NCBI GenBank assembly: GCA_030272155.1
Contig: CP126195.1
Location: 1,657,001 to 1,721,000 of the forward strand
From: Tetradesmus obliquus
Lineage: Eukaryota; Chlorophyta; Chlorophyceae; Sphaeropleales; Scenedesmaceae
DNA: 64,000 nt
Direction: 5' to 3'
In this document: piece by piece, positions 1-64,000 of the stretch
Layout of the letters: every line of letters begins with the position of its first letter
How positions within the stretch are numbered: the stretch's first letter is position 1
The notes under the pieces: generated by a model
Database searches by the model: none
What the model was told of the DNA's origin: nothing
The model's input: the letters and a program-made list of their open reading frames with translations, nothing else
Position numbers and translations under genes: made by a program

Positions 1-309
1 GTTGCTGTGAATCTGACTGGTGCTGCCCTGGACCAGCAGCAGCAGCAGCAGCAGGCTGTGCTGAGCTGGCCTTGATGATGTGTGCTGCACACTGCTGGGC
101 ATACAGCCTGTACTTGGTGTACAGTGCTGGCACATCCTGCAGCAGCAACAGCAGCAGCAGCAGCAGCGGCAGCACAAGGGCAGACTGTGTTTGCACTGGG
201 TTATGTTGATACTGCACAAGCAGTGCAGCAGCGGCAGCAGCAGAAAAAGACCATGCCCTGCTGTGTATGTACACAGAGTAAAGTACAGAGCGAAGTACAG
301 ATCCAGCCG

Positions 310-486
310 CTACCATACCTGCACATACTGCTGCAGCATCTGCCGCTTCTTCATCTGCTGCTCCTGCTCCCTGCTGCTTCTTGATGCGTCATTCGAGCCC
401 GAGCTGCTGCTGCTGCTGCTGTAACCGCTACTGGTGTGTGCATTGTTTTGGCCTGCAGAGCCACCTACGACTGCAGGGGACGCAGC

Positions 487-524
<38 letters not shown>

Positions 525-922
525 CTGATGGCACATCAACAGGTCCCACAGACAGGTTGAGAGCAGCCAGCTGAGCAAGCATGGCCTCATGGGTCCCTAC
601 TGCATTCTCCAGCATGGCTAGCTTACTGTGCAGTGCGGTGTTCTCTGCCTGCAGCTGCTGCAGCAGCTGCTGCTGTGCTGCCACCTGCAGCTCCATCTGC
701 TCCACCTGCAGGTGTGCAGCAAGCAGCAGCAGCAGCAGCAGCAGCAGGAACGCTTGCAATTTGGTTTGAAGTATCTTGTGACCAGCACACTGTATGACAA
801 CAGGATGCTGCTGTACTGTAGTGCATTGCGCGGCTGAAAGATGACGCAGGTAGCATTGCCTATCAGGTGACTGTGAGCTTTCCCATGGGTTCAAGGGCCG
901 CTGTTTCTGATGCTGGTGTCCA

Positions 923-972
<50 letters not shown>

Positions 973-1119
973 AGAAAGACATGTTTTGGCTGCCAGTGAT
1001 GCATGCTAGCAAGCCAGTTCGCCGCACCTCCGCTTTCTTCCTTTGCCTTGCGCGCAGCGTGGCCCCATAGCCTGGGGTCAGCTGCCCAGGCTGCTTAGGT
1101 GGCCTGCCACGTCGTGTTG

Positions 1120-1167
<48 letters not shown>

Positions 1168-1708
1168 CCTGCTCGACCTGCTGTTGGTTCTGCTGCTTGT
1201 CAGTTTGCGGATCCTGTTGGTGCTGCTGCTTTTGTTGCAGCGGCTGCTTCTCCAACTGTTGCTGCTGCTGGGGTTGCTGCTGTGCTGCACTGTGGTACGC
1301 TGCATGCTGTGTAACCTGCACATGAGGTGTAGCTGTATGCTGCTGCTGCTGCAGCAGCAGCTGCTGGTGCTGTGCCTGCAGCTGCAGGATTTGCGCAGAC
1401 AGCGCTGCCGACTGCTCAGCATCTGGCACCAGACATGGCAGCACCGGTTGGCCTGCACCTGCTGCTGCTGCATGCCATGTGTGCCAAGGATGAGGCTGTT
1501 GCTGCTGCTGCTGCTGCTGTTGCTGAGGTTGTTGCTGTGTTAGTGCACTGAACAGCGGGCCCCCAAAAGGCGAGCTCCGCTGCTGCTGCTGAGGCGAGGG
1601 ATGTAAGCTCGGGAACAGAACGTTTGCGTTGTGCGGCGTTTCGTCGTCCGTCCATTGGAAAGCCTCCTGAAGGAAAGCCGCGAACTCATCGTCCTGAGCA
1701 GCATCCAT
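310..1708 (-). CDS. AT-hook / bZIP-like transcription factor (3' end uncertain)
   Basis: Probable nuclear DNA-binding regulator. Exon 1 (1028-1708, 227 codons) starts at an ATG giving MDAAQDDEFAAFLQEAF, an acidic start, followed by Gln-rich tracts, an AT-hook-like RRGRPPK and a basic stretch RARQRKKAE. Exon 1 ends at a GAG|GTGCGG donor. A second exon starting near 705 (acceptor CTGCAG) continues in phase with VEQMELQ and about six leucine-rich heptads up to LAMLENAV, as expected of a leucine zipper. The intron between them is CTG repeat plus other sequence. The reading frame then runs through Ala and Ser tracts to a TAG at 310-312, but a CAG|GTATGG donor at 319/318 would allow a further exon toward the left edge. 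The Asn normally found 8 residues before the last basic-region Arg is Gly here, so DNA binding may be atypical. The bZIP reading rests on the basic region plus zipper; the exact 3' end is inferred. Confidence 0.6.
925..969. repeat. (CTG)n microsatellite in bZIP-like gene intron
   Basis: An uninterrupted CTG run of about 15 units. Comparable runs lie at 1126-1163, 3271-3312, 3438-3489, 21535-21590, 22258-22296 and many other places. In the other reading frames and strand the same tract gives poly-Ala, poly-Gln, poly-Ser, poly-Leu or poly-Cys, so most short frames around them are not genes. Confidence 0.9.
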
Positions 1709-2263
1709 TATGCATCAAAACTTACACGTAATACGCTTGCATTTGTGATGATAGCTTTGTTTGGTACACCAACACGAGGGCCTAGTAAATGACCCCGCTG
1801 CTGGCGGTGTAACCGGTGTGCGTAAACTCCCTGGTGGTGACACATCCCGTCAGGGTGCAGGGCTTGGCCGAAGGGGTTTTGGGGACATGGAGCAAACTGG
1901 TGAGAGAAACTTGACAAAACTTAAGACATTGGTTCGTGATGAAGATGCAGGGGCTTTGCTTTTTGTGCCTGCAGAGGAGGGCAGCCAGCCTGGCTGGACG
2001 CAGAACCAGCAGAAGCAGAGGGTAGTGTTGCTGCACTTGCTGGATCGGCGACAAAGTATTGCGCTCATCAGTTCACCGCTGCTTCTTCTTGAACTCAACT
2101 ACTCGCTCGCTGCTGACAGCCCCCATAGGCAGCTTTGTCACGTAGAACGACGGCGCAGGCGCAACCATGCGACACAACAGCGCAGCGGTGCTGGTGCACC
2201 AGCACCGCTGCACCAGCACGTGCTGCCACCACTGTTTTTGTTACCAGGGAGGACGGAATCCTA
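1709..2263. other. Intergenic between bZIP-like gene 5' end and MYND fragment 3' end
   Basis: Upstream region of the bZIP-like gene. A plus-strand open frame (1761-2267) crosses it but has no recognisable domain, no splice support and no homology I can name, so I do not call it a gene. It contains the 30-bp palindrome listed separately. Confidence 0.5.
2182..2211. repeat. 30-bp perfect palindrome
   Basis: Two 15-base arms without a spacer, centred on GTGCAC at about 2196/2197; the core arm is GCGGTGCTGGTG. It can fold into a cruciform or hairpin. It lies 53 bases beyond the stop of the MYND fragment, so a role in its transcript end is possible but unproven. Confidence 0.85.
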
Positions 2264-3269
2264 CTAGCTCGTCACCACCGCCACGATTGAGCGAACCCAA
2301 CTGCCGGGGACGGGAGGTACTACTTGTAGTACTGCCTCACCAGCAACGATTGCATAGCGACGCACGCACAGTGTCCTCAAACGCGCTGCCACTCCTGCAG
2401 CACTGCTGGCAGCAGCAGCCTGCAGTGCCGGCCAGTCCCTGTGGGCCCCTCCCTGCTGCCCGACCATCTGCAGCAGCCTGCAGTGCTTGGCATGGCTCCT
2501 GCTGTCCCTGGCTGCACAGCTGGCGCTGCAGTACAATGCCACACCGCAGCCGTGGCAGCTGCGGAGCCCATTGTTTGCGTCCTCCCGCGCCTGCTGCTGC
2601 TGCTGCTGCTGCTGCTGTGGTTGTAGTTGCAGAAAGCAACCGCAGCTGTCGCAATTTATCTGTAATCCTTGTGTAATGCCAGCGGAGGATACCCCCAGCT
2701 GCATTATCTGCAGCCATGCCTTGTTAGCGCTAGCGCTAGTGCTGCTGCTGCAGCTGCTATCAGCAAGCCACCAAAGGCTGCTGTTGCGTGGTTGCAGCTG
2801 CTGCTGCTGCTAGCACCTCCGCTCCTGCTAGTGGTGGCAGTGCTGGCAGTATTTGCGCCCAGCCTGGCAGCCGGATGTGGCTCAGCAGCTCAGCACCCAG
2901 CAGGTCGCTGGCAGCCTCGGCAGCAGCAGCACTCCAGGCCGGTTGAGGCAATGACAGGGGCATGCACAGGCGAATGAGGAGGCTAAGCAGCAGAAACAAG
3001 CAAGCAAAGTGATGCCCAACGCACAACCATGTGCTGCGCAATATTCCTCAGTTTCTGCCAGTTGATGTACTACATGCCAGCTGAAAAGGCATGCAGATTC
3101 GCAGTGCAACTGTGTTTGGAGGTGCTCACCGGTCTGCTGCGCTGCTGTACTCGCCTCCCTGCTGCACCAGCGCGGCATGCCAGGCCAGCACCCAGCAGGT
3201 CAGCGAGTAGCGGCAGCCGGGGTCAGCCAGGCAGACCAGCGCATACCGGGCCACACCATCTAGCTGATG

Positions 3270-3314
<45 letters not shown>

Positions 3315-3436
3315 GCCAAGGCTGCCCTGTCCAGCCCGGATGATGCCTGCCACCTCACGAGCAGCAGCAGACTCGCGGTCTGATGCATTCCGAAGCAGCG
3401 CTGACAGCAGCTGCGGCATCCACATCTCTGCGGAAT

Positions 3437-3490
<54 letters not shown>

Positions 3491-4178
3491 GTGTAGCGCG
3501 TGCCAGGTCCGCGTGCTGCTGCTGCTGCCAGGCTGCTTGCAGGCCTGGTGCCAGCATTGACCATGGCACGGGCTGCTGCACAGCCTCCAGCAGCAGCAGC
3601 CGGCGCACCAGGCCAGGTATGCTGCCAGACTGCAGATGTACACGAGAAAACCATGCAGCACAAATAATGCAGCTTAGCACAGGAAAGGTCAAACTGACAT
3701 GTGCCAGGATCGCGGCCACACGGCGCACCAGGCCAGGTGTGCTCCCGGACTGCAGATGGACGTGGAGAAACCATGTAGTGCAAACAATGTAGCTCAGCAC
3801 ACGAGGTATCACTCTGTGCAGGCACCATAACTGCAGCTGATATGCGCGCCTTGTAGCTGATGCTTGCTTATGATTGATGCTCAATTACAGTATGCTGCAC
3901 CACATGACAACCTGCAACCTTGCTTTACAGTGCAGCAGCTGCAGCCAGCATAGCCTTTGTCACATCATAAGCATGCCTGTGTTTGTCAACTGCACATGTC
4001 GACTGCTGCACAGATGCGCATGCCTACCACTCAACCAGCTGCCTCGAAAAATGCGGAGCTCACCTTGCAGAATGACACATACAGTGCGCGTGCATACTGC
4101 TGCTGCAGCAGTGCTGCTGCCTGACTGTCAAAGCCGTCCGCAGGGTGCCAGGAGTCCGGCTTGCACGACACAAGGTGC
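2264..4178 (-). pseudogene. MYND zinc-finger family copy A, 5'-truncated fragment
   Basis: Holds only the last part of the gene seen complete in copies B and C. Exon 5 equivalent (4064-4178) reads RHLVSCKPD...LLQQQYARALYVSFCK. Exon 6 equivalent (3130-3629) has GLVRRLLLLEA and YALVCLADPGCRYSLTCWVL. Exon 7 equivalent starts near 2931 (AAAEAASDLLGAELL) behind a GAG rather than CAG acceptor, and ends in the MYND finger CHGCGVALYCSASC...HAKHC. Between 2781 and 2705 the frame is open only if a very small intron (about 64 bases, GT...GCTGCAG) is removed; otherwise there is a stop. The final intron of B and C is absent, so HCRLLQMVGQQ reads straight through. No equivalents of exons 1-4 are found upstream. 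It could still be transcribed as a small MYND protein, but as a copy of B/C it is incomplete. Confidence 0.7.
3601..3810. repeat. 120-bp tandem duplication across exon 6 acceptor of MYND copy A
   Basis: Two diverged copies with exactly 120-base offset, starting at 3601 and 3721, each with CGGCGCACCAGGCCAGGT. Each copy includes the start of exon 6 (SGSIPGLVRR or SGSTPGLVRR on the minus strand) and its CTGCAG acceptor. The copy nearer the exon body is the usable acceptor; the outer copy is a decoy. Confidence 0.85.
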
Positions 4179-5447
4179 CTGCGGCAGGCGCAGCAGCAGG
4201 TGCACAGCTGCTGTGCAGGTAGTGCGTAGGCCTGAAACAGGCTACGAGCTTGTGTCCGCTGGCAGAGCCCTTCGCGAACAGTGAACATGAATCACAACAT
4301 ATCAATGCGAGCATTGAGTATTCAGGTGGCTGCGGATGCCTGCTCAATGAGCTGCAGCAGTCTGTGCAGCAGTAGGCAGCTTTGCAGATATCCTGCAGGA
4401 CATCATACACTGTTTGAAGCGCCTGGCGCGGCAAGGTGATCACCGTTCTACATCAAAGCCATGGTAAGCCACCTACAGGCAGATCAGCAGCGGTTGGAAC
4501 GACAGCCGGCGCCCAGCTCACTGTGGCACAGCAGCAGCAGCAGCAACAGTCGCAGCATAGCAGCAGTACCGTCGCAGAAAAGAACAAACATTCACCAGAT
4601 CAGGATCAGTTCCATGTACAGCTATTTCAGCCATGCTATGCTAGCTTCGCAGGGCTGTGTGCGTGCAGGTTGTCCACAGGTGCAGTTGTGCATCACATGT
4701 GCTGATGTTGCTGTTTGCAGGCTCCTGCCAGCTGTTTGATTCCCAGCATCACAGGTGGGTCGGAGTTATGCTCGTAAAACATAACACGTTACTGCTGCTG
4801 CTGCTGCTGTCATAAAGTGACAGCTCTTCCTACTTGGAGCATGCTGCTGCCGCACACTTGGCATTTTTTGCAATGCGTACATGAACCACAACGCAGGCAG
4901 CAGACAACATGCCCAGCAGGCCAGCAGGTGCATGATGTAGAACATGCCTGTGACTTCACGCCTTGCCATGCCCGCAGTGTGGAGTGCGCACCACCCATCC
5001 AGCTGCTGCTGTCTGCTTCTCTCACACTTGATTGCAGTAAGCGTGGGGCCGCTGGATTTGGTGCAGCGGCAAACCTGCTGCTGGGAGATTGCTTTTGTGA
5101 TGAATTGGCAGGAAGCTTGCACGGGCAGGCAGCAGGGGACACAGCAAGCAACCAGCTGGCAGCTTGGCATGGCTGGTGCACTTTCTGGTGAGCTTCAAGA
5201 CGGTAAATGCCAGTGCAAGCAGTCTGCCTCATATGTGTAGTGCAGCGGCAGCGATTGGGTTGGCGCCCAGGACGCAGGCTCTTGCTCTTGAGCGTGGCAA
5301 GTAGGTGGCGGGCGTCAATCGGCACGCGCGCACCTGCTGGCCCAAACCCTGTTTGGCATAGGGCCAACCTCAGCAAGTGCCACGTCCTACGCTGCAGCAT
5401 GCACGTATCAAGTGCAACTGCTCTGTTTCTGCTGCACTGCTGCAGGG
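4179..5447. other. Unassigned region upstream of possible CW gene
   Basis: Several frames of 90-215 residues occur on both strands. One minus-strand frame (4810-5457) ends in a Cys-rich stretch CGSCTHCKKCQVCG, which might bind zinc, but I see no splice pattern or family match that decides a strand. No equivalent of the missing MYND exon 4 is visible here. Confidence 0.4.
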
Positions 5448-6355
5448 GTGAAGACAACTGCTACACTTGTGATCAATGCGGGCAGTGGCGGCGTGCCAAC
5501 TCGCTGTTGCTGCAGGCTGGGCAGGAAACAGTGTGCGATCAACAGCTGTTGAAATAGACATGGTGTCTTCGGCAGATGGGTGAACGCAGCTATGATGGCA
5601 GCCCACTGCTGCATTGCTTTGCTGGCACTGCCTGCAGCAGGATGCACAGATATTGCAATTGCGTGTGCTACTGACATAGGCATGCCCGGTACCAGTGGTA
5701 GGACTGCAATGTTGTCAATGTGTTATTGTTAACTTATCTGTGTGTTGTCCCCATGGGGAGTGGCCACTGCTTCTACGCATGCGTATTCTGCGCAGAATCA
5801 ACGTGTTTTGATGGTAGCAGCTGGGTGCTTTTGCTGTGAATGCAGCAAGCTGCGTTCAACCTCAACATTGTTGTACAGCAGCTGCCAGTTTCAAGTGCAC
5901 AGCATTTTTTCATTGAGTCCCCCTGAGCAGCCTCTGACGTATGTGCATGCATCTGCTGTTGTTTATTGCTGTTTGCAGAAAGGCGTGGTTGGAGCTATGC
6001 AGGCCGGAGACCGCCCAACCGTTGACCAGCTACGCAGGGATGCCACAAAGGGCTTGCTGGCTTTCCTGCCAACTGCAGCGAGCAAGGTAGCTGAAAAGCA
6101 CGGCAAAGACCACGACGGGGACAAGGCTGCAGCGAAGCGCCTGAGGGGGAAGCGCAGGGCTGAAGCAGCAGGCAAGAAGGGTGCCGACAGCGGCGCAGGT
6201 GGGGCGGCAGGCAGCAGCGTCAGAAGCGGCAGCCGTCAAAGCGCAAGAAGCAGGAGTCTGAGGAGTCAGAAGAGGAGGCAGACAGCGACAGCAGCAGCAA
6301 CAACAGCAGGGACGAGGACGAGGCTGCAGGCAACAGCGATGACATGGATGATGAT

Positions 6356-6390
<35 letters not shown>

Positions 6391-6416
6391 GAATGGCAGG
6401 AGCAGGAGGGCAGGGG
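5448..6416 (+). CDS. Possible CW-type zinc-finger / basic nuclear protein gene (partial model)
   Basis: Two stretches look coding. The first follows a TGCTGCAG acceptor near 5447 and reads EDNCYTCDQCGQWRRA, close to the CW-finger start (consensus W-x-x-C-D-x-C-x-K-W-R), with Cys instead of the first Trp. The second follows a TTTGCAG acceptor near 5980 and reads KGVVGAMQAGDRPTVDQLRR, then a basic segment AAKRLRGKRRAEAAGKKG. The acidic/basic continuation QPSKRKKQESEESEEEADSD, followed by a Ser/Asp-rich and poly-Ala tail, is in another frame. The switch falls near GGTGGGGCGG at about 6198 with no usable intron, so an indel or pseudogene is likely. A GTAGGT donor at 6415 ends it. Start, end and remaining exons are unknown. 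CW fingers generally read methylated histone H3; any such role here is inference. Confidence 0.35.
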
Positions 6417-6830
6417 TAGGTAAGAACCAGAGATTGGAAGAGTATGAGAGGTAGGGACAGGGCATGCTGAGGGAAGGCCCACCACGTTAACCTGTTGGTG
6501 TTGACGTGAGTGTGTATTTCATACAATGGTGTGAGCAGTGGTGTTCAGCGGTTGTGTATTTTTGATAGCAGAAGATGCTGCTGAGCATCAAAGCACTGCA
6601 TCAGCATTTGTCTTTGTGCATGATGCGTTTGCTGTTTGGTGTTTACAGTCGTGTCCTGCAAGCCTTCACATGCATGCACATTGTGCAGTGACAGCAGGCA
6701 GTGGCCAGTCACCAGTGCCGAGGGCGACCACCATCGAGGTGTTCTTGACTGCAGCTTTACTGTGGCGTCGAGATACGCATATAGTGCTTTTGTTACAGCT
6801 TTTCTGGTGCTGTAACACGTGAACAGTTGC

Positions 6831-6964
6831 ACGTCCAGTGCTCGTCCAGTTTGACGTCCAGTCTGCCTCCTCGACGTCCAGTGCACAACTGGACGTGCTC
6901 ACGTCCAGTCCCAACTTGACGAGCCACATGTCACGTCCAGTTGCATGATGTGCAACTGGACGTG
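6831..6964. repeat. Cluster of eight CGTCCAGT motifs with terminal hairpin
   Basis: ACGTCCAGT occurs directly at 6831, 6854, 6874, 6901 and 6933, shortened at 6843, and inverted at 6888 and 6955. The last pair forms a perfect 14-bp stem (6932-6945 with 6951-6964) around a 5-base loop. Spacing is irregular, so this is not a simple tandem repeat. It may be an array of protein-binding sites or part of a small mobile element. Confidence 0.85.
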
Positions 6965-8194
6965 CCTTGACTTGCATCTTGATTGTCTGGTGATCATAGT
7001 GGCTGCCACTGGGCTCCAGCATTGCAGCTGCGGTGTGGTAGCCATTCCTGCAATCGACACACAACACTGCGGATGTGACCATCAACATCAACATCCACAT
7101 CCACAAGATTGTCAGCCTTCTGCAGCAGCAGCTGCTGCTGCTAGCAGCACTGTTGTTTATCAGCAGCTGATCAACGCCGCACTGCTGGCAGCGGCGCCGC
7201 TGGCAGCACTATTGCATGAGACAGCCTGGCCCAGTGACTGCGGCCCATGCCACAGTGCGCCACGTGCACATGCTTGGCGGCGCTTCAGGCCTACTTCAGG
7301 CCTGCTGCAGGCTGCAAGTGTGCATGCTGTGCAGCGGGCCTGGAAGTGCAGCCAAGCATGTGCTTGATTTGAAACTGTTGCAGTGCACATGCTGCATGCA
7401 TGCTCAGCTGCAGGTGTGCAGGTCCTGATATCTTGAGCGCTAGCTGGCCAGCTGCAGCGCTGCTAGCTGGGGCAGCTGCCCCACTGCCAGTGGGCCAGTG
7501 GGGTAGTGGCAAGGGTGCTGTCCTGGCTACATGACGCTCGTGATCTGCTTCCGTCCCTAAGACTTGCCTGCTGCCAATTCGTGAATCAGAAAGCGGGATA
7601 GAGCAGCGCCTGCCTCCTGCAGTTCTTCAACGTCCTCTTTTTCTGCTGTGCAGGAGTAGAGGTTCCCGCTGGCCACCAGAGCTGTATTCAAGCTGCTGGT
7701 AAGGTTTATGAGCAATCTAACAGGAAACCCAGGCTGCGATCACTCAGCGTTCAACGCAACGTGGCAAGGGGATACGGTACGACCGTATGATGGCCGTGCA
7801 CGGCTGTGTTCTGCCAGTTGCTTGATGGCATATACGTCAAATCAACAATCAAAAGCATTGAAACTCAGCTACGCCCGTCTTAACGCTTAAGTACACTGTC
7901 AGTTGCTGGTGACACGGGTGCGTCATTCGCTGTCGCGTCGATGCAACAAGGCACCTGCAAAGCCAAAAGCTGCGGAGTGACGTGAATTTGCCGGAGCGCT
8001 TGGGTGGCTGAGTGGCAGGCGTGCCACTTCGCCTAGGACCTGCCCTGGCTTCATAGGCTGCACTGCAGCTGGCAGCTGAGCTGCCAGCTGTAGGTCAGGC
8101 CCAGCGTAATCGCTTGTGTAAAGGGTTGCAACGTGGATGCAGGTCATACATCACACGCACTGTGCAACATAATCGTACTCACATGGCTAGAAGG

Positions 8195-8215
8195 CCCCCC
8201 CCCCCCCCCCCCCCC
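8195..8215. repeat. Homopolymer run of 21 C
   Basis: An uninterrupted C21 flanked by AAGG and GAAGG. On the minus strand it is G21, able to form G-quadruplex structures. It lies about 530 bases beyond the stop of MYND copy B. Exact length may be unreliable because homopolymers are error prone. Confidence 0.9.
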
Positions 8216-8748
8216 GAAGGCCAATCATGGCTGCTTCAACTTCTGAGCTTCTGGCGCTGCACTGCTGAGCAGCTGCTCCTCCTACTAGGAGAGAACAAGT
8301 AGTACTGGTTCTAGCAATACCTGCATTATTGGGAAGCTTGGGAAACCGCTGCAGCTTTGCATCTAGGTCTTCCAGGCTCTCCAGGGACTTAAGCCCAAGC
8401 TTGCAGGTTCCTTGGCTGAATCAGCTGATTGCTGCAGCAATTACATCATGCTGTCTTGCTGCAGCACAACTGGCGAGCCATGACATGTCACATGTCGGGG
8501 TTGTGGGTTTTCAAGGCACCAGCACATTATAATCATCGCCATGTAGCCCCTGCATCTGCCCTGCGCCCCACTGGAGCGGAAGAGAACGGAGCATTGAGCA
8601 TGAGCATCAGCTGCCACACGCTCGTCGTTACCAGCACACTGCAGGTACAAGGCTACATCGGCAGCGCCAGGGAGATACAGGTATAAGGCTGTGCTGCTGA
8701 CGGCGAGCATCATGCAGCCGCCTGATGCTGCTGCTGCTGCTTCACTGC

Positions 8749-11700
8749 TCACTGCTGCTGTCTGGCAAGGCTGGGGCCCTGCTGGCGGCACAAAGATGAA
8801 GCAAATGATGTCAGGCTGCTCCACTCCTGATCCATGCCTCCTGCCACTGACAGTCGGTGCAGCAGCCTGCACAAGCAGCAGCAAAAGGGTTTCAAGTCGT
8901 GTGGGTAGTTGTGACGCATTGCGTCGCTTGCCAAGCAGCTGCTACTGCACGTGACACTAATGGTAAATAATGAGCATACACGCGTCATGCTGCATCATGC
9001 TGTTAGTGCAACGCTGCCATGCTATTGTTGCCCTCGCATGCGTGGCACCCAGCCGGGTCAAATTTCACTGCCCTGCCAACATGTTGCGCTGTGCTGTCTA
9101 TGTCAATTGCTGGCACAGCCTGCTCTATGTACACACACACGCACACACCTGCAGTGCCTGGCATGGCTCCTGCTGTCCTTGGCTGCACAGCTGGCGCTGC
9201 AGTAGAGCGCCACACCGCAGCCCGGACAATGGTGAAGCCCTGCATTTGGCTCCAGCTGCTGCTTGTTGTGCTGCTGCATCAGCAGACTCCCACAGCAGTC
9301 GCAGTCTGTGTGCCTCAGCCCTCCACGCATGGGCTCAGCAGCCTCAAGCGCCTGCAGCCACTGCTGGTTGGTGAGGCTGCAGCGGCTGCTGCTGCTGCTG
9401 GCCCACCAGACGCCGCTTCTGCCGTGCTGCGGCTGCTGCTGCTGTTGCTGCTGGCTTACGCTGGCGGGTACTGCTGCTGCTGCTGTGGCTGCAGGTGGTG
9501 GTGTTGGCAGCAGGTCATACCAGTGGGTCAGCCGGATGTGGCTCAGCAGCTCAGCACCCAGCAGGTCGCTGGCAGCCTCGGCAGCAGCAGCACTGCAAGG
9601 GGACAAAAGAGGTAACAGAGACAATATGCAGGCAGGCAGGTGAGGCAGGCAGGCAGCAGCACATACATAATGCAGCGCCGCAAAAAGCAAGCAGCTCACC
9701 GACCAGGTTGTCCTGCAGCGCCTGCAATAGCGAGTGCATCTTGCAAGTGGCGTACACAAAAGCAGCATCTGTGGTTGCAATCTGCAAAGCACAATGAGCC
9801 TTTGCTAAATCCGTATGCTGCCGGCATTGCAGGCAGATCATTGGTGTGCTCTATGGCATCCCCAACGGCAGAGACAAGGCAAGCTAGACATGCACTGTAG
9901 GGTTAATTTGTGCAGGTGCTGAAGTGGGACACAATGCTTGTTACATGCTCACCGGCTAGCAGCGCTGTCGTAGTGCCCTCCCTGCTGCGCCAGCGCGGCA
10001 TGCCAGGCCAGCACCCAGCAGGTCAGCGAGTAGCGGCAGCTGGGGTCAGCCAGGCAGACCAGCGCGTAGCGGTCGAGACTGAGCCTGTCTGCTGCTGCCG
10101 CCAGGTTGGCAGCAGCAGCAGAGCCTGCTGTGGCTGCACCCAGCTTCTGCTGCTGCCGCTTGCTGTTGAGCACAGCTCTTCTTTCCCGTGCCACAAGGTC
10201 AGCAATCAAACCAGTGCAGTCATCCAACTGGACATCGTCGTTCGGCTGCAGCAGCGCCCTCAACAGCTGTGGCATCCACGAACCGCATATGGCATGGAAC
10301 TTGCTGTCACTGCTGCTGCTGCAGCTGCCAGCTGCACTGCGTGCCAGGTCCACGTGCTGCTGCTGCTGCCAGGCTGCTTGCAAACTTGGGGCCAGCATTG
10401 ACCAGGACACGGGCTGCTGCAGAGCCTCCAGCAGCAGCAGCCGGCGCACCAGGCCAGGTATGCTGCCGGACTGCACAGTCAGCGAACGGCGGGGACAATA
10501 TTGAGCCAACGCTCCAGTATGGTCTACTCTTTGATAGTGTGAAAGAAGCAAGCGGCGTGTGTGTACGAATCATGGGTGTGATGCGAACAAAGAAGTGTGC
10601 GCATAGAGGCAACCAGCACAATGTGATGCAGATGCGAACTAAGTGTGCGCATAGAGGCGACCGGTACAGTGTGATGCAGGTAGCTGCCATGCACCTGCCT
10701 AACACCTCTGTAACCAGCAGTCGCCCGAAACATCATCACACTCGTAGCACACTGCATACATCATGCAGCAAAACAGTCGCTGCGGCATCAGCGCTGCCCG
10801 CTTACCTTGCAGAAGGACACCTGCAGTGCGCGGCTGTACTGCTGCCGCAACACATGCGCCGCCTGCAGTTCTGCTTCGTCCTCCATCTGGTGCATGTCCA
10901 TGGCCAGGTCCCTGCAAGCCGTGCAGAAGCAGAGAATGTGCTGCTTTCAGTCACTGATGGAGCCAGCAGTTGCTGGCCTGGCCACTCCATTCGGCAGGGT
11001 CCACCATGCGCAAACTCGATGTGCATATGTTGTACAGGCAAGTGAGTGTGTTTGCCACATTTGGTTGTGGGCTGTCCTAGCCATGTTCAGCTCCAGCCGC
11101 ACAGGCACATTACCATGGGCAGACAACCAAGCAAACAAGCTCACATGGCGGCATAAGAACCAGCCACCCACTGAAGCAAGCAAGCACGCAAGAAGCTGCA
11201 CCTGCACTCCTCAACAAGCCACAGCAGTCCGGTAGGCACACAAACAAGCAGCGTAACCAGGCAGCATGCAAACAGGACACCAAAGCAGCAAGCCTCGATG
11301 CTGCCAGCAAGCATGCAAGCAAACCTCACCTGCACTCCTTCGACAGCAGGCAGGTGAGCATGCATGTAAGCACCCTCACTAGCCAGCCTGCAAACAAGAC
11401 ACCTAAGCAGCAAGCGTCATTGCAGCAAACAGATGTGGAAGCAAGCCTCACCTGCTCTCCTCAGGCAGCCGCAGCAGGTCCCTCTGCAGGGCTTCCAGCA
11501 CCAGCATCAGCATCTCCTCGTCACCAAGCAGCTTTGCAGGAGGCCCCTGCTGCGCCAGCTGCAGCAGCTCACGCGCCACGCAGCCCGGCTCAGCACACAC
11601 AGCACGCTTGACCTGTTTCAGGCTGACAAATGGCACGCCAGCTGCTGCAAGAGGGGCCGACGGATGGGAGAAATCGGGCCCTTCTAGGCCTTTGGAATGC

Positions 11701-13914
11701 AAACTGTCAGCAGATAGAACAGCACACGAGTACTCCAAGCCAGGCTTGCCGCAGCTGCACAGCTTACTGCTGCTGCTGCTGCCACCACTGCTGCTGCGCT
11801 GTTTCTCATCTGCTGCGTGCTGTGGCGGCCATCCCAGCACTGCCTGCTCAAAGGCCTCATAGCTGCGGCAGGCGGCCGGTAGGCTGCTGCAGTGCAGCGC
11901 GGCAGCGACAGACGGCTTCACCGCCAGCAGCAGCCGCCACAGGCGTTTGTGCACAGCCTCCAGGCCGCAACTGCTGTCTTCCTCAACATCATCTGCATGT
12001 ACCGCATGCGTGTCCTGCCAGCTGCAGTGCTGCTGCATGAGCCGAAGCAGCTTACTGCGATGCAACCCGCTGCTGCTGCTGCTGCTGTGCTTGCTCTGTG
12101 TAGCTTGCTGCGGAGAGCCCAAGTAATGTAGCACCGCGATCAAGCTTTGGATGTCTGCTGGATCCAGTGCAACTGCATGCAGCTCCAGCAGCTGCGCCTG
12201 CTTGTCTGCAGCTGCAATGGCATCTGCTTCCCAGCTGCCACTCTCATCACTGCCGTTATTGCTGCTGCTGCCGCCGCAGCTGTCTGCTGCTGCACTTGCA
12301 GACACGCCCTTGCTGCAGCCCTTTGCATCAGCAGGCACTTGCCACAGGCCGAGGCCCGCCATAAGCCCTAGCCCAGCTGCTGCTGCTGCGATTGCTACGC
12401 CCTCTGCCGGCCCTCCGCGCTGCTGCAGCTGCTGCTGCGTGCTGCTGATCGCCCAGCAGACATTATACGTCAGATCCAGCAGCTGTGACACCTGGTGGCG
12501 CACAGGGACGAGGCTGCTGCCGGTCACTGCAGGCGGTACAACTGCTGTTGCTGCGAGCCCCTGTGCCTCATTTGCCTGGTTAGCCACTGATCCAGCCAGC
12601 CTGCGGATGTCATCGGCCTTTTTCACAACTGCTGCTGCACACAGGGCGCTGCTCACAGCCAGCAGCAGCGACAGGCGCTCTTGCAGGAGCAACAGCTCTT
12701 CTTGTGCAGCAGCAGATGCAGATGCAGCAGATGCCGCACTGCCACCATCCTCAAGTGTAGTTGATGCTTCATCTGCTGCTGCTGCACTTCGTCCCATACT
12801 GTGGACCTGGCTGTGTGCCGCATCCACACTGCCGCTGACACCTGTCGTGCTGACTTGTGCCGGTTGCGGCATGCCTGCTGCGCATCCTTGCAACCCGCTC
12901 ACACCAACCAAGCTTCGCTTCACAAACAGCACAAGCTCACCCAGCACCTCTGCCGCCCGCAGCAGCTGCTGCATTGCGCCACTCCAGGACTGCAGTGTTT
13001 TGGCAATGGCCCCCAGCTGCTTTGCAAGCGCTGGCAGCTGGGCCACTAGCTGCTCTAGCTGACCCCTGCCTTGCTGGTATACTGCTTGCCACTGCTTGGC
13101 TGGCTGCTGGTGGTCCCCTAGCAGCTGCTGCAGCCCCTCCCTACGCTGCTCAATGAGCTCTGCTTCTTTTATGCTGAATCTGCGTGCTGCCAGGCCTTCA
13201 GCTAGTACTGCACTGCACAGCGCAGCGAGCTGAGGCTCAACTGCATCAAGCAGCAGCGTTGCGGCAGCCATTTGCATGCGTGGCATCTGGTGCGGCTGCA
13301 GCGGCAGAGACCGCCCGCAGAAGCTGGCTTCTGCTGCTGTGCAGCTGCGGTGCCACAGTGAGTCTGCAGATAGGCCCCCACTGATGCTGCTGCTGCTGCT
13401 ACTGGCCCAAGAGAGGCAGTGCTGCTGCAGCAGCTGCTGCAGAGCCTCCTGCATTGGCGTCTGTTGCTGTGCATGACTCATCAACATGCTGACCACATGA
13501 AGCCCATGCACAGTGTTCAGCGCTGCTGCAGCTGCTTGCTGCGTGGCCACTGGTACTGAAGGCAACATAAGATTCACAATGAGTCTCCTACACATGGTGA
13601 TGTGCTGTAGCCATGCTGCGCTCATTGCACTCGCCAGGGCAGCCGCAGGGCCCGGTGCAACGTCAAGGGCTGGCTCTAGCATGTGCTGCAGCGCCTGCTG
13701 CTGCTGCTGCTGCTGCAACTGGAACTGCACGTAGACCGACTGCTGTTGGAAGCGCTCAGGGGGTGGCAAAGGGTGGCGCTGGTGCTTTGTGCTGTTCTCC
13801 TCCACATGCGTGACTAGACTAGCCAGCAGCCTCAGCAGCTCCAGCCGCTCCAGCAACTGAGCCTGCAGCTGGGGGCCTGCTGCTGCTGCTGCTGCTGCTG
13901 ACACAACATATGCG

Positions 13915-13952
<38 letters not shown>

Positions 13953-16900
13953 CATGCAGCTACTTGGCTGCTGGCCAGGCAAATGTGACAGGGCTGCCCT
14001 CACCAACAGGCTTGCCAGCCCAAAGGTGCACATGGGTCCCCACTGCCAACCTAATCCAGCATAGTAGTTGACATCTCCGAACGCCAATCTGACGGGTTTG
14101 CAGCTCACTTGAAAGCCCGGGATCACCTCAGCGCTGCTGCTGCTGCTGCTGCTGCTGCCGTCACCGCTGGTGGGTATCGCATCCGGCTCGACAGCTGCTG
14201 CTGATGGATGCTGCTGCAGAACAGCCAGCGCCTCATGGGCAGTGTGCCATGGTTGCGTACAGCGCTCTTCTAGCTCTGCCAGAGACACACGCAGCAGCAT
14301 ACATGTGTCCACCAGCTCTGTTGCCTGCTGCTCTGTCAGCCCCGCATGGCGCTGCAGCATGTGCTGCAGCTTCTGCTGCTGCCAGCGGCCAATCGCCGCC
14401 TCTCTCTGCTCATTGCTGCACTCAGCTGGCGGCCCCCAGCCGCCAGGCGGCTCAAAACCTCTGCGCGCCAACTCAGCCAGCAGCGGTGATTCAGACTCCA
14501 ACCTGAGAATGCTGTGCTCCTTGGAGTGGTCCGGTCCTGCATCAGCCGTCTGCCGGACCTCTTCTGCATCTGCGCAAGCAGCCCAGAAGGCCAGCTGCTG
14601 CTGCGGCTGCTGCACAAAGCTCTCCAGCCCCAGCCAATCGTACGAAGTCAGCAGCAGGAAATGTCCCTCGGCAATGGCTTCAAGCCGCTGCTGCAGCATC
14701 CGCTGCAGCTGCAGCACCCAGAACTGGCGCGTCAGCTCGCTCATCATCTGCTCTTCCGCAAGTTGCGGCTGCTCCTGCAGCAGCTCTGCTGCAAGCTGCT
14801 CGTAATCCTGCCGCTGCTGTTCCGTGGCTTGTGCAGGGAGCACCTCTGCACCCAACTCTTCAGCCTGCTTGTGAATCCATTCGAGCTGCTGCTGTCGCTC
14901 AGCCAGCAGCAGCTGCTGCAGGTTTCCACAGCCCAGCAGCTCAGCAAGGCTGGGAGGGTTCAAGCATTGGTCTTTGCACAAAATGTGTTCAACTTCATGT
15001 GCTTCTTCAGCTGCTGCTTGGTTGCCGCCATCTGCGGCTGCATCGCCAGCGCTGCTGCTGTTGCCGTTGGCTGACGCAGCATCTCCAGCTGTGCTAGTGC
15101 TGCTGGCCGACTGGTGCTCGTCATCTTTCAATGCCTGTGCTAGTGCCTTGAGCTGCTGCTGCAGCTGCGGCAGCACCTGCTGCTGCTGCTCAACCCTGGC
15201 ATCTGCCAGGCCTGACACAAAGCCTTGAACCCTGCGCAGCACCTCCAGCTGCATACTGGGGTCCAACCCCTGCTGCTGTGTGATACTTGAAGCCAAATCC
15301 TGCTGCTGCTGCTGCTCTGTGCTCTGCTTCTGGCTGACTCCTACTGATGCATCTGGAGCTGCTGCTGCCTGCTGCAGGGGCAGCAGCATGTGCAGCAGGC
15401 GAGCCTGAAGCACAGCCTGCTGCCTGCCAACGAACGCTGGGTGTAGCAGCAGCCTGCAGGTCAGGCATGCAGGAGAGAGGCACAGGCTGGAGCTGTCAGC
15501 CGCAACAGTGGGATACAGCAGCAATGTAGGCCAGACAAGTGATGCCTGAGGACCAGGTCATCTGGCGCAGCACTGCCACATTCTACAACGGCAACAGCTG
15601 GATTGATACTGAGATGTGAGCATGGCTGAATTTGCTTAAACAGCACAATACTGCAGCCAGAGGACGCAGTGCGTAGAAGCAGATGCATTGAACAGCCTGC
15701 TGCTGGGTGTGGCTTCCACATTATGCACACAGCTATAAAACGTTGATCTGGCTCTGTTTGCTAGCCGCACCTGCGCCCCCGCTGCTCCAGCTGCTGCAGT
15801 GCTGCTGCGGCCATGCTGACCAGGCAGCGCTGCAGGCAGGCACACGCAGCCGCACCGCTGCTGCTGCTGGTGCTGCTGCTGCTGGAGGTGATGTCAGCAG
15901 CCAGTGCAGCAGCCACCTGAGTAGGCAACTGCACGTGTTGGGCTTGTAGCAGCTGCTGTGGCGCTGCATTTGCAGCAGCAGCAGCATTGGCACCATTGCT
16001 GATGTGGCTGCTGCTGCTGCTGGCTGCCAGCTGGCCTTGCAGGAAGCACAGCAGCGCAGCAGCAGGGGATAGTTCCCGCTCCTGCTGCGGTGGCTGCCTG
16101 CATGCCTGCTGTTGCTCCTGCTCACGCTGCTCAACAGTGCCTGCAGCTGTAGGTCCAGCAGCAGCTGCGGAGGAGAGGTCCCCAGACACAATGCAAACTG
16201 TGGAGCCGGATACATTGCTGCTGCTGCCTATGCCACCGCAAGCAGCCGCCACCCCCATGGCATGCTGCTGCTTGATCACAGGCCATGCTGCTGCAACCTG
16301 TTCCAGCTGCTCTTGCTGCTGCTGCTGCTGCTTGCTGTTTTGGTCGTCCTCAGGATTGCCAGGCTCCAGTGGTGTTGCCCTAGGGTCTTGCAGATCATGC
16401 AGTAGCAGCATGAGCGCCGTGCAGTGCTGCATAGTGTTGGGCAGTTGGTGCCTGCAGGAAAGACGAAGGCAGCAGAGTCAGCAGATGATTGTCTGTCCCA
16501 GGAGCAGCAGCTTGCCGGCACTGCAGCTCACGAGGTGGGCATCTGTGAATTCGATGTGCTGCAGCGGCCACCTGTATGCATCTATGTGCATGTCCTGCTG
16601 GGTAGCTGCGTGTATTGGTGGCGGACGTCAACAACAGGGCTGCCATTTATCACCACTGGCCTCCCACTGCTGTTTCAGTATGCTGCCTGCTGCTTCAATA
16701 CAGCTGCGTGCCAATTACATGTAAACCAGCGAGGGCTTCACTCCGATCAACCCACCTGTTGCTGCCTTCATGTAGCAGCACAGCTGCAGCTACATCTGCC
16801 AGTATCCAGGCACGCTGCGCAGGCGGCAGCCGCCCAAGCAGCGGCACCCCTCCCTCCCCGCCTCCAGTGCTGTCGGAGGAAGCATCTCCATTTGCGCTGT

Positions 16901-17823
16901 CTTCATCGCTGCTCATGTTCTGTCCTAATTTGAGATCCACTGCCAGCTGCAGCATAGGTACCATTGGCAGCAGCTCCTGCAAGGCTTCTACTGCTGCTGT
17001 GTTGGACAGCAGTCCTGCAGGGCCGTGCTGCTGCCTTGACCGCACCAGCATCTGCCGCAGCAGGGCCAGTGCTTCAAAGCGTTTGCGGTGCGTGCTGCCA
17101 GGCTGCCTGCTGCACCAGCCTTGGCTGTTTCCTGCAGCCAATGCTTGCAGGATGCGCTCTGTGTGACTGTCGCCATCGCTTTTGCAACTGAATACTTCGA
17201 ACTGAGGGCCGTGCGTCAGGTGCTCAAGCAGGGCTGGGTCTGCACATGCATCATCACCTACTGCAGCATCAAAAGCGGCGAGGCTGATGCCCTGCCGTTC
17301 CAGAACATGCAGGACTGAGAACAAGAAAAGCAGGGACAGCAGCAGCAGCGCAGGTCAGGTAATGTGTGTCACGCGCTTGGCAGGCACCAAGTTAGAGAGG
17401 GCAATGGCAGCAGCGCAGATGCGCTGCAGGCACAAAGCATCAGGCCAATGGCAGAATCGAGCACATTGATGCAGATGTGCTTTGCTAGGACTGGTTAACA
17501 GAATGTGGCGTTTGTGATAAATTCCAGGTGCATAAGCTGTTGTTCAGGTGAGTTTCTGGTATGCAGCACACTGTCAGAGGCAGACCTGGAGAGCAGTTGC
17601 AGGTGGAAGTGCCTGGACAGCTGCTCATGGGCTGTGAACAGACATCCGTTCTGTTGACTCATGCTTGATCTCTTGAAAATGGGATCTGAAATAAGACAAC
17701 TGCTGTTCATGCACTGTTTGTCACCCGAGACAAGCCACTTCCCGCACCTTTTGCAACCCACTCGGGAGACCTGCCTTGCTCCTCGGCAACCTCGTATAGT
17801 CTACGCTTGATTGCATCAGACAT
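8749..17823 (-). CDS. Large MYND zinc-finger protein, copy B (8 exons, 2167 aa)
   Basis: Exons: 17748-17823, 16756-17314, 15771-16451, 11452-15453, 10806-10911, 9953-10470, 9149-9592, 8749-8866. All junctions are GT-AG and the sum (6504 nt) is an exact frame. The start MSDAIKRRLYEVAEEQG sits on a short first exon. Exon 2 carries the conserved GPAGLLSNTAAVEALQELLP and LPPAQRAWILADVAAAVLL blocks. Exon 4 is a single 4-kb exon rich in Gln, Ser and Ala, with SYEAFEQAVLGWPPQ and a second Cys motif (LCSCGKPG ... CAEPGCVARELL) near its end. Exon 6 has YALVCLADPSCRYSLTCWVL. Exon 7 holds the MYND finger CDCCG ... CPGCGVALYCSASC ... HARHC. Exon 8 gives the tail RLLHRLSVAGGMDQEWSSL. MYND fingers bind proline-rich partner peptides. 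There is no SET domain, so methyltransferase activity is not suggested. No molecular function is known to me. Confidence 0.85.
10581..10679. repeat. Two-copy ~50-bp tandem repeat in MYND B intron 5
   Basis: Copies start at ATGCGAACAAAG (10581) and ATGCGAACTAAG (10632). Both contain GTGTGCGCATAGAGGC and end in GTGATGCAG. They are entirely intronic. Confidence 0.8.
11201..11462. repeat. Tandem duplications of exon 4 donor region of MYND B
   Basis: The end of exon 4 with its donor (plus-strand view CCTCACCTGCTCTCC at 11446) recurs upstream in intron 4 as CCTCACCTGCACTCC at 11324 (122-base offset) and, more decayed, as CACCTGCACTCC near 11199. The stretch between copies (TGCAAACAGGACACC versus TGCAAACAAGACACC) also matches, so the whole unit was copied. 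Confidence 0.8.
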
Positions 17824-18625
17824 GGCTGCTCAAGCGGTCGAAGCCAACCACGCAACTATGCTGCAGCTGCCAAGTCACCAGCACCCAACGATGAGTAAGA
17901 AGTCAGTGGTCGCAGACAGCTGCACAGGACACAAGATTGACCTGCACAAAAAAAATCAAACGACACACTTTCTGTCACATTTACCAGCTGTGGGCGTCGC
18001 AACTGTTGATGCTGCTGCTGTGAAATGGTAGTCTGTTGCAGGGCTTATGTCTTAGGTATTTTGACTCAGCCGGCAGGCGAGTGACTACCATGATGTTCAT
18101 CATTGCTCTTCTAACACAATGCGTTTTCGGCTTAGTTGCATCTCAAACCAGCGAGGCCGCCTGTGCCGCTTCCTGCCGGTCTTGCAAGTGTGAGTCGCTG
18201 GGAGGGGGCCAAAAGGGCTGCGCAGCACTGCAGGCTACACATACATACACATTGCTGGTTGATCGTTGCTGCAACGTAAACCTGAGGCACATGCAGCCAG
18301 AATTGTAGATCATATGTTGTTTACCCGGACGATTTTGAGGAACGAAAATCGTCAGGAGATTCCAGACGCTGGGTTGCCATGTTGCTGCATGTTGCAGCAG
18401 CCCTGAACCCAGGTCACATGTCGTCTCCCACGTGTTATCCGCAAGGGGTTGCTTTGTGCATAAAGATTCATTCCAAGAGCACCCTTATGCTTTTCTATTG
18501 GTTTAATGGTTCAGATGTCGCCTGGCTGAATTGACGCAAGTGCCAAGCATTGGAACCAGCACCATGCTGGGAGGCCGAGGACTGGGTCCTTTGTGAATAT
18601 AATTTCATATCGAATAATCTAATTC
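17824..18625. promoter_or_regulatory. Shared upstream region of divergent MYND genes B and C
   Basis: The 802 bases between the two first ATGs contain no supported gene and must hold both promoters unless upstream non-coding exons exist. A 9-bp perfect stem, GACGATTTT with its complement, lies at 18328-18353 around an 8-base loop and is a candidate regulatory or structural element. An A/T-rich stretch (AATATAATTTCATATCGAATAA, read in parts near 18595-18615) lies just before the ATG of copy C. No exact TATA position can be fixed. Confidence 0.5.
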
Positions 18626-21107
18626 ATGGCGAGTGTGATCAAAGACAGACTGCGGCAGTTCCTTCAGATAAGCGGGGAGGAGGACCAGCAGACTTTGGAG
18701 AGAGGTGATTCTATCTGACATTTACCTCAATGTCCAATCTCAACGCAGTTACGCATATATATATTATATTGCTTAACTTTGAGCTATGAAGCATGCTTGT
18801 CATTGATCAAAGCAGTGAGCCATGGAGGGCAGGGCAAGCGCTGTACAGTAGTGCTACTGCCCTCTCTGATCCTCTGATAACACCTGATCCTTTGTATGCC
18901 CTTGCAGCCTTGAAGATCCTAGAGGCAGAAGGCATCGACCTTGTCCCCTTTGCTGCAGGCATAGAGCAGGATCCAGATGCAGCAGCATCGCCGAACCTGC
19001 TGCTCATGCTTGCAAACCAAAAACCCCAGGCGTCCTGGCAATCAGCAGGCGACGACACACAGGGCACTTGGTGCAGCAGGCATCAAAACAGCCCAGAGCA
19101 CGAGCGCCTGTGCGCACTGGCGCTGCTGCGGCGACTGCTGGTGCTGTCAAGGCAGCAGGAGGGCCCAGCAGGACTGCTGTCCAACACAGCAGCAGTAGAC
19201 GCCTTGCAGGAGGTGCTGCCATTTGCGCCGCTGCTGCAGCTGGCAGCACACAACTTCAGCAGCAACGCGGGGATGCTTGGAGACGCTGGGAACATGCGCA
19301 ACCGGAGCCTGCTGCTGCAGCTGCCGCCTGCGCAGCGCGCCTGGCTGCTGGCAGACGCTGCTGCTGCTGTGCTGCTGCCTGAAGACAGCAACAGGTGGGC
19401 AACACTTTGACTGTGTCTGCGGCAGCAGTTTTGGGCAAGTTTGTGTTCAGGTGTCTTGCAGGAGGCTACTGAACAGATGTATGGACAATCACAGTTGTGC
19501 GGCATTGGTGCAGGGCACTCGTAGAATGGACCTTTGGTGTTCATGTGGTGTGTAAACACATGGTCTGAGACCAGGAAGTGAGAGTTGTAGCGTGTGCACC
19601 AACCAACCGTATCCACGTCATGCTTGCAGCACCTTCAACCGGCATGTGCGCTGCTGTTGCTGCGCTTAACATGTGTGCCTGTGCTGCGTCTGTTTTGCTG
19701 CCATGCTTGCTGCTGCAGGCCTGAGCTGCCAAACACCCCGCAGCATTGTGCAGCGCTGCTGCTACTGCTGCACAGCTTCCACTCGCCAGCATCAACTGAC
19801 CAGCTTTTCATGCGCAAAGTGATGTGGCAGCAAAGCTCGCAGCAGCAGCTGCAGCCGCTGCAGCAGCAGGCAGCGCTGTGGCAGCAGTTCAAGCAGCAGC
19901 AGGCCAGCGGCATTGCTACAGCCATGGGCAGTGATAGCAGCAACAACAGCAGCAGCAGCAACAGCAGCACTACTGCTGCTGCTGCTGCTGCTGGTGCTGG
20001 CAAGGATGACTGCTTGTCGGCAGCAGACCTGCAGGCACAGCAGGAGCAGCAGCCTTCTGAGGCAGCAGCAGGTCTGCTGGCATACATGCAGGGTGTGCTA
20101 GGCGGCAGCAGCAGCAGCAGCAGCAGCAGCAGCCCAGGCGGCAGCAGCATGGTGCAGCTGCCTAGCCAGGTGGCTGCTGCACTGGCTGCTGACATCACCA
20201 CCAGCAGCAGCAGCAGCAGCAGCAGCGGTGCGGCTGCGTGCGCCTGTCTGCAGCGCTGCCTGGTCAGCATGGCCGCAGCAGCACTGCAGCAGCTGGAGGG
20301 GAGGGGGCGCAGGTGGGACGGCAAGCGAGATGGTGCTGCAGCTGTTGCGCCGCATTGTGCAAAGTCGCAGCCATGCTGTGGTATGGTGCCTACCGTGAAA
20401 GCGACTGGCCATGGCTGCTTCTCATGGTAATAGCCGTCATTGCAATGACTTTCACAGCGGGCACCTCTGTACTTTACATCAGTAGAGGTGCTGCATCCTC
20501 ATCTCATCCAAATGGATGCAAGTACAGAATTCTTGCCTGCAAAAACGCGAACCCCGACGCTGCCACACCATGCCACTGCTCTTTGCTTGCTCCTGCACAG
20601 CTTGACTTTTATCCTGCTCTACTCTGCTGCTGTGCATGCTGTGCAGGCTGCAGCTGCAGCCAGCCTTTTTGCAGAGCCAGCAGGTGCTGCTGCAGGCGCA
20701 CCTGTTGCACATGCTGCTGCCACTGCAGCAGGCAGCAGCAGCCGCAGGTTACACTGGTGATCATCACCACCACCTGCAGCAGCAGCACCAGCAGCAGGAG
20801 CTTGCAGGTTTTCAGACAGCCTGCAGTAGGGTTGAGGGTTTTGTGTCTGTGCTGCACCAAGCAAGGCTGCAGCAGCAACGCCAGGCCCTGCCGCAGCTGC
20901 AGCAGCAGCTGGCAAGGATGGCAGCAGCAGCCAGGAAAGAGCATGAGCAAAGCAGGGGGAGCAGCACAGCCAGCTCGTTGCCCTGCTGCTGCTCTCAGAT
21001 AAGCGGCAGCATGCTGCGCGGCAAGCACGTGTGGCAGCCGCTGCAGGCATCTGAGCTACTGGGCCTCGGCACTTTGCAGCAGCTGCTGCTGCTGGAGCAG
21101 CAAGAGA

Positions 21108-21138
<31 letters not shown>

Positions 21139-21533
21139 CAGCCAGCAGCAGCAAGTGATGCTGCAGATGCAGCGGTCTCTTCTGAGTATGTTGCAGCAGG
21201 TGCCAGATGGCTGCCCGATCAACCCTGGGAAGCTGCAGCTCTTGCTGGACATCTTTCCAGATGCATTCGACGTCAATGTGCTGCTGGGTTGCTGGCTAAG
21301 CCAATCACATTACCACTCGCGTGAATCTGCCGCGGCAAAGGCAGCTAGTGAACACTGGGAGCTGCAGCGTATGAAGCAGCTGCTGCAGCAGCAGGGGGGC
21401 CTGGCAAAGCAGGATGCCCAAGAGCTGGCAGCCTGCTGTGTTGGGCTGTCAGATGACTTGACGCTTCTCACATGCATGTCAGCAGCAGTTGTTAACAAAG
21501 ATGTGAGAGCACTGCACACAGAGGTGGTGAAAG

Positions 21534-21592
<59 letters not shown>

Positions 21593-22257
21593 GGCCCTGG
21601 GCGCCATGTGCCGCGGCTTGTGGCTGTGCATGGGCAGCACACAATGCAAGTGACTGGTGTTGATGCCACCGGCGCTGTGGATCGTGAACAGCCAGGCGAC
21701 TGGCTGGGTCTCTTGCCATTGCTATACAGGGTAGCACTAGAGGATGCTCTGGGACAGCAGCAGCAACAGCAGGTGTCTGCACAGCCAGCAGAACAAACTG
21801 GCAGCAGCAGCAGCAGTGCGCAGGCAGTAGACAGGCAGCAGCTGCACGAGCGCCTGCTGGCCCGCATGCAGCTGCTGCAACGGCTGTTTTTAGTACTCAA
21901 TGACTCTAAGGATCAGTCGAAGCAGCAAGTGCGGCAGGCAGAGACAGACTTGTTGCAGTTCGCACTCAAGTTGCCGCGAGAGGCTGCTGCCAGCTGCGCA
22001 CGAGGCATGTACGAGTTCTGGCAGCACAGCTGCTCACTGCAGATAGTGCTGCAGGTAGCAGCAGGCGCGCGGCCTGCTGCAAGGGGCGTGGTTGCAGCAG
22101 ACAGCAGCAGCGAAGTCCTGGCGGTGCGGCGCGCGGCAGTCACGGTCCTGTCCGATGTTTTCGACTGCAGGACTGCGCTGCGTTTGCTGCTTGAAGACTG
22201 CCAGCAGGGGCTGGCCGGTTCAAGCGCGCTTGCCAGCAGCAGCCGCAGCAGCTCACA

Positions 22258-22297
<40 letters not shown>

Positions 22298-23224
22298 CTG
22301 CATAGTGTCGGTGGGCTGCCACGCGCTCTCGACCCTGCTGCTGTGACCTGGCTGTTGGAAGCTTTGGAGACAGTCCTGTGCCAGGAAAGCAGCAGCTTCA
22401 TCCATCTTGTGGTGGGGGTGACAGCCAGCTCAGCCAACACAGCCCCCAGGGCTGCCAGCCAGTGCTGTGCAGCAGCACTCGAGGCACAGCATTTGCTGGG
22501 CCAAGAGGACCTGAGCAGCAGCCAGTGGGTGCAGCATTATGAGCGGCACAGCATCAACATTGGGAGACAGCAGAGGACTGCTAGTGAGCTCTCCGGGCAC
22601 TTGCAGTGGATGAGCTCGCAGCTGAACAAGGTGCTGCGTGCTGCTGACTTGCTGCAGCAGCGCGCTGCGATGGTCGGCAGTACTGTGCGGCTGCTGCTCG
22701 CCAGGCTTGGTGCGGATGCAGCTTGCAGTGGCACCGGCAGCAGCAGCAGCAGCAGTGCAGCAGCAGGGTCATCAGAGGAGCGTGATGTTCAGGAGAAGCT
22801 GCTGCTGCGTCTGCAGAAGCTGCGTGCTGCATTGCAGGCTCTAGAGAGCTTGCCTGCGCTTGCTCGGCGTTTGTTGCAAGTTGAGGGGCATTCAAGGGTT
22901 GCAGCGCTAACATATGAAGCCGCAGCTCGGAAGTTTGAGAGGGCTGGGATCAGCAGCAGCAGCAGCAGCAGCACCGGCATAAGCCCAGAGCGCCAGCTTG
23001 TGGCGTCGATGCTGGAATCGTTTGTAACAGTATGCAGAGCGACAGAGAAGGTATACGAGCAGCTGTTTGGGGCAGCTGGCCCTGCAGCTGCAGTTGAGCA
23101 GGCAGCAGCAGCAATGGGGCTGGGAGTGATATCTTGCTTGGGAGTATGGGAGCCATCAGAGCAGGAGGCGTTAGGGGTTGACAGCCCTCAAGATGCTGCA
23201 GCCAGTGGTTCTGCAGCACAGCTG

Positions 23225-23264
<40 letters not shown>

Positions 23265-23435
23265 CTGCTGGCGACAAAGGGGGTATAGGCAGCAGCGGCA
23301 AAAGCAGCAGCAGCAGCGTAGGGCATGCCGGAGCTCAGCTGCTGCTGCAGTGGGCAGCAGCACTGCAGAAGCAGGGCACACTTGCCATACTGAGCTTGGC
23401 AGCTGCTCTGGCGGGGCTTGCCGACCTGGATCCAG

Positions 23436-23470
<35 letters not shown>

Positions 23471-23571
23471 GCTGTGCCTGTGAGGAGTGCTGGTGGCCAG
23501 TGCTACAGCTTTGCTCGCTGCCATGTCACGCATTTGCAGCAGCACCTGGGCAGCCCGACGACAGCCGGCAG

Positions 23572-23602
<31 letters not shown>

Positions 23603-26600
23603 AGCAGCAGCCCGAGTAGCTCAGTCCTAACAGGCATCACAGCAATGGCGGAGGCATGCGATGAAGGCGGCAGCAGCAGCAGCACCTTTGCAGCAGCAGC
23701 TGATGAGTCCAAACACGAGGGTATGATTCATGAAGCGCTGTGGGGGCTGTTGTCAGAATTCAAACCCTCATTGACGCACGCCATGTGCGGCTCAATGATC
23801 CCTGCTGTTTGCCGCAGCTATGAGGCTTTTGAGCGGGCCGTGCTGGGCTGGCCGCCACAGCAGGCGTCATCAGCAGCAGCAGACATCGCTGCTGCAATGG
23901 AAGCGCAGCAGCAGCGCAAGGCAGCCAAAGGCAGCAGCAGCAGCAGTGCTGCACGATGCATCTGCGGGGCAGAGGGGCATTCATACATGTTGATCCAGGG
24001 GACAGGGGATACCAGCTTTTGGGGGCTGACGGGCATGCGAGGGCTAACAAGTATAGAGATTGATCAGCCAGTGGTGTGTGCAAGGCCCAGCTGTGTGGCA
24101 CGGGAGCTGCGCTGGCTGGCTTACTTAGGCAAGCCACATCAGCTGCAGCCACATCTGATGGGAGTGGCGTTGCAGGCTGTGCGCAGCGACTGGCTGGCGC
24201 TGCCTGCTGCTTACAGGTGCGTTTTGACGTACATTGCTGGCCGGTAGGATTATGGGAAGTGGTTAGCTTGTATTTCAACCCCTGCATGTGCGCAGCGACT
24301 GGCTGGTACTGCCTGCTGCCCTTATGTGCGTTTGGACGTACATTGCTGACCTGTAGGGTTTTGGAAAGTGGTTAGCTTGTATTTCAACCCCTGCATGTGC
24401 GCAGCGACTGGCTGGTGCTGCCTGCTGCTTACAGGTGCGTTGAACATCCATTGCTGGCCTGTAGGGTTTTGGACAGTGCTTAGCTAGCTTTTTGGCCTCA
24501 CCCTGTGCAATTTTCACTCGCCGTCATCCTCACGACATGTGTAATGGTGTGTGTTATGTTGGTGTGTAACGTGTGGCTGCTGCTTTTGTTGTGCAGGGAC
24601 CTGGTGCCTCCTTGCAAGAGTGATGGCGTTGGCGCAGACACACAGCAGCTGCAGCAGCTGTACGCGCGTGCGCTGCAGCTCTCGTTTTGCAAGGTGAGCA
24701 TCTCAGCCAAATAGTGCTGCTGGTGCGAGCAGTGTGTGCATGAGCCCATTGTCTTTTGTACTCTGTGTTGTAAGAAGCGCCTCAACCCAGCAGACGAGGC
24801 TTGTGCAGCAGCTACAACTGGTATGCGTGCGCAGCTCCCATAGTGCAGTGGAAGGCTAGCTTTGGAACATCTCATTTGCTGCTCTTTCTGTTGTGACACG
24901 TTCCAGTGGGCGGCTCATCTTCCGATGTGTGACACTAAAGCTCAGCCGATGTACAGCTGCAGCAGGGCCATACTCGTAGAGTATGCTGTTTGCACACGAC
25001 AGTTGCCACCAGCATGCTGTGCCCATCAACAGCGCAGTGATAGCTTTTGAAATGAGCTCTGTTACCAACAGCCTGAGGGGCTGCATCTGTTGCGCTACAA
25101 ATTGCTCTGCAGATGGGGCCTCTTGCTGTAGCGGGCTTGGTGCGCCGGCTGCTGCTGCTGGAGGCTGTGAAGCAGCCCGTACTGCACAGCTTCTTGAACC
25201 CGGCCTTCTGCTGTCATTGGCAGCAGCAGCAGCACTTAGACCTGGCGCGTGCATCTTGCAGCAGCAGCGTTGCCAACGGCACCTGCAGCGACACCACCAG
25301 CAGCAGCACTGGCACAGGCTGGCTTCCGCAGCTTGCAGCCACGCTGCTGCAGCCGCTGCTGCTGCCCAATGCATCAGAGGTGGAGTCTGCTTCTGCACGT
25401 CAGGTATCAAGCATCATCTGGGCTGACCGCAGCAGCCCTGTACCAGCAGCAGCAGCAGCACAGCAGCTCGATGGTGTGGCGCGGTATGCGCTGGTCTGCC
25501 TGGCTGACCCCGGCTGCCGCTACTCGCTGACCTGCTGGGTGCTGGCCTGGCATGCTGAGCTGGTGCAGCAGGGTGGCGATTACAGCAGCGCAGCAGAGCG
25601 GTGAGCGTCAGGGCCGCGTATATCCTGCAGTGTAACAGCTCAAGTAAACACAGATGCCGTGTTTGCACATGTTGCTGAATTTGCTGCTTTGTGAACGACA
25701 ATGGTGTTGGCTGCAGTTTCAGGCCAAAGCACAGCCACCCAGACTAGTAGTCTACATGCTGTAGAAATGCATGCTGCATTTGTGCGGCATGGTTGTTTTG
25801 CGCCATGTAATTTGAGTACCTTCGATTTGACTGCTTACAGGTAGAGGTGGCATACCAACACACATAGTGTACATGCCGTATGTGCATGCCTTTGAAATCC
25901 TTTTTTCGTGTCGGGCCGCGTGATGCTGCTTTCCACCTGCAGCGCTGCTGCTGCTAAGGCTGCCAGCGACCTGCTGGACGCTGAGCTGCTGAGCCACATC
26001 CGGCTGCCGAGTTGGTACTGCATTCTGCCAGCACTGCCACCTTCAGCAGGAGAGGTGCCAGCAGTAGCATCAGCTGGCAGCCCACAGGAGCAACAGCAGC
26101 AGCAGCAGCATGGCTGCAGGGCCAGCATCTGGTGGGCCAGCAGCAGCAGCAGCCGCAGCAGCACTGGCGCTGCCTACAGCAGCAGCAGCTGCTGCAGCAC
26201 GTTGCGTGGTGCTGGGCCCACCAACCAGCAGCTGCTGCAGGCAATGGAGCTTGCAGGAGAGGCGGCTGTGGGCAGCAGATCTTTGGGTGCAGCTGCTGCC
26301 TGTGACAGCTGTGGTGCTGCTGCCTGCCAGCAGGATGGTATGCAGCCTTACAGCTGCGCTGGCTGTGGCGTGGCACGCTACTGCAGCAGCAGCTGCGCAG
26401 CTGAGGACCGCAGCCAACATGCAGTGCATTGCAGGTGAGTGACATGCGGTGTTGACTGAGCGGACTTGCTCAGCGCTTCTGTTTTTGGGCAAGGCACTGC
26501 AGTCCTGTCCTGCCAGCCTTTTGAGAGCTGAAGGTACTGTGTGTCTGTGCGGTGTGCATGATGTTGGCAGCATGCACGTGTTGCTTTTAGAGCTGCGCAA

Positions 26601-26782
26601 CACGCTTTACGTGCCTGCATGCCGCAGCTGCTGCCACGCAGGTGCGATCCCCAACTCTTGGCGTGCTGATTTGCAGTGTGTATTGTTGCACTGCCTGTTG
26701 CCGCTGTGTCTGCATGCCATGCAGGAGGCTGCAGCGGCTGTCACAGCCAGGAGGTCCAAACAAGGACTGGTCGAGCTTGTAA
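18626..26782 (+). CDS. Large MYND zinc-finger protein, copy C (8 exons, 1954 aa)
   Basis: Exons: 18626-18704, 18908-19394, 19719-20312, 20647-24216, 24597-24693, 25113-25600, 25943-26434, 26725-26782. The sum is 5865 nt, an exact frame, and every intron sits at the same place and phase as in copy B. The first exon reads MASVIKDRLRQFLQISGEED. Exon 2 has ALKILEAEGIDL and GPAGLLSNTAAVDALQEVLP. Exon 4 (3570 nt) holds long Ser, Gln and Ala runs, SYEAFERAVLGWPPQ and the Cys motif RCICGAEGH ... CARPSCVARELR. Exon 6 has YALVCLADPGCRYSLTCWVL. Exon 7 ends in the MYND finger CDSCG ... CAGCGVARYCSSSC ... HAVHC. The tail RRLQRLSQPGGPNKDWSSL is on exon 8, stop TAA 26780-26782. It is divergent from copy B and probably arose by inverted duplication. 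Function unknown; MYND suggests protein-protein interaction. Confidence 0.87.
24181..24507. repeat. Three 109-bp tandem copies spanning exon 4 donor of MYND C
   Basis: GCGCAGCGACTGGCTGG starts at 24181 (in exon 4), 24290 and 24399, a constant 109-base period. The exon copy ends TTACAG|GTGCG at the real donor. The second copy has lost this (CTTATGTGCG). The third keeps TTACAGGTGCG, a perfect decoy donor inside intron 4. Confidence 0.9.
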
Positions 26783-27464
26783 GCCGCGGCAACCTCGGCA
26801 GCATGCAGCATGAGACGAGGTGGTGTATGAGCAGCAGTGGCTTATGTTTGTTTGGGTGCATGCGGCAAAGCCTTTGTCGATCTTGCAACATCACGTATGC
26901 ACGTATCCTGGATAATTGGTGACGTTAACCAATAGTCAGCGTTGGTGATGACATCTTGATGAGTGGTGAATGCTGTGAACATGCGTGGGCGGCTCCTGCC
27001 CCCACTGAGCTCAGTGGCCAGTGACTGGCCAGGAGTGGCAAGCGGTTTGCCTCACAGCTGCTGCATTCACAGCACCACAGCCAGAACCACTGCCTAAAAC
27101 AAATACAAACAGCCAAGTGTCGCCCAAAACAGCTGTCTCCTGGTGTTGTAAGCTTCCAGAATCGTGTGAACTGTCACCCCTGTGTGACAGTGTGACAGCT
27201 GGGTTCAAACATGGTCAAAGCCTGCTCCTTGAGTGCATTGCACGAGCTTGCCGCTGCTTCAATAACTCGCAAATTCTATAGACTTTTTGCGATGCGCATT
27301 ACTCGAGGTCAGATCGCACGAATGCTGCGTTTCTCTTGTTGTTGTTGTTGCGGTCTCGCTTTCGCCACAGCTTGTTTAGCTGTGTTTTAATCATCAACGT
27401 AATTCTAAAGTACACATCCAGTTTGTGTCCAGCAAAAAATAGACAAAGCCTGCACAACAGTACC
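26783..27464. other. Intergenic between MYND C and TON2-like gene
   Basis: Contains the 3' flank of MYND C, with a TGTAA (the usual green-algal polyadenylation signal) at 27147-27151, and the promoter of the next gene. No coding exon is supported. Confidence 0.5.
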
Positions 27465-30400
27465 ATGTCAGCAGCAGTTCTGTCGTTGCTGGAAGACGCA
27501 GCTAGCAACGTGCAGCAGCGACCACAAGATGACATCGGTACGGACACATAGTTTTGGAGCCTTCAGCATAAGGCAGCTGCTTGCCTTCTGCTCCACAGCA
27601 ACATCATTTTTGAACATACCTGCATCACTGATGCTGTGCCTGCAGAGCGGGAAGTGCTGGCACAGTTTCAGCAGCTGTGGGAGGCAACACAGGCAGGGCA
27701 AGGTTGCATACAGCAGCAGATACCACAGTTATTGCGACCGGTGAGCTGCCTGTCATCGCAACAGCTGTGCACCTGCACATGTAAGCTCTGCTTGGCAGCT
27801 CATGTTTGGCGCTTCGTCAACATGAGACCAGCATGCACTCCGGCACAGCTGTAAATTGTTGCGACTAACCACTGGTCCAGGCACAGCAACATCAATGGGA
27901 TGCATGCCATGCAGCTGGCAGCCACTGAGCGTCTCTGTGCCACTCCTGCAGGCACCGCAGCTAGGCAGCATCAAGGCTCTTGTGCAGGAACAGGCCATAA
28001 CGCAGCAGCAGCAGGTGCGGTGCAACAACCACAGCAGCGACAGCCGCACAGCAGGCGCAAAGGCAGCAGCAACGGGGCCAGAACATGCGCGCCCAGGTGT
28101 ACAGCCAGAGCAGGTTGATCATGAAGGCAGGAGGTCAAGCGCAGGAGTAATGCCTCTGGGTGCTACCCAGCTGCATACAGCATTGGAAACAGCAGCGGAT
28201 CTTGCAGTTGCACTGGCAGCAGATGCAGATGTTGGCTGCCACCAGTGCCTGCCTGCCAGTGCACATAGGGAAGCACAGTTGGATGTAATCTGCATGCTAT
28301 GGTACAGTAAAACCTCGAAGTAACGACACCACTGGGGACAGCCTAAAATGTTGTTACTATGTGTTTGTCGTTACTTCGCGACAGTTTTGCAGCAAATCGA
28401 GCACTTTGGGGACAGCCTGACGTGTCGTTACTATGCGAAAGTCGTTACTTCAAGTGTCGTTACTTCAAGGTTTTACTGTAGTGGCAGCTATTGACGTTGA
28501 GATGCAGCAGCAGGACTAACACTACAGATGGACGTCAGGTGGTGGCATGCTCTTCATCCAATGCTGCAGCATCGCGCGCATGCTCTGCCTGCACTCACGC
28601 AACGTGTACTGCATGTTCTGTCGCAATCTGTTGTGTACTGCCTGCAGCTGCAAGCACGCCAGCAGCTGGATGACGCTGCGCTGCAGGAGCTGGAGCTGAT
28701 GCTGGAGGAGGCTGCTGTGATGGGGCTGGGGCCAGGCGTGGACCCTGGGGAGCCCCGCATCAACTATGACTTGTTCACGCAGGTGGGCGGCAGGGCAGAT
28801 TCTGCAGGCAAGCCAGAGGATATCACAGGAGAGGCAGGCATGCAATGACAGGATTGCAGAAACGCAGTGCTAACACAGCAGCCGCAGGTTGCAGGAAACC
28901 GTGTGTTACTTTTGCATGCTTGGGGTTGTACGCTGCTGGATGCGTGCATGGTGTGAGTGCTCTGGCAAAGCAAACGCTCAGCACCCACTTGTGCCTCTGC
29001 TTGCTGCATACGCAGGTTGCAAGCGAGGCTGCTGCGCGGCTGGGCCCAGCTGTGTCAGCGCTCTTTAGCGCTGCCACATTCCTCAAGTTTGAGCGGGATG
29101 CTGCAGGGGCCATCAGCCTGCCACTGCTGCAGCAGTACCTGGCGCGGCGGGTGGCGAATGCGCGCTTGGTGAGTCCCGAGGGTGATGTAGCTGCATATAA
29201 AGGCGCCGCATGCAGAGTGTGCTTTTACAACGGCAGCGATCAGAATAGCCAAGAGCTGATAATAGCAGCAGCACAGAACATCTGCTGCATTTTGTTCTGC
29301 AGGTTTGCCTTGGCGTACCATGAGCATGCCTGCTTGCCCCAGTGCTGCATGCATGTTGGTTTCCCACCCCACTGCACAACATACTGTCTGCCTGCATGCC
29401 TGTCTGCCTGCCCGTTTTGCTCCTCAACAGCGGTTGCAGCTGGCTGCATATGACGAAGCAGGCACTGGCATGCTGGATGTGCAGCAGCTGCAGCGCTACC
29501 TGGCATCCGCTGTGGCATCAGCGCCACTGCTAGCTTGTGTGGAGGTGAGCAGCCTACACAGTAGTATTGTAAGCGGCCGCAGTGGCAGCAGCAGCAGCAG
29601 CTTGCACAAAATCAGCCGGTGCTGTGCGTATGTGCGGCTGCCTACCTGTTGCTTATTTGCTACAGAGAACAATGGCCGCCCTCCTCTCACCCACACGCCC
29701 TGCTGTTGCCTCTGCTTCCTGGGTCTGCAGCCGTCCTTCCTGCCAAACTACCTGCAGATTGCCTCACGCAAGCTGCTGCTGTTCCATGGCCGCCACAGCC
29801 GCCAGCAGCGGCGATCGCCAAACACCAGCAGCAGCAGCGGTGGGCTTGTTGTACGGCTGGGTGAGCTGGTGAACAGCCCTGTAATGGCTGAGCTGCAGGA
29901 GATGCTGCTGCTGGGGCCTGCCGCTGAGCAGGAGCGGGACCTGTACAACAACTGGTTCAGCTTGCAGGTGCGTGGCATGCGGCGGCTGGGGCCAGCAGGC
30001 AAGAGAGAGGTCTGTGTGTGGGGTAGTCACACAATTAGGCAAAGCGCAGATGAGTGAGAGAGTCCGTCAGTGTGCTAAAGCGCGGGAGAGAGGTCTGGTA
30101 CAGGGGTGGGCAAGCTATCACCCTAGAGTGAGTCATTTGCCCCTCTTTCAGCTCACGTATTGTGAGAACCCGAAAGCGCGAGAGAGAGGTCTGTTACAGG
30201 GGTGGGCAAGCTATCGCCCTAGAGCGAGTCACTTGCCCCTCTTTCAGCTCACATATCATGAGAACCCGATAGCAAGCCACAAGATGCAACCAAAGCGCGG
30301 CGGAACAACGTTTTCAGAGAGAGAGGTGAGAGAGGTCTGTTACAGGGGTGGGTAAGCTATTGCCCTAGAGCGAGTCACTTGCCCCACTTTCAGCTCACAT

Positions 30401-33400
30401 ATCATGAGAACCCGATAGCAAGCCACAAGATGCAACCAAAGTGAAACTCCAGAGGCATCTTGCAGCCCCTAGAGAGAGGTTCGTGTTTGTGTTTGTTACA
30501 CATGGGGGCCAGGCAATTCCAGCCTCTTGAACTGGCATATCATACCAGCCAGGTAGGGTTTCAAGTCCAACTCCGTCCCCCACCACCATCACGACGAACA
30601 GCAAGTCTGCAGCCTCACTGCCCGCCTGGCAAAATGACCACAATGCTGCAGCAGAACGGAGTGGTCGCCGCCAAGGAACAGCATGGCATGGCAAGCAAGC
30701 ATGCAAGCGCAGGGCATGATAAGGGATGCAAGCAACACTTACAGAGACCTGGCTGCAATACCACACTGCTGTTGCTGCATGACAAACACTAAGCTGCACT
30801 ACACGCAAGCAACAAGAAAACCACTCCTACCGCTGCAACTAGCTAAGCTGACCTACAAAAACAAAAAAAAACACTCCTGCCACTGACTACATGCAGCAAC
30901 TCCACTGCGTGGCTACACCGTCACCACAAGAATGGGCACCACCACCGCCCTAGGTAGCTGCCCGACCAACAATGCAGTTGACAACCGGCTGATGTGAGTG
31001 CAGCAATATGAATGCAAGCACATTGCTGCTCCCTACGCACAGCAGAGAACCAACCAAGTAGTATACAACGCCCACACAACCTTAATGGCAGGCAATCCAC
31101 TGGTCCAGCTGTTGTCCAGAGGTGTGCTGCAGGCACAGCTGCAGCACTGCTGAGTGAACAGCTGAGCACCTCCAGACACTGGCCAGCAGTCCAGCACGCT
31201 CAACAGTCATGGGGGGGTTGCCGTAATCGACCACACATTGGTGATCGACATTCGCAAGGGCACCGCAGCACACTCAAGCATTACCAGCACCTTGCCTTAT
31301 TCTGCTGTAGTCCTGCTGCTGGGGACCATGACGCAACCACAGGCGCCAGCATGTGCTGACGAGCGCCCAAAAACTAAACTATTGCTGAGCACGTCTTCCT
31401 CCGGTTGTAGCCAGCTGCCTGGGCGCCTACTGTGCGTAGCACGGCTGTCAACTGTGCGGTCTCTCGGGTGCGTAGGCGTAGCTGCGTATACAGGCCGTCA
31501 CGGCCTGCAGGACGCCACTCCTCTTATCTAGCATAGCTCCCAGCATTAAAAGAAGCTGCGCCAGACGGTCTTCAGACTCGCGGGCCGCAACTGGCTCAGC
31601 CGGGGCTGCGCCAGAGGGCAAAGCGAGCCAAGCCTTTTTATGCCTTTGCTCAGGGCGAGAGAGGAGAGGCTGGGAGAGGTGAGAGAGGTCTGTGTCAGAG
31701 CGTTTGAAGAGGCTTGAGAGAGAGGCTGAGAGAGGCTTGTTACAGGAGAAGGCAAGCTATCACCCGAGAGTGAGTCACTCGCCCTACTTTCAGCTCACAT
31801 ATCGTATGAACTCGATAGCAAGCCACAAGACGCCAGAGAGAGGCTTGTTACAGGAGAAGGCAAGCTATCACCCGAGAGTGAGTCACTCGCCCTACTTTCA
31901 GCTCACATATCGTATGAACTCGATAGCAAGCCACAAGACGCCACCAAAGAAAAGAAGAAGAAGAGGGGTTACACGGTGTGCACAGGCAACTACGTTGCAA
32001 CGAACACCCGAACATCCACCAAAGAAGAGAGAGAGAGAGGCTTGTTACAGGAAAACGTGTTACAGGCGTTGAAGAAGAAGAGGGGTTACAGGCGTTTGCG
32101 CTGTTTCCACTGCCGGCAGCAGCTCCTCCACCACAGCCGCCGAGCAGCAGCTGCCCCGGCCCCTCTGGGCTGGTGCAGCGCTGCAGACGAGGTGGCCGAG
32201 CGGTCTAAGGCGCACGGTTCAGGTCCGTGTCCGAAAGGGCGTGGGTTCGAACCCCACCCTCGTCAATGGACACGCTCAGCATGGCTGAGCATTACCCTGG
32301 CAGTTGTTTTGCTTGGTTGGTGTGTGGTGGGATTGAGTGGATGCTGCAGATCTGAAGGGGGCAGGCTGAAACCGGCGGCTGCAGGGGGAAAGGCAGTGCT
32401 GTGTCCCCGGAGGCGGCAACAGCAGTCTTTACTGTCTGCAAAGCACGACAATGCCAGTGGTGGTGGGGGTGTAGCTAAAAGGATGCCAGACTAAGCGATG
32501 GCTGTGGGCCATCGCACCAGAGTTTGCTGAAAGCTGCAGGCAGACCCTGCAGGCGTTCATATCATTTCCAGCAGTTGTGCCAACATCACACGAAGGTACC
32601 ATCACAGGCCGCATGGCAGGTAGAAGAGAGGGCAGCTTGTTACCTAATGTGAAGCTTGCAGAAGATGGTTTAAAACAGAGGGCATGTTCCTGTCAGCCGC
32701 CAAGCGACCCACTTGAGTGTCTAAGCAGGTGCAGGTTCAAACCCCACCTTCCACAAAAAAAAACCAGTCATTAGTGTGTGACTGGTGGTGCCTGATGTAT
32801 GTTGCGGCGGCTGGCAGCTGCAAGGCTGAGCGGCTGTACAGCTGGGGCACTTTGCTACTTCTCCAGCGCTTGCTATAGTGCAAGCGCATTGCGACTTAGC
32901 TCAGTGCCAGGCCAGCAAGTGCACAAGACATCACCGGGCCTGTCAGCACCCTGCTTCGTATGGCATATGATACACGGGATGCTGCACTGTGCTCTGCAGC
33001 CTCACTCCAACTCCCCAAGCTGCTGCACAGGGCATGTGCAAGCAGTAACTCTATCACCATTTGTGATGCGGGCGCAAGAAGGACAACTGTTGCTTACATC
33101 AAAATTGGCCTGATGTACACTGGCAACAGTGCTACTTTCTCTTCAGTGCTAACAGACTGGCGCTCTTTTTATGCTGCAGAGTGCGCAGCGCGTGCTGGCC
33201 ACCTTCACCTCCTGGGACCTGGACGGCAGCGGCACACTCAGCAAGCAGGAGTTCTCAGCCATCAGCCAGGTGAGTTGCCCGGTGGCTGCTGTGCACCGAT
33301 CGTCTATGAATGCACAAGTGCATAATCACTCATAGTATGGCACCTCTGCATATCGCATACCACCCTGAAAATTTGTCAATCGGCAAGCTTGGGACTCAAT

Positions 33401-35160
33401 CGGGCTCACTGTTGTGGTTGTGCACATGCAGGGTGCTATGACGGAGCTGTTCATATCGCGTGTGTTTGAGGAGCACGTCGCACCACAGCGAGGCGCAGCC
33501 TGGCCGCCGCAGCGCCCCCAGAAGCAGCAGCAGCAGCAGCACCCGCCATCGCCCAGCAGCAGCAGCCCCAGCAAGCTAGGCAGCCTGCCCAGCATCAATG
33601 CACGCAGTGGAGTTGGCGGCAGCAACAGCAGTGCTGCAGGCTCGCCGCCGCCGCCATACAGCAGCAGCTATGGCGCTGGCGGTGGCAGCAGCAGCACGGG
33701 GCCACCCATGTCGCCTTCTCAGCTGTCTTCTGCGGCTGCTACTGCTGGCACGGGCGGCAGCAGCAGCATCGGGCCAGCGGCCGGAGCTAGCAGGTACGTG
33801 ATTCGCGCTGTTGGAAGAGGAGTATCAGCAGCTGTGCCTGGCAGAGCGGGGGCAAGCTGTAGCAGGCGGGTTGCATCTCGGCGGTAGTGTGCAAGGTGGC
33901 CTCACAATGGTGCCAACCCGCAACCTACATTGATCTGCTGACCTCTGCCACTGCTCAGTATGTTACTTCCTTGTGCCGCCATCACTGTCGCCGCCGCCCT
34001 TGCAGTCCGCCGCAACGCAGCTGGCCGCCGCCGCTGCCTCCTAATGCCGCTGGGCCCCGTGACGAGATGGACCTGCTGGCCTTTGCCGACTTTGTGCTGG
34101 CCTGGGACCACCGCAACCACCCGGCGGCAGTCGGTTACTTCTTTAAGATCTTCAACATCCAGCACAAGGTGGGCCAACAGTGATTGCTTTATTTCAGGCC
34201 GTTTGCGTCGGCATGCGGCGTCACCAGGTGCAGTAGCCCAACGGATTGCAGCACGACTCGTGGGATCACTCTTGATGGTGCACAGCCTGCAAGTTGCCGT
34301 GCCCATGCAGTGTGCATGCTGCTCAAGGGCGATATCAACCAACTGCGCTCAATAGTATCAAATATGGTTCCTCCAAACTGGCATCCTGTGTGTGCTGCTG
34401 CACCATGCAGGGCTACCTCACGCTGGCCGACCTGTACACCTTCTTCCGCGAGGTGCACGGGCTGTGGGTGGCCATGGGCGAGTACGCAGACCTGGACGTG
34501 TACGACGTGCTGGACGAGGTGAGCGGTCCGGTGGGGCGGGGTACGCCACTGTGCACCCTTGCATACCACTGTATACTGCTGTGCAATACTGTATAGTAGC
34601 GTGGCGCATGTGGCTCGCCATGGTAGAGTTTGCAGACCTGAACGTGCACGACGTGCTGGACGAGGTGCGACCTGGCAGCTGCCTAGCGATCCTGTACATG
34701 GATGCATGCAGACCTGAACATGCACGACGTGCTGGACGAGGTACGACATGGCAGCTGCCTAGTGATCCTGTACATGCAGGCATGCAGACCTGAACGTGCA
34801 CGATGAGCTGGAAGAGGCGAGTGGTCGAGTTGACGGGGTACGTCACTCTACATGGTGTCACACTACTGTAGAGTGATGTACAGTAGTATGGCGCGCATGT
34901 AGGTGGCCATGGGGAGTAGACAGACCTGACATGTAAAGGTACCTTTACAAAGTGCTGAACGAGGTGTGGTGGCGTTGTGCGGCTGTGAAGTGTGACGCAG
35001 TCTTTCAGTCGACAGCAGCCGCTGCGTAGCGCGACAATAGCTGCACATGTCGAAGGGCTAGGTGGCGAGGCGTAGCAGGCGTGTGAAGCGATGCTGCAGG
35101 AATGAGGCAGCGCCTTCACATATGCTCTCTTTGCTGTTTGTGCTGCTGCTGCTGCTGCCG

Positions 35161-35194
<34 letters not shown>

Positions 35195-35392
35195 TGATGG
35201 ACATGGTGAAGCCCGCGGTGCCTGGGCGCATCACCAAGGCCTACGGTTGCTTCTACACATGCTCACTCTGCTGCTACCGCCTGCTGCTGCTGCTGTTGTC
35301 ACCAGGTGATGGACATGGTGAAGCCCGCGGTGCCTGGCCGCATCACCAAGGCCTACGGTTGCTTCTACACATGCTCACTCTGCTGCTACCGC

Positions 35393-35424
<32 letters not shown>

Positions 35425-35706
35425 TGGTGGACATGGTGAAGCCCGCGGTGCCTGGGCGCGTCACCAAGGCCCATGGTTGCTTCTGCACATGCTCACTCTG
35501 CTGCTACCGCCTGCTGCTGCTGCTGCTGCTGCTGCCAGGTGATGGACATGGTGAAGCCTGCTGTGCCTGGGCGCATCACCAAGGCTGACCTGGCGTCCTG
35601 CAAGGTGGCTGGCACGGTGTTCAGCATCCTGGCCAATGTGGACCAGTTCTACCAGTACAACTACCGCGAGTCGTTCATGCAGCAGGACGTAGAGGACGGG
35701 GCCTGA
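27465..35706 (+). CDS. TON2: PP2A B'' regulatory subunit, TON2/FASS type (PPP2R3C-like)
   Basis: Targeting subunit of protein phosphatase 2A; in plants TON2/FASS organises cortical microtubules. Exons I support: 27465-27537, 27646-27740, 27952-28014 (end uncertain), 28648-28782, 29016-29168, 29431-29544, 29731-29967, 33180-33269, 33432-33793, 34006-34168, 34411-34518, 35539-35706. Joined, they stay in frame (586 aa). Family landmarks in order: RINYDLFTQ, FLKFERDAAGAISL, NWFSLQ followed by SAQRVLATF, an EF-hand loop DLDGSGTLSKQEF, TELFISRVFEEHV, MDLLAFADFVLAWDHR, GYFFKIFNIQHKGYLTLADL, DMVKPAVPGRITKADL and QFYQYNYRE. Exon 33432-33793 inserts a Gln/Ser/Pro-rich stretch absent from plant and animal relatives I know. 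The N-terminal third is least certain: a segment (QNMRAQVYSQSRLIMKAG) near 28070 may belong to a further exon. Stop TGA 35704-35706. Confidence 0.85.
28305..28478. mobile_element. 174-bp MITE with TA target duplication (Tc1/mariner-pogo style)
   Basis: Terminal inverted repeats begin CAGTAAAACCTCGAAGTAAC on the left and, read inward from the right, CAGTAAAACCTTGAAGTAAC (one mismatch). TA dinucleotides flank both ends (28303-28304, 28479-28480). It has no coding capacity. Inside, TCGTTACT occurs five times, partly as extra inverted copies. It lies in an intron of the TON2-like gene. CAGT ends plus a TA duplication are typical of pogo-like elements. Confidence 0.85.
30076..30440. repeat. ~120-bp repeat family, three copies in TON2 intron
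   Basis: Each copy runs GAGAGAGGTCTGTTACAGGG, then a potential hairpin GGGCAAG ... CTTGCCC around CTATCGCCCTAGAGCGAGT, then TTTCAGCTCACATATCATGAG and AGCAAGCCACAAGATGC. Copies start near 30087, 30178 and 30325. Related copies are at 31720-31950. Confidence 0.85.
31690..32062. repeat. Second cluster of the same ~120-bp repeat family
   Basis: Two near-identical copies (GAGAGGCTTGTTACAGGAGAAG at about 31725 and 31837, written here as a diverged form of the 30-kb cluster) and a partial copy at about 32030-32055. They share the CAGCTCACATATC and ATAGCAAGCCACAAGA blocks. All lie in the same large intron (29968-33179). Confidence 0.8.
32186..32265 (+). tRNA. tRNA-Leu (anticodon CAG)
   Basis: Acceptor stem GACGAGG (32186-32192) pairs with CCTCGTC (32258-32264), discriminator A at 32265. 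D-arm region GTGGCCGAGCGGTCTAAGGC is typical of Leu/Ser tRNAs. The anticodon stem CACGG/CCGTG (32213-32217 with 32225-32229) encloses loop TTCAGGT, anticodon CAG at 32220-32222. Variable arm CCGAAAGGG, T-arm GTGGG-TTCGAAC-CCCAC. There is no intron and CCA is not encoded. It reads CUG, a very frequent codon in this CTG-rich window. It lies inside a TON2-like intron on the same strand. Confidence 0.96.
34468..34980. repeat. Degenerate tandem copies of TON2 exon 12 end plus donor
   Basis: The real exon ends GACGTGCTGGACGAG|GTGAGC at 34518. Copies GACGTGCTGGACGAGGTGCG and GACGTGCTGGACGAGGTACG end at 34664 and 34740. Two more decayed copies (GATGAGCTGGAAGAGG and AAGTGCTGAACGAGGTG) end near 34818 and 34965. 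Each carries GCAGACCTGAA-type upstream sequence, and most keep a GT donor. Confidence 0.85.
35194..35590. repeat. Four tandem copies of TON2 exon 13 start plus acceptor
   Basis: CCAG|GTGATGGACATGGTGAAG starts at 35194, 35306, 35424 (GTGGTGGACATG) and 35539 (the copy that opens the final exon), spaced 112-118 bases. Each is preceded by a CTG tract ending in CCAG or ACCAG, so each is a credible acceptor. After ATCACCAAGGCC the first three diverge (TACGGTTGCTTCTAC) and do not carry the rest of the exon. Confidence 0.9.
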
Positions 35707-36714
35707 GGCTGCTGACTGGCAGGGCAGAGGATTCGGGGTGATGCGGCTGCACTGGTGTTGCGTAGGAGCTGGGGTGGTGCTTGGTGGCGGCCGGCTCGAG
35801 GATGCAGCCACGTGCAGTACCTACAGGCAGCAGCGTGGCTGCAAGCTGCAGTGCGTTCATCTCAGCTCAGATGTGGTGCTGCTTGATATGGTTGACAACC
35901 CAGTGGCGATGTGTTAAACTGGTGCATTGTTTGTGGTTTCAGTTGCTTTGCAACTGCTGTGTCTTTTGCTAGGCAGGCGTTGTCGCTTGAGAGCGGCCCA
36001 CTGCTTGAGTATGCGAGGTGGGGTTGGTGTTGTTGCTGCGTTGCTTGAGTGGTGGCTCTGCTGCCAGCTTCTTGCAGTCGTTTTCGATGGTGGGAAGAGG
36101 TGCTTGATGTGCAGACAGTCGGTGCACTTGAGTCGCTGGCCGCCTCCTGCTGATAATCAAAGCTGAAGGATTAGGTGGCTGCCCAATGAGGAAACATGCA
36201 ATGCTTTTTTCATGTAACAACAACACACAGAGTGTACTGCTGCCCGGCCGGCGTATTCTTGCTGAGCTACCCTGCCAGGCGGCACCAGTATAAAGAAACT
36301 TGCCGATTGCATACATTACAAGCATACGCACACCAGTGCGTCACACAGATGTGTCACTTAGCCACATGAGAGACGCACTGGATCCGACATTGCAGTTGCA
36401 CTGCAAGGCCAGCTGTGCTTCATGCCATCCAGCCCGTTGCCAGCAACGTATCAACCGTCGCAGCAGTCCACAGCAGCCACCATATGGTGCACCAATGACG
36501 TTTACATACACATCAGCACACTGCGACTGCACACGGCAGATAGACCCAAATTGATCGAGTTTAAAATGCATTATGCAACAAGTACGTGAGTTTACAGTGC
36601 ATTATGCAACAAGTACGTGCCCTCCATCATGCATCATACGTGATGTATGCTGATCACAGCAGACTGCGCGCCTGGCACTACAGCAGTTGCATCGAACCGG
36701 CAGCTCCACTTCAT
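35707..36714. other. Convergent 3' flanks of TON2-like and nuclease genes
   Basis: No gene is supported. A TGTAA on the plus strand at 36213-36217 could end the TON2 transcript. GCATTATGCAACAAGTACGTG occurs twice near 36567-36620 as a short tandem repeat of about 32 bases. Confidence 0.5.
36592..36596 (-). terminator. Candidate polyadenylation signal TGTAA of nuclease gene
   Basis: TGTAA on the minus strand 119 bases beyond the stop codon at 36715. TGTAA is the usual signal in green-algal nuclear genes. Position fits, but the motif is short. Confidence 0.35.
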
Positions 36715-39148
36715 TCACTTCAGCGCAGCACGCCAGCCGGCAGCCTGTGCCTCCGCCTCTGTGCAGAAGTATCGCTCCCCCGCCTTTCCATCTATCTCAA
36801 CCCTAGCATACGACCCACTGGCAGTTGTGTGGTAGATCTTTTGGCCCTTGCTGTTGATATTTCCCTTGATCAGCGGCCCACCACACTGCAGCTGCAAGCC
36901 AACACCCACAGCCCCTAGCGGCGGCGCTGCTGCTACTGCTGGCTGCTGCTGCTGTAGGCCTTTTGCTGCTGCAGCCGCATACGTTAGCGGTGCTGCGGCT
37001 TGGCTGCTGCTGCTGCTGTTAGGGGCTACAGCAGGGCTTGCTAGGGAGGTCTGCAGAGGGCCTGGCAGGCTACCGGTGCTGCTGAGGCTGCTGTTGAGGC
37101 TGGCTGCGCGCTGCTGCTTGCGCCACAGTGCAGGCTCAGTGAACTCGCCCTGAAAGACAGATCAAAGCAGCGTAGTGTTGTATACATGCCGACAGATGCA
37201 GACGCATTGATCTGGCAAGCCTCATGCAGCATGCTGCCTGCACAGCCAGCATGCGTGTAAAGCCCAGGTTGAAAACATTGATGCAATGGCCCTCACCTGC
37301 CATACGCCCTTTTTCATGGCATGTGCTTTCTCCTCCATTACGATATAGTCCTTGCCAAATTGCCTGGCACAGTAGCAGCAGCAGCGGCGGCGGCGGCGGC
37401 GGCAGCTTAGGTGCATGGTTTGGCCAGGTCAACAGTCACTGCAACCAGCCAGCCAGCCACCCCTACGGATATCATCCAGGCAGGGCGGTGCACCACGTGC
37501 ATTCTTTGGCACTTCATGCAACCTGCCTGTCCCTGCTGTTTCAACTTTGACCTGGCTCTGCAACAGGCATCGCGTCAGCATCACCAGTGATGGCTGTATC
37601 ATGAACATGCTACACAATTGCACAGCGTCTGCACACCCAGGTCATGCCAGCCAACACCTTCAGCGCTGAGCGGCTACCAACGATTCAGCAGCTCACACCA
37701 TGTAACACACAGTTCAACGCACAATAAACAGCTCACTTGTATGCCACTGCGTGGCCGTTGGCCACCAGCCAGCTGCCCATGTCTTCTGACAGCCTCCCAT
37801 CCATGATGCTGCAGGCCGCCACGTTGCGGCCATACTGGTCCTTGCTCTTGACCTCGCAGTGCACCGGCCTGGTCCCAACCCTCTCCTTCAGCGCCTGCAG
37901 TGCTACCTGCAGGGGTGATGAGGAGCAAGAAAAAGTAAATTTTATGACAGGGCAAGAAAAGGAGAGTGTGGCCTTGCTCTTGACCTCACAGTGCACACAG
38001 AGGCTTAGGCCCAATGCGCTCCTTGAGCGCCTGCAGGGCGACCTGCGATGTTGACAGAAAGTGATGACGTTGTGAAAGGTGCCGAGACAAAAGTGGGGAC
38101 AGAGGGGGCGTTTGAAAAGGCCGTTAGCCACGGTGCAGGCATCCAATTGCTGTCGTTGGAAGACTGAAGTGTGCGCACGTGACGATCAGCGCAACAAGCG
38201 CAAGATGACCCGCGCTGTGCACACAGCATGCTCAAGGAACTGCGTGGTAACACGTGTTGATTGTGGATGGACTGTGTGCATAGCATGCTCAAGGAACTGC
38301 GTGATAAACGCGTGTTGAACGTGGTTGGACTGTCTGCAAGAAACTGCATCTGCGCACAGGCACCGTGAGATCCCCAAACCCTCCCAAGCATGTACTTTGA
38401 TACTGCTGCATCTGCAGTGCGCATGCTGCTTGACTTTCAGCCAGCAGGTGCTAACATGCAGCAGGCTGCAGCTATTTCATTCCTGTGTGACTGCTTGCAT
38501 TTTGTCTGCCTGCACACGGTTGGACACCTGCCGTGCTTCGTCGGACAACTGCATGTGGATTGAGGCTTGCGGCGGAACCTTTGGCAATTGTCGTGCAGCT
38601 GGTATCAACAGCTATGGCAAGTCAACGTGCAGCTGGAGTTACTGCTGTGCCTGCAGAGGCCTCACCTGGCCACACATGTATGACTCTCCTCTGCTGTTGG
38701 TGCAGGCCTGGGTCTTCTCTGGAGCATCCACAGCATACAGCCGCACCTGCAGCAGCGATTGCAAACAGCGTCACACACAGCACAGCACAGCACAGACTGT
38801 GGTGAGGTGTTGGGCTTTAGCTAGGTCCAGAGCTCCTGCTGACACGTGACTTGGATGTCATCTGCAAAGCAGCGACTTCCCTCCCCAGCCCCAGGCACAC
38901 ACAGCAGCGGCAGCTAGGCCAGGCTGGGCAGCTCAAAGACTACCAGCTGTAGCATGCAAAGCAGAAACGTCTTGAACAGAACCATTTTCACCTTTTCAGT
39001 GCCGATGTACAGAGTGTCGCCGTCCACGATACGTGCTGGGCCCTCAAATACAGCCAGAGGCCCAGCAGCAGCTGCAGGGCCAGATGATAGCAGAATCGCA
39101 GCCAGCGCTGCAGCTGCGATGCCGTTGCTGCCATATTCGACGGCATGC
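36715..39148 (-). CDS. Staphylococcal-nuclease-fold (thermonuclease) protein, 5' exon missing
   Basis: Exons: 38992-39148, 38666-38746, 37737-37906, 37297-37363, 36715-37149, all GT-AG and in frame (about 302 aa). The first begins in mid-codon after a TTTGCAG acceptor, so the true start lies upstream and was not found. Residues: a hydrophobic Ala-rich segment (AAALAAILLSSGPAAAAG) that could be a signal or lumen-targeting peptide, then ARIVDGDTLYIGTEK, VRLYAVDAPEKTQAC, DQYGRNVA, LVANGHAVAYKQFGKDY and MKKGVWQGEFTEPALWRK. Nuclease residues of the family (Asp in DGD, Arg in VRL, Asp/Glu in DAPE, Arg in YGR) are all present, so Ca-dependent nuclease activity is likely. After a Ser/Ala/Gln linker comes GNINSKGQKIYH ... 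GERYFCTEAEAQAAGWR, a C-terminal module common in bacterial relatives. Stop TGA 36715-36717. Confidence 0.85.
37966..38042 (-). pseudogene. Duplicated, frameshifted first half of nuclease exon 3
   Basis: After a CATCGCAG acceptor it reads VALQALKERIGPKPL, matching VALQALKERVGTRPV of the real exon at 37906. A 4-base insertion then breaks the frame and gives a stop. The match continues at DNA level to CCTTGCTCTTGACCTC (37971 versus 37840) and then stops. Third-position differences show it is not recent. Confidence 0.8.
38219..38338. repeat. Two-copy ~59-bp tandem repeat in nuclease intron
   Basis: AGCATGCTCAAGGAACTGCG occurs at about 38225 and 38283, each followed by a GTGTTGA...GG(A/T)TGGACTGT stretch. 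Intronic. Confidence 0.8.
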
Positions 39149-39807
39149 CTGCAAATGAATTGCCTTTGCACGTCAAATGCTGCATGATTGGCGCCAGGAC
39201 AGCCACGACTCCATCACGGTACCGACCTGCCCGGAACCGTCGCCTGCGGCACTACAAGGCGGTGCACCTGCCTGCTTGCTGCCACATTGCTGCAGCTAGG
39301 TCGTTGAAGTGCAAATGGCAGGTGATTGACGTGAGACAGCATGTTTGCTGCAAAAGCTGGCAGCGATCTGTTTTGAAGTTCAACTATTACAGCGTCAAGC
39401 AGCAATGTTAATCGATGAAAGCAGCAATTAAGCACGAATAGGAGATCTGGTATTCGTCCGGCGTCTGCATCGGTTGGAGAACTTGAAAGGGTGACATTAG
39501 TAACATAACAGGGACACCCTGGCGCTGCACTTGGCCACACACTGGCGCTAAACATGTGCCACCGTAGCCATTTGAGAGCACGTGACACAAACTACTTGCT
39601 GCAGCTGCCGGCATCCCGGACTGTTGACGCTTGAAACATCTGTGCACCTAGCTGCTGCAAGCCATATCCTTGTACAACAGCAGCACAGCAAACTGTATTG
39701 CTGCAGGCACGTACGTGACTGGCAATGTGCATGGTGACGCTTGTTACAAGCCAGCATTGCAGCATCAGTGTTAATAGCAATCGCAGCACGCCGCCTAGGC
39801 CATTAGC
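39149..39807. other. Region between divergent nuclease and methyltransferase genes
   Basis: Must contain the missing first exon(s) of the nuclease gene on the minus strand and the promoter of the methyltransferase gene. Minus-strand frames at 39214-39588 and 39592-39960 were inspected; neither shows a clear targeting peptide joined by a usable donor, so no exon is called. Confidence 0.4.
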
Positions 39808-40178
39808 ATGATGCTGCAGCAGCGTATGCAGAGCATCGCAGCTGCTGCTCGCAGCCTGCCACAGCAGGCAGCACTTGCTGCAGTGCAGGCACCCTGCGGG
39901 AGGCAGCCCCGCAGAGCCAATGTCAGGTGTCAAACAGCAGCAACAGGAAATGCTGGGCAAGGAGACAGCAGCAGCAGCAGCAGCAGCAGCATGCCAGGTG
40001 AGCTCAGCGGGTGATGATAAACAGTGTCATGTGCAATTATTGTTGCAAGCTTGAATAGCATATCATTCAAGCAGCTCAGAGGGGTGTTATGGGTGGTTGT
40101 CATGTTGTGAAGCACAGAAGCACACACATAGGAGAACATGTTGTGACTGCCTTGATTTGCCCTGCAGGAGATGCGCAT

Positions 40179-40213
<35 letters not shown>

Positions 40214-40668
40214 ACCAGGCTACGATCCAACAGCAGCAGCTGGCTTCATGCCGGCACCAGGAGAGAAGCCGTTGTGGTGTGTGCCTGCTGCTGCTGCTGG
40301 CATGGAACACAGCACATGAGCCACACAGCAAAGTACATGCTACATTCTCTCATGCAGTACTCCCACCTTGTGTGTCACATTGCAATCAGGCACTTGGAAA
40401 TATAGCAGAGTGCACTGTTTCTGGTGCGGGTTAACGCTGAACAATAGTCAGGTACAGGCGTGAGCACACTACTGAATGCATGCAGTCTGGCAGGAAGAGT
40501 GGCTACAGTACATGTTCACATTCAGCATCCTGAAGTATCCAGGCATGTAGATGTGACAGGTTTGTCCCGTGCGTGCTTGCAGGTGGGTGGAGAAGTTTGA
40601 AGAGCGCAGGAAGAGGCTGGCAGAACAGCACGACAGCAGCAGCAGCCATGCAGCTGACACCCCAGCGG

Positions 40669-40714
<46 letters not shown>

Positions 40715-41447
40715 CAGCAGTGTAGCCACCTGGTTTCCAAAAGCCGTTCTTCAGTTGCTGCAGCTTGCAGTAGTGAATGCAGCTCTCATCCTGTGGCCTG
40801 CAAGCTTGCAGCCGGGCGGTTTAGCAGCAGGCAATGTGTGGCTGGCCTACTGGGCTTACATGCTGTTCTTTGCAGGAGGCAGTGTGTACCGCCTTGTTAC
40901 TTTTGGACCGCTGGCAGCAAGGAAAAAGGACGTGCAAGGCCGCACCTGGTGGAGCACAGCAGCCTGGTTGTTATTTGTCATTTCCATACCTGTCATTCAC
41001 TGGCCGCCGGTCGGGGCGTACCTGCAGCGGCAGCAGCTGCTGGCGGCGGCTGTTGCAGAAGGCGGCGGTGCAGCGTTACAAAAGGGTGTTATAACAGCTT
41101 GTGACGTGTTAGGAGCAGTGCTGCTGGCGGCTGCAGTGGGACTCAACTGGTGGGCTGCTCAAACCCTGGGCAAAGCATATGACAGGGTGGTTGCACCAGA
41201 CACACTTGTCACTGATGGGCCATATAGATATGTGCAGCATCCCATTTACAGCTCGTACATGCTGCTGTTTGTTGGGTATGGGCTGCTGCTGCATTCAGCG
41301 CCTACAGCGCTGCTAGCGCTGGGTGTGTGCCTGACATACTACTTCAGCCGCACGCGGCTTGAGCAAGCAGTGCTGCAGCAGGCTTTTGGGCAGGCATATG
41401 ACGAGTACAGGCAACGCACGAAGCTTTTTGTGCCATTTGTGCTGTGA
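39808..41447 (+). CDS. Membrane methyltransferase of ICMT/PEMT type, probably plastid-targeted (387 aa)
   Basis: Exons 39808-39997, 40168-40276 and 40583-41447 join in frame to 387 aa. The N-terminus (MMLQQRMQSIAAAARSLPQQ, then RQPRRANVRCQT) is Ala/Arg/Ser-rich without acids, like a chloroplast transit peptide. Poly-Gln and poly-Ser tracts follow. The body has about five hydrophobic helices, and the C-terminal signature VTDGPYRYVQHPIYSSYML ... YYFSRTRLEQ ... FGQAYDEYRQRT is that of isoprenylcysteine carboxyl methyltransferase / phospholipid methyltransferase-like enzymes, in which GPYRYVRHP lines the S-adenosylmethionine site. The substrate cannot be told from sequence: prenylated protein, phospholipid or another lipid are possible. 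Second ATG at 39811 is an equal start candidate. Stop TGA 41445-41447. Confidence 0.85.
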
Positions 41448-41735
41448 GCAAGCCCATCATGCACAGCATCTGCCATGTTGTTGTGCTCAGTTTTGTTTGT
41501 GATGCAATGCACGTGTTGCACGCTCAAGAACTCTTCTGGCATCTGAGCGGAGCTGCGGATGTGCATGGCCCTGCTTGTTGATGCTTCGGCTGCAGGCATT
41601 GAGTTGCTTTGAGTACGTGGTCATCGTGCAACCATCTTGCAGCCTGGTGGCGCTCGGCCCTGTGATGTGTAGCGCTGCTCATCTTGGCGCTGTGTGCCAC
41701 GACTGTCCTTGCGGCCGTCTTCACAAAAAGAGAAG

Positions 41736-41779
<44 letters not shown>

Positions 41780-43386
41780 CAGCCAGCCACCCCTACGCAG
41801 CGCAGTGTAGGACTGCAGTGGTTCGCCGGTTACTGCTGTTACTAACAGCGCCAGGCACCTGAAGCAAGATGAGCACGTGTTGTCCCGCATGAATCATGCA
41901 AATCAGATTTGACAGAAGTGCACAGCCCTGTGTGCGCCTCACGCCATGGGCTAACTTAGCATTGATTGCAGCTGCATGCATTCTCTCATGGTGGCGGGCC
42001 CCTCTGCTAAAGGTAACATTTTCACCTGTGACAGAGCCACCTACAGCAACGGCTGCCAACAATGTTTTGTGTTGACAATCTGTGCAAACAACTTGTTCTT
42101 GACACACCAACAGGCAACGGCGCCAGGCCAAGGCCTACTCCGATCACATACAAGCTTAGTGCAGTAATGATAATCATCTAGCAGAACCAACAGCATCACC
42201 TAAGCTGTGACCATGTGGTTGTTGCATGTGGTTGTTGCCGCAGCTGTCACTAGTGCCCAGCTGCCTTGTCTGCTGCTCCTGGCAGTGTTGAGAGCCCGCT
42301 CTTTGAGGTTATGCGGAGCCTGTGGCCATCCAAACATTCGCATACGAAACTGGCTTGGTATGAAGCTGCTATTTCTAGCCATTCTGGGGCACAACATCGA
42401 TGTTCGGCGTTTGGCGCGCAGACCCGCGCATCACAAGGCAGTCGCTGCTGGCAGCATCCCGTACTTACGACGTACCGTACATGTAAAATCTTTGGCTGAT
42501 GTTTTAAAATCATCATGTGCACTGTGCTCGACTCCTCCTAACCTGGATCGCGAGGCCTATACCCAACGGGCAGCGGCACAGATACAGTTACAATTTACAT
42601 ATTTGCACGCAGACATAAACAATGCGTTCCAAAGAATTTTGCGTTGGTTCAGATAGCTCATGACAGCATCTTCCGCAGTTGTTTGGTGTGTAACAGTTTG
42701 ATTGTGACGAGGCAGCGTCAGCAGTAAACAAGCCAGCAGGGATTCAGATGGTAACACGAGGCGAGGGTCATATCGATCAGATCCGGCCTGGCACCTATGG
42801 GGGCCGCTCCGCTCCCACTAAACGCATAAATGAGTTTAAAGTATCTCCTTGAAATTACTGTTGGTTTGTTAGCTCCGGCTTGTGTGCCTAGAAGCAGCCG
42901 CGGTCAACTATCGTTTTCAGTGGGAAGCAGGTCAGTCCGGTCAATTGCAATTTCTGTCGCTGAAGGCCTTTACAGGCCGACAGTGCTCTATCATATGCAT
43001 ATAAGTGGGTTAATAATTAGGTATGAAGTTACCAGGGCCTGCCGTAGCTCAGGCGGCGTTGATCGAGACCAGGCTCAGTTATGGTACAAGGACAGCATTG
43101 GCACACGGGAGCCCTGGACATCAGAAATCCACAAACATCTTCTTCAGATACCAATCAAGGTATAGTGACACATGCAGGCCATCCGACGACTTCGACCTGC
43201 CCGAACAGGACATCGCCCGCAGACGTGCGCCTGCCTATGAGCATGCAAAAAATCAAAATGCGAAGGGCAGTCATATGACCCAAACAATAACTTGTGGGAT
43301 AGAGTCTGCAACACAGTGAAGGTGGTGGGGCTGCCCTGGCCCTGGTGACGTGGCAGCGTGCAAGCAGCAGCAGGCAGCATAAGCAT
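41448..43386. other. No supported gene before the transposon array
   Basis: Includes an (AGCC)n microsatellite (41736-41789). A plus-strand frame at 42207-42656 (149 codons) and another at 42830-43165 have no domain I recognise and no splice context. The right end (to 43386, GCATAAGCAT) is single-copy flank of the transposon array. Confidence 0.45.
41736..41789. repeat. (AGCC)n microsatellite
   Basis: About 13 units of AGCC with one AGTC interruption near 41774. Confidence 0.9.
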
Positions 43387-44109
43387 CAGCTGGGTATGGT
43401 ACAAACGTAGCATCTGCATTTTGCAACAAATCAACACAGCTTGCAAGCAGACAGCCATGCTGGCATAGCAACCTGCTGTATGTGGCAGGCACAGTAAGGC
43501 ACAGCTGCCAGTGCTGCTGCTTTGGTTTGCTTGCATCCCAACTGCACAGCAGGGCCCCCACCTGCCAGCAGCAGCAGCTTCAAACTGCTAGTAATTTTGA
43601 GCTCCAGAATTCGCCTTGATCACACAAGAAGGATGTTTGCAGGAAACTGTGTAGAATACTAGTCCTCAACAAACTCTGTGCAGCCACACTAGCTGCACGC
43701 GCGCAGCAGCTGCCGGTGGGCCTGAAGCGGTGTTGCGCACTATGTAACAGATATGACAGTTGAAACTGTATGTGCAGCGCACAGCGCCAAGCAGCAGAGC
43801 GCAACAGCAGCGGCAGGGCACTTGGCACACCAGAACTGCAGTGCCTGATCAGCCAGCAAGGGAAGCCCAGAAGTATTACATTACACATCAAAACATGTTG
43901 CAGGCAGCAGCACCCACAGCAACACTCTACAGCGCAAGTTAACATATGTAACAGTCGAGTCGGGGCACTTCAGGGCAACGTGTTTTTAGCTCTTTTCTTG
44001 CAGTACACTGTGCCACTGCTAACAGCTCAAATTGATTTAGGTTCGTCGTTGAAAGCTTGACATTTATATGTAGGCCACTTGTTCGCTACGTTTGTACCAT
44101 GCCCAGCTG
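43387..44109 (-). repeat. 723-bp module E', inverted copy (left terminal repeat)
   Basis: Starts CAGCTGGGTATGGTACAAAC and ends with the complement of CAGCTGGGCATGGTACAAAC, so the module itself has about 25-bp inverted ends differing at one base. That base shows the whole module, ends included, is flipped relative to 47669-48391. Open frames inside (for example 43580-43945) are unrecognised and probably not genes. Confidence 0.88.
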
Positions 44110-44217
44110 AGACCGGTCAAACTCCATGATGCCGCAGGCTGTTGTTTGACCTGACCAGTTACTTCTGTTCACACTGCTGCTAGAAGCACAGCTAACATAT
44201 CCATACGTTTTGGATTC

Positions 44218-46421
44218 ATGCCTGCAGGGGGGCTGTCCATGGTGCGCAAGCACCCTTCAGGATGGAAGAGCAACCGCAGCACCACGGCCATGAGGGTGGC
44301 GGCGGTGGTGTGTGTGATAATGGCTTTGACCACAGCTGACGAAAAGTTTACGCCCGCATATTATTACAGAGAGCAGTACCCTGACTACGCCAAGGAGGTA
44401 CACGGGGACCTGAACCGGTTCTGCAAACTTCATCACAAGAACTTCACAGCAAACGGCACAGTGGCTACACCCAAGCATGGCGGCAGGCCCTCAAATGTCC
44501 CACATGCTGTCGCCTTCCATGCCAGCACAATATTCAAGGCTGGCAAGGTGGTAAAGGCCTACCCATCGGCAGATTCAAAGAGAAAGGTTGATGTGCACGT
44601 GTGGTGGACTTCAATCGAAGTCGCATGTCAGGAAAATGACACACTGCGCCAGCTGTGCACTGACTACAACATCACACCCAAGAGACTGCTGAAGTACATG
44701 AAATGGGCTGACCCCGACCTGGTGCGCAGGAGAATAGATGTGAAGCTGGACTTGACAAAGATACAGAAACAAAGGCGAAAGGCAGCAGCTGCGGCGCTGT
44801 GGCAGAAGTACCAAAGTGACCCCGACATGCTGCAGCGCATATATTTCATTGATGAGTGCAAATTCTGGATGTCAGACCTGGCAGGCGGCTCCGTCAAGGT
44901 CTATTGTGATGCACACGATGAAAACGTGCATGCTGTGCTGCCATGCAAATGGATGCGCAAGGGCAAGGACGCAGAGCCGGTCAAGTTGCACTTTGTCTGC
45001 GCCGTCAACGCTGTGCACGGGCCCGTCTACTGCAAGTTTGTCACCGGCACAACAGACAACAAGGACCATGCTGGCAACCTCAATGTACCGTACATGGTGA
45101 GTGTGCGCTGCTACTGCGCAGGCGCCTGCCATCGAAAGACATGCCAGCCCTGCTGTACTGTGTAGTAACAGTCCCGCAGTGCTTTTTTTAGTGATGTAGT
45201 GAAGCTGCAGCGCTGCCCGTCCTCTGCTGTGAACATAACAGCAGAGTAACTTGGTGACAGTACAATGACACCACCTGCAGCAGCAAGCTGGAAACCAATG
45301 TGCAAGGATTGGTGCATGTCACATCCGCGCGTGCTCACGCGCAGCACACTGCCCCCTGGCTGCAGCCAGTTGTCATATGCTGCAGCGCAGAACTCAAAGT
45401 CGCGCTCCAGCACCTGCTGCCTGCTGCTGCTGTAATAACCCTTGTCATGACATGAGCCATCAGCTTGAATCAGCATGTTGTGCTGTGCATGGAGGAAATC
45501 AATCCGCCCATCCCACCAGTCCACTACTACCTGAGCACACATACTGCTGCTGATGCCTAACCAATACAGCATGCACACCAGCTGCTCCTCGCTTGTGTGC
45601 ATGTAGCCCATGCATGTGCCAACCATATCAGCCAGCACACATGCACACATCTTGCACTGAAGCGCTGCTGCTGTGGCGACTGCACGCGGCGCGCAGAACT
45701 TGAAGTGCTGCACACCTGGCAAGCAGACAGTCAAGCCCCAGAACAATCTCTGCCCCCTCATAGACTTGGTGATGTATCTGACCTTGTCTGCACTGAGCCT
45801 GATGTAGAAGCGTCCCATCGCATCCATCCACACCGCTGCGTTGCGCTCCTGCGCTGCTAACAAGGCTGCGCGCTGCCAATCCGGCAATTCTTGCACCTGC
45901 AGTTGAAGGACAAACCAACCCAGCAGGCCAAGAGCATGACTCAGCTGGAGTTTGTTCACTGCATGATGGAGATCAAAGACATAGCCGACCAACAGCAGGC
46001 GCAGCGCGGCACTACGCCGCTGTACATCTTTGACAACCCAAGTGTTCACCTGGGGAAGGATGGCCTACAGATGTTGGTTGCAGGTGGCATCAATGAAGAT
46101 CAACTGCTGCACATTGCACCCTACTCCCCAGATTTCAACAAGCCCATTGAACATGCATTTGGCAGCCTCAAAGCAGCCTTCCGCAACTACTTGTATAACA
46201 GCTGCCAGCTGGGTGGTGCTGATGTGAAGCCGCGAGACCTGCAGCACGGCCTGTACAACACCTTTATGAAGATCACAGCTGCATCTGTCATGGCTGATGT
46301 ATTGAAGCTGCCAGATTTGTGGAACATGGTGCGCAGCCGCAAGAGGAGTCTTTGTGTGTGCCGAGACGGGAAGCAGCGCCGCGGCACTGCTGGCGACTAC
46401 CCCAGGAAAGACCAGCGCTGA
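44218..46421 (+). CDS. DDE transposase, Tc1/mariner-like, copy 1 (465 aa, one intron)
   Basis: Exon 1 44218-45096 (293 codons), exon 2 45903-46421 (172 codons plus TGA), donor ATG|GTGAGT, acceptor ACCTGCAG|TTG, phase 0. Catalyses cut-and-paste movement of the element. The N-terminal part is basic with likely helix-turn-helix segments (for example LRQLCTDYNITPKRLLKYM). The catalytic core has FIDECKFWM (D212), LYIFDNPSVH (D337) and PYSPDFNKPIEHAFGSLK (E376), the standard DDE blocks of the Tc1/mariner superfamily; 38 residues separate the second Asp and the Glu. The start at 44218 is the first ATG in frame; MVRKHPSGWK seven codons later is an alternative. All catalytic residues are intact. The intron is occupied by the antisense open frame listed next. 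Confidence 0.88.
45111..46049 (-). CDS. Antisense PD-(D/E)xK (DUF559/Vsr-like) endonuclease-type ORF, copy 1
   Basis: A 312-codon frame lying opposite the transposase intron (45097-45902). It stops 14 bases inside the donor end. Codons 1-49 overlap transposase exon 2 and may be a shadow; Met75 (45827) is a start inside the intron. From about residue 152 the order of motifs matches the Vsr/DUF559 nuclease fold: SEEQLVCMLYWLG helix, VVDWWDGRIDF (D184), MLIQADGSCH (Q195, D197, H201), LERDFEF (D217) and GGSVLRVST. The N-terminal half, including FYIRLSADKVRYITKSMRGQ, is unrecognised. If expressed it would cut DNA, perhaps aiding spread or amplification of the element. Its expression and its own splice signals are unknown. 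The family call is by motif reading only. Confidence 0.6.
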   Translation of the reverse strand: MNTWVVKDVQRRSAALRLLLVGYVFDLHHAVNKLQLSHALGLLGWFVLQLQVQELPDWQRAALLAAQERNAAVWMDAMGRFYIRLSADKVRYITKSMRGQRLFWGLTVCLPGVQHFKFCAPRAVATAAALQCKMCACVLADMVGTCMGYMHTSEEQLVCMLYWLGISSSMCAQVVVDWWDGRIDFLHAQHNMLIQADGSCHDKGYYSSSRQQVLERDFEFCAAAYDNWLQPGGSVLRVSTRGCDMHQSLHIGFQLAAAGGVIVLSPSYSAVMFTAEDGQRCSFTTSLKKALRDCYYTVQQGWHVFRWQAPAQ

Positions 46422-47668
46422 GTCTGCTGTTGTGCTGCTGCATGGCATGTAGGGATTGTGGCTGTCAGCTGCATGCAAGATGGCTGGCCAGCAGTGCACA
46501 GGGTGTCACTCAGAGAGCCCTTGAGCTCACCTGTTTGAGGGCACCTGCGCTTGTCGCCGTCCTGCATGTTCGCACCGCCCGGGGCTTGGGAGGTGCTGGC
46601 ACCATGCTGCTGTAGGGTGGTTACTTCCTGGTGTTCACCTGAGAGCGAGTGTGGGAACAAAATGGCATGTTCAGAAGCTTATTGTATGAGTAAACTACAT
46701 GTGGATGTTGTGCTTTGGTGCTCAGACTTGTCAGGAGCGGTTCCTGCTTCAAACGACTGCTGCAAGGCAGCAAGGCACTTGGTGGCCATTTCACATACAG
46801 GCATTTGCAGTCATGCTGAATTGCCGAATGTAATGGTAAAATTACTGTCATAATTCAACTACGCTCGAAGCTCTTGAACATGGCTCCTGCTGCTGTCACT
46901 CGCGTTAATTGTGACGACTGTTGGCCTGCCAAGCGATATGCACGGAGCCTGCAAGAAACCTTGCGGTCGATTAACTTTTAAATTTGATGATTGATTTAAG
47001 CATGGCTTGAGCCGAAATAAACTGCGATATGGTGAAGAACTTCAAGACGGAAAGGTGCCCTGAAACAAGCCTGCTCCGAGCCACACAGCTGCCACGCTGC
47101 CAACTTATCATCGTCGACACATTATGCAACGTACCTTTGGTTGAAGCAGAAAACCAATCCTGACGGGCCCTCGCAAGCCCACGTTGCAGGTGAGCCTGAC
47201 GGGTCAACACGGATGTCCAGAGCACTGCAGCTCGATCGCGTTGCTGCAGCACCTGCATACAATTTGTTTTGAACATTGAACGACGTTAAACACAGCGCAG
47301 TGCTGAAAGGCTTCGCCAAAAAATTAGGTGGCAGCAGTGAGGCACCTGCTGGCACATGCTGCTGCTGTCACGCCCACCAACAACTGCAGTTGAAAAACAC
47401 ATGCCACCGTGATTCACAGCATACATAGCTGTAACGTTTCCTGTTGTCTGCTGCTGCTGCTGCTCCTGCCCAGGCAGATATCATATATTGCAAACAGTGC
47501 TACTGCCGCAGTAAAATCAGCTGCATACCCAGCAGCAGCAGGAGCACATCAGCCATAGCATAAAAAGGTAGGTGTGCACTTCAGGCACCAAGTCCAGGAA
47601 CAGCAACAGAAGGGATGCAGTGCAGGCTAAGAACTGCTGCAGCAAAGGCTGGCATGCAATCACAGTCT
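46422..47668. other. 3' non-coding part of transposon body
   Basis: Follows the transposase stop in every body. Short frames (for example 46551-46853 plus, 46971-47276 minus) show no domain. TGTAA at about 46830 could be the transposase polyadenylation signal. The last bases, ATCACAGTCT, form the body end. Confidence 0.55.
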
Positions 47669-48391
47669 CAGCTGGGCATGGTACAAACGTAGCGAACAAG
47701 TGGCCTACATATAAATGTCAAGCTTTCAACGACGAACCTAAATCAATTTGAGCTGTTAGCAGTGGCACAGTGTACTGCAAGAAAAGAGCTAAAAACACGT
47801 TGCCCTGAAGTGCCCCGACTCGACTGTTACATATGTTAACTTGCGCTGTAGAGTGTTGCTGTGGGTGCTGCTGCCTGCAACATGTTTTGATGTGTAATGT
47901 AATACTTCTGGGCTTCCCTTGCTGGCTGATCAGGCACTGCAGTTCTGGTGTGCCAAGTGCCCTGCCGCTGCTGTTGCGCTCTGCTGCTTGGCGCTGTGCG
48001 CTGCACATACAGTTTCAACTGTCATATCTGTTACATAGTGCGCAACACCGCTTCAGGCCCACCGGCAGCTGCTGCGCGCGTGCAGCTAGTGTGGCTGCAC
48101 AGAGTTTGTTGAGGACTAGTATTCTACACAGTTTCCTGCAAACATCCTTCTTGTGTGATCAAGGCGAATTCTGGAGCTCAAAATTACTAGCAGTTTGAAG
48201 CTGCTGCTGCTGGCAGGTGGGGGCCCTGCTGTGCAGTTGGGATGCAAGCAAACCAAAGCAGCAGCACTGGCAGCTGTGCCTTACTGTGCCTGCCACATAC
48301 AGCAGGTTGCTATGCCAGCATGGCTGTCTGCTTGCAAGCTGTGTTGATTTGTTGCAAAATGCAGATGCTACGTTTGTACCATACCCAGCTG
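47669..48391 (+). repeat. 723-bp module E, second copy
   Basis: Inverse orientation to 43387-44109, so that body 1 is flanked by 723-bp inverted repeats. It sits between GTCT of body 1 and AGAC of body 2. Confidence 0.9.
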
Positions 48392-48499
48392 AGACCGGTC
48401 AAACTCCATGATGCCGCAGGCTGTTGTTTGACCTGACCAGTTACTTCTGTTCACACTGCTGCTAGAAGCACAGCTAACATATCCATACGTTTTGGATTC

Positions 48500-50703
48500 A
48501 TGCCTGCAGGGGGGCTGTCCATGGTGCGCAAGCACCCTTCAGGATGGAAGAGCAACCGCAGCACCACGGCCATGAGGGTGGCGGCGGTGGTGTGTGTGAT
48601 AATGGCTTTGACCACAGCTGACGAAAAGTTTACGCCCGCATATTATTACAGAGAGCAGTACCCTGACTACGCCAAGGAGGTACACGGGGACCTGAACCGG
48701 TTCTGCAAACTTCATCACAAGAACTTCACAGCAAACGGCACAGTGGCTACACCCAAGCATGGCGGCAGGCCCTCAAATGTCCCACATGCTGTCGCCTTCC
48801 ATGCCAGCACAATATTCAAGGCTGGCAAGGTGGTAAAGGCCTACCCATCGGCAGATTCAAAGAGAAAGGTTGATGTGCACGTGTGGTGGACTTCAATCGA
48901 AGTCGCATGTCAGGAAAATGACACACTGCGCCAGCTGTGCACTGACTACAACATCACACCCAAGAGACTGCTGAAGTACATGAAATGGGCTGACCCCGAC
49001 CTGGTGCGCAGGAGAATAGATGTGAAGCTGGACTTGACAAAGATACAGAAACAAAGGCGAAAGGCAGCAGCTGCGGCGCTGTGGCAGAAGTACCAAAGTG
49101 ACCCCGACATGCTGCAGCGCATATATTTCATTGATGAGTGCAAATTCTGGATGTCAGACCTGGCAGGCGGCTCCGTCAAGGTCTATTGTGATGCACACGA
49201 TGAAAACGTGCATGCTGTGCTGCCATGCAAATGGATGCGCAAGGGCAAGGACGCAGAGCCGGTCAAGTTGCACTTTGTCTGCGCCGTCAACGCTGTGCAC
49301 GGGCCCGTCTACTGCAAGTTTGTCACCGGCACAACAGACAACAAGGACCATGCTGGCAACCTCAATGTACCGTACATGGTGAGTGTGCGCTGCTACTGCG
49401 CAGGCGCCTGCCATCGAAAGACATGCCAGCCCTGCTGTACTGTGTAGTAACAGTCCCGCAGTGCTTTTTTTAGTGATGTAGTGAAGCTGCAGCGCTGCCC
49501 GTCCTCTGCTGTGAACATAACAGCAGAGTAACTTGGTGACAGTACAATGACACCACCTGCAGCAGCAAGCTGGAAACCAATGTGCAAGGATTGGTGCATG
49601 TCACATCCGCGCGTGCTCACGCGCAGCACACTGCCCCCTGGCTGCAGCCAGTTGTCATATGCTGCAGCGCAGAACTCAAAGTCGCGCTCCAGCACCTGCT
49701 GCCTGCTGCTGCTGTAATAACCCTTGTCATGACATGAGCCATCAGCTTGAATCAGCATGTTGTGCTGTGCATGGAGGAAATCAATCCGCCCATCCCACCA
49801 GTCCACTACTACCTGAGCACACATACTGCTGCTGATGCCTAACCAATACAGCATGCACACCAGCTGCTCCTCGCTTGTGTGCATGTAGCCCATGCATGTG
49901 CCAACCATATCAGCCAGCACACATGCACACATCTTGCACTGAAGCGCTGCTGCTGTGGCGACTGCACGCGGCGCGCAGAACTTGAAGTGCTGCACACCTG
50001 GCAAGCAGACAGTCAAGCCCCAGAACAATCTCTGCCCCCTCATAGACTTGGTGATGTATCTGACCTTGTCTGCACTGAGCCTGATGTAGAAGCGTCCCAT
50101 CGCATCCATCCACACCGCTGCGTTGCGCTCCTGCGCTGCTAACAAGGCTGCGCGCTGCCAATCCGGCAATTCTTGCACCTGCAGTTGAAGGACAAACCAA
50201 CCCAGCAGGCCAAGAGCATGACTCAGCTGGAGTTTGTTCACTGCATGATGGAGATCAAAGACATAGCCGACCAACAGCAGGCGCAGCGCGGCACTACGCC
50301 GCTGTACATCTTTGACAACCCAAGTGTTCACCTGGGGAAGGATGGCCTACAGATGTTGGTTGCAGGTGGCATCAATGAAGATCAACTGCTGCACATTGCA
50401 CCCTACTCCCCAGATTTCAACAAGCCCATTGAACATGCATTTGGCAGCCTCAAAGCAGCCTTCCGCAACTACTTGTATAACAGCTGCCAGCTGGGTGGTG
50501 CTGATGTGAAGCCGCGAGACCTGCAGCACGGCCTGTACAACACCTTTATGAAGATCACAGCTGCATCTGTCATGGCTGATGTATTGAAGCTGCCAGATTT
50601 GTGGAACATGGTGCGCAGCCGCAAGAGGAGTCTTTGTGTGTGCCGAGACGGGAAGCAGCGCCGCGGCACTGCTGGCGACTACCCCAGGAAAGACCAGCGC
50701 TGA
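48500..50703 (+). CDS. DDE transposase, copy 2
   Basis: Exons 48500-49378 and 50185-50703. The encoded protein is the same as copy 1, with the same intron and catalytic residues. Offset from copy 1 is 4282 bases. Confidence 0.88.
49393..50331 (-). CDS. Antisense endonuclease-type ORF, copy 2
   Basis: Same 312-codon frame as copy 1, opposite the transposase intron. No disabling change. Confidence 0.6.
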   Translation of the reverse strand: MNTWVVKDVQRRSAALRLLLVGYVFDLHHAVNKLQLSHALGLLGWFVLQLQVQELPDWQRAALLAAQERNAAVWMDAMGRFYIRLSADKVRYITKSMRGQRLFWGLTVCLPGVQHFKFCAPRAVATAAALQCKMCACVLADMVGTCMGYMHTSEEQLVCMLYWLGISSSMCAQVVVDWWDGRIDFLHAQHNMLIQADGSCHDKGYYSSSRQQVLERDFEFCAAAYDNWLQPGGSVLRVSTRGCDMHQSLHIGFQLAAAGGVIVLSPSYSAVMFTAEDGQRCSFTTSLKKALRDCYYTVQQGWHVFRWQAPAQ

Positions 50704-52061
50704 GTCTGCTGTTGTGCTGCTGCATGGCATGTAGGGATTGTGGCTGTCAGCTGCATGCAAGATGGCTGGCCAGCAGTGCACAGGGTGTCACTCAGAGAGC
50801 CCTTGAGCTCACCTGTTTGAGGGCACCTGCGCTTGTCGCCGTCCTGCATGTTCGCACCGCCCGGGGCTTGGGAGGTGCTGGCACCATGCTGCTGTAGGGT
50901 GGTTACTTCCTGGTGTTCACCTGAGAGCGAGTGTGGGAACAAAATGGCATGTTCAGAAGCTTATTGTATGAGTAAACTACATGTGGATGTTGTGCTTTGG
51001 TGCTCAGACTTGTCAGGAGCGGTTCCTGCTTCAAACGACTGCTGCAAGGCAGCAAGGCACTTGGTGGCCATTTCACATACAGGCATTTGCAGTCATGCTG
51101 AATTGCCGAATGTAATGGTAAAATTACTGTCATAATTCAACTACGCTCGAAGCTCTTGAACATGGCTCCTGCTGCTGTCACTCGCGTTAATTGTGACGAC
51201 TGTTGGCCTGCCAAGCGATATGCACGGAGCCTGCAAGAAACCTTGCGGTCGATTAACTTTTAAATTTGATGATTGATTTAAGCATGGCTTGAGCCGAAAT
51301 AAACTGCGATATGGTGAAGAACTTCAAGACGGAAAGGTGCCCTGAAACAAGCCTGCTCCGAGCCACACAGCTGCCACGCTGCCAACTTATCATCGTCGAC
51401 ACATTATGCAACGTACCTTTGGTTGAAGCAGAAAACCAATCCTGACGGGCCCTCGCAAGCCCACGTTGCAGGTGAGCCTGACGGGTCAACACGGATGTCC
51501 AGAGCACTGCAGCTCGATCGCGTTGCTGCAGCACCTGCATACAATTTGTTTTGAACATTGAACGACGTTAAACACAGCGCAGTGCTGAAAGGCTTCGCCA
51601 AAAAATTAGGTGGCAGCAGTGAGGCACCTGCTGGCACATGCTGCTGCTGTCACGCCCACCAACAACTGCAGTTGAAAAACACATGCCACCGTGATTCACA
51701 GCATACATAGCTGTAACGTTTCCTGTTGTCTGCTGCTGCTGCTGCTCCTGCCCAGGCAGATATCATATATTGCAAACAGTGCTACTGCCGCAGTAAAATC
51801 AGCTGCATACCCAGCAGCAGCAGGAGCACATCAGCCATAGCATAAAAAGGTAGGTGTGCACTTCAGGCACCAAGTCCAGGAACAGCAACAGAAGGGATGC
51901 AGTGCAGGCTAAGAACTGCTGCAGCAAAGGCTGGCATGCAATCACAGTCTCTGAGACCGGTCAAACTCCATGATGCCGCAGGCTGTTGTTTGACCTGACC
52001 AGTTACTTCTGTTCACACTGCTGCTAGAAGCACAGCTAACATATCCATACGTTTTGGATTC

Positions 52062-54265
52062 ATGCCTGCAGGGGGGCTGTCCATGGTGCGCAAGCACCCT
52101 TCAGGATGGAAGAGCAACCGCAGCACCACGGCCATGAGGGTGGCGGCGGTGGTGTGTGTGATAATGGCTTTGACCACAGCTGACGAAAAGTTTACGCCCG
52201 CATATTATTACAGAGAGCAGTACCCTGACTACGCCAAGGAGGTACACGGGGACCTGAACCGGTTCTGCAAACTTCATCACAAGAACTTCACAGCAAACGG
52301 CACAGTGGCTACACCCAAGCATGGCGGCAGGCCCTCAAATGTCCCACATGCTGTCGCCTTCCATGCCAGCACAATATTCAAGGCTGGCAAGGTGGTAAAG
52401 GCCTACCCATCGGCAGATTCAAAGAGAAAGGTTGATGTGCACGTGTGGTGGACTTCAATCGAAGTCGCATGTCAGGAAAATGACACACTGCGCCAGCTGT
52501 GCACTGACTACAACATCACACCCAAGAGACTGCTGAAGTACATGAAATGGGCTGACCCCGACCTGGTGCGCAGGAGAATAGATGTGAAGCTGGACTTGAC
52601 AAAGATACAGAAACAAAGGCGAAAGGCAGCAGCTGCGGCGCTGTGGCAGAAGTACCAAAGTGACCCCGACATGCTGCAGCGCATATATTTCATTGATGAG
52701 TGCAAATTCTGGATGTCAGACCTGGCAGGCGGCTCCGTCAAGGTCTATTGTGATGCACACGATGAAAACGTGCATGCTGTGCTGCCATGCAAATGGATGC
52801 GCAAGGGCAAGGACGCAGAGCCGGTCAAGTTGCACTTTGTCTGCGCCGTCAACGCTGTGCACGGGCCCGTCTACTGCAAGTTTGTCACCGGCACAACAGA
52901 CAACAAGGACCATGCTGGCAACCTCAATGTACCGTACATGGTGAGTGTGCGCTGCTACTGCGCAGGCGCCTGCCATCGAAAGACATGCCAGCCCTGCTGT
53001 ACTGTGTAGTAACAGTCCCGCAGTGCTTTTTTTAGTGATGTAGTGAAGCTGCAGCGCTGCCCGTCCTCTGCTGTGAACATAACAGCAGAGTAACTTGGTG
53101 ACAGTACAATGACACCACCTGCAGCAGCAAGCTGGAAACCAATGTGCAAGGATTGGTGCATGTCACATCCGCGCGTGCTCACGCGCAGCACACTGCCCCC
53201 TGGCTGCAGCCAGTTGTCATATGCTGCAGCGCAGAACTCAAAGTCGCGCTCCAGCACCTGCTGCCTGCTGCTGCTGTAATAACCCTTGTCATGACATGAG
53301 CCATCAGCTTGAATCAGCATGTTGTGCTGTGCATGGAGGAAATCAATCCGCCCATCCCACCAGTCCACTACTACCTGAGCACACATACTGCTGCTGATGC
53401 CTAACCAATACAGCATGCACACCAGCTGCTCCTCGCTTGTGTGCATGTAGCCCATGCATGTGCCAACCATATCAGCCAGCACACATGCACACATCTTGCA
53501 CTGAAGCGCTGCTGCTGTGGCGACTGCACGCGGCGCGCAGAACTTGAAGTGCTGCACACCTGGCAAGCAGACAGTCAAGCCCCAGAACAATCTCTGCCCC
53601 CTCATAGACTTGGTGATGTATCTGACCTTGTCTGCACTGAGCCTGATGTAGAAGCGTCCCATCGCATCCATCCACACCGCTGCGTTGCGCTCCTGCGCTG
53701 CTAACAAGGCTGCGCGCTGCCAATCCGGCAATTCTTGCACCTGCAGTTGAAGGACAAACCAACCCAGCAGGCCAAGAGCATGACTCAGCTGGAGTTTGTT
53801 CACTGCATGATGGAGATCAAAGACATAGCCGACCAACAGCAGGCGCAGCGCGGCACTACGCCGCTGTACATCTTTGACAACCCAAGTGTTCACCTGGGGA
53901 AGGATGGCCTACAGATGTTGGTTGCAGGTGGCATCAATGAAGATCAACTGCTGCACATTGCACCCTACTCCCCAGATTTCAACAAGCCCATTGAACATGC
54001 ATTTGGCAGCCTCAAAGCAGCCTTCCGCAACTACTTGTATAACAGCTGCCAGCTGGGTGGTGCTGATGTGAAGCCGCGAGACCTGCAGCACGGCCTGTAC
54101 AACACCTTTATGAAGATCACAGCTGCATCTGTCATGGCTGATGTATTGAAGCTGCCAGATTTGTGGAACATGGTGCGCAGCCGCAAGAGGAGTCTTTGTG
54201 TGTGCCGAGACGGGAAGCAGCGCCGCGGCACTGCTGGCGACTACCCCAGGAAAGACCAGCGCTGA
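52062..54265 (+). CDS. DDE transposase, copy 3
   Basis: Exons 52062-52940 and 53747-54265; protein unchanged. This body joins the previous one through CTG with no E module, offset 3562. Confidence 0.88.
52955..53893 (-). CDS. Antisense endonuclease-type ORF, copy 3
   Basis: Intact 312-codon frame with the same residues as copy 1. Confidence 0.6.
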   Translation of the reverse strand: MNTWVVKDVQRRSAALRLLLVGYVFDLHHAVNKLQLSHALGLLGWFVLQLQVQELPDWQRAALLAAQERNAAVWMDAMGRFYIRLSADKVRYITKSMRGQRLFWGLTVCLPGVQHFKFCAPRAVATAAALQCKMCACVLADMVGTCMGYMHTSEEQLVCMLYWLGISSSMCAQVVVDWWDGRIDFLHAQHNMLIQADGSCHDKGYYSSSRQQVLERDFEFCAAAYDNWLQPGGSVLRVSTRGCDMHQSLHIGFQLAAAGGVIVLSPSYSAVMFTAEDGQRCSFTTSLKKALRDCYYTVQQGWHVFRWQAPAQ

Positions 54266-55512
54266 GTCTGCTGTTGTGCTGCTGCATGGCATGTAGGGAT
54301 TGTGGCTGTCAGCTGCATGCAAGATGGCTGGCCAGCAGTGCACAGGGTGTCACTCAGAGAGCCCTTGAGCTCACCTGTTTGAGGGCACCTGCGCTTGTCG
54401 CCGTCCTGCATGTTCGCACCGCCCGGGGCTTGGGAGGTGCTGGCACCATGCTGCTGTAGGGTGGTTACTTCCTGGTGTTCACCTGAGAGCGAGTGTGGGA
54501 ACAAAATGGCATGTTCAGAAGCTTATTGTATGAGTAAACTACATGTGGATGTTGTGCTTTGGTGCTCAGACTTGTCAGGAGCGGTTCCTGCTTCAAACGA
54601 CTGCTGCAAGGCAGCAAGGCACTTGGTGGCCATTTCACATACAGGCATTTGCAGTCATGCTGAATTGCCGAATGTAATGGTAAAATTACTGTCATAATTC
54701 AACTACGCTCGAAGCTCTTGAACATGGCTCCTGCTGCTGTCACTCGCGTTAATTGTGACGACTGTTGGCCTGCCAAGCGATATGCACGGAGCCTGCAAGA
54801 AACCTTGCGGTCGATTAACTTTTAAATTTGATGATTGATTTAAGCATGGCTTGAGCCGAAATAAACTGCGATATGGTGAAGAACTTCAAGACGGAAAGGT
54901 GCCCTGAAACAAGCCTGCTCCGAGCCACACAGCTGCCACGCTGCCAACTTATCATCGTCGACACATTATGCAACGTACCTTTGGTTGAAGCAGAAAACCA
55001 ATCCTGACGGGCCCTCGCAAGCCCACGTTGCAGGTGAGCCTGACGGGTCAACACGGATGTCCAGAGCACTGCAGCTCGATCGCGTTGCTGCAGCACCTGC
55101 ATACAATTTGTTTTGAACATTGAACGACGTTAAACACAGCGCAGTGCTGAAAGGCTTCGCCAAAAAATTAGGTGGCAGCAGTGAGGCACCTGCTGGCACA
55201 TGCTGCTGCTGTCACGCCCACCAACAACTGCAGTTGAAAAACACATGCCACCGTGATTCACAGCATACATAGCTGTAACGTTTCCTGTTGTCTGCTGCTG
55301 CTGCTGCTCCTGCCCAGGCAGATATCATATATTGCAAACAGTGCTACTGCCGCAGTAAAATCAGCTGCATACCCAGCAGCAGCAGGAGCACATCAGCCAT
55401 AGCATAAAAAGGTAGGTGTGCACTTCAGGCACCAAGTCCAGGAACAGCAACAGAAGGGATGCAGTGCAGGCTAAGAACTGCTGCAGCAAAGGCTGGCATG
55501 CAATCACAGTCT

Positions 55513-56235
55513 CAGCTGGGCATGGTACAAACGTAGCGAACAAGTGGCCTACATATAAATGTCAAGCTTTCAACGACGAACCTAAATCAATTTGAGCTGT
55601 TAGCAGTGGCACAGTGTACTGCAAGAAAAGAGCTAAAAACACGTTGCCCTGAAGTGCCCCGACTCGACTGTTACATATGTTAACTTGCGCTGTAGAGTGT
55701 TGCTGTGGGTGCTGCTGCCTGCAACATGTTTTGATGTGTAATGTAATACTTCTGGGCTTCCCTTGCTGGCTGATCAGGCACTGCAGTTCTGGTGTGCCAA
55801 GTGCCCTGCCGCTGCTGTTGCGCTCTGCTGCTTGGCGCTGTGCGCTGCACATACAGTTTCAACTGTCATATCTGTTACATAGTGCGCAACACCGCTTCAG
55901 GCCCACCGGCAGCTGCTGCGCGCGTGCAGCTAGTGTGGCTGCACAGAGTTTGTTGAGGACTAGTATTCTACACAGTTTCCTGCAAACATCCTTCTTGTGT
56001 GATCAAGGCGAATTCTGGAGCTCAAAATTACTAGCAGTTTGAAGCTGCTGCTGCTGGCAGGTGGGGGCCCTGCTGTGCAGTTGGGATGCAAGCAAACCAA
56101 AGCAGCAGCACTGGCAGCTGTGCCTTACTGTGCCTGCCACATACAGCAGGTTGCTATGCCAGCATGGCTGTCTGCTTGCAAGCTGTGTTGATTTGTTGCA
56201 AAATGCAGATGCTACGTTTGTACCATACCCAGCTG
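55513..56235 (+). repeat. 723-bp module E, third copy
   Basis: Same orientation and ends as 47669-48391; lies between body 3 and body 4. Confidence 0.9.
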
Positions 56236-56343
56236 AGACCGGTCAAACTCCATGATGCCGCAGGCTGTTGTTTGACCTGACCAGTTACTTCTGTTCACAC
56301 TGCTGCTAGAAGCACAGCTAACATATCCATACGTTTTGGATTC

Positions 56344-58547
56344 ATGCCTGCAGGGGGGCTGTCCATGGTGCGCAAGCACCCTTCAGGATGGAAGAGCAAC
56401 CGCAGCACCACGGCCATGAGGGTGGCGGCGGTGGTGTGTGTGATAATGGCTTTGACCACAGCTGACGAAAAGTTTACGCCCGCATATTATTACAGAGAGC
56501 AGTACCCTGACTACGCCAAGGAGGTACACGGGGACCTGAACCGGTTCTGCAAACTTCATCACAAGAACTTCACAGCAAACGGCACAGTGGCTACACCCAA
56601 GCATGGCGGCAGGCCCTCAAATGTCCCACATGCTGTCGCCTTCCATGCCAGCACAATATTCAAGGCTGGCAAGGTGGTAAAGGCCTACCCATCGGCAGAT
56701 TCAAAGAGAAAGGTTGATGTGCACGTGTGGTGGACTTCAATCGAAGTCGCATGTCAGGAAAATGACACACTGCGCCAGCTGTGCACTGACTACAACATCA
56801 CACCCAAGAGACTGCTGAAGTACATGAAATGGGCTGACCCCGACCTGGTGCGCAGGAGAATAGATGTGAAGCTGGACTTGACAAAGATACAGAAACAAAG
56901 GCGAAAGGCAGCAGCTGCGGCGCTGTGGCAGAAGTACCAAAGTGACCCCGACATGCTGCAGCGCATATATTTCATTGATGAGTGCAAATTCTGGATGTCA
57001 GACCTGGCAGGCGGCTCCGTCAAGGTCTATTGTGATGCACACGATGAAAACGTGCATGCTGTGCTGCCATGCAAATGGATGCGCAAGGGCAAGGACGCAG
57101 AGCCGGTCAAGTTGCACTTTGTCTGCGCCGTCAACGCTGTGCACGGGCCCGTCTACTGCAAGTTTGTCACCGGCACAACAGACAACAAGGACCATGCTGG
57201 CAACCTCAATGTACCGTACATGGTGAGTGTGCGCTGCTACTGCGCAGGCGCCTGCCATCGAAAGACATGCCAGCCCTGCTGTACTGTGTAGTAACAGTCC
57301 CGCAGTGCTTTTTTTAGTGATGTAGTGAAGCTGCAGCGCTGCCCGTCCTCTGCTGTGAACATAACAGCAGAGTAACTTGGTGACAGTACAATGACACCAC
57401 CTGCAGCAGCAAGCTGGAAACCAATGTGCAAGGATTGGTGCATGTCACATCCGCGCGTGCTCACGCGCAGCACACTGCCCCCTGGCTGCAGCCAGTTGTC
57501 ATATGCTGCAGCGCAGAACTCAAAGTCGCGCTCCAGCACCTGCTGCCTGCTGCTGCTGTAATAACCCTTGTCATGACATGAGCCATCAGCTTGAATCAGC
57601 ATGTTGTGCTGTGCATGGAGGAAATCAATCCGCCCATCCCACCAGTCCACTACTACCTGAGCACACATACTGCTGCTGATGCCTAACCAATACAGCATGC
57701 ACACCAGCTGCTCCTCGCTTGTGTGCATGTAGCCCATGCATGTGCCAACCATATCAGCCAGCACACATGCACACATCTTGCACTGAAGCGCTGCTGCTGT
57801 GGCGACTGCACGCGGCGCGCAGAACTTGAAGTGCTGCACACCTGGCAAGCAGACAGTCAAGCCCCAGAACAATCTCTGCCCCCTCATAGACTTGGTGATG
57901 TATCTGACCTTGTCTGCACTGAGCCTGATGTAGAAGCGTCCCATCGCATCCATCCACACCGCTGCGTTGCGCTCCTGCGCTGCTAACAAGGCTGCGCGCT
58001 GCCAATCCGGCAATTCTTGCACCTGCAGTTGAAGGACAAACCAACCCAGCAGGCCAAGAGCATGACTCAGCTGGAGTTTGTTCACTGCATGATGGAGATC
58101 AAAGACATAGCCGACCAACAGCAGGCGCAGCGCGGCACTACGCCGCTGTACATCTTTGACAACCCAAGTGTTCACCTGGGGAAGGATGGCCTACAGATGT
58201 TGGTTGCAGGTGGCATCAATGAAGATCAACTGCTGCACATTGCACCCTACTCCCCAGATTTCAACAAGCCCATTGAACATGCATTTGGCAGCCTCAAAGC
58301 AGCCTTCCGCAACTACTTGTATAACAGCTGCCAGCTGGGTGGTGCTGATGTGAAGCCGCGAGACCTGCAGCACGGCCTGTACAACACCTTTATGAAGATC
58401 ACAGCTGCATCTGTCATGGCTGATGTATTGAAGCTGCCAGATTTGTGGAACATGGTGCGCAGCCGCAAGAGGAGTCTTTGTGTGTGCCGAGACGGGAAGC
58501 AGCGCCGCGGCACTGCTGGCGACTACCCCAGGAAAGACCAGCGCTGA
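56344..58547 (+). CDS. DDE transposase, copy 4
   Basis: Exons 56344-57222 and 58029-58547; protein unchanged. Preceded by module E as in copy 2. Confidence 0.88.
57237..58175 (-). CDS. Antisense endonuclease-type ORF, copy 4
   Basis: Intact 312-codon frame with the same residues as copy 1. Confidence 0.6.
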   Translation of the reverse strand: MNTWVVKDVQRRSAALRLLLVGYVFDLHHAVNKLQLSHALGLLGWFVLQLQVQELPDWQRAALLAAQERNAAVWMDAMGRFYIRLSADKVRYITKSMRGQRLFWGLTVCLPGVQHFKFCAPRAVATAAALQCKMCACVLADMVGTCMGYMHTSEEQLVCMLYWLGISSSMCAQVVVDWWDGRIDFLHAQHNMLIQADGSCHDKGYYSSSRQQVLERDFEFCAAAYDNWLQPGGSVLRVSTRGCDMHQSLHIGFQLAAAGGVIVLSPSYSAVMFTAEDGQRCSFTTSLKKALRDCYYTVQQGWHVFRWQAPAQ

Positions 58548-59905
58548 GTCTGCTGTTGTGCTGCTGCATGGCATGTAGGGATTGTGGCTGTCAGCTGCAT
58601 GCAAGATGGCTGGCCAGCAGTGCACAGGGTGTCACTCAGAGAGCCCTTGAGCTCACCTGTTTGAGGGCACCTGCGCTTGTCGCCGTCCTGCATGTTCGCA
58701 CCGCCCGGGGCTTGGGAGGTGCTGGCACCATGCTGCTGTAGGGTGGTTACTTCCTGGTGTTCACCTGAGAGCGAGTGTGGGAACAAAATGGCATGTTCAG
58801 AAGCTTATTGTATGAGTAAACTACATGTGGATGTTGTGCTTTGGTGCTCAGACTTGTCAGGAGCGGTTCCTGCTTCAAACGACTGCTGCAAGGCAGCAAG
58901 GCACTTGGTGGCCATTTCACATACAGGCATTTGCAGTCATGCTGAATTGCCGAATGTAATGGTAAAATTACTGTCATAATTCAACTACGCTCGAAGCTCT
59001 TGAACATGGCTCCTGCTGCTGTCACTCGCGTTAATTGTGACGACTGTTGGCCTGCCAAGCGATATGCACGGAGCCTGCAAGAAACCTTGCGGTCGATTAA
59101 CTTTTAAATTTGATGATTGATTTAAGCATGGCTTGAGCCGAAATAAACTGCGATATGGTGAAGAACTTCAAGACGGAAAGGTGCCCTGAAACAAGCCTGC
59201 TCCGAGCCACACAGCTGCCACGCTGCCAACTTATCATCGTCGACACATTATGCAACGTACCTTTGGTTGAAGCAGAAAACCAATCCTGACGGGCCCTCGC
59301 AAGCCCACGTTGCAGGTGAGCCTGACGGGTCAACACGGATGTCCAGAGCACTGCAGCTCGATCGCGTTGCTGCAGCACCTGCATACAATTTGTTTTGAAC
59401 ATTGAACGACGTTAAACACAGCGCAGTGCTGAAAGGCTTCGCCAAAAAATTAGGTGGCAGCAGTGAGGCACCTGCTGGCACATGCTGCTGCTGTCACGCC
59501 CACCAACAACTGCAGTTGAAAAACACATGCCACCGTGATTCACAGCATACATAGCTGTAACGTTTCCTGTTGTCTGCTGCTGCTGCTGCTCCTGCCCAGG
59601 CAGATATCATATATTGCAAACAGTGCTACTGCCGCAGTAAAATCAGCTGCATACCCAGCAGCAGCAGGAGCACATCAGCCATAGCATAAAAAGGTAGGTG
59701 TGCACTTCAGGCACCAAGTCCAGGAACAGCAACAGAAGGGATGCAGTGCAGGCTAAGAACTGCTGCAGCAAAGGCTGGCATGCAATCACAGTCTCTGAGA
59801 CCGGTCAAACTCCATGATGCCGCAGGCTGTTGTTTGACCTGACCAGTTACTTCTGTTCACACTGCTGCTAGAAGCACAGCTAACATATCCATACGTTTTG
59901 GATTC

Positions 59906-62109
59906 ATGCCTGCAGGGGGGCTGTCCATGGTGCGCAAGCACCCTTCAGGATGGAAGAGCAACCGCAGCACCACGGCCATGAGGGTGGCGGCGGTGGTGTG
60001 TGTGATAATGGCTTTGACCACAGCTGACGAAAAGTTTACGCCCGCATATTATTACAGAGAGCAGTACCCTGACTACGCCAAGGAGGTACACGGGGACCTG
60101 AACCGGTTCTGCAAACTTCATCACAAGAACTTCACAGCAAACGGCACAGTGGCTACACCCAAGCATGGCGGCAGGCCCTCAAATGTCCCACATGCTGTCG
60201 CCTTCCATGCCAGCACAATATTCAAGGCTGGCAAGGTGGTAAAGGCCTACCCATCGGCAGATTCAAAGAGAAAGGTTGATGTGCACGTGTGGTGGACTTC
60301 AATCGAAGTCGCATGTCAGGAAAATGACACACTGCGCCAGCTGTGCACTGACTACAACATCACACCCAAGAGACTGCTGAAGTACATGAAATGGGCTGAC
60401 CCCGACCTGGTGCGCAGGAGAATAGATGTGAAGCTGGACTTGACAAAGATACAGAAACAAAGGCGAAAGGCAGCAGCTGCGGCGCTGTGGCAGAAGTACC
60501 AAAGTGACCCCGACATGCTGCAGCGCATATATTTCATTGATGAGTGCAAATTCTGGATGTCAGACCTGGCAGGCGGCTCCGTCAAGGTCTATTGTGATGC
60601 ACACGATGAAAACGTGCATGCTGTGCTGCCATGCAAATGGATGCGCAAGGGCAAGGACGCAGAGCCGGTCAAGTTGCACTTTGTCTGCGCCGTCAACGCT
60701 GTGCACGGGCCCGTCTACTGCAAGTTTGTCACCGGCACAACAGACAACAAGGACCATGCTGGCAACCTCAATGTACCGTACATGGTGAGTGTGCGCTGCT
60801 ACTGCGCAGGCGCCTGCCATCGAAAGACATGCCAGCCCTGCTGTACTGTGTAGTAACAGTCCCGCAGTGCTTTTTTTAGTGATGTAGTGAAGCTGCAGCG
60901 CTGCCCGTCCTCTGCTGTGAACATAACAGCAGAGTAACTTGGTGACAGTACAATGACACCACCTGCAGCAGCAAGCTGGAAACCAATGTGCAAGGATTGG
61001 TGCATGTCACATCCGCGCGTGCTCACGCGCAGCACACTGCCCCCTGGCTGCAGCCAGTTGTCATATGCTGCAGCGCAGAACTCAAAGTCGCGCTCCAGCA
61101 CCTGCTGCCTGCTGCTGCTGTAATAACCCTTGTCATGACATGAGCCATCAGCTTGAATCAGCATGTTGTGCTGTGCATGGAGGAAATCAATCCGCCCATC
61201 CCACCAGTCCACTACTACCTGAGCACACATACTGCTGCTGATGCCTAACCAATACAGCATGCACACCAGCTGCTCCTCGCTTGTGTGCATGTAGCCCATG
61301 CATGTGCCAACCATATCAGCCAGCACACATGCACACATCTTGCACTGAAGCGCTGCTGCTGTGGCGACTGCACGCGGCGCGCAGAACTTGAAGTGCTGCA
61401 CACCTGGCAAGCAGACAGTCAAGCCCCAGAACAATCTCTGCCCCCTCATAGACTTGGTGATGTATCTGACCTTGTCTGCACTGAGCCTGATGTAGAAGCG
61501 TCCCATCGCATCCATCCACACCGCTGCGTTGCGCTCCTGCGCTGCTAACAAGGCTGCGCGCTGCCAATCCGGCAATTCTTGCACCTGCAGTTGAAGGACA
61601 AACCAACCCAGCAGGCCAAGAGCATGACTCAGCTGGAGTTTGTTCACTGCATGATGGAGATCAAAGACATAGCCGACCAACAGCAGGCGCAGCGCGGCAC
61701 TACGCCGCTGTACATCTTTGACAACCCAAGTGTTCACCTGGGGAAGGATGGCCTACAGATGTTGGTTGCAGGTGGCATCAATGAAGATCAACTGCTGCAC
61801 ATTGCACCCTACTCCCCAGATTTCAACAAGCCCATTGAACATGCATTTGGCAGCCTCAAAGCAGCCTTCCGCAACTACTTGTATAACAGCTGCCAGCTGG
61901 GTGGTGCTGATGTGAAGCCGCGAGACCTGCAGCACGGCCTGTACAACACCTTTATGAAGATCACAGCTGCATCTGTCATGGCTGATGTATTGAAGCTGCC
62001 AGATTTGTGGAACATGGTGCGCAGCCGCAAGAGGAGTCTTTGTGTGTGCCGAGACGGGAAGCAGCGCCGCGGCACTGCTGGCGACTACCCCAGGAAAGAC
62101 CAGCGCTGA
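59906..62109 (+). CDS. DDE transposase, copy 5
   Basis: Exons 59906-60784 and 61591-62109; protein unchanged. Preceded by a direct body-CTG-body junction. Confidence 0.88.
60799..61737 (-). CDS. Antisense endonuclease-type ORF, copy 5
   Basis: Intact 312-codon frame with the same residues as copy 1. Confidence 0.6.
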   Translation of the reverse strand: MNTWVVKDVQRRSAALRLLLVGYVFDLHHAVNKLQLSHALGLLGWFVLQLQVQELPDWQRAALLAAQERNAAVWMDAMGRFYIRLSADKVRYITKSMRGQRLFWGLTVCLPGVQHFKFCAPRAVATAAALQCKMCACVLADMVGTCMGYMHTSEEQLVCMLYWLGISSSMCAQVVVDWWDGRIDFLHAQHNMLIQADGSCHDKGYYSSSRQQVLERDFEFCAAAYDNWLQPGGSVLRVSTRGCDMHQSLHIGFQLAAAGGVIVLSPSYSAVMFTAEDGQRCSFTTSLKKALRDCYYTVQQGWHVFRWQAPAQ

Positions 62110-63467
62110 GTCTGCTGTTGTGCTGCTGCATGGCATGTAGGGATTGTGGCTGTCAGCTGCATGCAAGATGGCTGGCCAGCAGTGCACAGGGTGTCACTCA
62201 GAGAGCCCTTGAGCTCACCTGTTTGAGGGCACCTGCGCTTGTCGCCGTCCTGCATGTTCGCACCGCCCGGGGCTTGGGAGGTGCTGGCACCATGCTGCTG
62301 TAGGGTGGTTACTTCCTGGTGTTCACCTGAGAGCGAGTGTGGGAACAAAATGGCATGTTCAGAAGCTTATTGTATGAGTAAACTACATGTGGATGTTGTG
62401 CTTTGGTGCTCAGACTTGTCAGGAGCGGTTCCTGCTTCAAACGACTGCTGCAAGGCAGCAAGGCACTTGGTGGCCATTTCACATACAGGCATTTGCAGTC
62501 ATGCTGAATTGCCGAATGTAATGGTAAAATTACTGTCATAATTCAACTACGCTCGAAGCTCTTGAACATGGCTCCTGCTGCTGTCACTCGCGTTAATTGT
62601 GACGACTGTTGGCCTGCCAAGCGATATGCACGGAGCCTGCAAGAAACCTTGCGGTCGATTAACTTTTAAATTTGATGATTGATTTAAGCATGGCTTGAGC
62701 CGAAATAAACTGCGATATGGTGAAGAACTTCAAGACGGAAAGGTGCCCTGAAACAAGCCTGCTCCGAGCCACACAGCTGCCACGCTGCCAACTTATCATC
62801 GTCGACACATTATGCAACGTACCTTTGGTTGAAGCAGAAAACCAATCCTGACGGGCCCTCGCAAGCCCACGTTGCAGGTGAGCCTGACGGGTCAACACGG
62901 ATGTCCAGAGCACTGCAGCTCGATCGCGTTGCTGCAGCACCTGCATACAATTTGTTTTGAACATTGAACGACGTTAAACACAGCGCAGTGCTGAAAGGCT
63001 TCGCCAAAAAATTAGGTGGCAGCAGTGAGGCACCTGCTGGCACATGCTGCTGCTGTCACGCCCACCAACAACTGCAGTTGAAAAACACATGCCACCGTGA
63101 TTCACAGCATACATAGCTGTAACGTTTCCTGTTGTCTGCTGCTGCTGCTGCTCCTGCCCAGGCAGATATCATATATTGCAAACAGTGCTACTGCCGCAGT
63201 AAAATCAGCTGCATACCCAGCAGCAGCAGGAGCACATCAGCCATAGCATAAAAAGGTAGGTGTGCACTTCAGGCACCAAGTCCAGGAACAGCAACAGAAG
63301 GGATGCAGTGCAGGCTAAGAACTGCTGCAGCAAAGGCTGGCATGCAATCACAGTCTCTGAGACCGGTCAAACTCCATGATGCCGCAGGCTGTTGTTTGAC
63401 CTGACCAGTTACTTCTGTTCACACTGCTGCTAGAAGCACAGCTAACATATCCATACGTTTTGGATTC

Positions 63468-64000
63468 ATGCCTGCAGGGGGGCTGTCCATGGTGCGCAAG
63501 CACCCTTCAGGATGGAAGAGCAACCGCAGCACCACGGCCATGAGGGTGGCGGCGGTGGTGTGTGTGATAATGGCTTTGACCACAGCTGACGAAAAGTTTA
63601 CGCCCGCATATTATTACAGAGAGCAGTACCCTGACTACGCCAAGGAGGTACACGGGGACCTGAACCGGTTCTGCAAACTTCATCACAAGAACTTCACAGC
63701 AAACGGCACAGTGGCTACACCCAAGCATGGCGGCAGGCCCTCAAATGTCCCACATGCTGTCGCCTTCCATGCCAGCACAATATTCAAGGCTGGCAAGGTG
63801 GTAAAGGCCTACCCATCGGCAGATTCAAAGAGAAAGGTTGATGTGCACGTGTGGTGGACTTCAATCGAAGTCGCATGTCAGGAAAATGACACACTGCGCC
63901 AGCTGTGCACTGACTACAACATCACACCCAAGAGACTGCTGAAGTACATGAAATGGGCTGACCCCGACCTGGTGCGCAGGAGAATAGATGTGAAGCTGGA
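63468..64000 (+). CDS. DDE transposase, copy 6 (cut by window edge)
   Basis: First 177 codons only, ending before the catalytic core. Identical to the other copies as far as it goes, so the array continues past the window. Confidence 0.88.
   Translation, partial: MPAGGLSMVRKHPSGWKSNRSTTAMRVAAVVCVIMALTTADEKFTPAYYYREQYPDYAKEVHGDLNRFCKLHHKNFTANGTVATPKHGGRPSNVPHAVAFHASTIFKAGKVVKAYPSADSKRKVDVHVWWTSIEVACQENDTLRQLCTDYNITPKRLLKYMKWADPDLVRRRIDVKL

Follow-up and report, generated by a model that had tools for sequence, protein, structure and literature searches.

A candidate two-gene DNA transposon of the alga Tetradesmus obliquus with an IS630-like transposase and an antisense DUF559-like nuclease gene in its intron

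Transposases of the IS630-Tc1-mariner group have about 34–41 residues between their last two catalytic residues and leave a TA target-site duplication, and the Tc1/mariner-IS630 transposases cut both DNA strands by transposase alone. The YqaJ exonuclease domain is of the PD-(D/E)XK class. This domain is found in the nuclease-type protein of a second frame in ISL2EU, a eukaryotic DDE transposon whose transposase belongs to the PHIS superfamily, and the available text gives it two ORFs and describes no antisense interlocking (PMC4482050). The transposase of bacterial Tn7 is heteromeric, made up of the DDE protein TnsB and a distinct endonuclease, TnsA, which nicks just outside the 5′ ends, according to the available part of PMC11406308. 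KolobokP elements of animals, as the accessible text of PMC9587614 describes them, combine a Kolobok transposase of the DDD/E type with an added His-Me finger endonuclease encoded downstream. Their long terminal repeats, each a few hundred bp in length, have short inverted ends of their own and lie around an internal region, they occur as LTDR-INT-LTDR units with direct LTDRs, as multimers, and as direct INT-INT joins, and nuclease-induced multimerisation has been proposed for them (PMC9587614). Finally, spliceosomal GT-AG introns of mirusviruses (shintrons) encode HNH, GIY-YIG, VSR-like, and PD-(D/E)XK endonucleases, and the available text notes that eukaryotic genomes apparently have no equivalents (PMC12768974).

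Here we analyze an element in a window of 64,000 nucleotides (the whole stretch of DNA under study), for which we found no published description among open-licence PMC papers. Our favored explanation, to which we give somewhat better than even chances, is a two-gene DNA transposon in which an IS630-like DD38E transposase and an antisense DUF559-like nuclease are interlocked and the nuclease builds arrays.

Transposase exon 1 (44239..45096, + strand) is an ORF encoding 286 aa from MVRKHP, with an alternative in-frame ATG possible at 44218, and it carries the first catalytic Asp, D205, in a FIDECK motif. Exon 2 (45903..46421, + strand; 172 aa and a stop) supplies the second Asp (D330, in IFDNPS) and the Glu (E369, in PIEHAF). 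This triad, with 38 residues from the second Asp to the Glu, and a YSPDFNKPIE motif are like those of the IS630-Tc1-mariner group, as are weak profile matches: with the two exons scored separately, exon 2 matched Pfam DDE_3 at 24.1 bits (E 3.5e-5), below the curated cut-off of 28.6 bits, and NCBIfam IS630 NF033545 at 20.7 of 100 bits (E 2.4e-4), also under the curated cut-off. An IS630-like DD38E transposase is the best explanation of these features. Unlike the group as described, the element has a nuclease-bearing intron and terminal repeats of ~720 bp, and the one insertion examined, a single copy on C7 that reads ATC/CAGCTGGG...CCCAGCTG/ATC, has perhaps a 3-bp duplication and lacks a TA target-site duplication.

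The two exons are separated by an 806-bp phase 0 intron (45097..45902, + strand; GTGAGT...CTGCAG) that follows residue 286 of 458 and thus lies between the first and second catalytic Asp. If it were retained, it would add 11 sense-frame stops, and its length leaves a remainder of 2 when divided by 3. The original prediction, that every complete body has such an intron with an antisense open frame, holds for all five in the window, which are identical across 3555 bp and have the further introns at 49379..50184, 52941..53746, 57223..58028, and 60785..61590 (all + strand). We call these copies family A. In a second family, B, the transposase is 67–69% identical to that of A (68% in exon 1) and nuclease exon 2 is 55–58% identical, and both the donor and the acceptor of the intron are conserved. 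The alignment of all ten transposase proteins examined (nine besides P0027, which is from this genome) extends to one common donor codon, where each reads V-S, which fits a GTnAGy donor, and most stop or diverge shortly beyond it. The intron is thus probably spliced, as read from these sequences. A search of the genome for spliced A/B junctions, with 1 mismatch allowed and a pattern that excluded family C (described below), found 0, and a group I or II intron was rejected, with Rfam giving two matches only, both far below threshold.

The opposite strand carries an open frame of 317 aa, counted from stop to stop, between 46064 and 45111, and the portion kept in relatives, 45896-45114, encodes 261 aa that end at a TAG stop (45113-45111); we refer to 45111..45896 (− strand) as nuclease exon 2. 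Among 8000 scored candidates from public protein collections, 26 relatives of the antisense protein were found, a few of them so close that the same or a sister species could be their source, and a separate search gave 22. The original prediction had looked to diverged relatives for antisense constraint, and this is what we observe between family A and the family B copy B_C4. The two differ at 228 nt across 260 codons, and the antisense frame is still open, an outcome seen in 0.05% of simulations, while the remaining five frames of the same DNA have 2–14 stops each. Amino acid identity in the antisense frame is 0.565, where the null expectation is 0.456 ± 0.020, and 0 of 2000 simulations reached the observed value, which rules out a chance ORF. 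Because relatives exist and the frame has been kept open against the family B differences, we conclude from these comparisons that the antisense gene is coding. Among close copies, the nuclease shows little or no purifying signal as estimated by omega, which is 1.45 (12 changes) for a pair of A copies and 0.60 for B_C4 vs. B_C6a, the latter not above the null (P 0.11). Spliced copies of the nuclease were not found in the genome.

The antisense protein has, in order, E103, D133-F134, and Q144-x-D146-G147-x-x-H150, in the same order and register as the E...D-F...(E/Q)-x-D-G-x-x-H...R core of DUF559 (PF04480; E. coli YcjD), with Gln (Q144) in place of the usual catalytic Glu. It differs from DUF559 in that substitution, in an extra N-terminal part bearing a C-x-x-C pair, in being a gene of a eukaryotic transposon, and in its Pfam score, 13.9 bits for the window nuclease, which is under the 20.6-bit gathering cut-off. 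DUF559 matches at E ≤ 1 were obtained for 16 of 23 family members (best E 0.0018), and the family C nuclease had no Pfam match. An hhalign comparison with DUF559 scored 27.9, and none of 150 column shuffles reached it (mean 13.7, sd 2.8, maximum 26.9); the program's own probability was only 14–16%. Against a Vsr profile built from just 6 sequences, the score was 13.4, and 77 of 150 shuffles equaled it. Thus, of the DUF559/Vsr-like nuclease originally proposed, the DUF559 core stands, at a score below the Pfam cut-off, and a special relationship to Vsr was rejected. The protein resembles DUF559/PD-(D/E)XK nucleases, and we infer from the motif that it has nuclease activity. Two PDB searches by sequence each gave a single match (E 1.5 and 0.84), neither convincing.

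The Gln, together with core residues missing from a few members (in the 23-member alignment, D146 to G in two, H150 to R in one, and E103 to D in one), fits a catalytically dead or decaying nuclease that acts as a DNA-binding repressor. The A-B omega, 0.54–0.58 for the nuclease vs. 0.28–0.50 for the transposase, and the weakness or lack of constraint among close copies point the same way, and the overlapping antisense transcripts to be expected at such a locus would suit a variant in which antisense RNA silences the transposase. However, all 8 selected members, with identities down to 28%, keep the seven core residues named above unchanged, and the nuclease frame has no stop in 136 of 150 scored genome copies (the best 150 of 281 candidates). 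We therefore regard a dead nuclease or a silencing RNA as quite improbable.

As to the source of the nuclease, a phage or viral origin was considered and set aside, with no relative confirmed in viral contigs or prokaryote genomes in scans by two short peptide patterns each; a like scan of viral contigs confirmed no relative of the transposase. PHROGs (best E 0.046) and PADLOC held nothing convincing. The genome has no DUF559 match at E ≤ 0.1, but the same search misses the nuclease itself, so this carries little weight against a host gene as the source.

The original prediction placed the nuclease within the transposase intron. Its catalytic core does lie there, in a gene that we read as coding, but the gene probably extends beyond the intron, because a candidate 25-codon exon 1 (MVPAPPKPRAVRTCRTATSAGALKQ, donor GTGAGC) is present at 46605-46531 (46531..46605, − strand). 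Up to 1500 nt from the acceptor, this is the sole phase 0 candidate in family A with an ATG, an open frame, and a donor. It is also the single phase 0 candidate in B_C4, has equal length and place in B_C4 and B_C6a, and by eye is similar to the peptide with which P0018, a protein from another source, begins. A first exon belonging to the antisense gene thus seems to lie outside the transposase intron, and the spliced nuclease would have 286 aa. The proposed nuclease intron (45897..46530, − strand; 634 bp, and 633–647 bp in four other A/B copies) would contain transposase exon 2 in antisense, and the palindrome CTGCAG (45897..45902, both strands) would serve as the 3′ splice site of both genes. 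In families A and B, we propose, the second exon of each gene lies within the intron of the other, with both acceptors in CTGCAG. In family C, the sense acceptor and a candidate antisense acceptor are 16 bp apart rather than in one palindrome, and several exon 1 candidates were seen there, of which none was convincing.

Alternatively, the antisense gene could be a single exon that starts inside the intron, at ATG 45827 in family A, the outside exon being a coincidence. This ATG would give 238 aa with the entire nuclease core, and the candidate exon 1 does not exceed chance in its conservation between families A and B (P 0.26 and 0.30), doing so only for B_C4 vs. B_C6a (P 0.0055). However, such a start loses the 23 residues that extend to the acceptor and are common to full-length relatives, and family B has no ATG there, so that a start within transposase exon 2 would be needed; B does have an unspliced in-frame ATG upstream. 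The exon 1 candidate, on the other hand, is unique in A, common to B, and has its similar peptide in P0018, and we consider the single-exon gene unlikely. The apparent first exon and the interlock of the two genes are what we propose as newly seen here and, if confirmed, interlocked exons would be a compact means of making two genes inseparable. More tentatively, and at rather less than even chances, the mutual interlock, with one palindromic hexamer providing each strand with its 3′ splice site, may be a built-in genetic lock, linking transposase to nuclease and fixing their ratio, in an element that independently reinvented, in the IS630 lineage, the KolobokP strategy of transposition plus nuclease-induced multimerisation.

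The two genes are also found together in family C, which is 28–30% identical to A in the transposase and 29% in the nuclease, and has the nuclease antisense in the corresponding intron (808 bp). As judged by these sequences, the pairing is old, because the antisense nuclease still occupies the matching intron of family C when both proteins have diverged this far, and an old and conserved pairing suggests that transposase and nuclease work together. The tail of a distant relative, P0036 (33%), matches the family C intron in a frame of the sense strand (E 2e-9 among six frames).

The age of the pairing bears on whether the intron is instead a spliceosomal homing intron like the mirusvirus shintrons, spread by a selfish nuclease that cuts the empty site in intronless transposase copies. 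In favor of this, the intron is of the GT-AG type, bears a PD-(D/E)XK-type gene, splits a conserved catalytic core, and gave no group I/II match near threshold, and PD-(D/E)XK and VSR-like endonucleases are among those reported for the viral introns (PMC12768974, in the part available). Here, however, the host is a transposase gene of a cellular genome, and the gene is antisense. A complete endonuclease gene in the intron would be expected of a shintron; here the catalytic core is inside and the proposed first exon outside, in which case the nuclease gene would not be carried whole by the intron. Related transposases without the intron, sought as the original prediction had suggested, did not appear, with no empty A/B site in the genome and the donor read in 10 of 10 proteins. 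Given the outside exon, the lack of an intronless A/B junction, and a pairing that persists to ~29% identity, the homing-type parasite that the original prediction had entertained is disfavored, and we give it little credence. The intron is nonetheless a candidate endonuclease-bearing spliceosomal intron in a cellular genome, inside a transposon. A helper in copying is favored over such a parasite.

The helper role in amplification is plausible and is strengthened by the parallel with KolobokP. The element forms tandem arrays, with INT-INT joins and multimers, and has a ~720-bp terminal repeat (43387..44109, + strand) with 25-bp inverted ends (CAGCTGGGYATGGTACAAACGTAGC), to which a family B segment is homologous at 71–74%. 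As in KolobokP, a DDE-type transposase is thus accompanied by an endonuclease-like gene and by long terminal repeats on either side of an internal region. In contrast to the account in PMC9587614, the transposase is IS630-like (by its weak DDE_3 and IS630 matches), the nuclease is PD-(D/E)XK-like, antisense, and intronic, the host is an alga, and the 720-bp segment occurs in both orientations, as with the opposite copy (47669..48391, − strand) between bodies 1 and 2. By analogy, we suggest that the element works like KolobokP and do not file it as a member. If the parallel is real, two DDE superfamilies have each gained a second nuclease, long terminal repeats, and tandem arrays, so the role of the second nuclease could be tested by comparison.

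Given splicing on both strands and an active enzyme, both of which we infer along with cut site and role, the nuclease would be a stable component of the element, most likely acting on the element's own DNA by cutting in or near the ~720-bp terminal repeats or the transposon ends. Repair from a neighboring copy or a circular intermediate would then add units and give tandem arrays, and the transposase would move single units and excise 720-bp repeats. The nuclease might instead be a TnsA-like partner that completes excision by cutting the strand left uncut by the DDE transposase, the part that TnsA plays for TnsB, with arrays arising incidentally through ordinary recombination. All three families examined do combine a DDE gene with a PD-(D/E)XK-like one, much as Tn7 combines two such proteins, but transposases of this type are known to cut both strands unaided, and an IS630-type transposase elsewhere in the genome (L074, a 391-aa single frame) has no nuclease match in its 3.3-kb locus. 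The Tn7 proteins also differ in that the transposase is unrelated, the genes are not interlocked, and end cleavage has been shown (PMC11406308, in the part available). We regard a TnsA-like role as unlikely. With regard to array building by the nuclease, a 59-row derivative array of family C lacks the nuclease altogether. In cis, the nuclease is dispensable in that array, and arrays can form in its absence. In the C17 array, a stop codon in the nuclease was considered as inactivation of the gene and rejected, as in the one copy inspected only the last 7 residues are lost.

The window occupies positions 1657001-1721000 of contig C5 in a 104.66-Mb genome of 17 contigs, and from 43387 onward it is filled by a tandem array of the transposon we call family A. 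Its five complete bodies, the internal units carrying both genes, are identical over 3555 bp. From 43387 to 64000 the array unit alternates between 4282 bp, which includes a 720-bp terminal repeat segment, and 3562 bp, where bodies join directly; the segment runs forward at 43387, and its copies at 47669 and 55513 lie in reverse. The direct joins (51954, 59798, and 63360) read ACAGTCT-CTG-AGACC, and the CTG left at the joint would be three leftover bases like a segment end, resembling an excision footprint. A single-copy insertion on contig C7 consists of the 720-bp segment, the 3562-bp body, and a second 720-bp segment, with 25-bp inverted repeats ending its segments and ATC flanking both sides. 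A segment homologous to the 720-bp one, 71-74% identical, is present in family B, a diverged family of this genome.

Each body contains a two-exon transposase gene on the plus strand (exon 1, 44239-45096; exon 2, 45903-46421), interrupted by an 806-bp phase 0 intron (45097-45902) that starts with GTGAGT and ends with CTGCAG. The intron length is not a multiple of three, and retention would bring in 11 stops. The intron falls after residue 286, separating the first from the second catalytic Asp of the triad D205, D330, and E369 (D330-E369 spacing, 38 residues), and thus a working transposase requires its removal. Exon 2 matches DDE_3 weakly (24.1 bits, cut-off 28.6), as it does IS630. A protein search returned 10 transposase relatives (P0027-P0036); P0027 is this genome's own protein, and the other nine are 33-74% identical. 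All 10 have V-S at the donor codon, matching GTnAGy, although the codon itself is not visible in a protein, and most of them stop or diverge shortly past this point. The genome has other IS630/DDE_3 transposases (L073-L077); the one at L074 is a single 391-aa frame with no intron, and no such nuclease was found within that locus.

The original prediction placed a coding frame antisense within the transposase intron, and this is borne out: the antisense gene is genuine. On the minus strand its frame runs open from 46064 to 45111; stops in each of the other five frames number 2 to 14. When the 228 differences between family A and the family B copy on contig C4 were randomly redistributed over 260 codons in 2000 simulations, the observed nuclease identity of 0.565 was reached in none (simulated, 0.456 +/- 0.020), and the absence of stops compares with a simulated mean of 6.5 and with 0.05% of simulations stop-free. 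In three A-B pairs, omega is 0.54-0.58 for the nuclease versus 0.28-0.50 for the transposase, so constraint is weaker on the nuclease. Close copies show weak constraint or none: two family A copies give an omega of 1.45 from 12 changes, and the family B copies on C4 and C6, compared with each other, do not exceed the null (P 0.11). The C6 copy has an open nuclease frame and broken transposase frames. Nuclease relatives number 22 by protein search and 26 by a profile search that scored 8000 candidates, at 30-93% identity; seven are named very-short-patch-repair endonuclease by their source. A few, such as P0001 (93% to family A) and P0011 (97-99% to family B), lie so near the genome's own copies that this species or a sister species may be their source. 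Two genome searches combined place nuclease copies on 14 of 17 contigs, and the frame is stop-free in 136 of 150 scored copies (the best 150 of 281 candidates). On C17 (L103, 931051-1034165), a TGA interrupts all 11 nuclease rows scored. The one copy that was read has it seven residues before the normal end, so at least one of the 14 stops costs only the last seven residues, and these copies may still be functional. At L069, a family B locus (C6, 5538501-5542500), the transposase frames are broken and the nuclease frame is open, with the upstream exon candidate described below intact.

The protein was predicted to be a DUF559/Vsr-like nuclease, and of that assignment the DUF559 part is the one that found support. 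E103, D133-F134, Q144, D146-G147, and H150 are invariant in all eight members chosen for alignment, down to 28% identity, in the DUF559 order E...D-F...E-x-D-G-x-x-H with the second Glu replaced by Gln. Across a 23-row alignment, D133 and Q144 are invariant, D146 is missing in two rows and H150 in one, and E103 is Asp in one. The DUF559 score is 13.9 bits, below the cut-off of 20.6. With hhalign, the family scored 27.9 against 13 DUF559 proteins, reached by none of 150 column shuffles (maximum 26.9), with the program's own probability just 14-16%. For six Vsr proteins the comparison did not rise above its shuffles, of which 77 of 150 reached the real score, and no convincing match to the nuclease was found among PDB chains by sequence. 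A nuclease fold is likely and activity plausible; a dead or regulatory protein is also possible, and the Gln in the core and the relaxed constraint speak for it. Ahead of the core, in exon 2 on the minus strand, is a conserved C...C-x-x-C that suggests a zinc site, and P0026 weakly matches a treble-clef family (E 0.18).

Full-length relatives resemble the nuclease right up to the intron 3' end; family A lacks an ATG there. A candidate first exon lies 634 bp upstream (46605-46531, minus strand), with an ATG, 25 open codons, a GTGAGC donor, and phase 0 with the acceptor of exon 2 (45896-45111). It is shared at equal length by family A and the B copies on C4 and C6, and is the only phase 0 candidate within 1500 nt in all but the C6 copy, which has two. 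It is found in 76 of 77 intron instances with A/B splice words (the window plus L001-L072, many overlapping; eight distinct sequences), and L072, the one instance lacking it, carries in addition a stop 251 codons into nuclease exon 2. P0018, from another source, opens with a peptide that looks alike and continues with V-S, like a read-through donor, as judged by eye and unscored. Between A and B, exon 1 is conserved no better than chance (P 0.26, 0.30), the two B copies being the sole pair above it (P 0.0055), and another in-frame ATG in family B counts against the model, as does family C, where several candidate first exons turned up and none is convincing. If the model is right, each intron would house the second exon of the opposite gene, and both genes would use CTGCAG at 45897-45902 as their 3' splice site. 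In the genome, neither the transposase gene nor the nuclease gene has a spliced A/B copy that the searches could find. In the family B locus L057, transposase exon 2 starts with the lysine-rich LKRQKKKKNVK, a possible nuclear localisation signal, and the same bases on the opposite strand form a pyrimidine tract ahead of the nuclease acceptor. The suggestion of a homing-type parasite is disfavoured. A homing intron like those described for mirusviruses (PMC12768974) would need the intron to hold the whole gene and target sites to stand empty, neither of which is supported so far: the candidate first exon lies outside the intron, and no intronless A/B transposase junction turned up in the genome.

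The pairing of transposase and nuclease is old. Family B (C4, C13, C10, C6, and C14) shares the layout, its transposase being 67-69% and its nuclease 55-58% identical. Family C, two C16 copies (L098 and L099) 99.6% alike over 3300 bp, carries the nuclease antisense inside a GT-AG intron of 808 bp in the matching position; identity is 28% for transposase exon 1 (E 2e-25), 30% for exon 2 (E 4e-10), and 29% for the nuclease (E 2e-18). The tail of P0036, the most distant transposase protein, matches the family C intron in a sense-strand frame (E 2e-9, six frames compared), and so its intron probably holds the nuclease too.

DDE transposons carrying a second nuclease are already known, as described for KolobokP (PMC9587614) and for ISL2EU, with its YqaJ frame (PMC4482050), and so are nucleases inside spliceosomal introns of viruses; we found no description in open-licence literature of an antisense, intron-sharing layout with a DUF559-like nuclease. 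The animal transposon KolobokP combines a DDD/E transposase and a His-Me homing-type endonuclease with long terminal direct repeats that have inverted ends of their own, and it forms multimers and direct INT-INT (body-body) joins; transposition plus nuclease-induced unequal crossover is proposed for it (PMC9587614). Our element is strikingly similar in its repeats with inverted ends, DDE transposase with nuclease, multimers, and direct joins, but the two are unlike in transposase superfamily and in nuclease fold, and the resemblance would therefore be convergent. This convergence is our best argument that the nuclease may serve multiplication of the element. A TnsA-like role (PMC11406308) is another possibility. 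An array without the nuclease, L102 (C16, 1031874-1130295), bears on its part in multiplication: here a family C derivative is repeated in 59 tandem rows, with a period of mostly 1689 bp, next to a family C copy that is complete (1132159). The derivative lacks the nuclease and DDE core and keeps the first 148 transposase residues, so the nuclease would be dispensable in cis for array multiplication.
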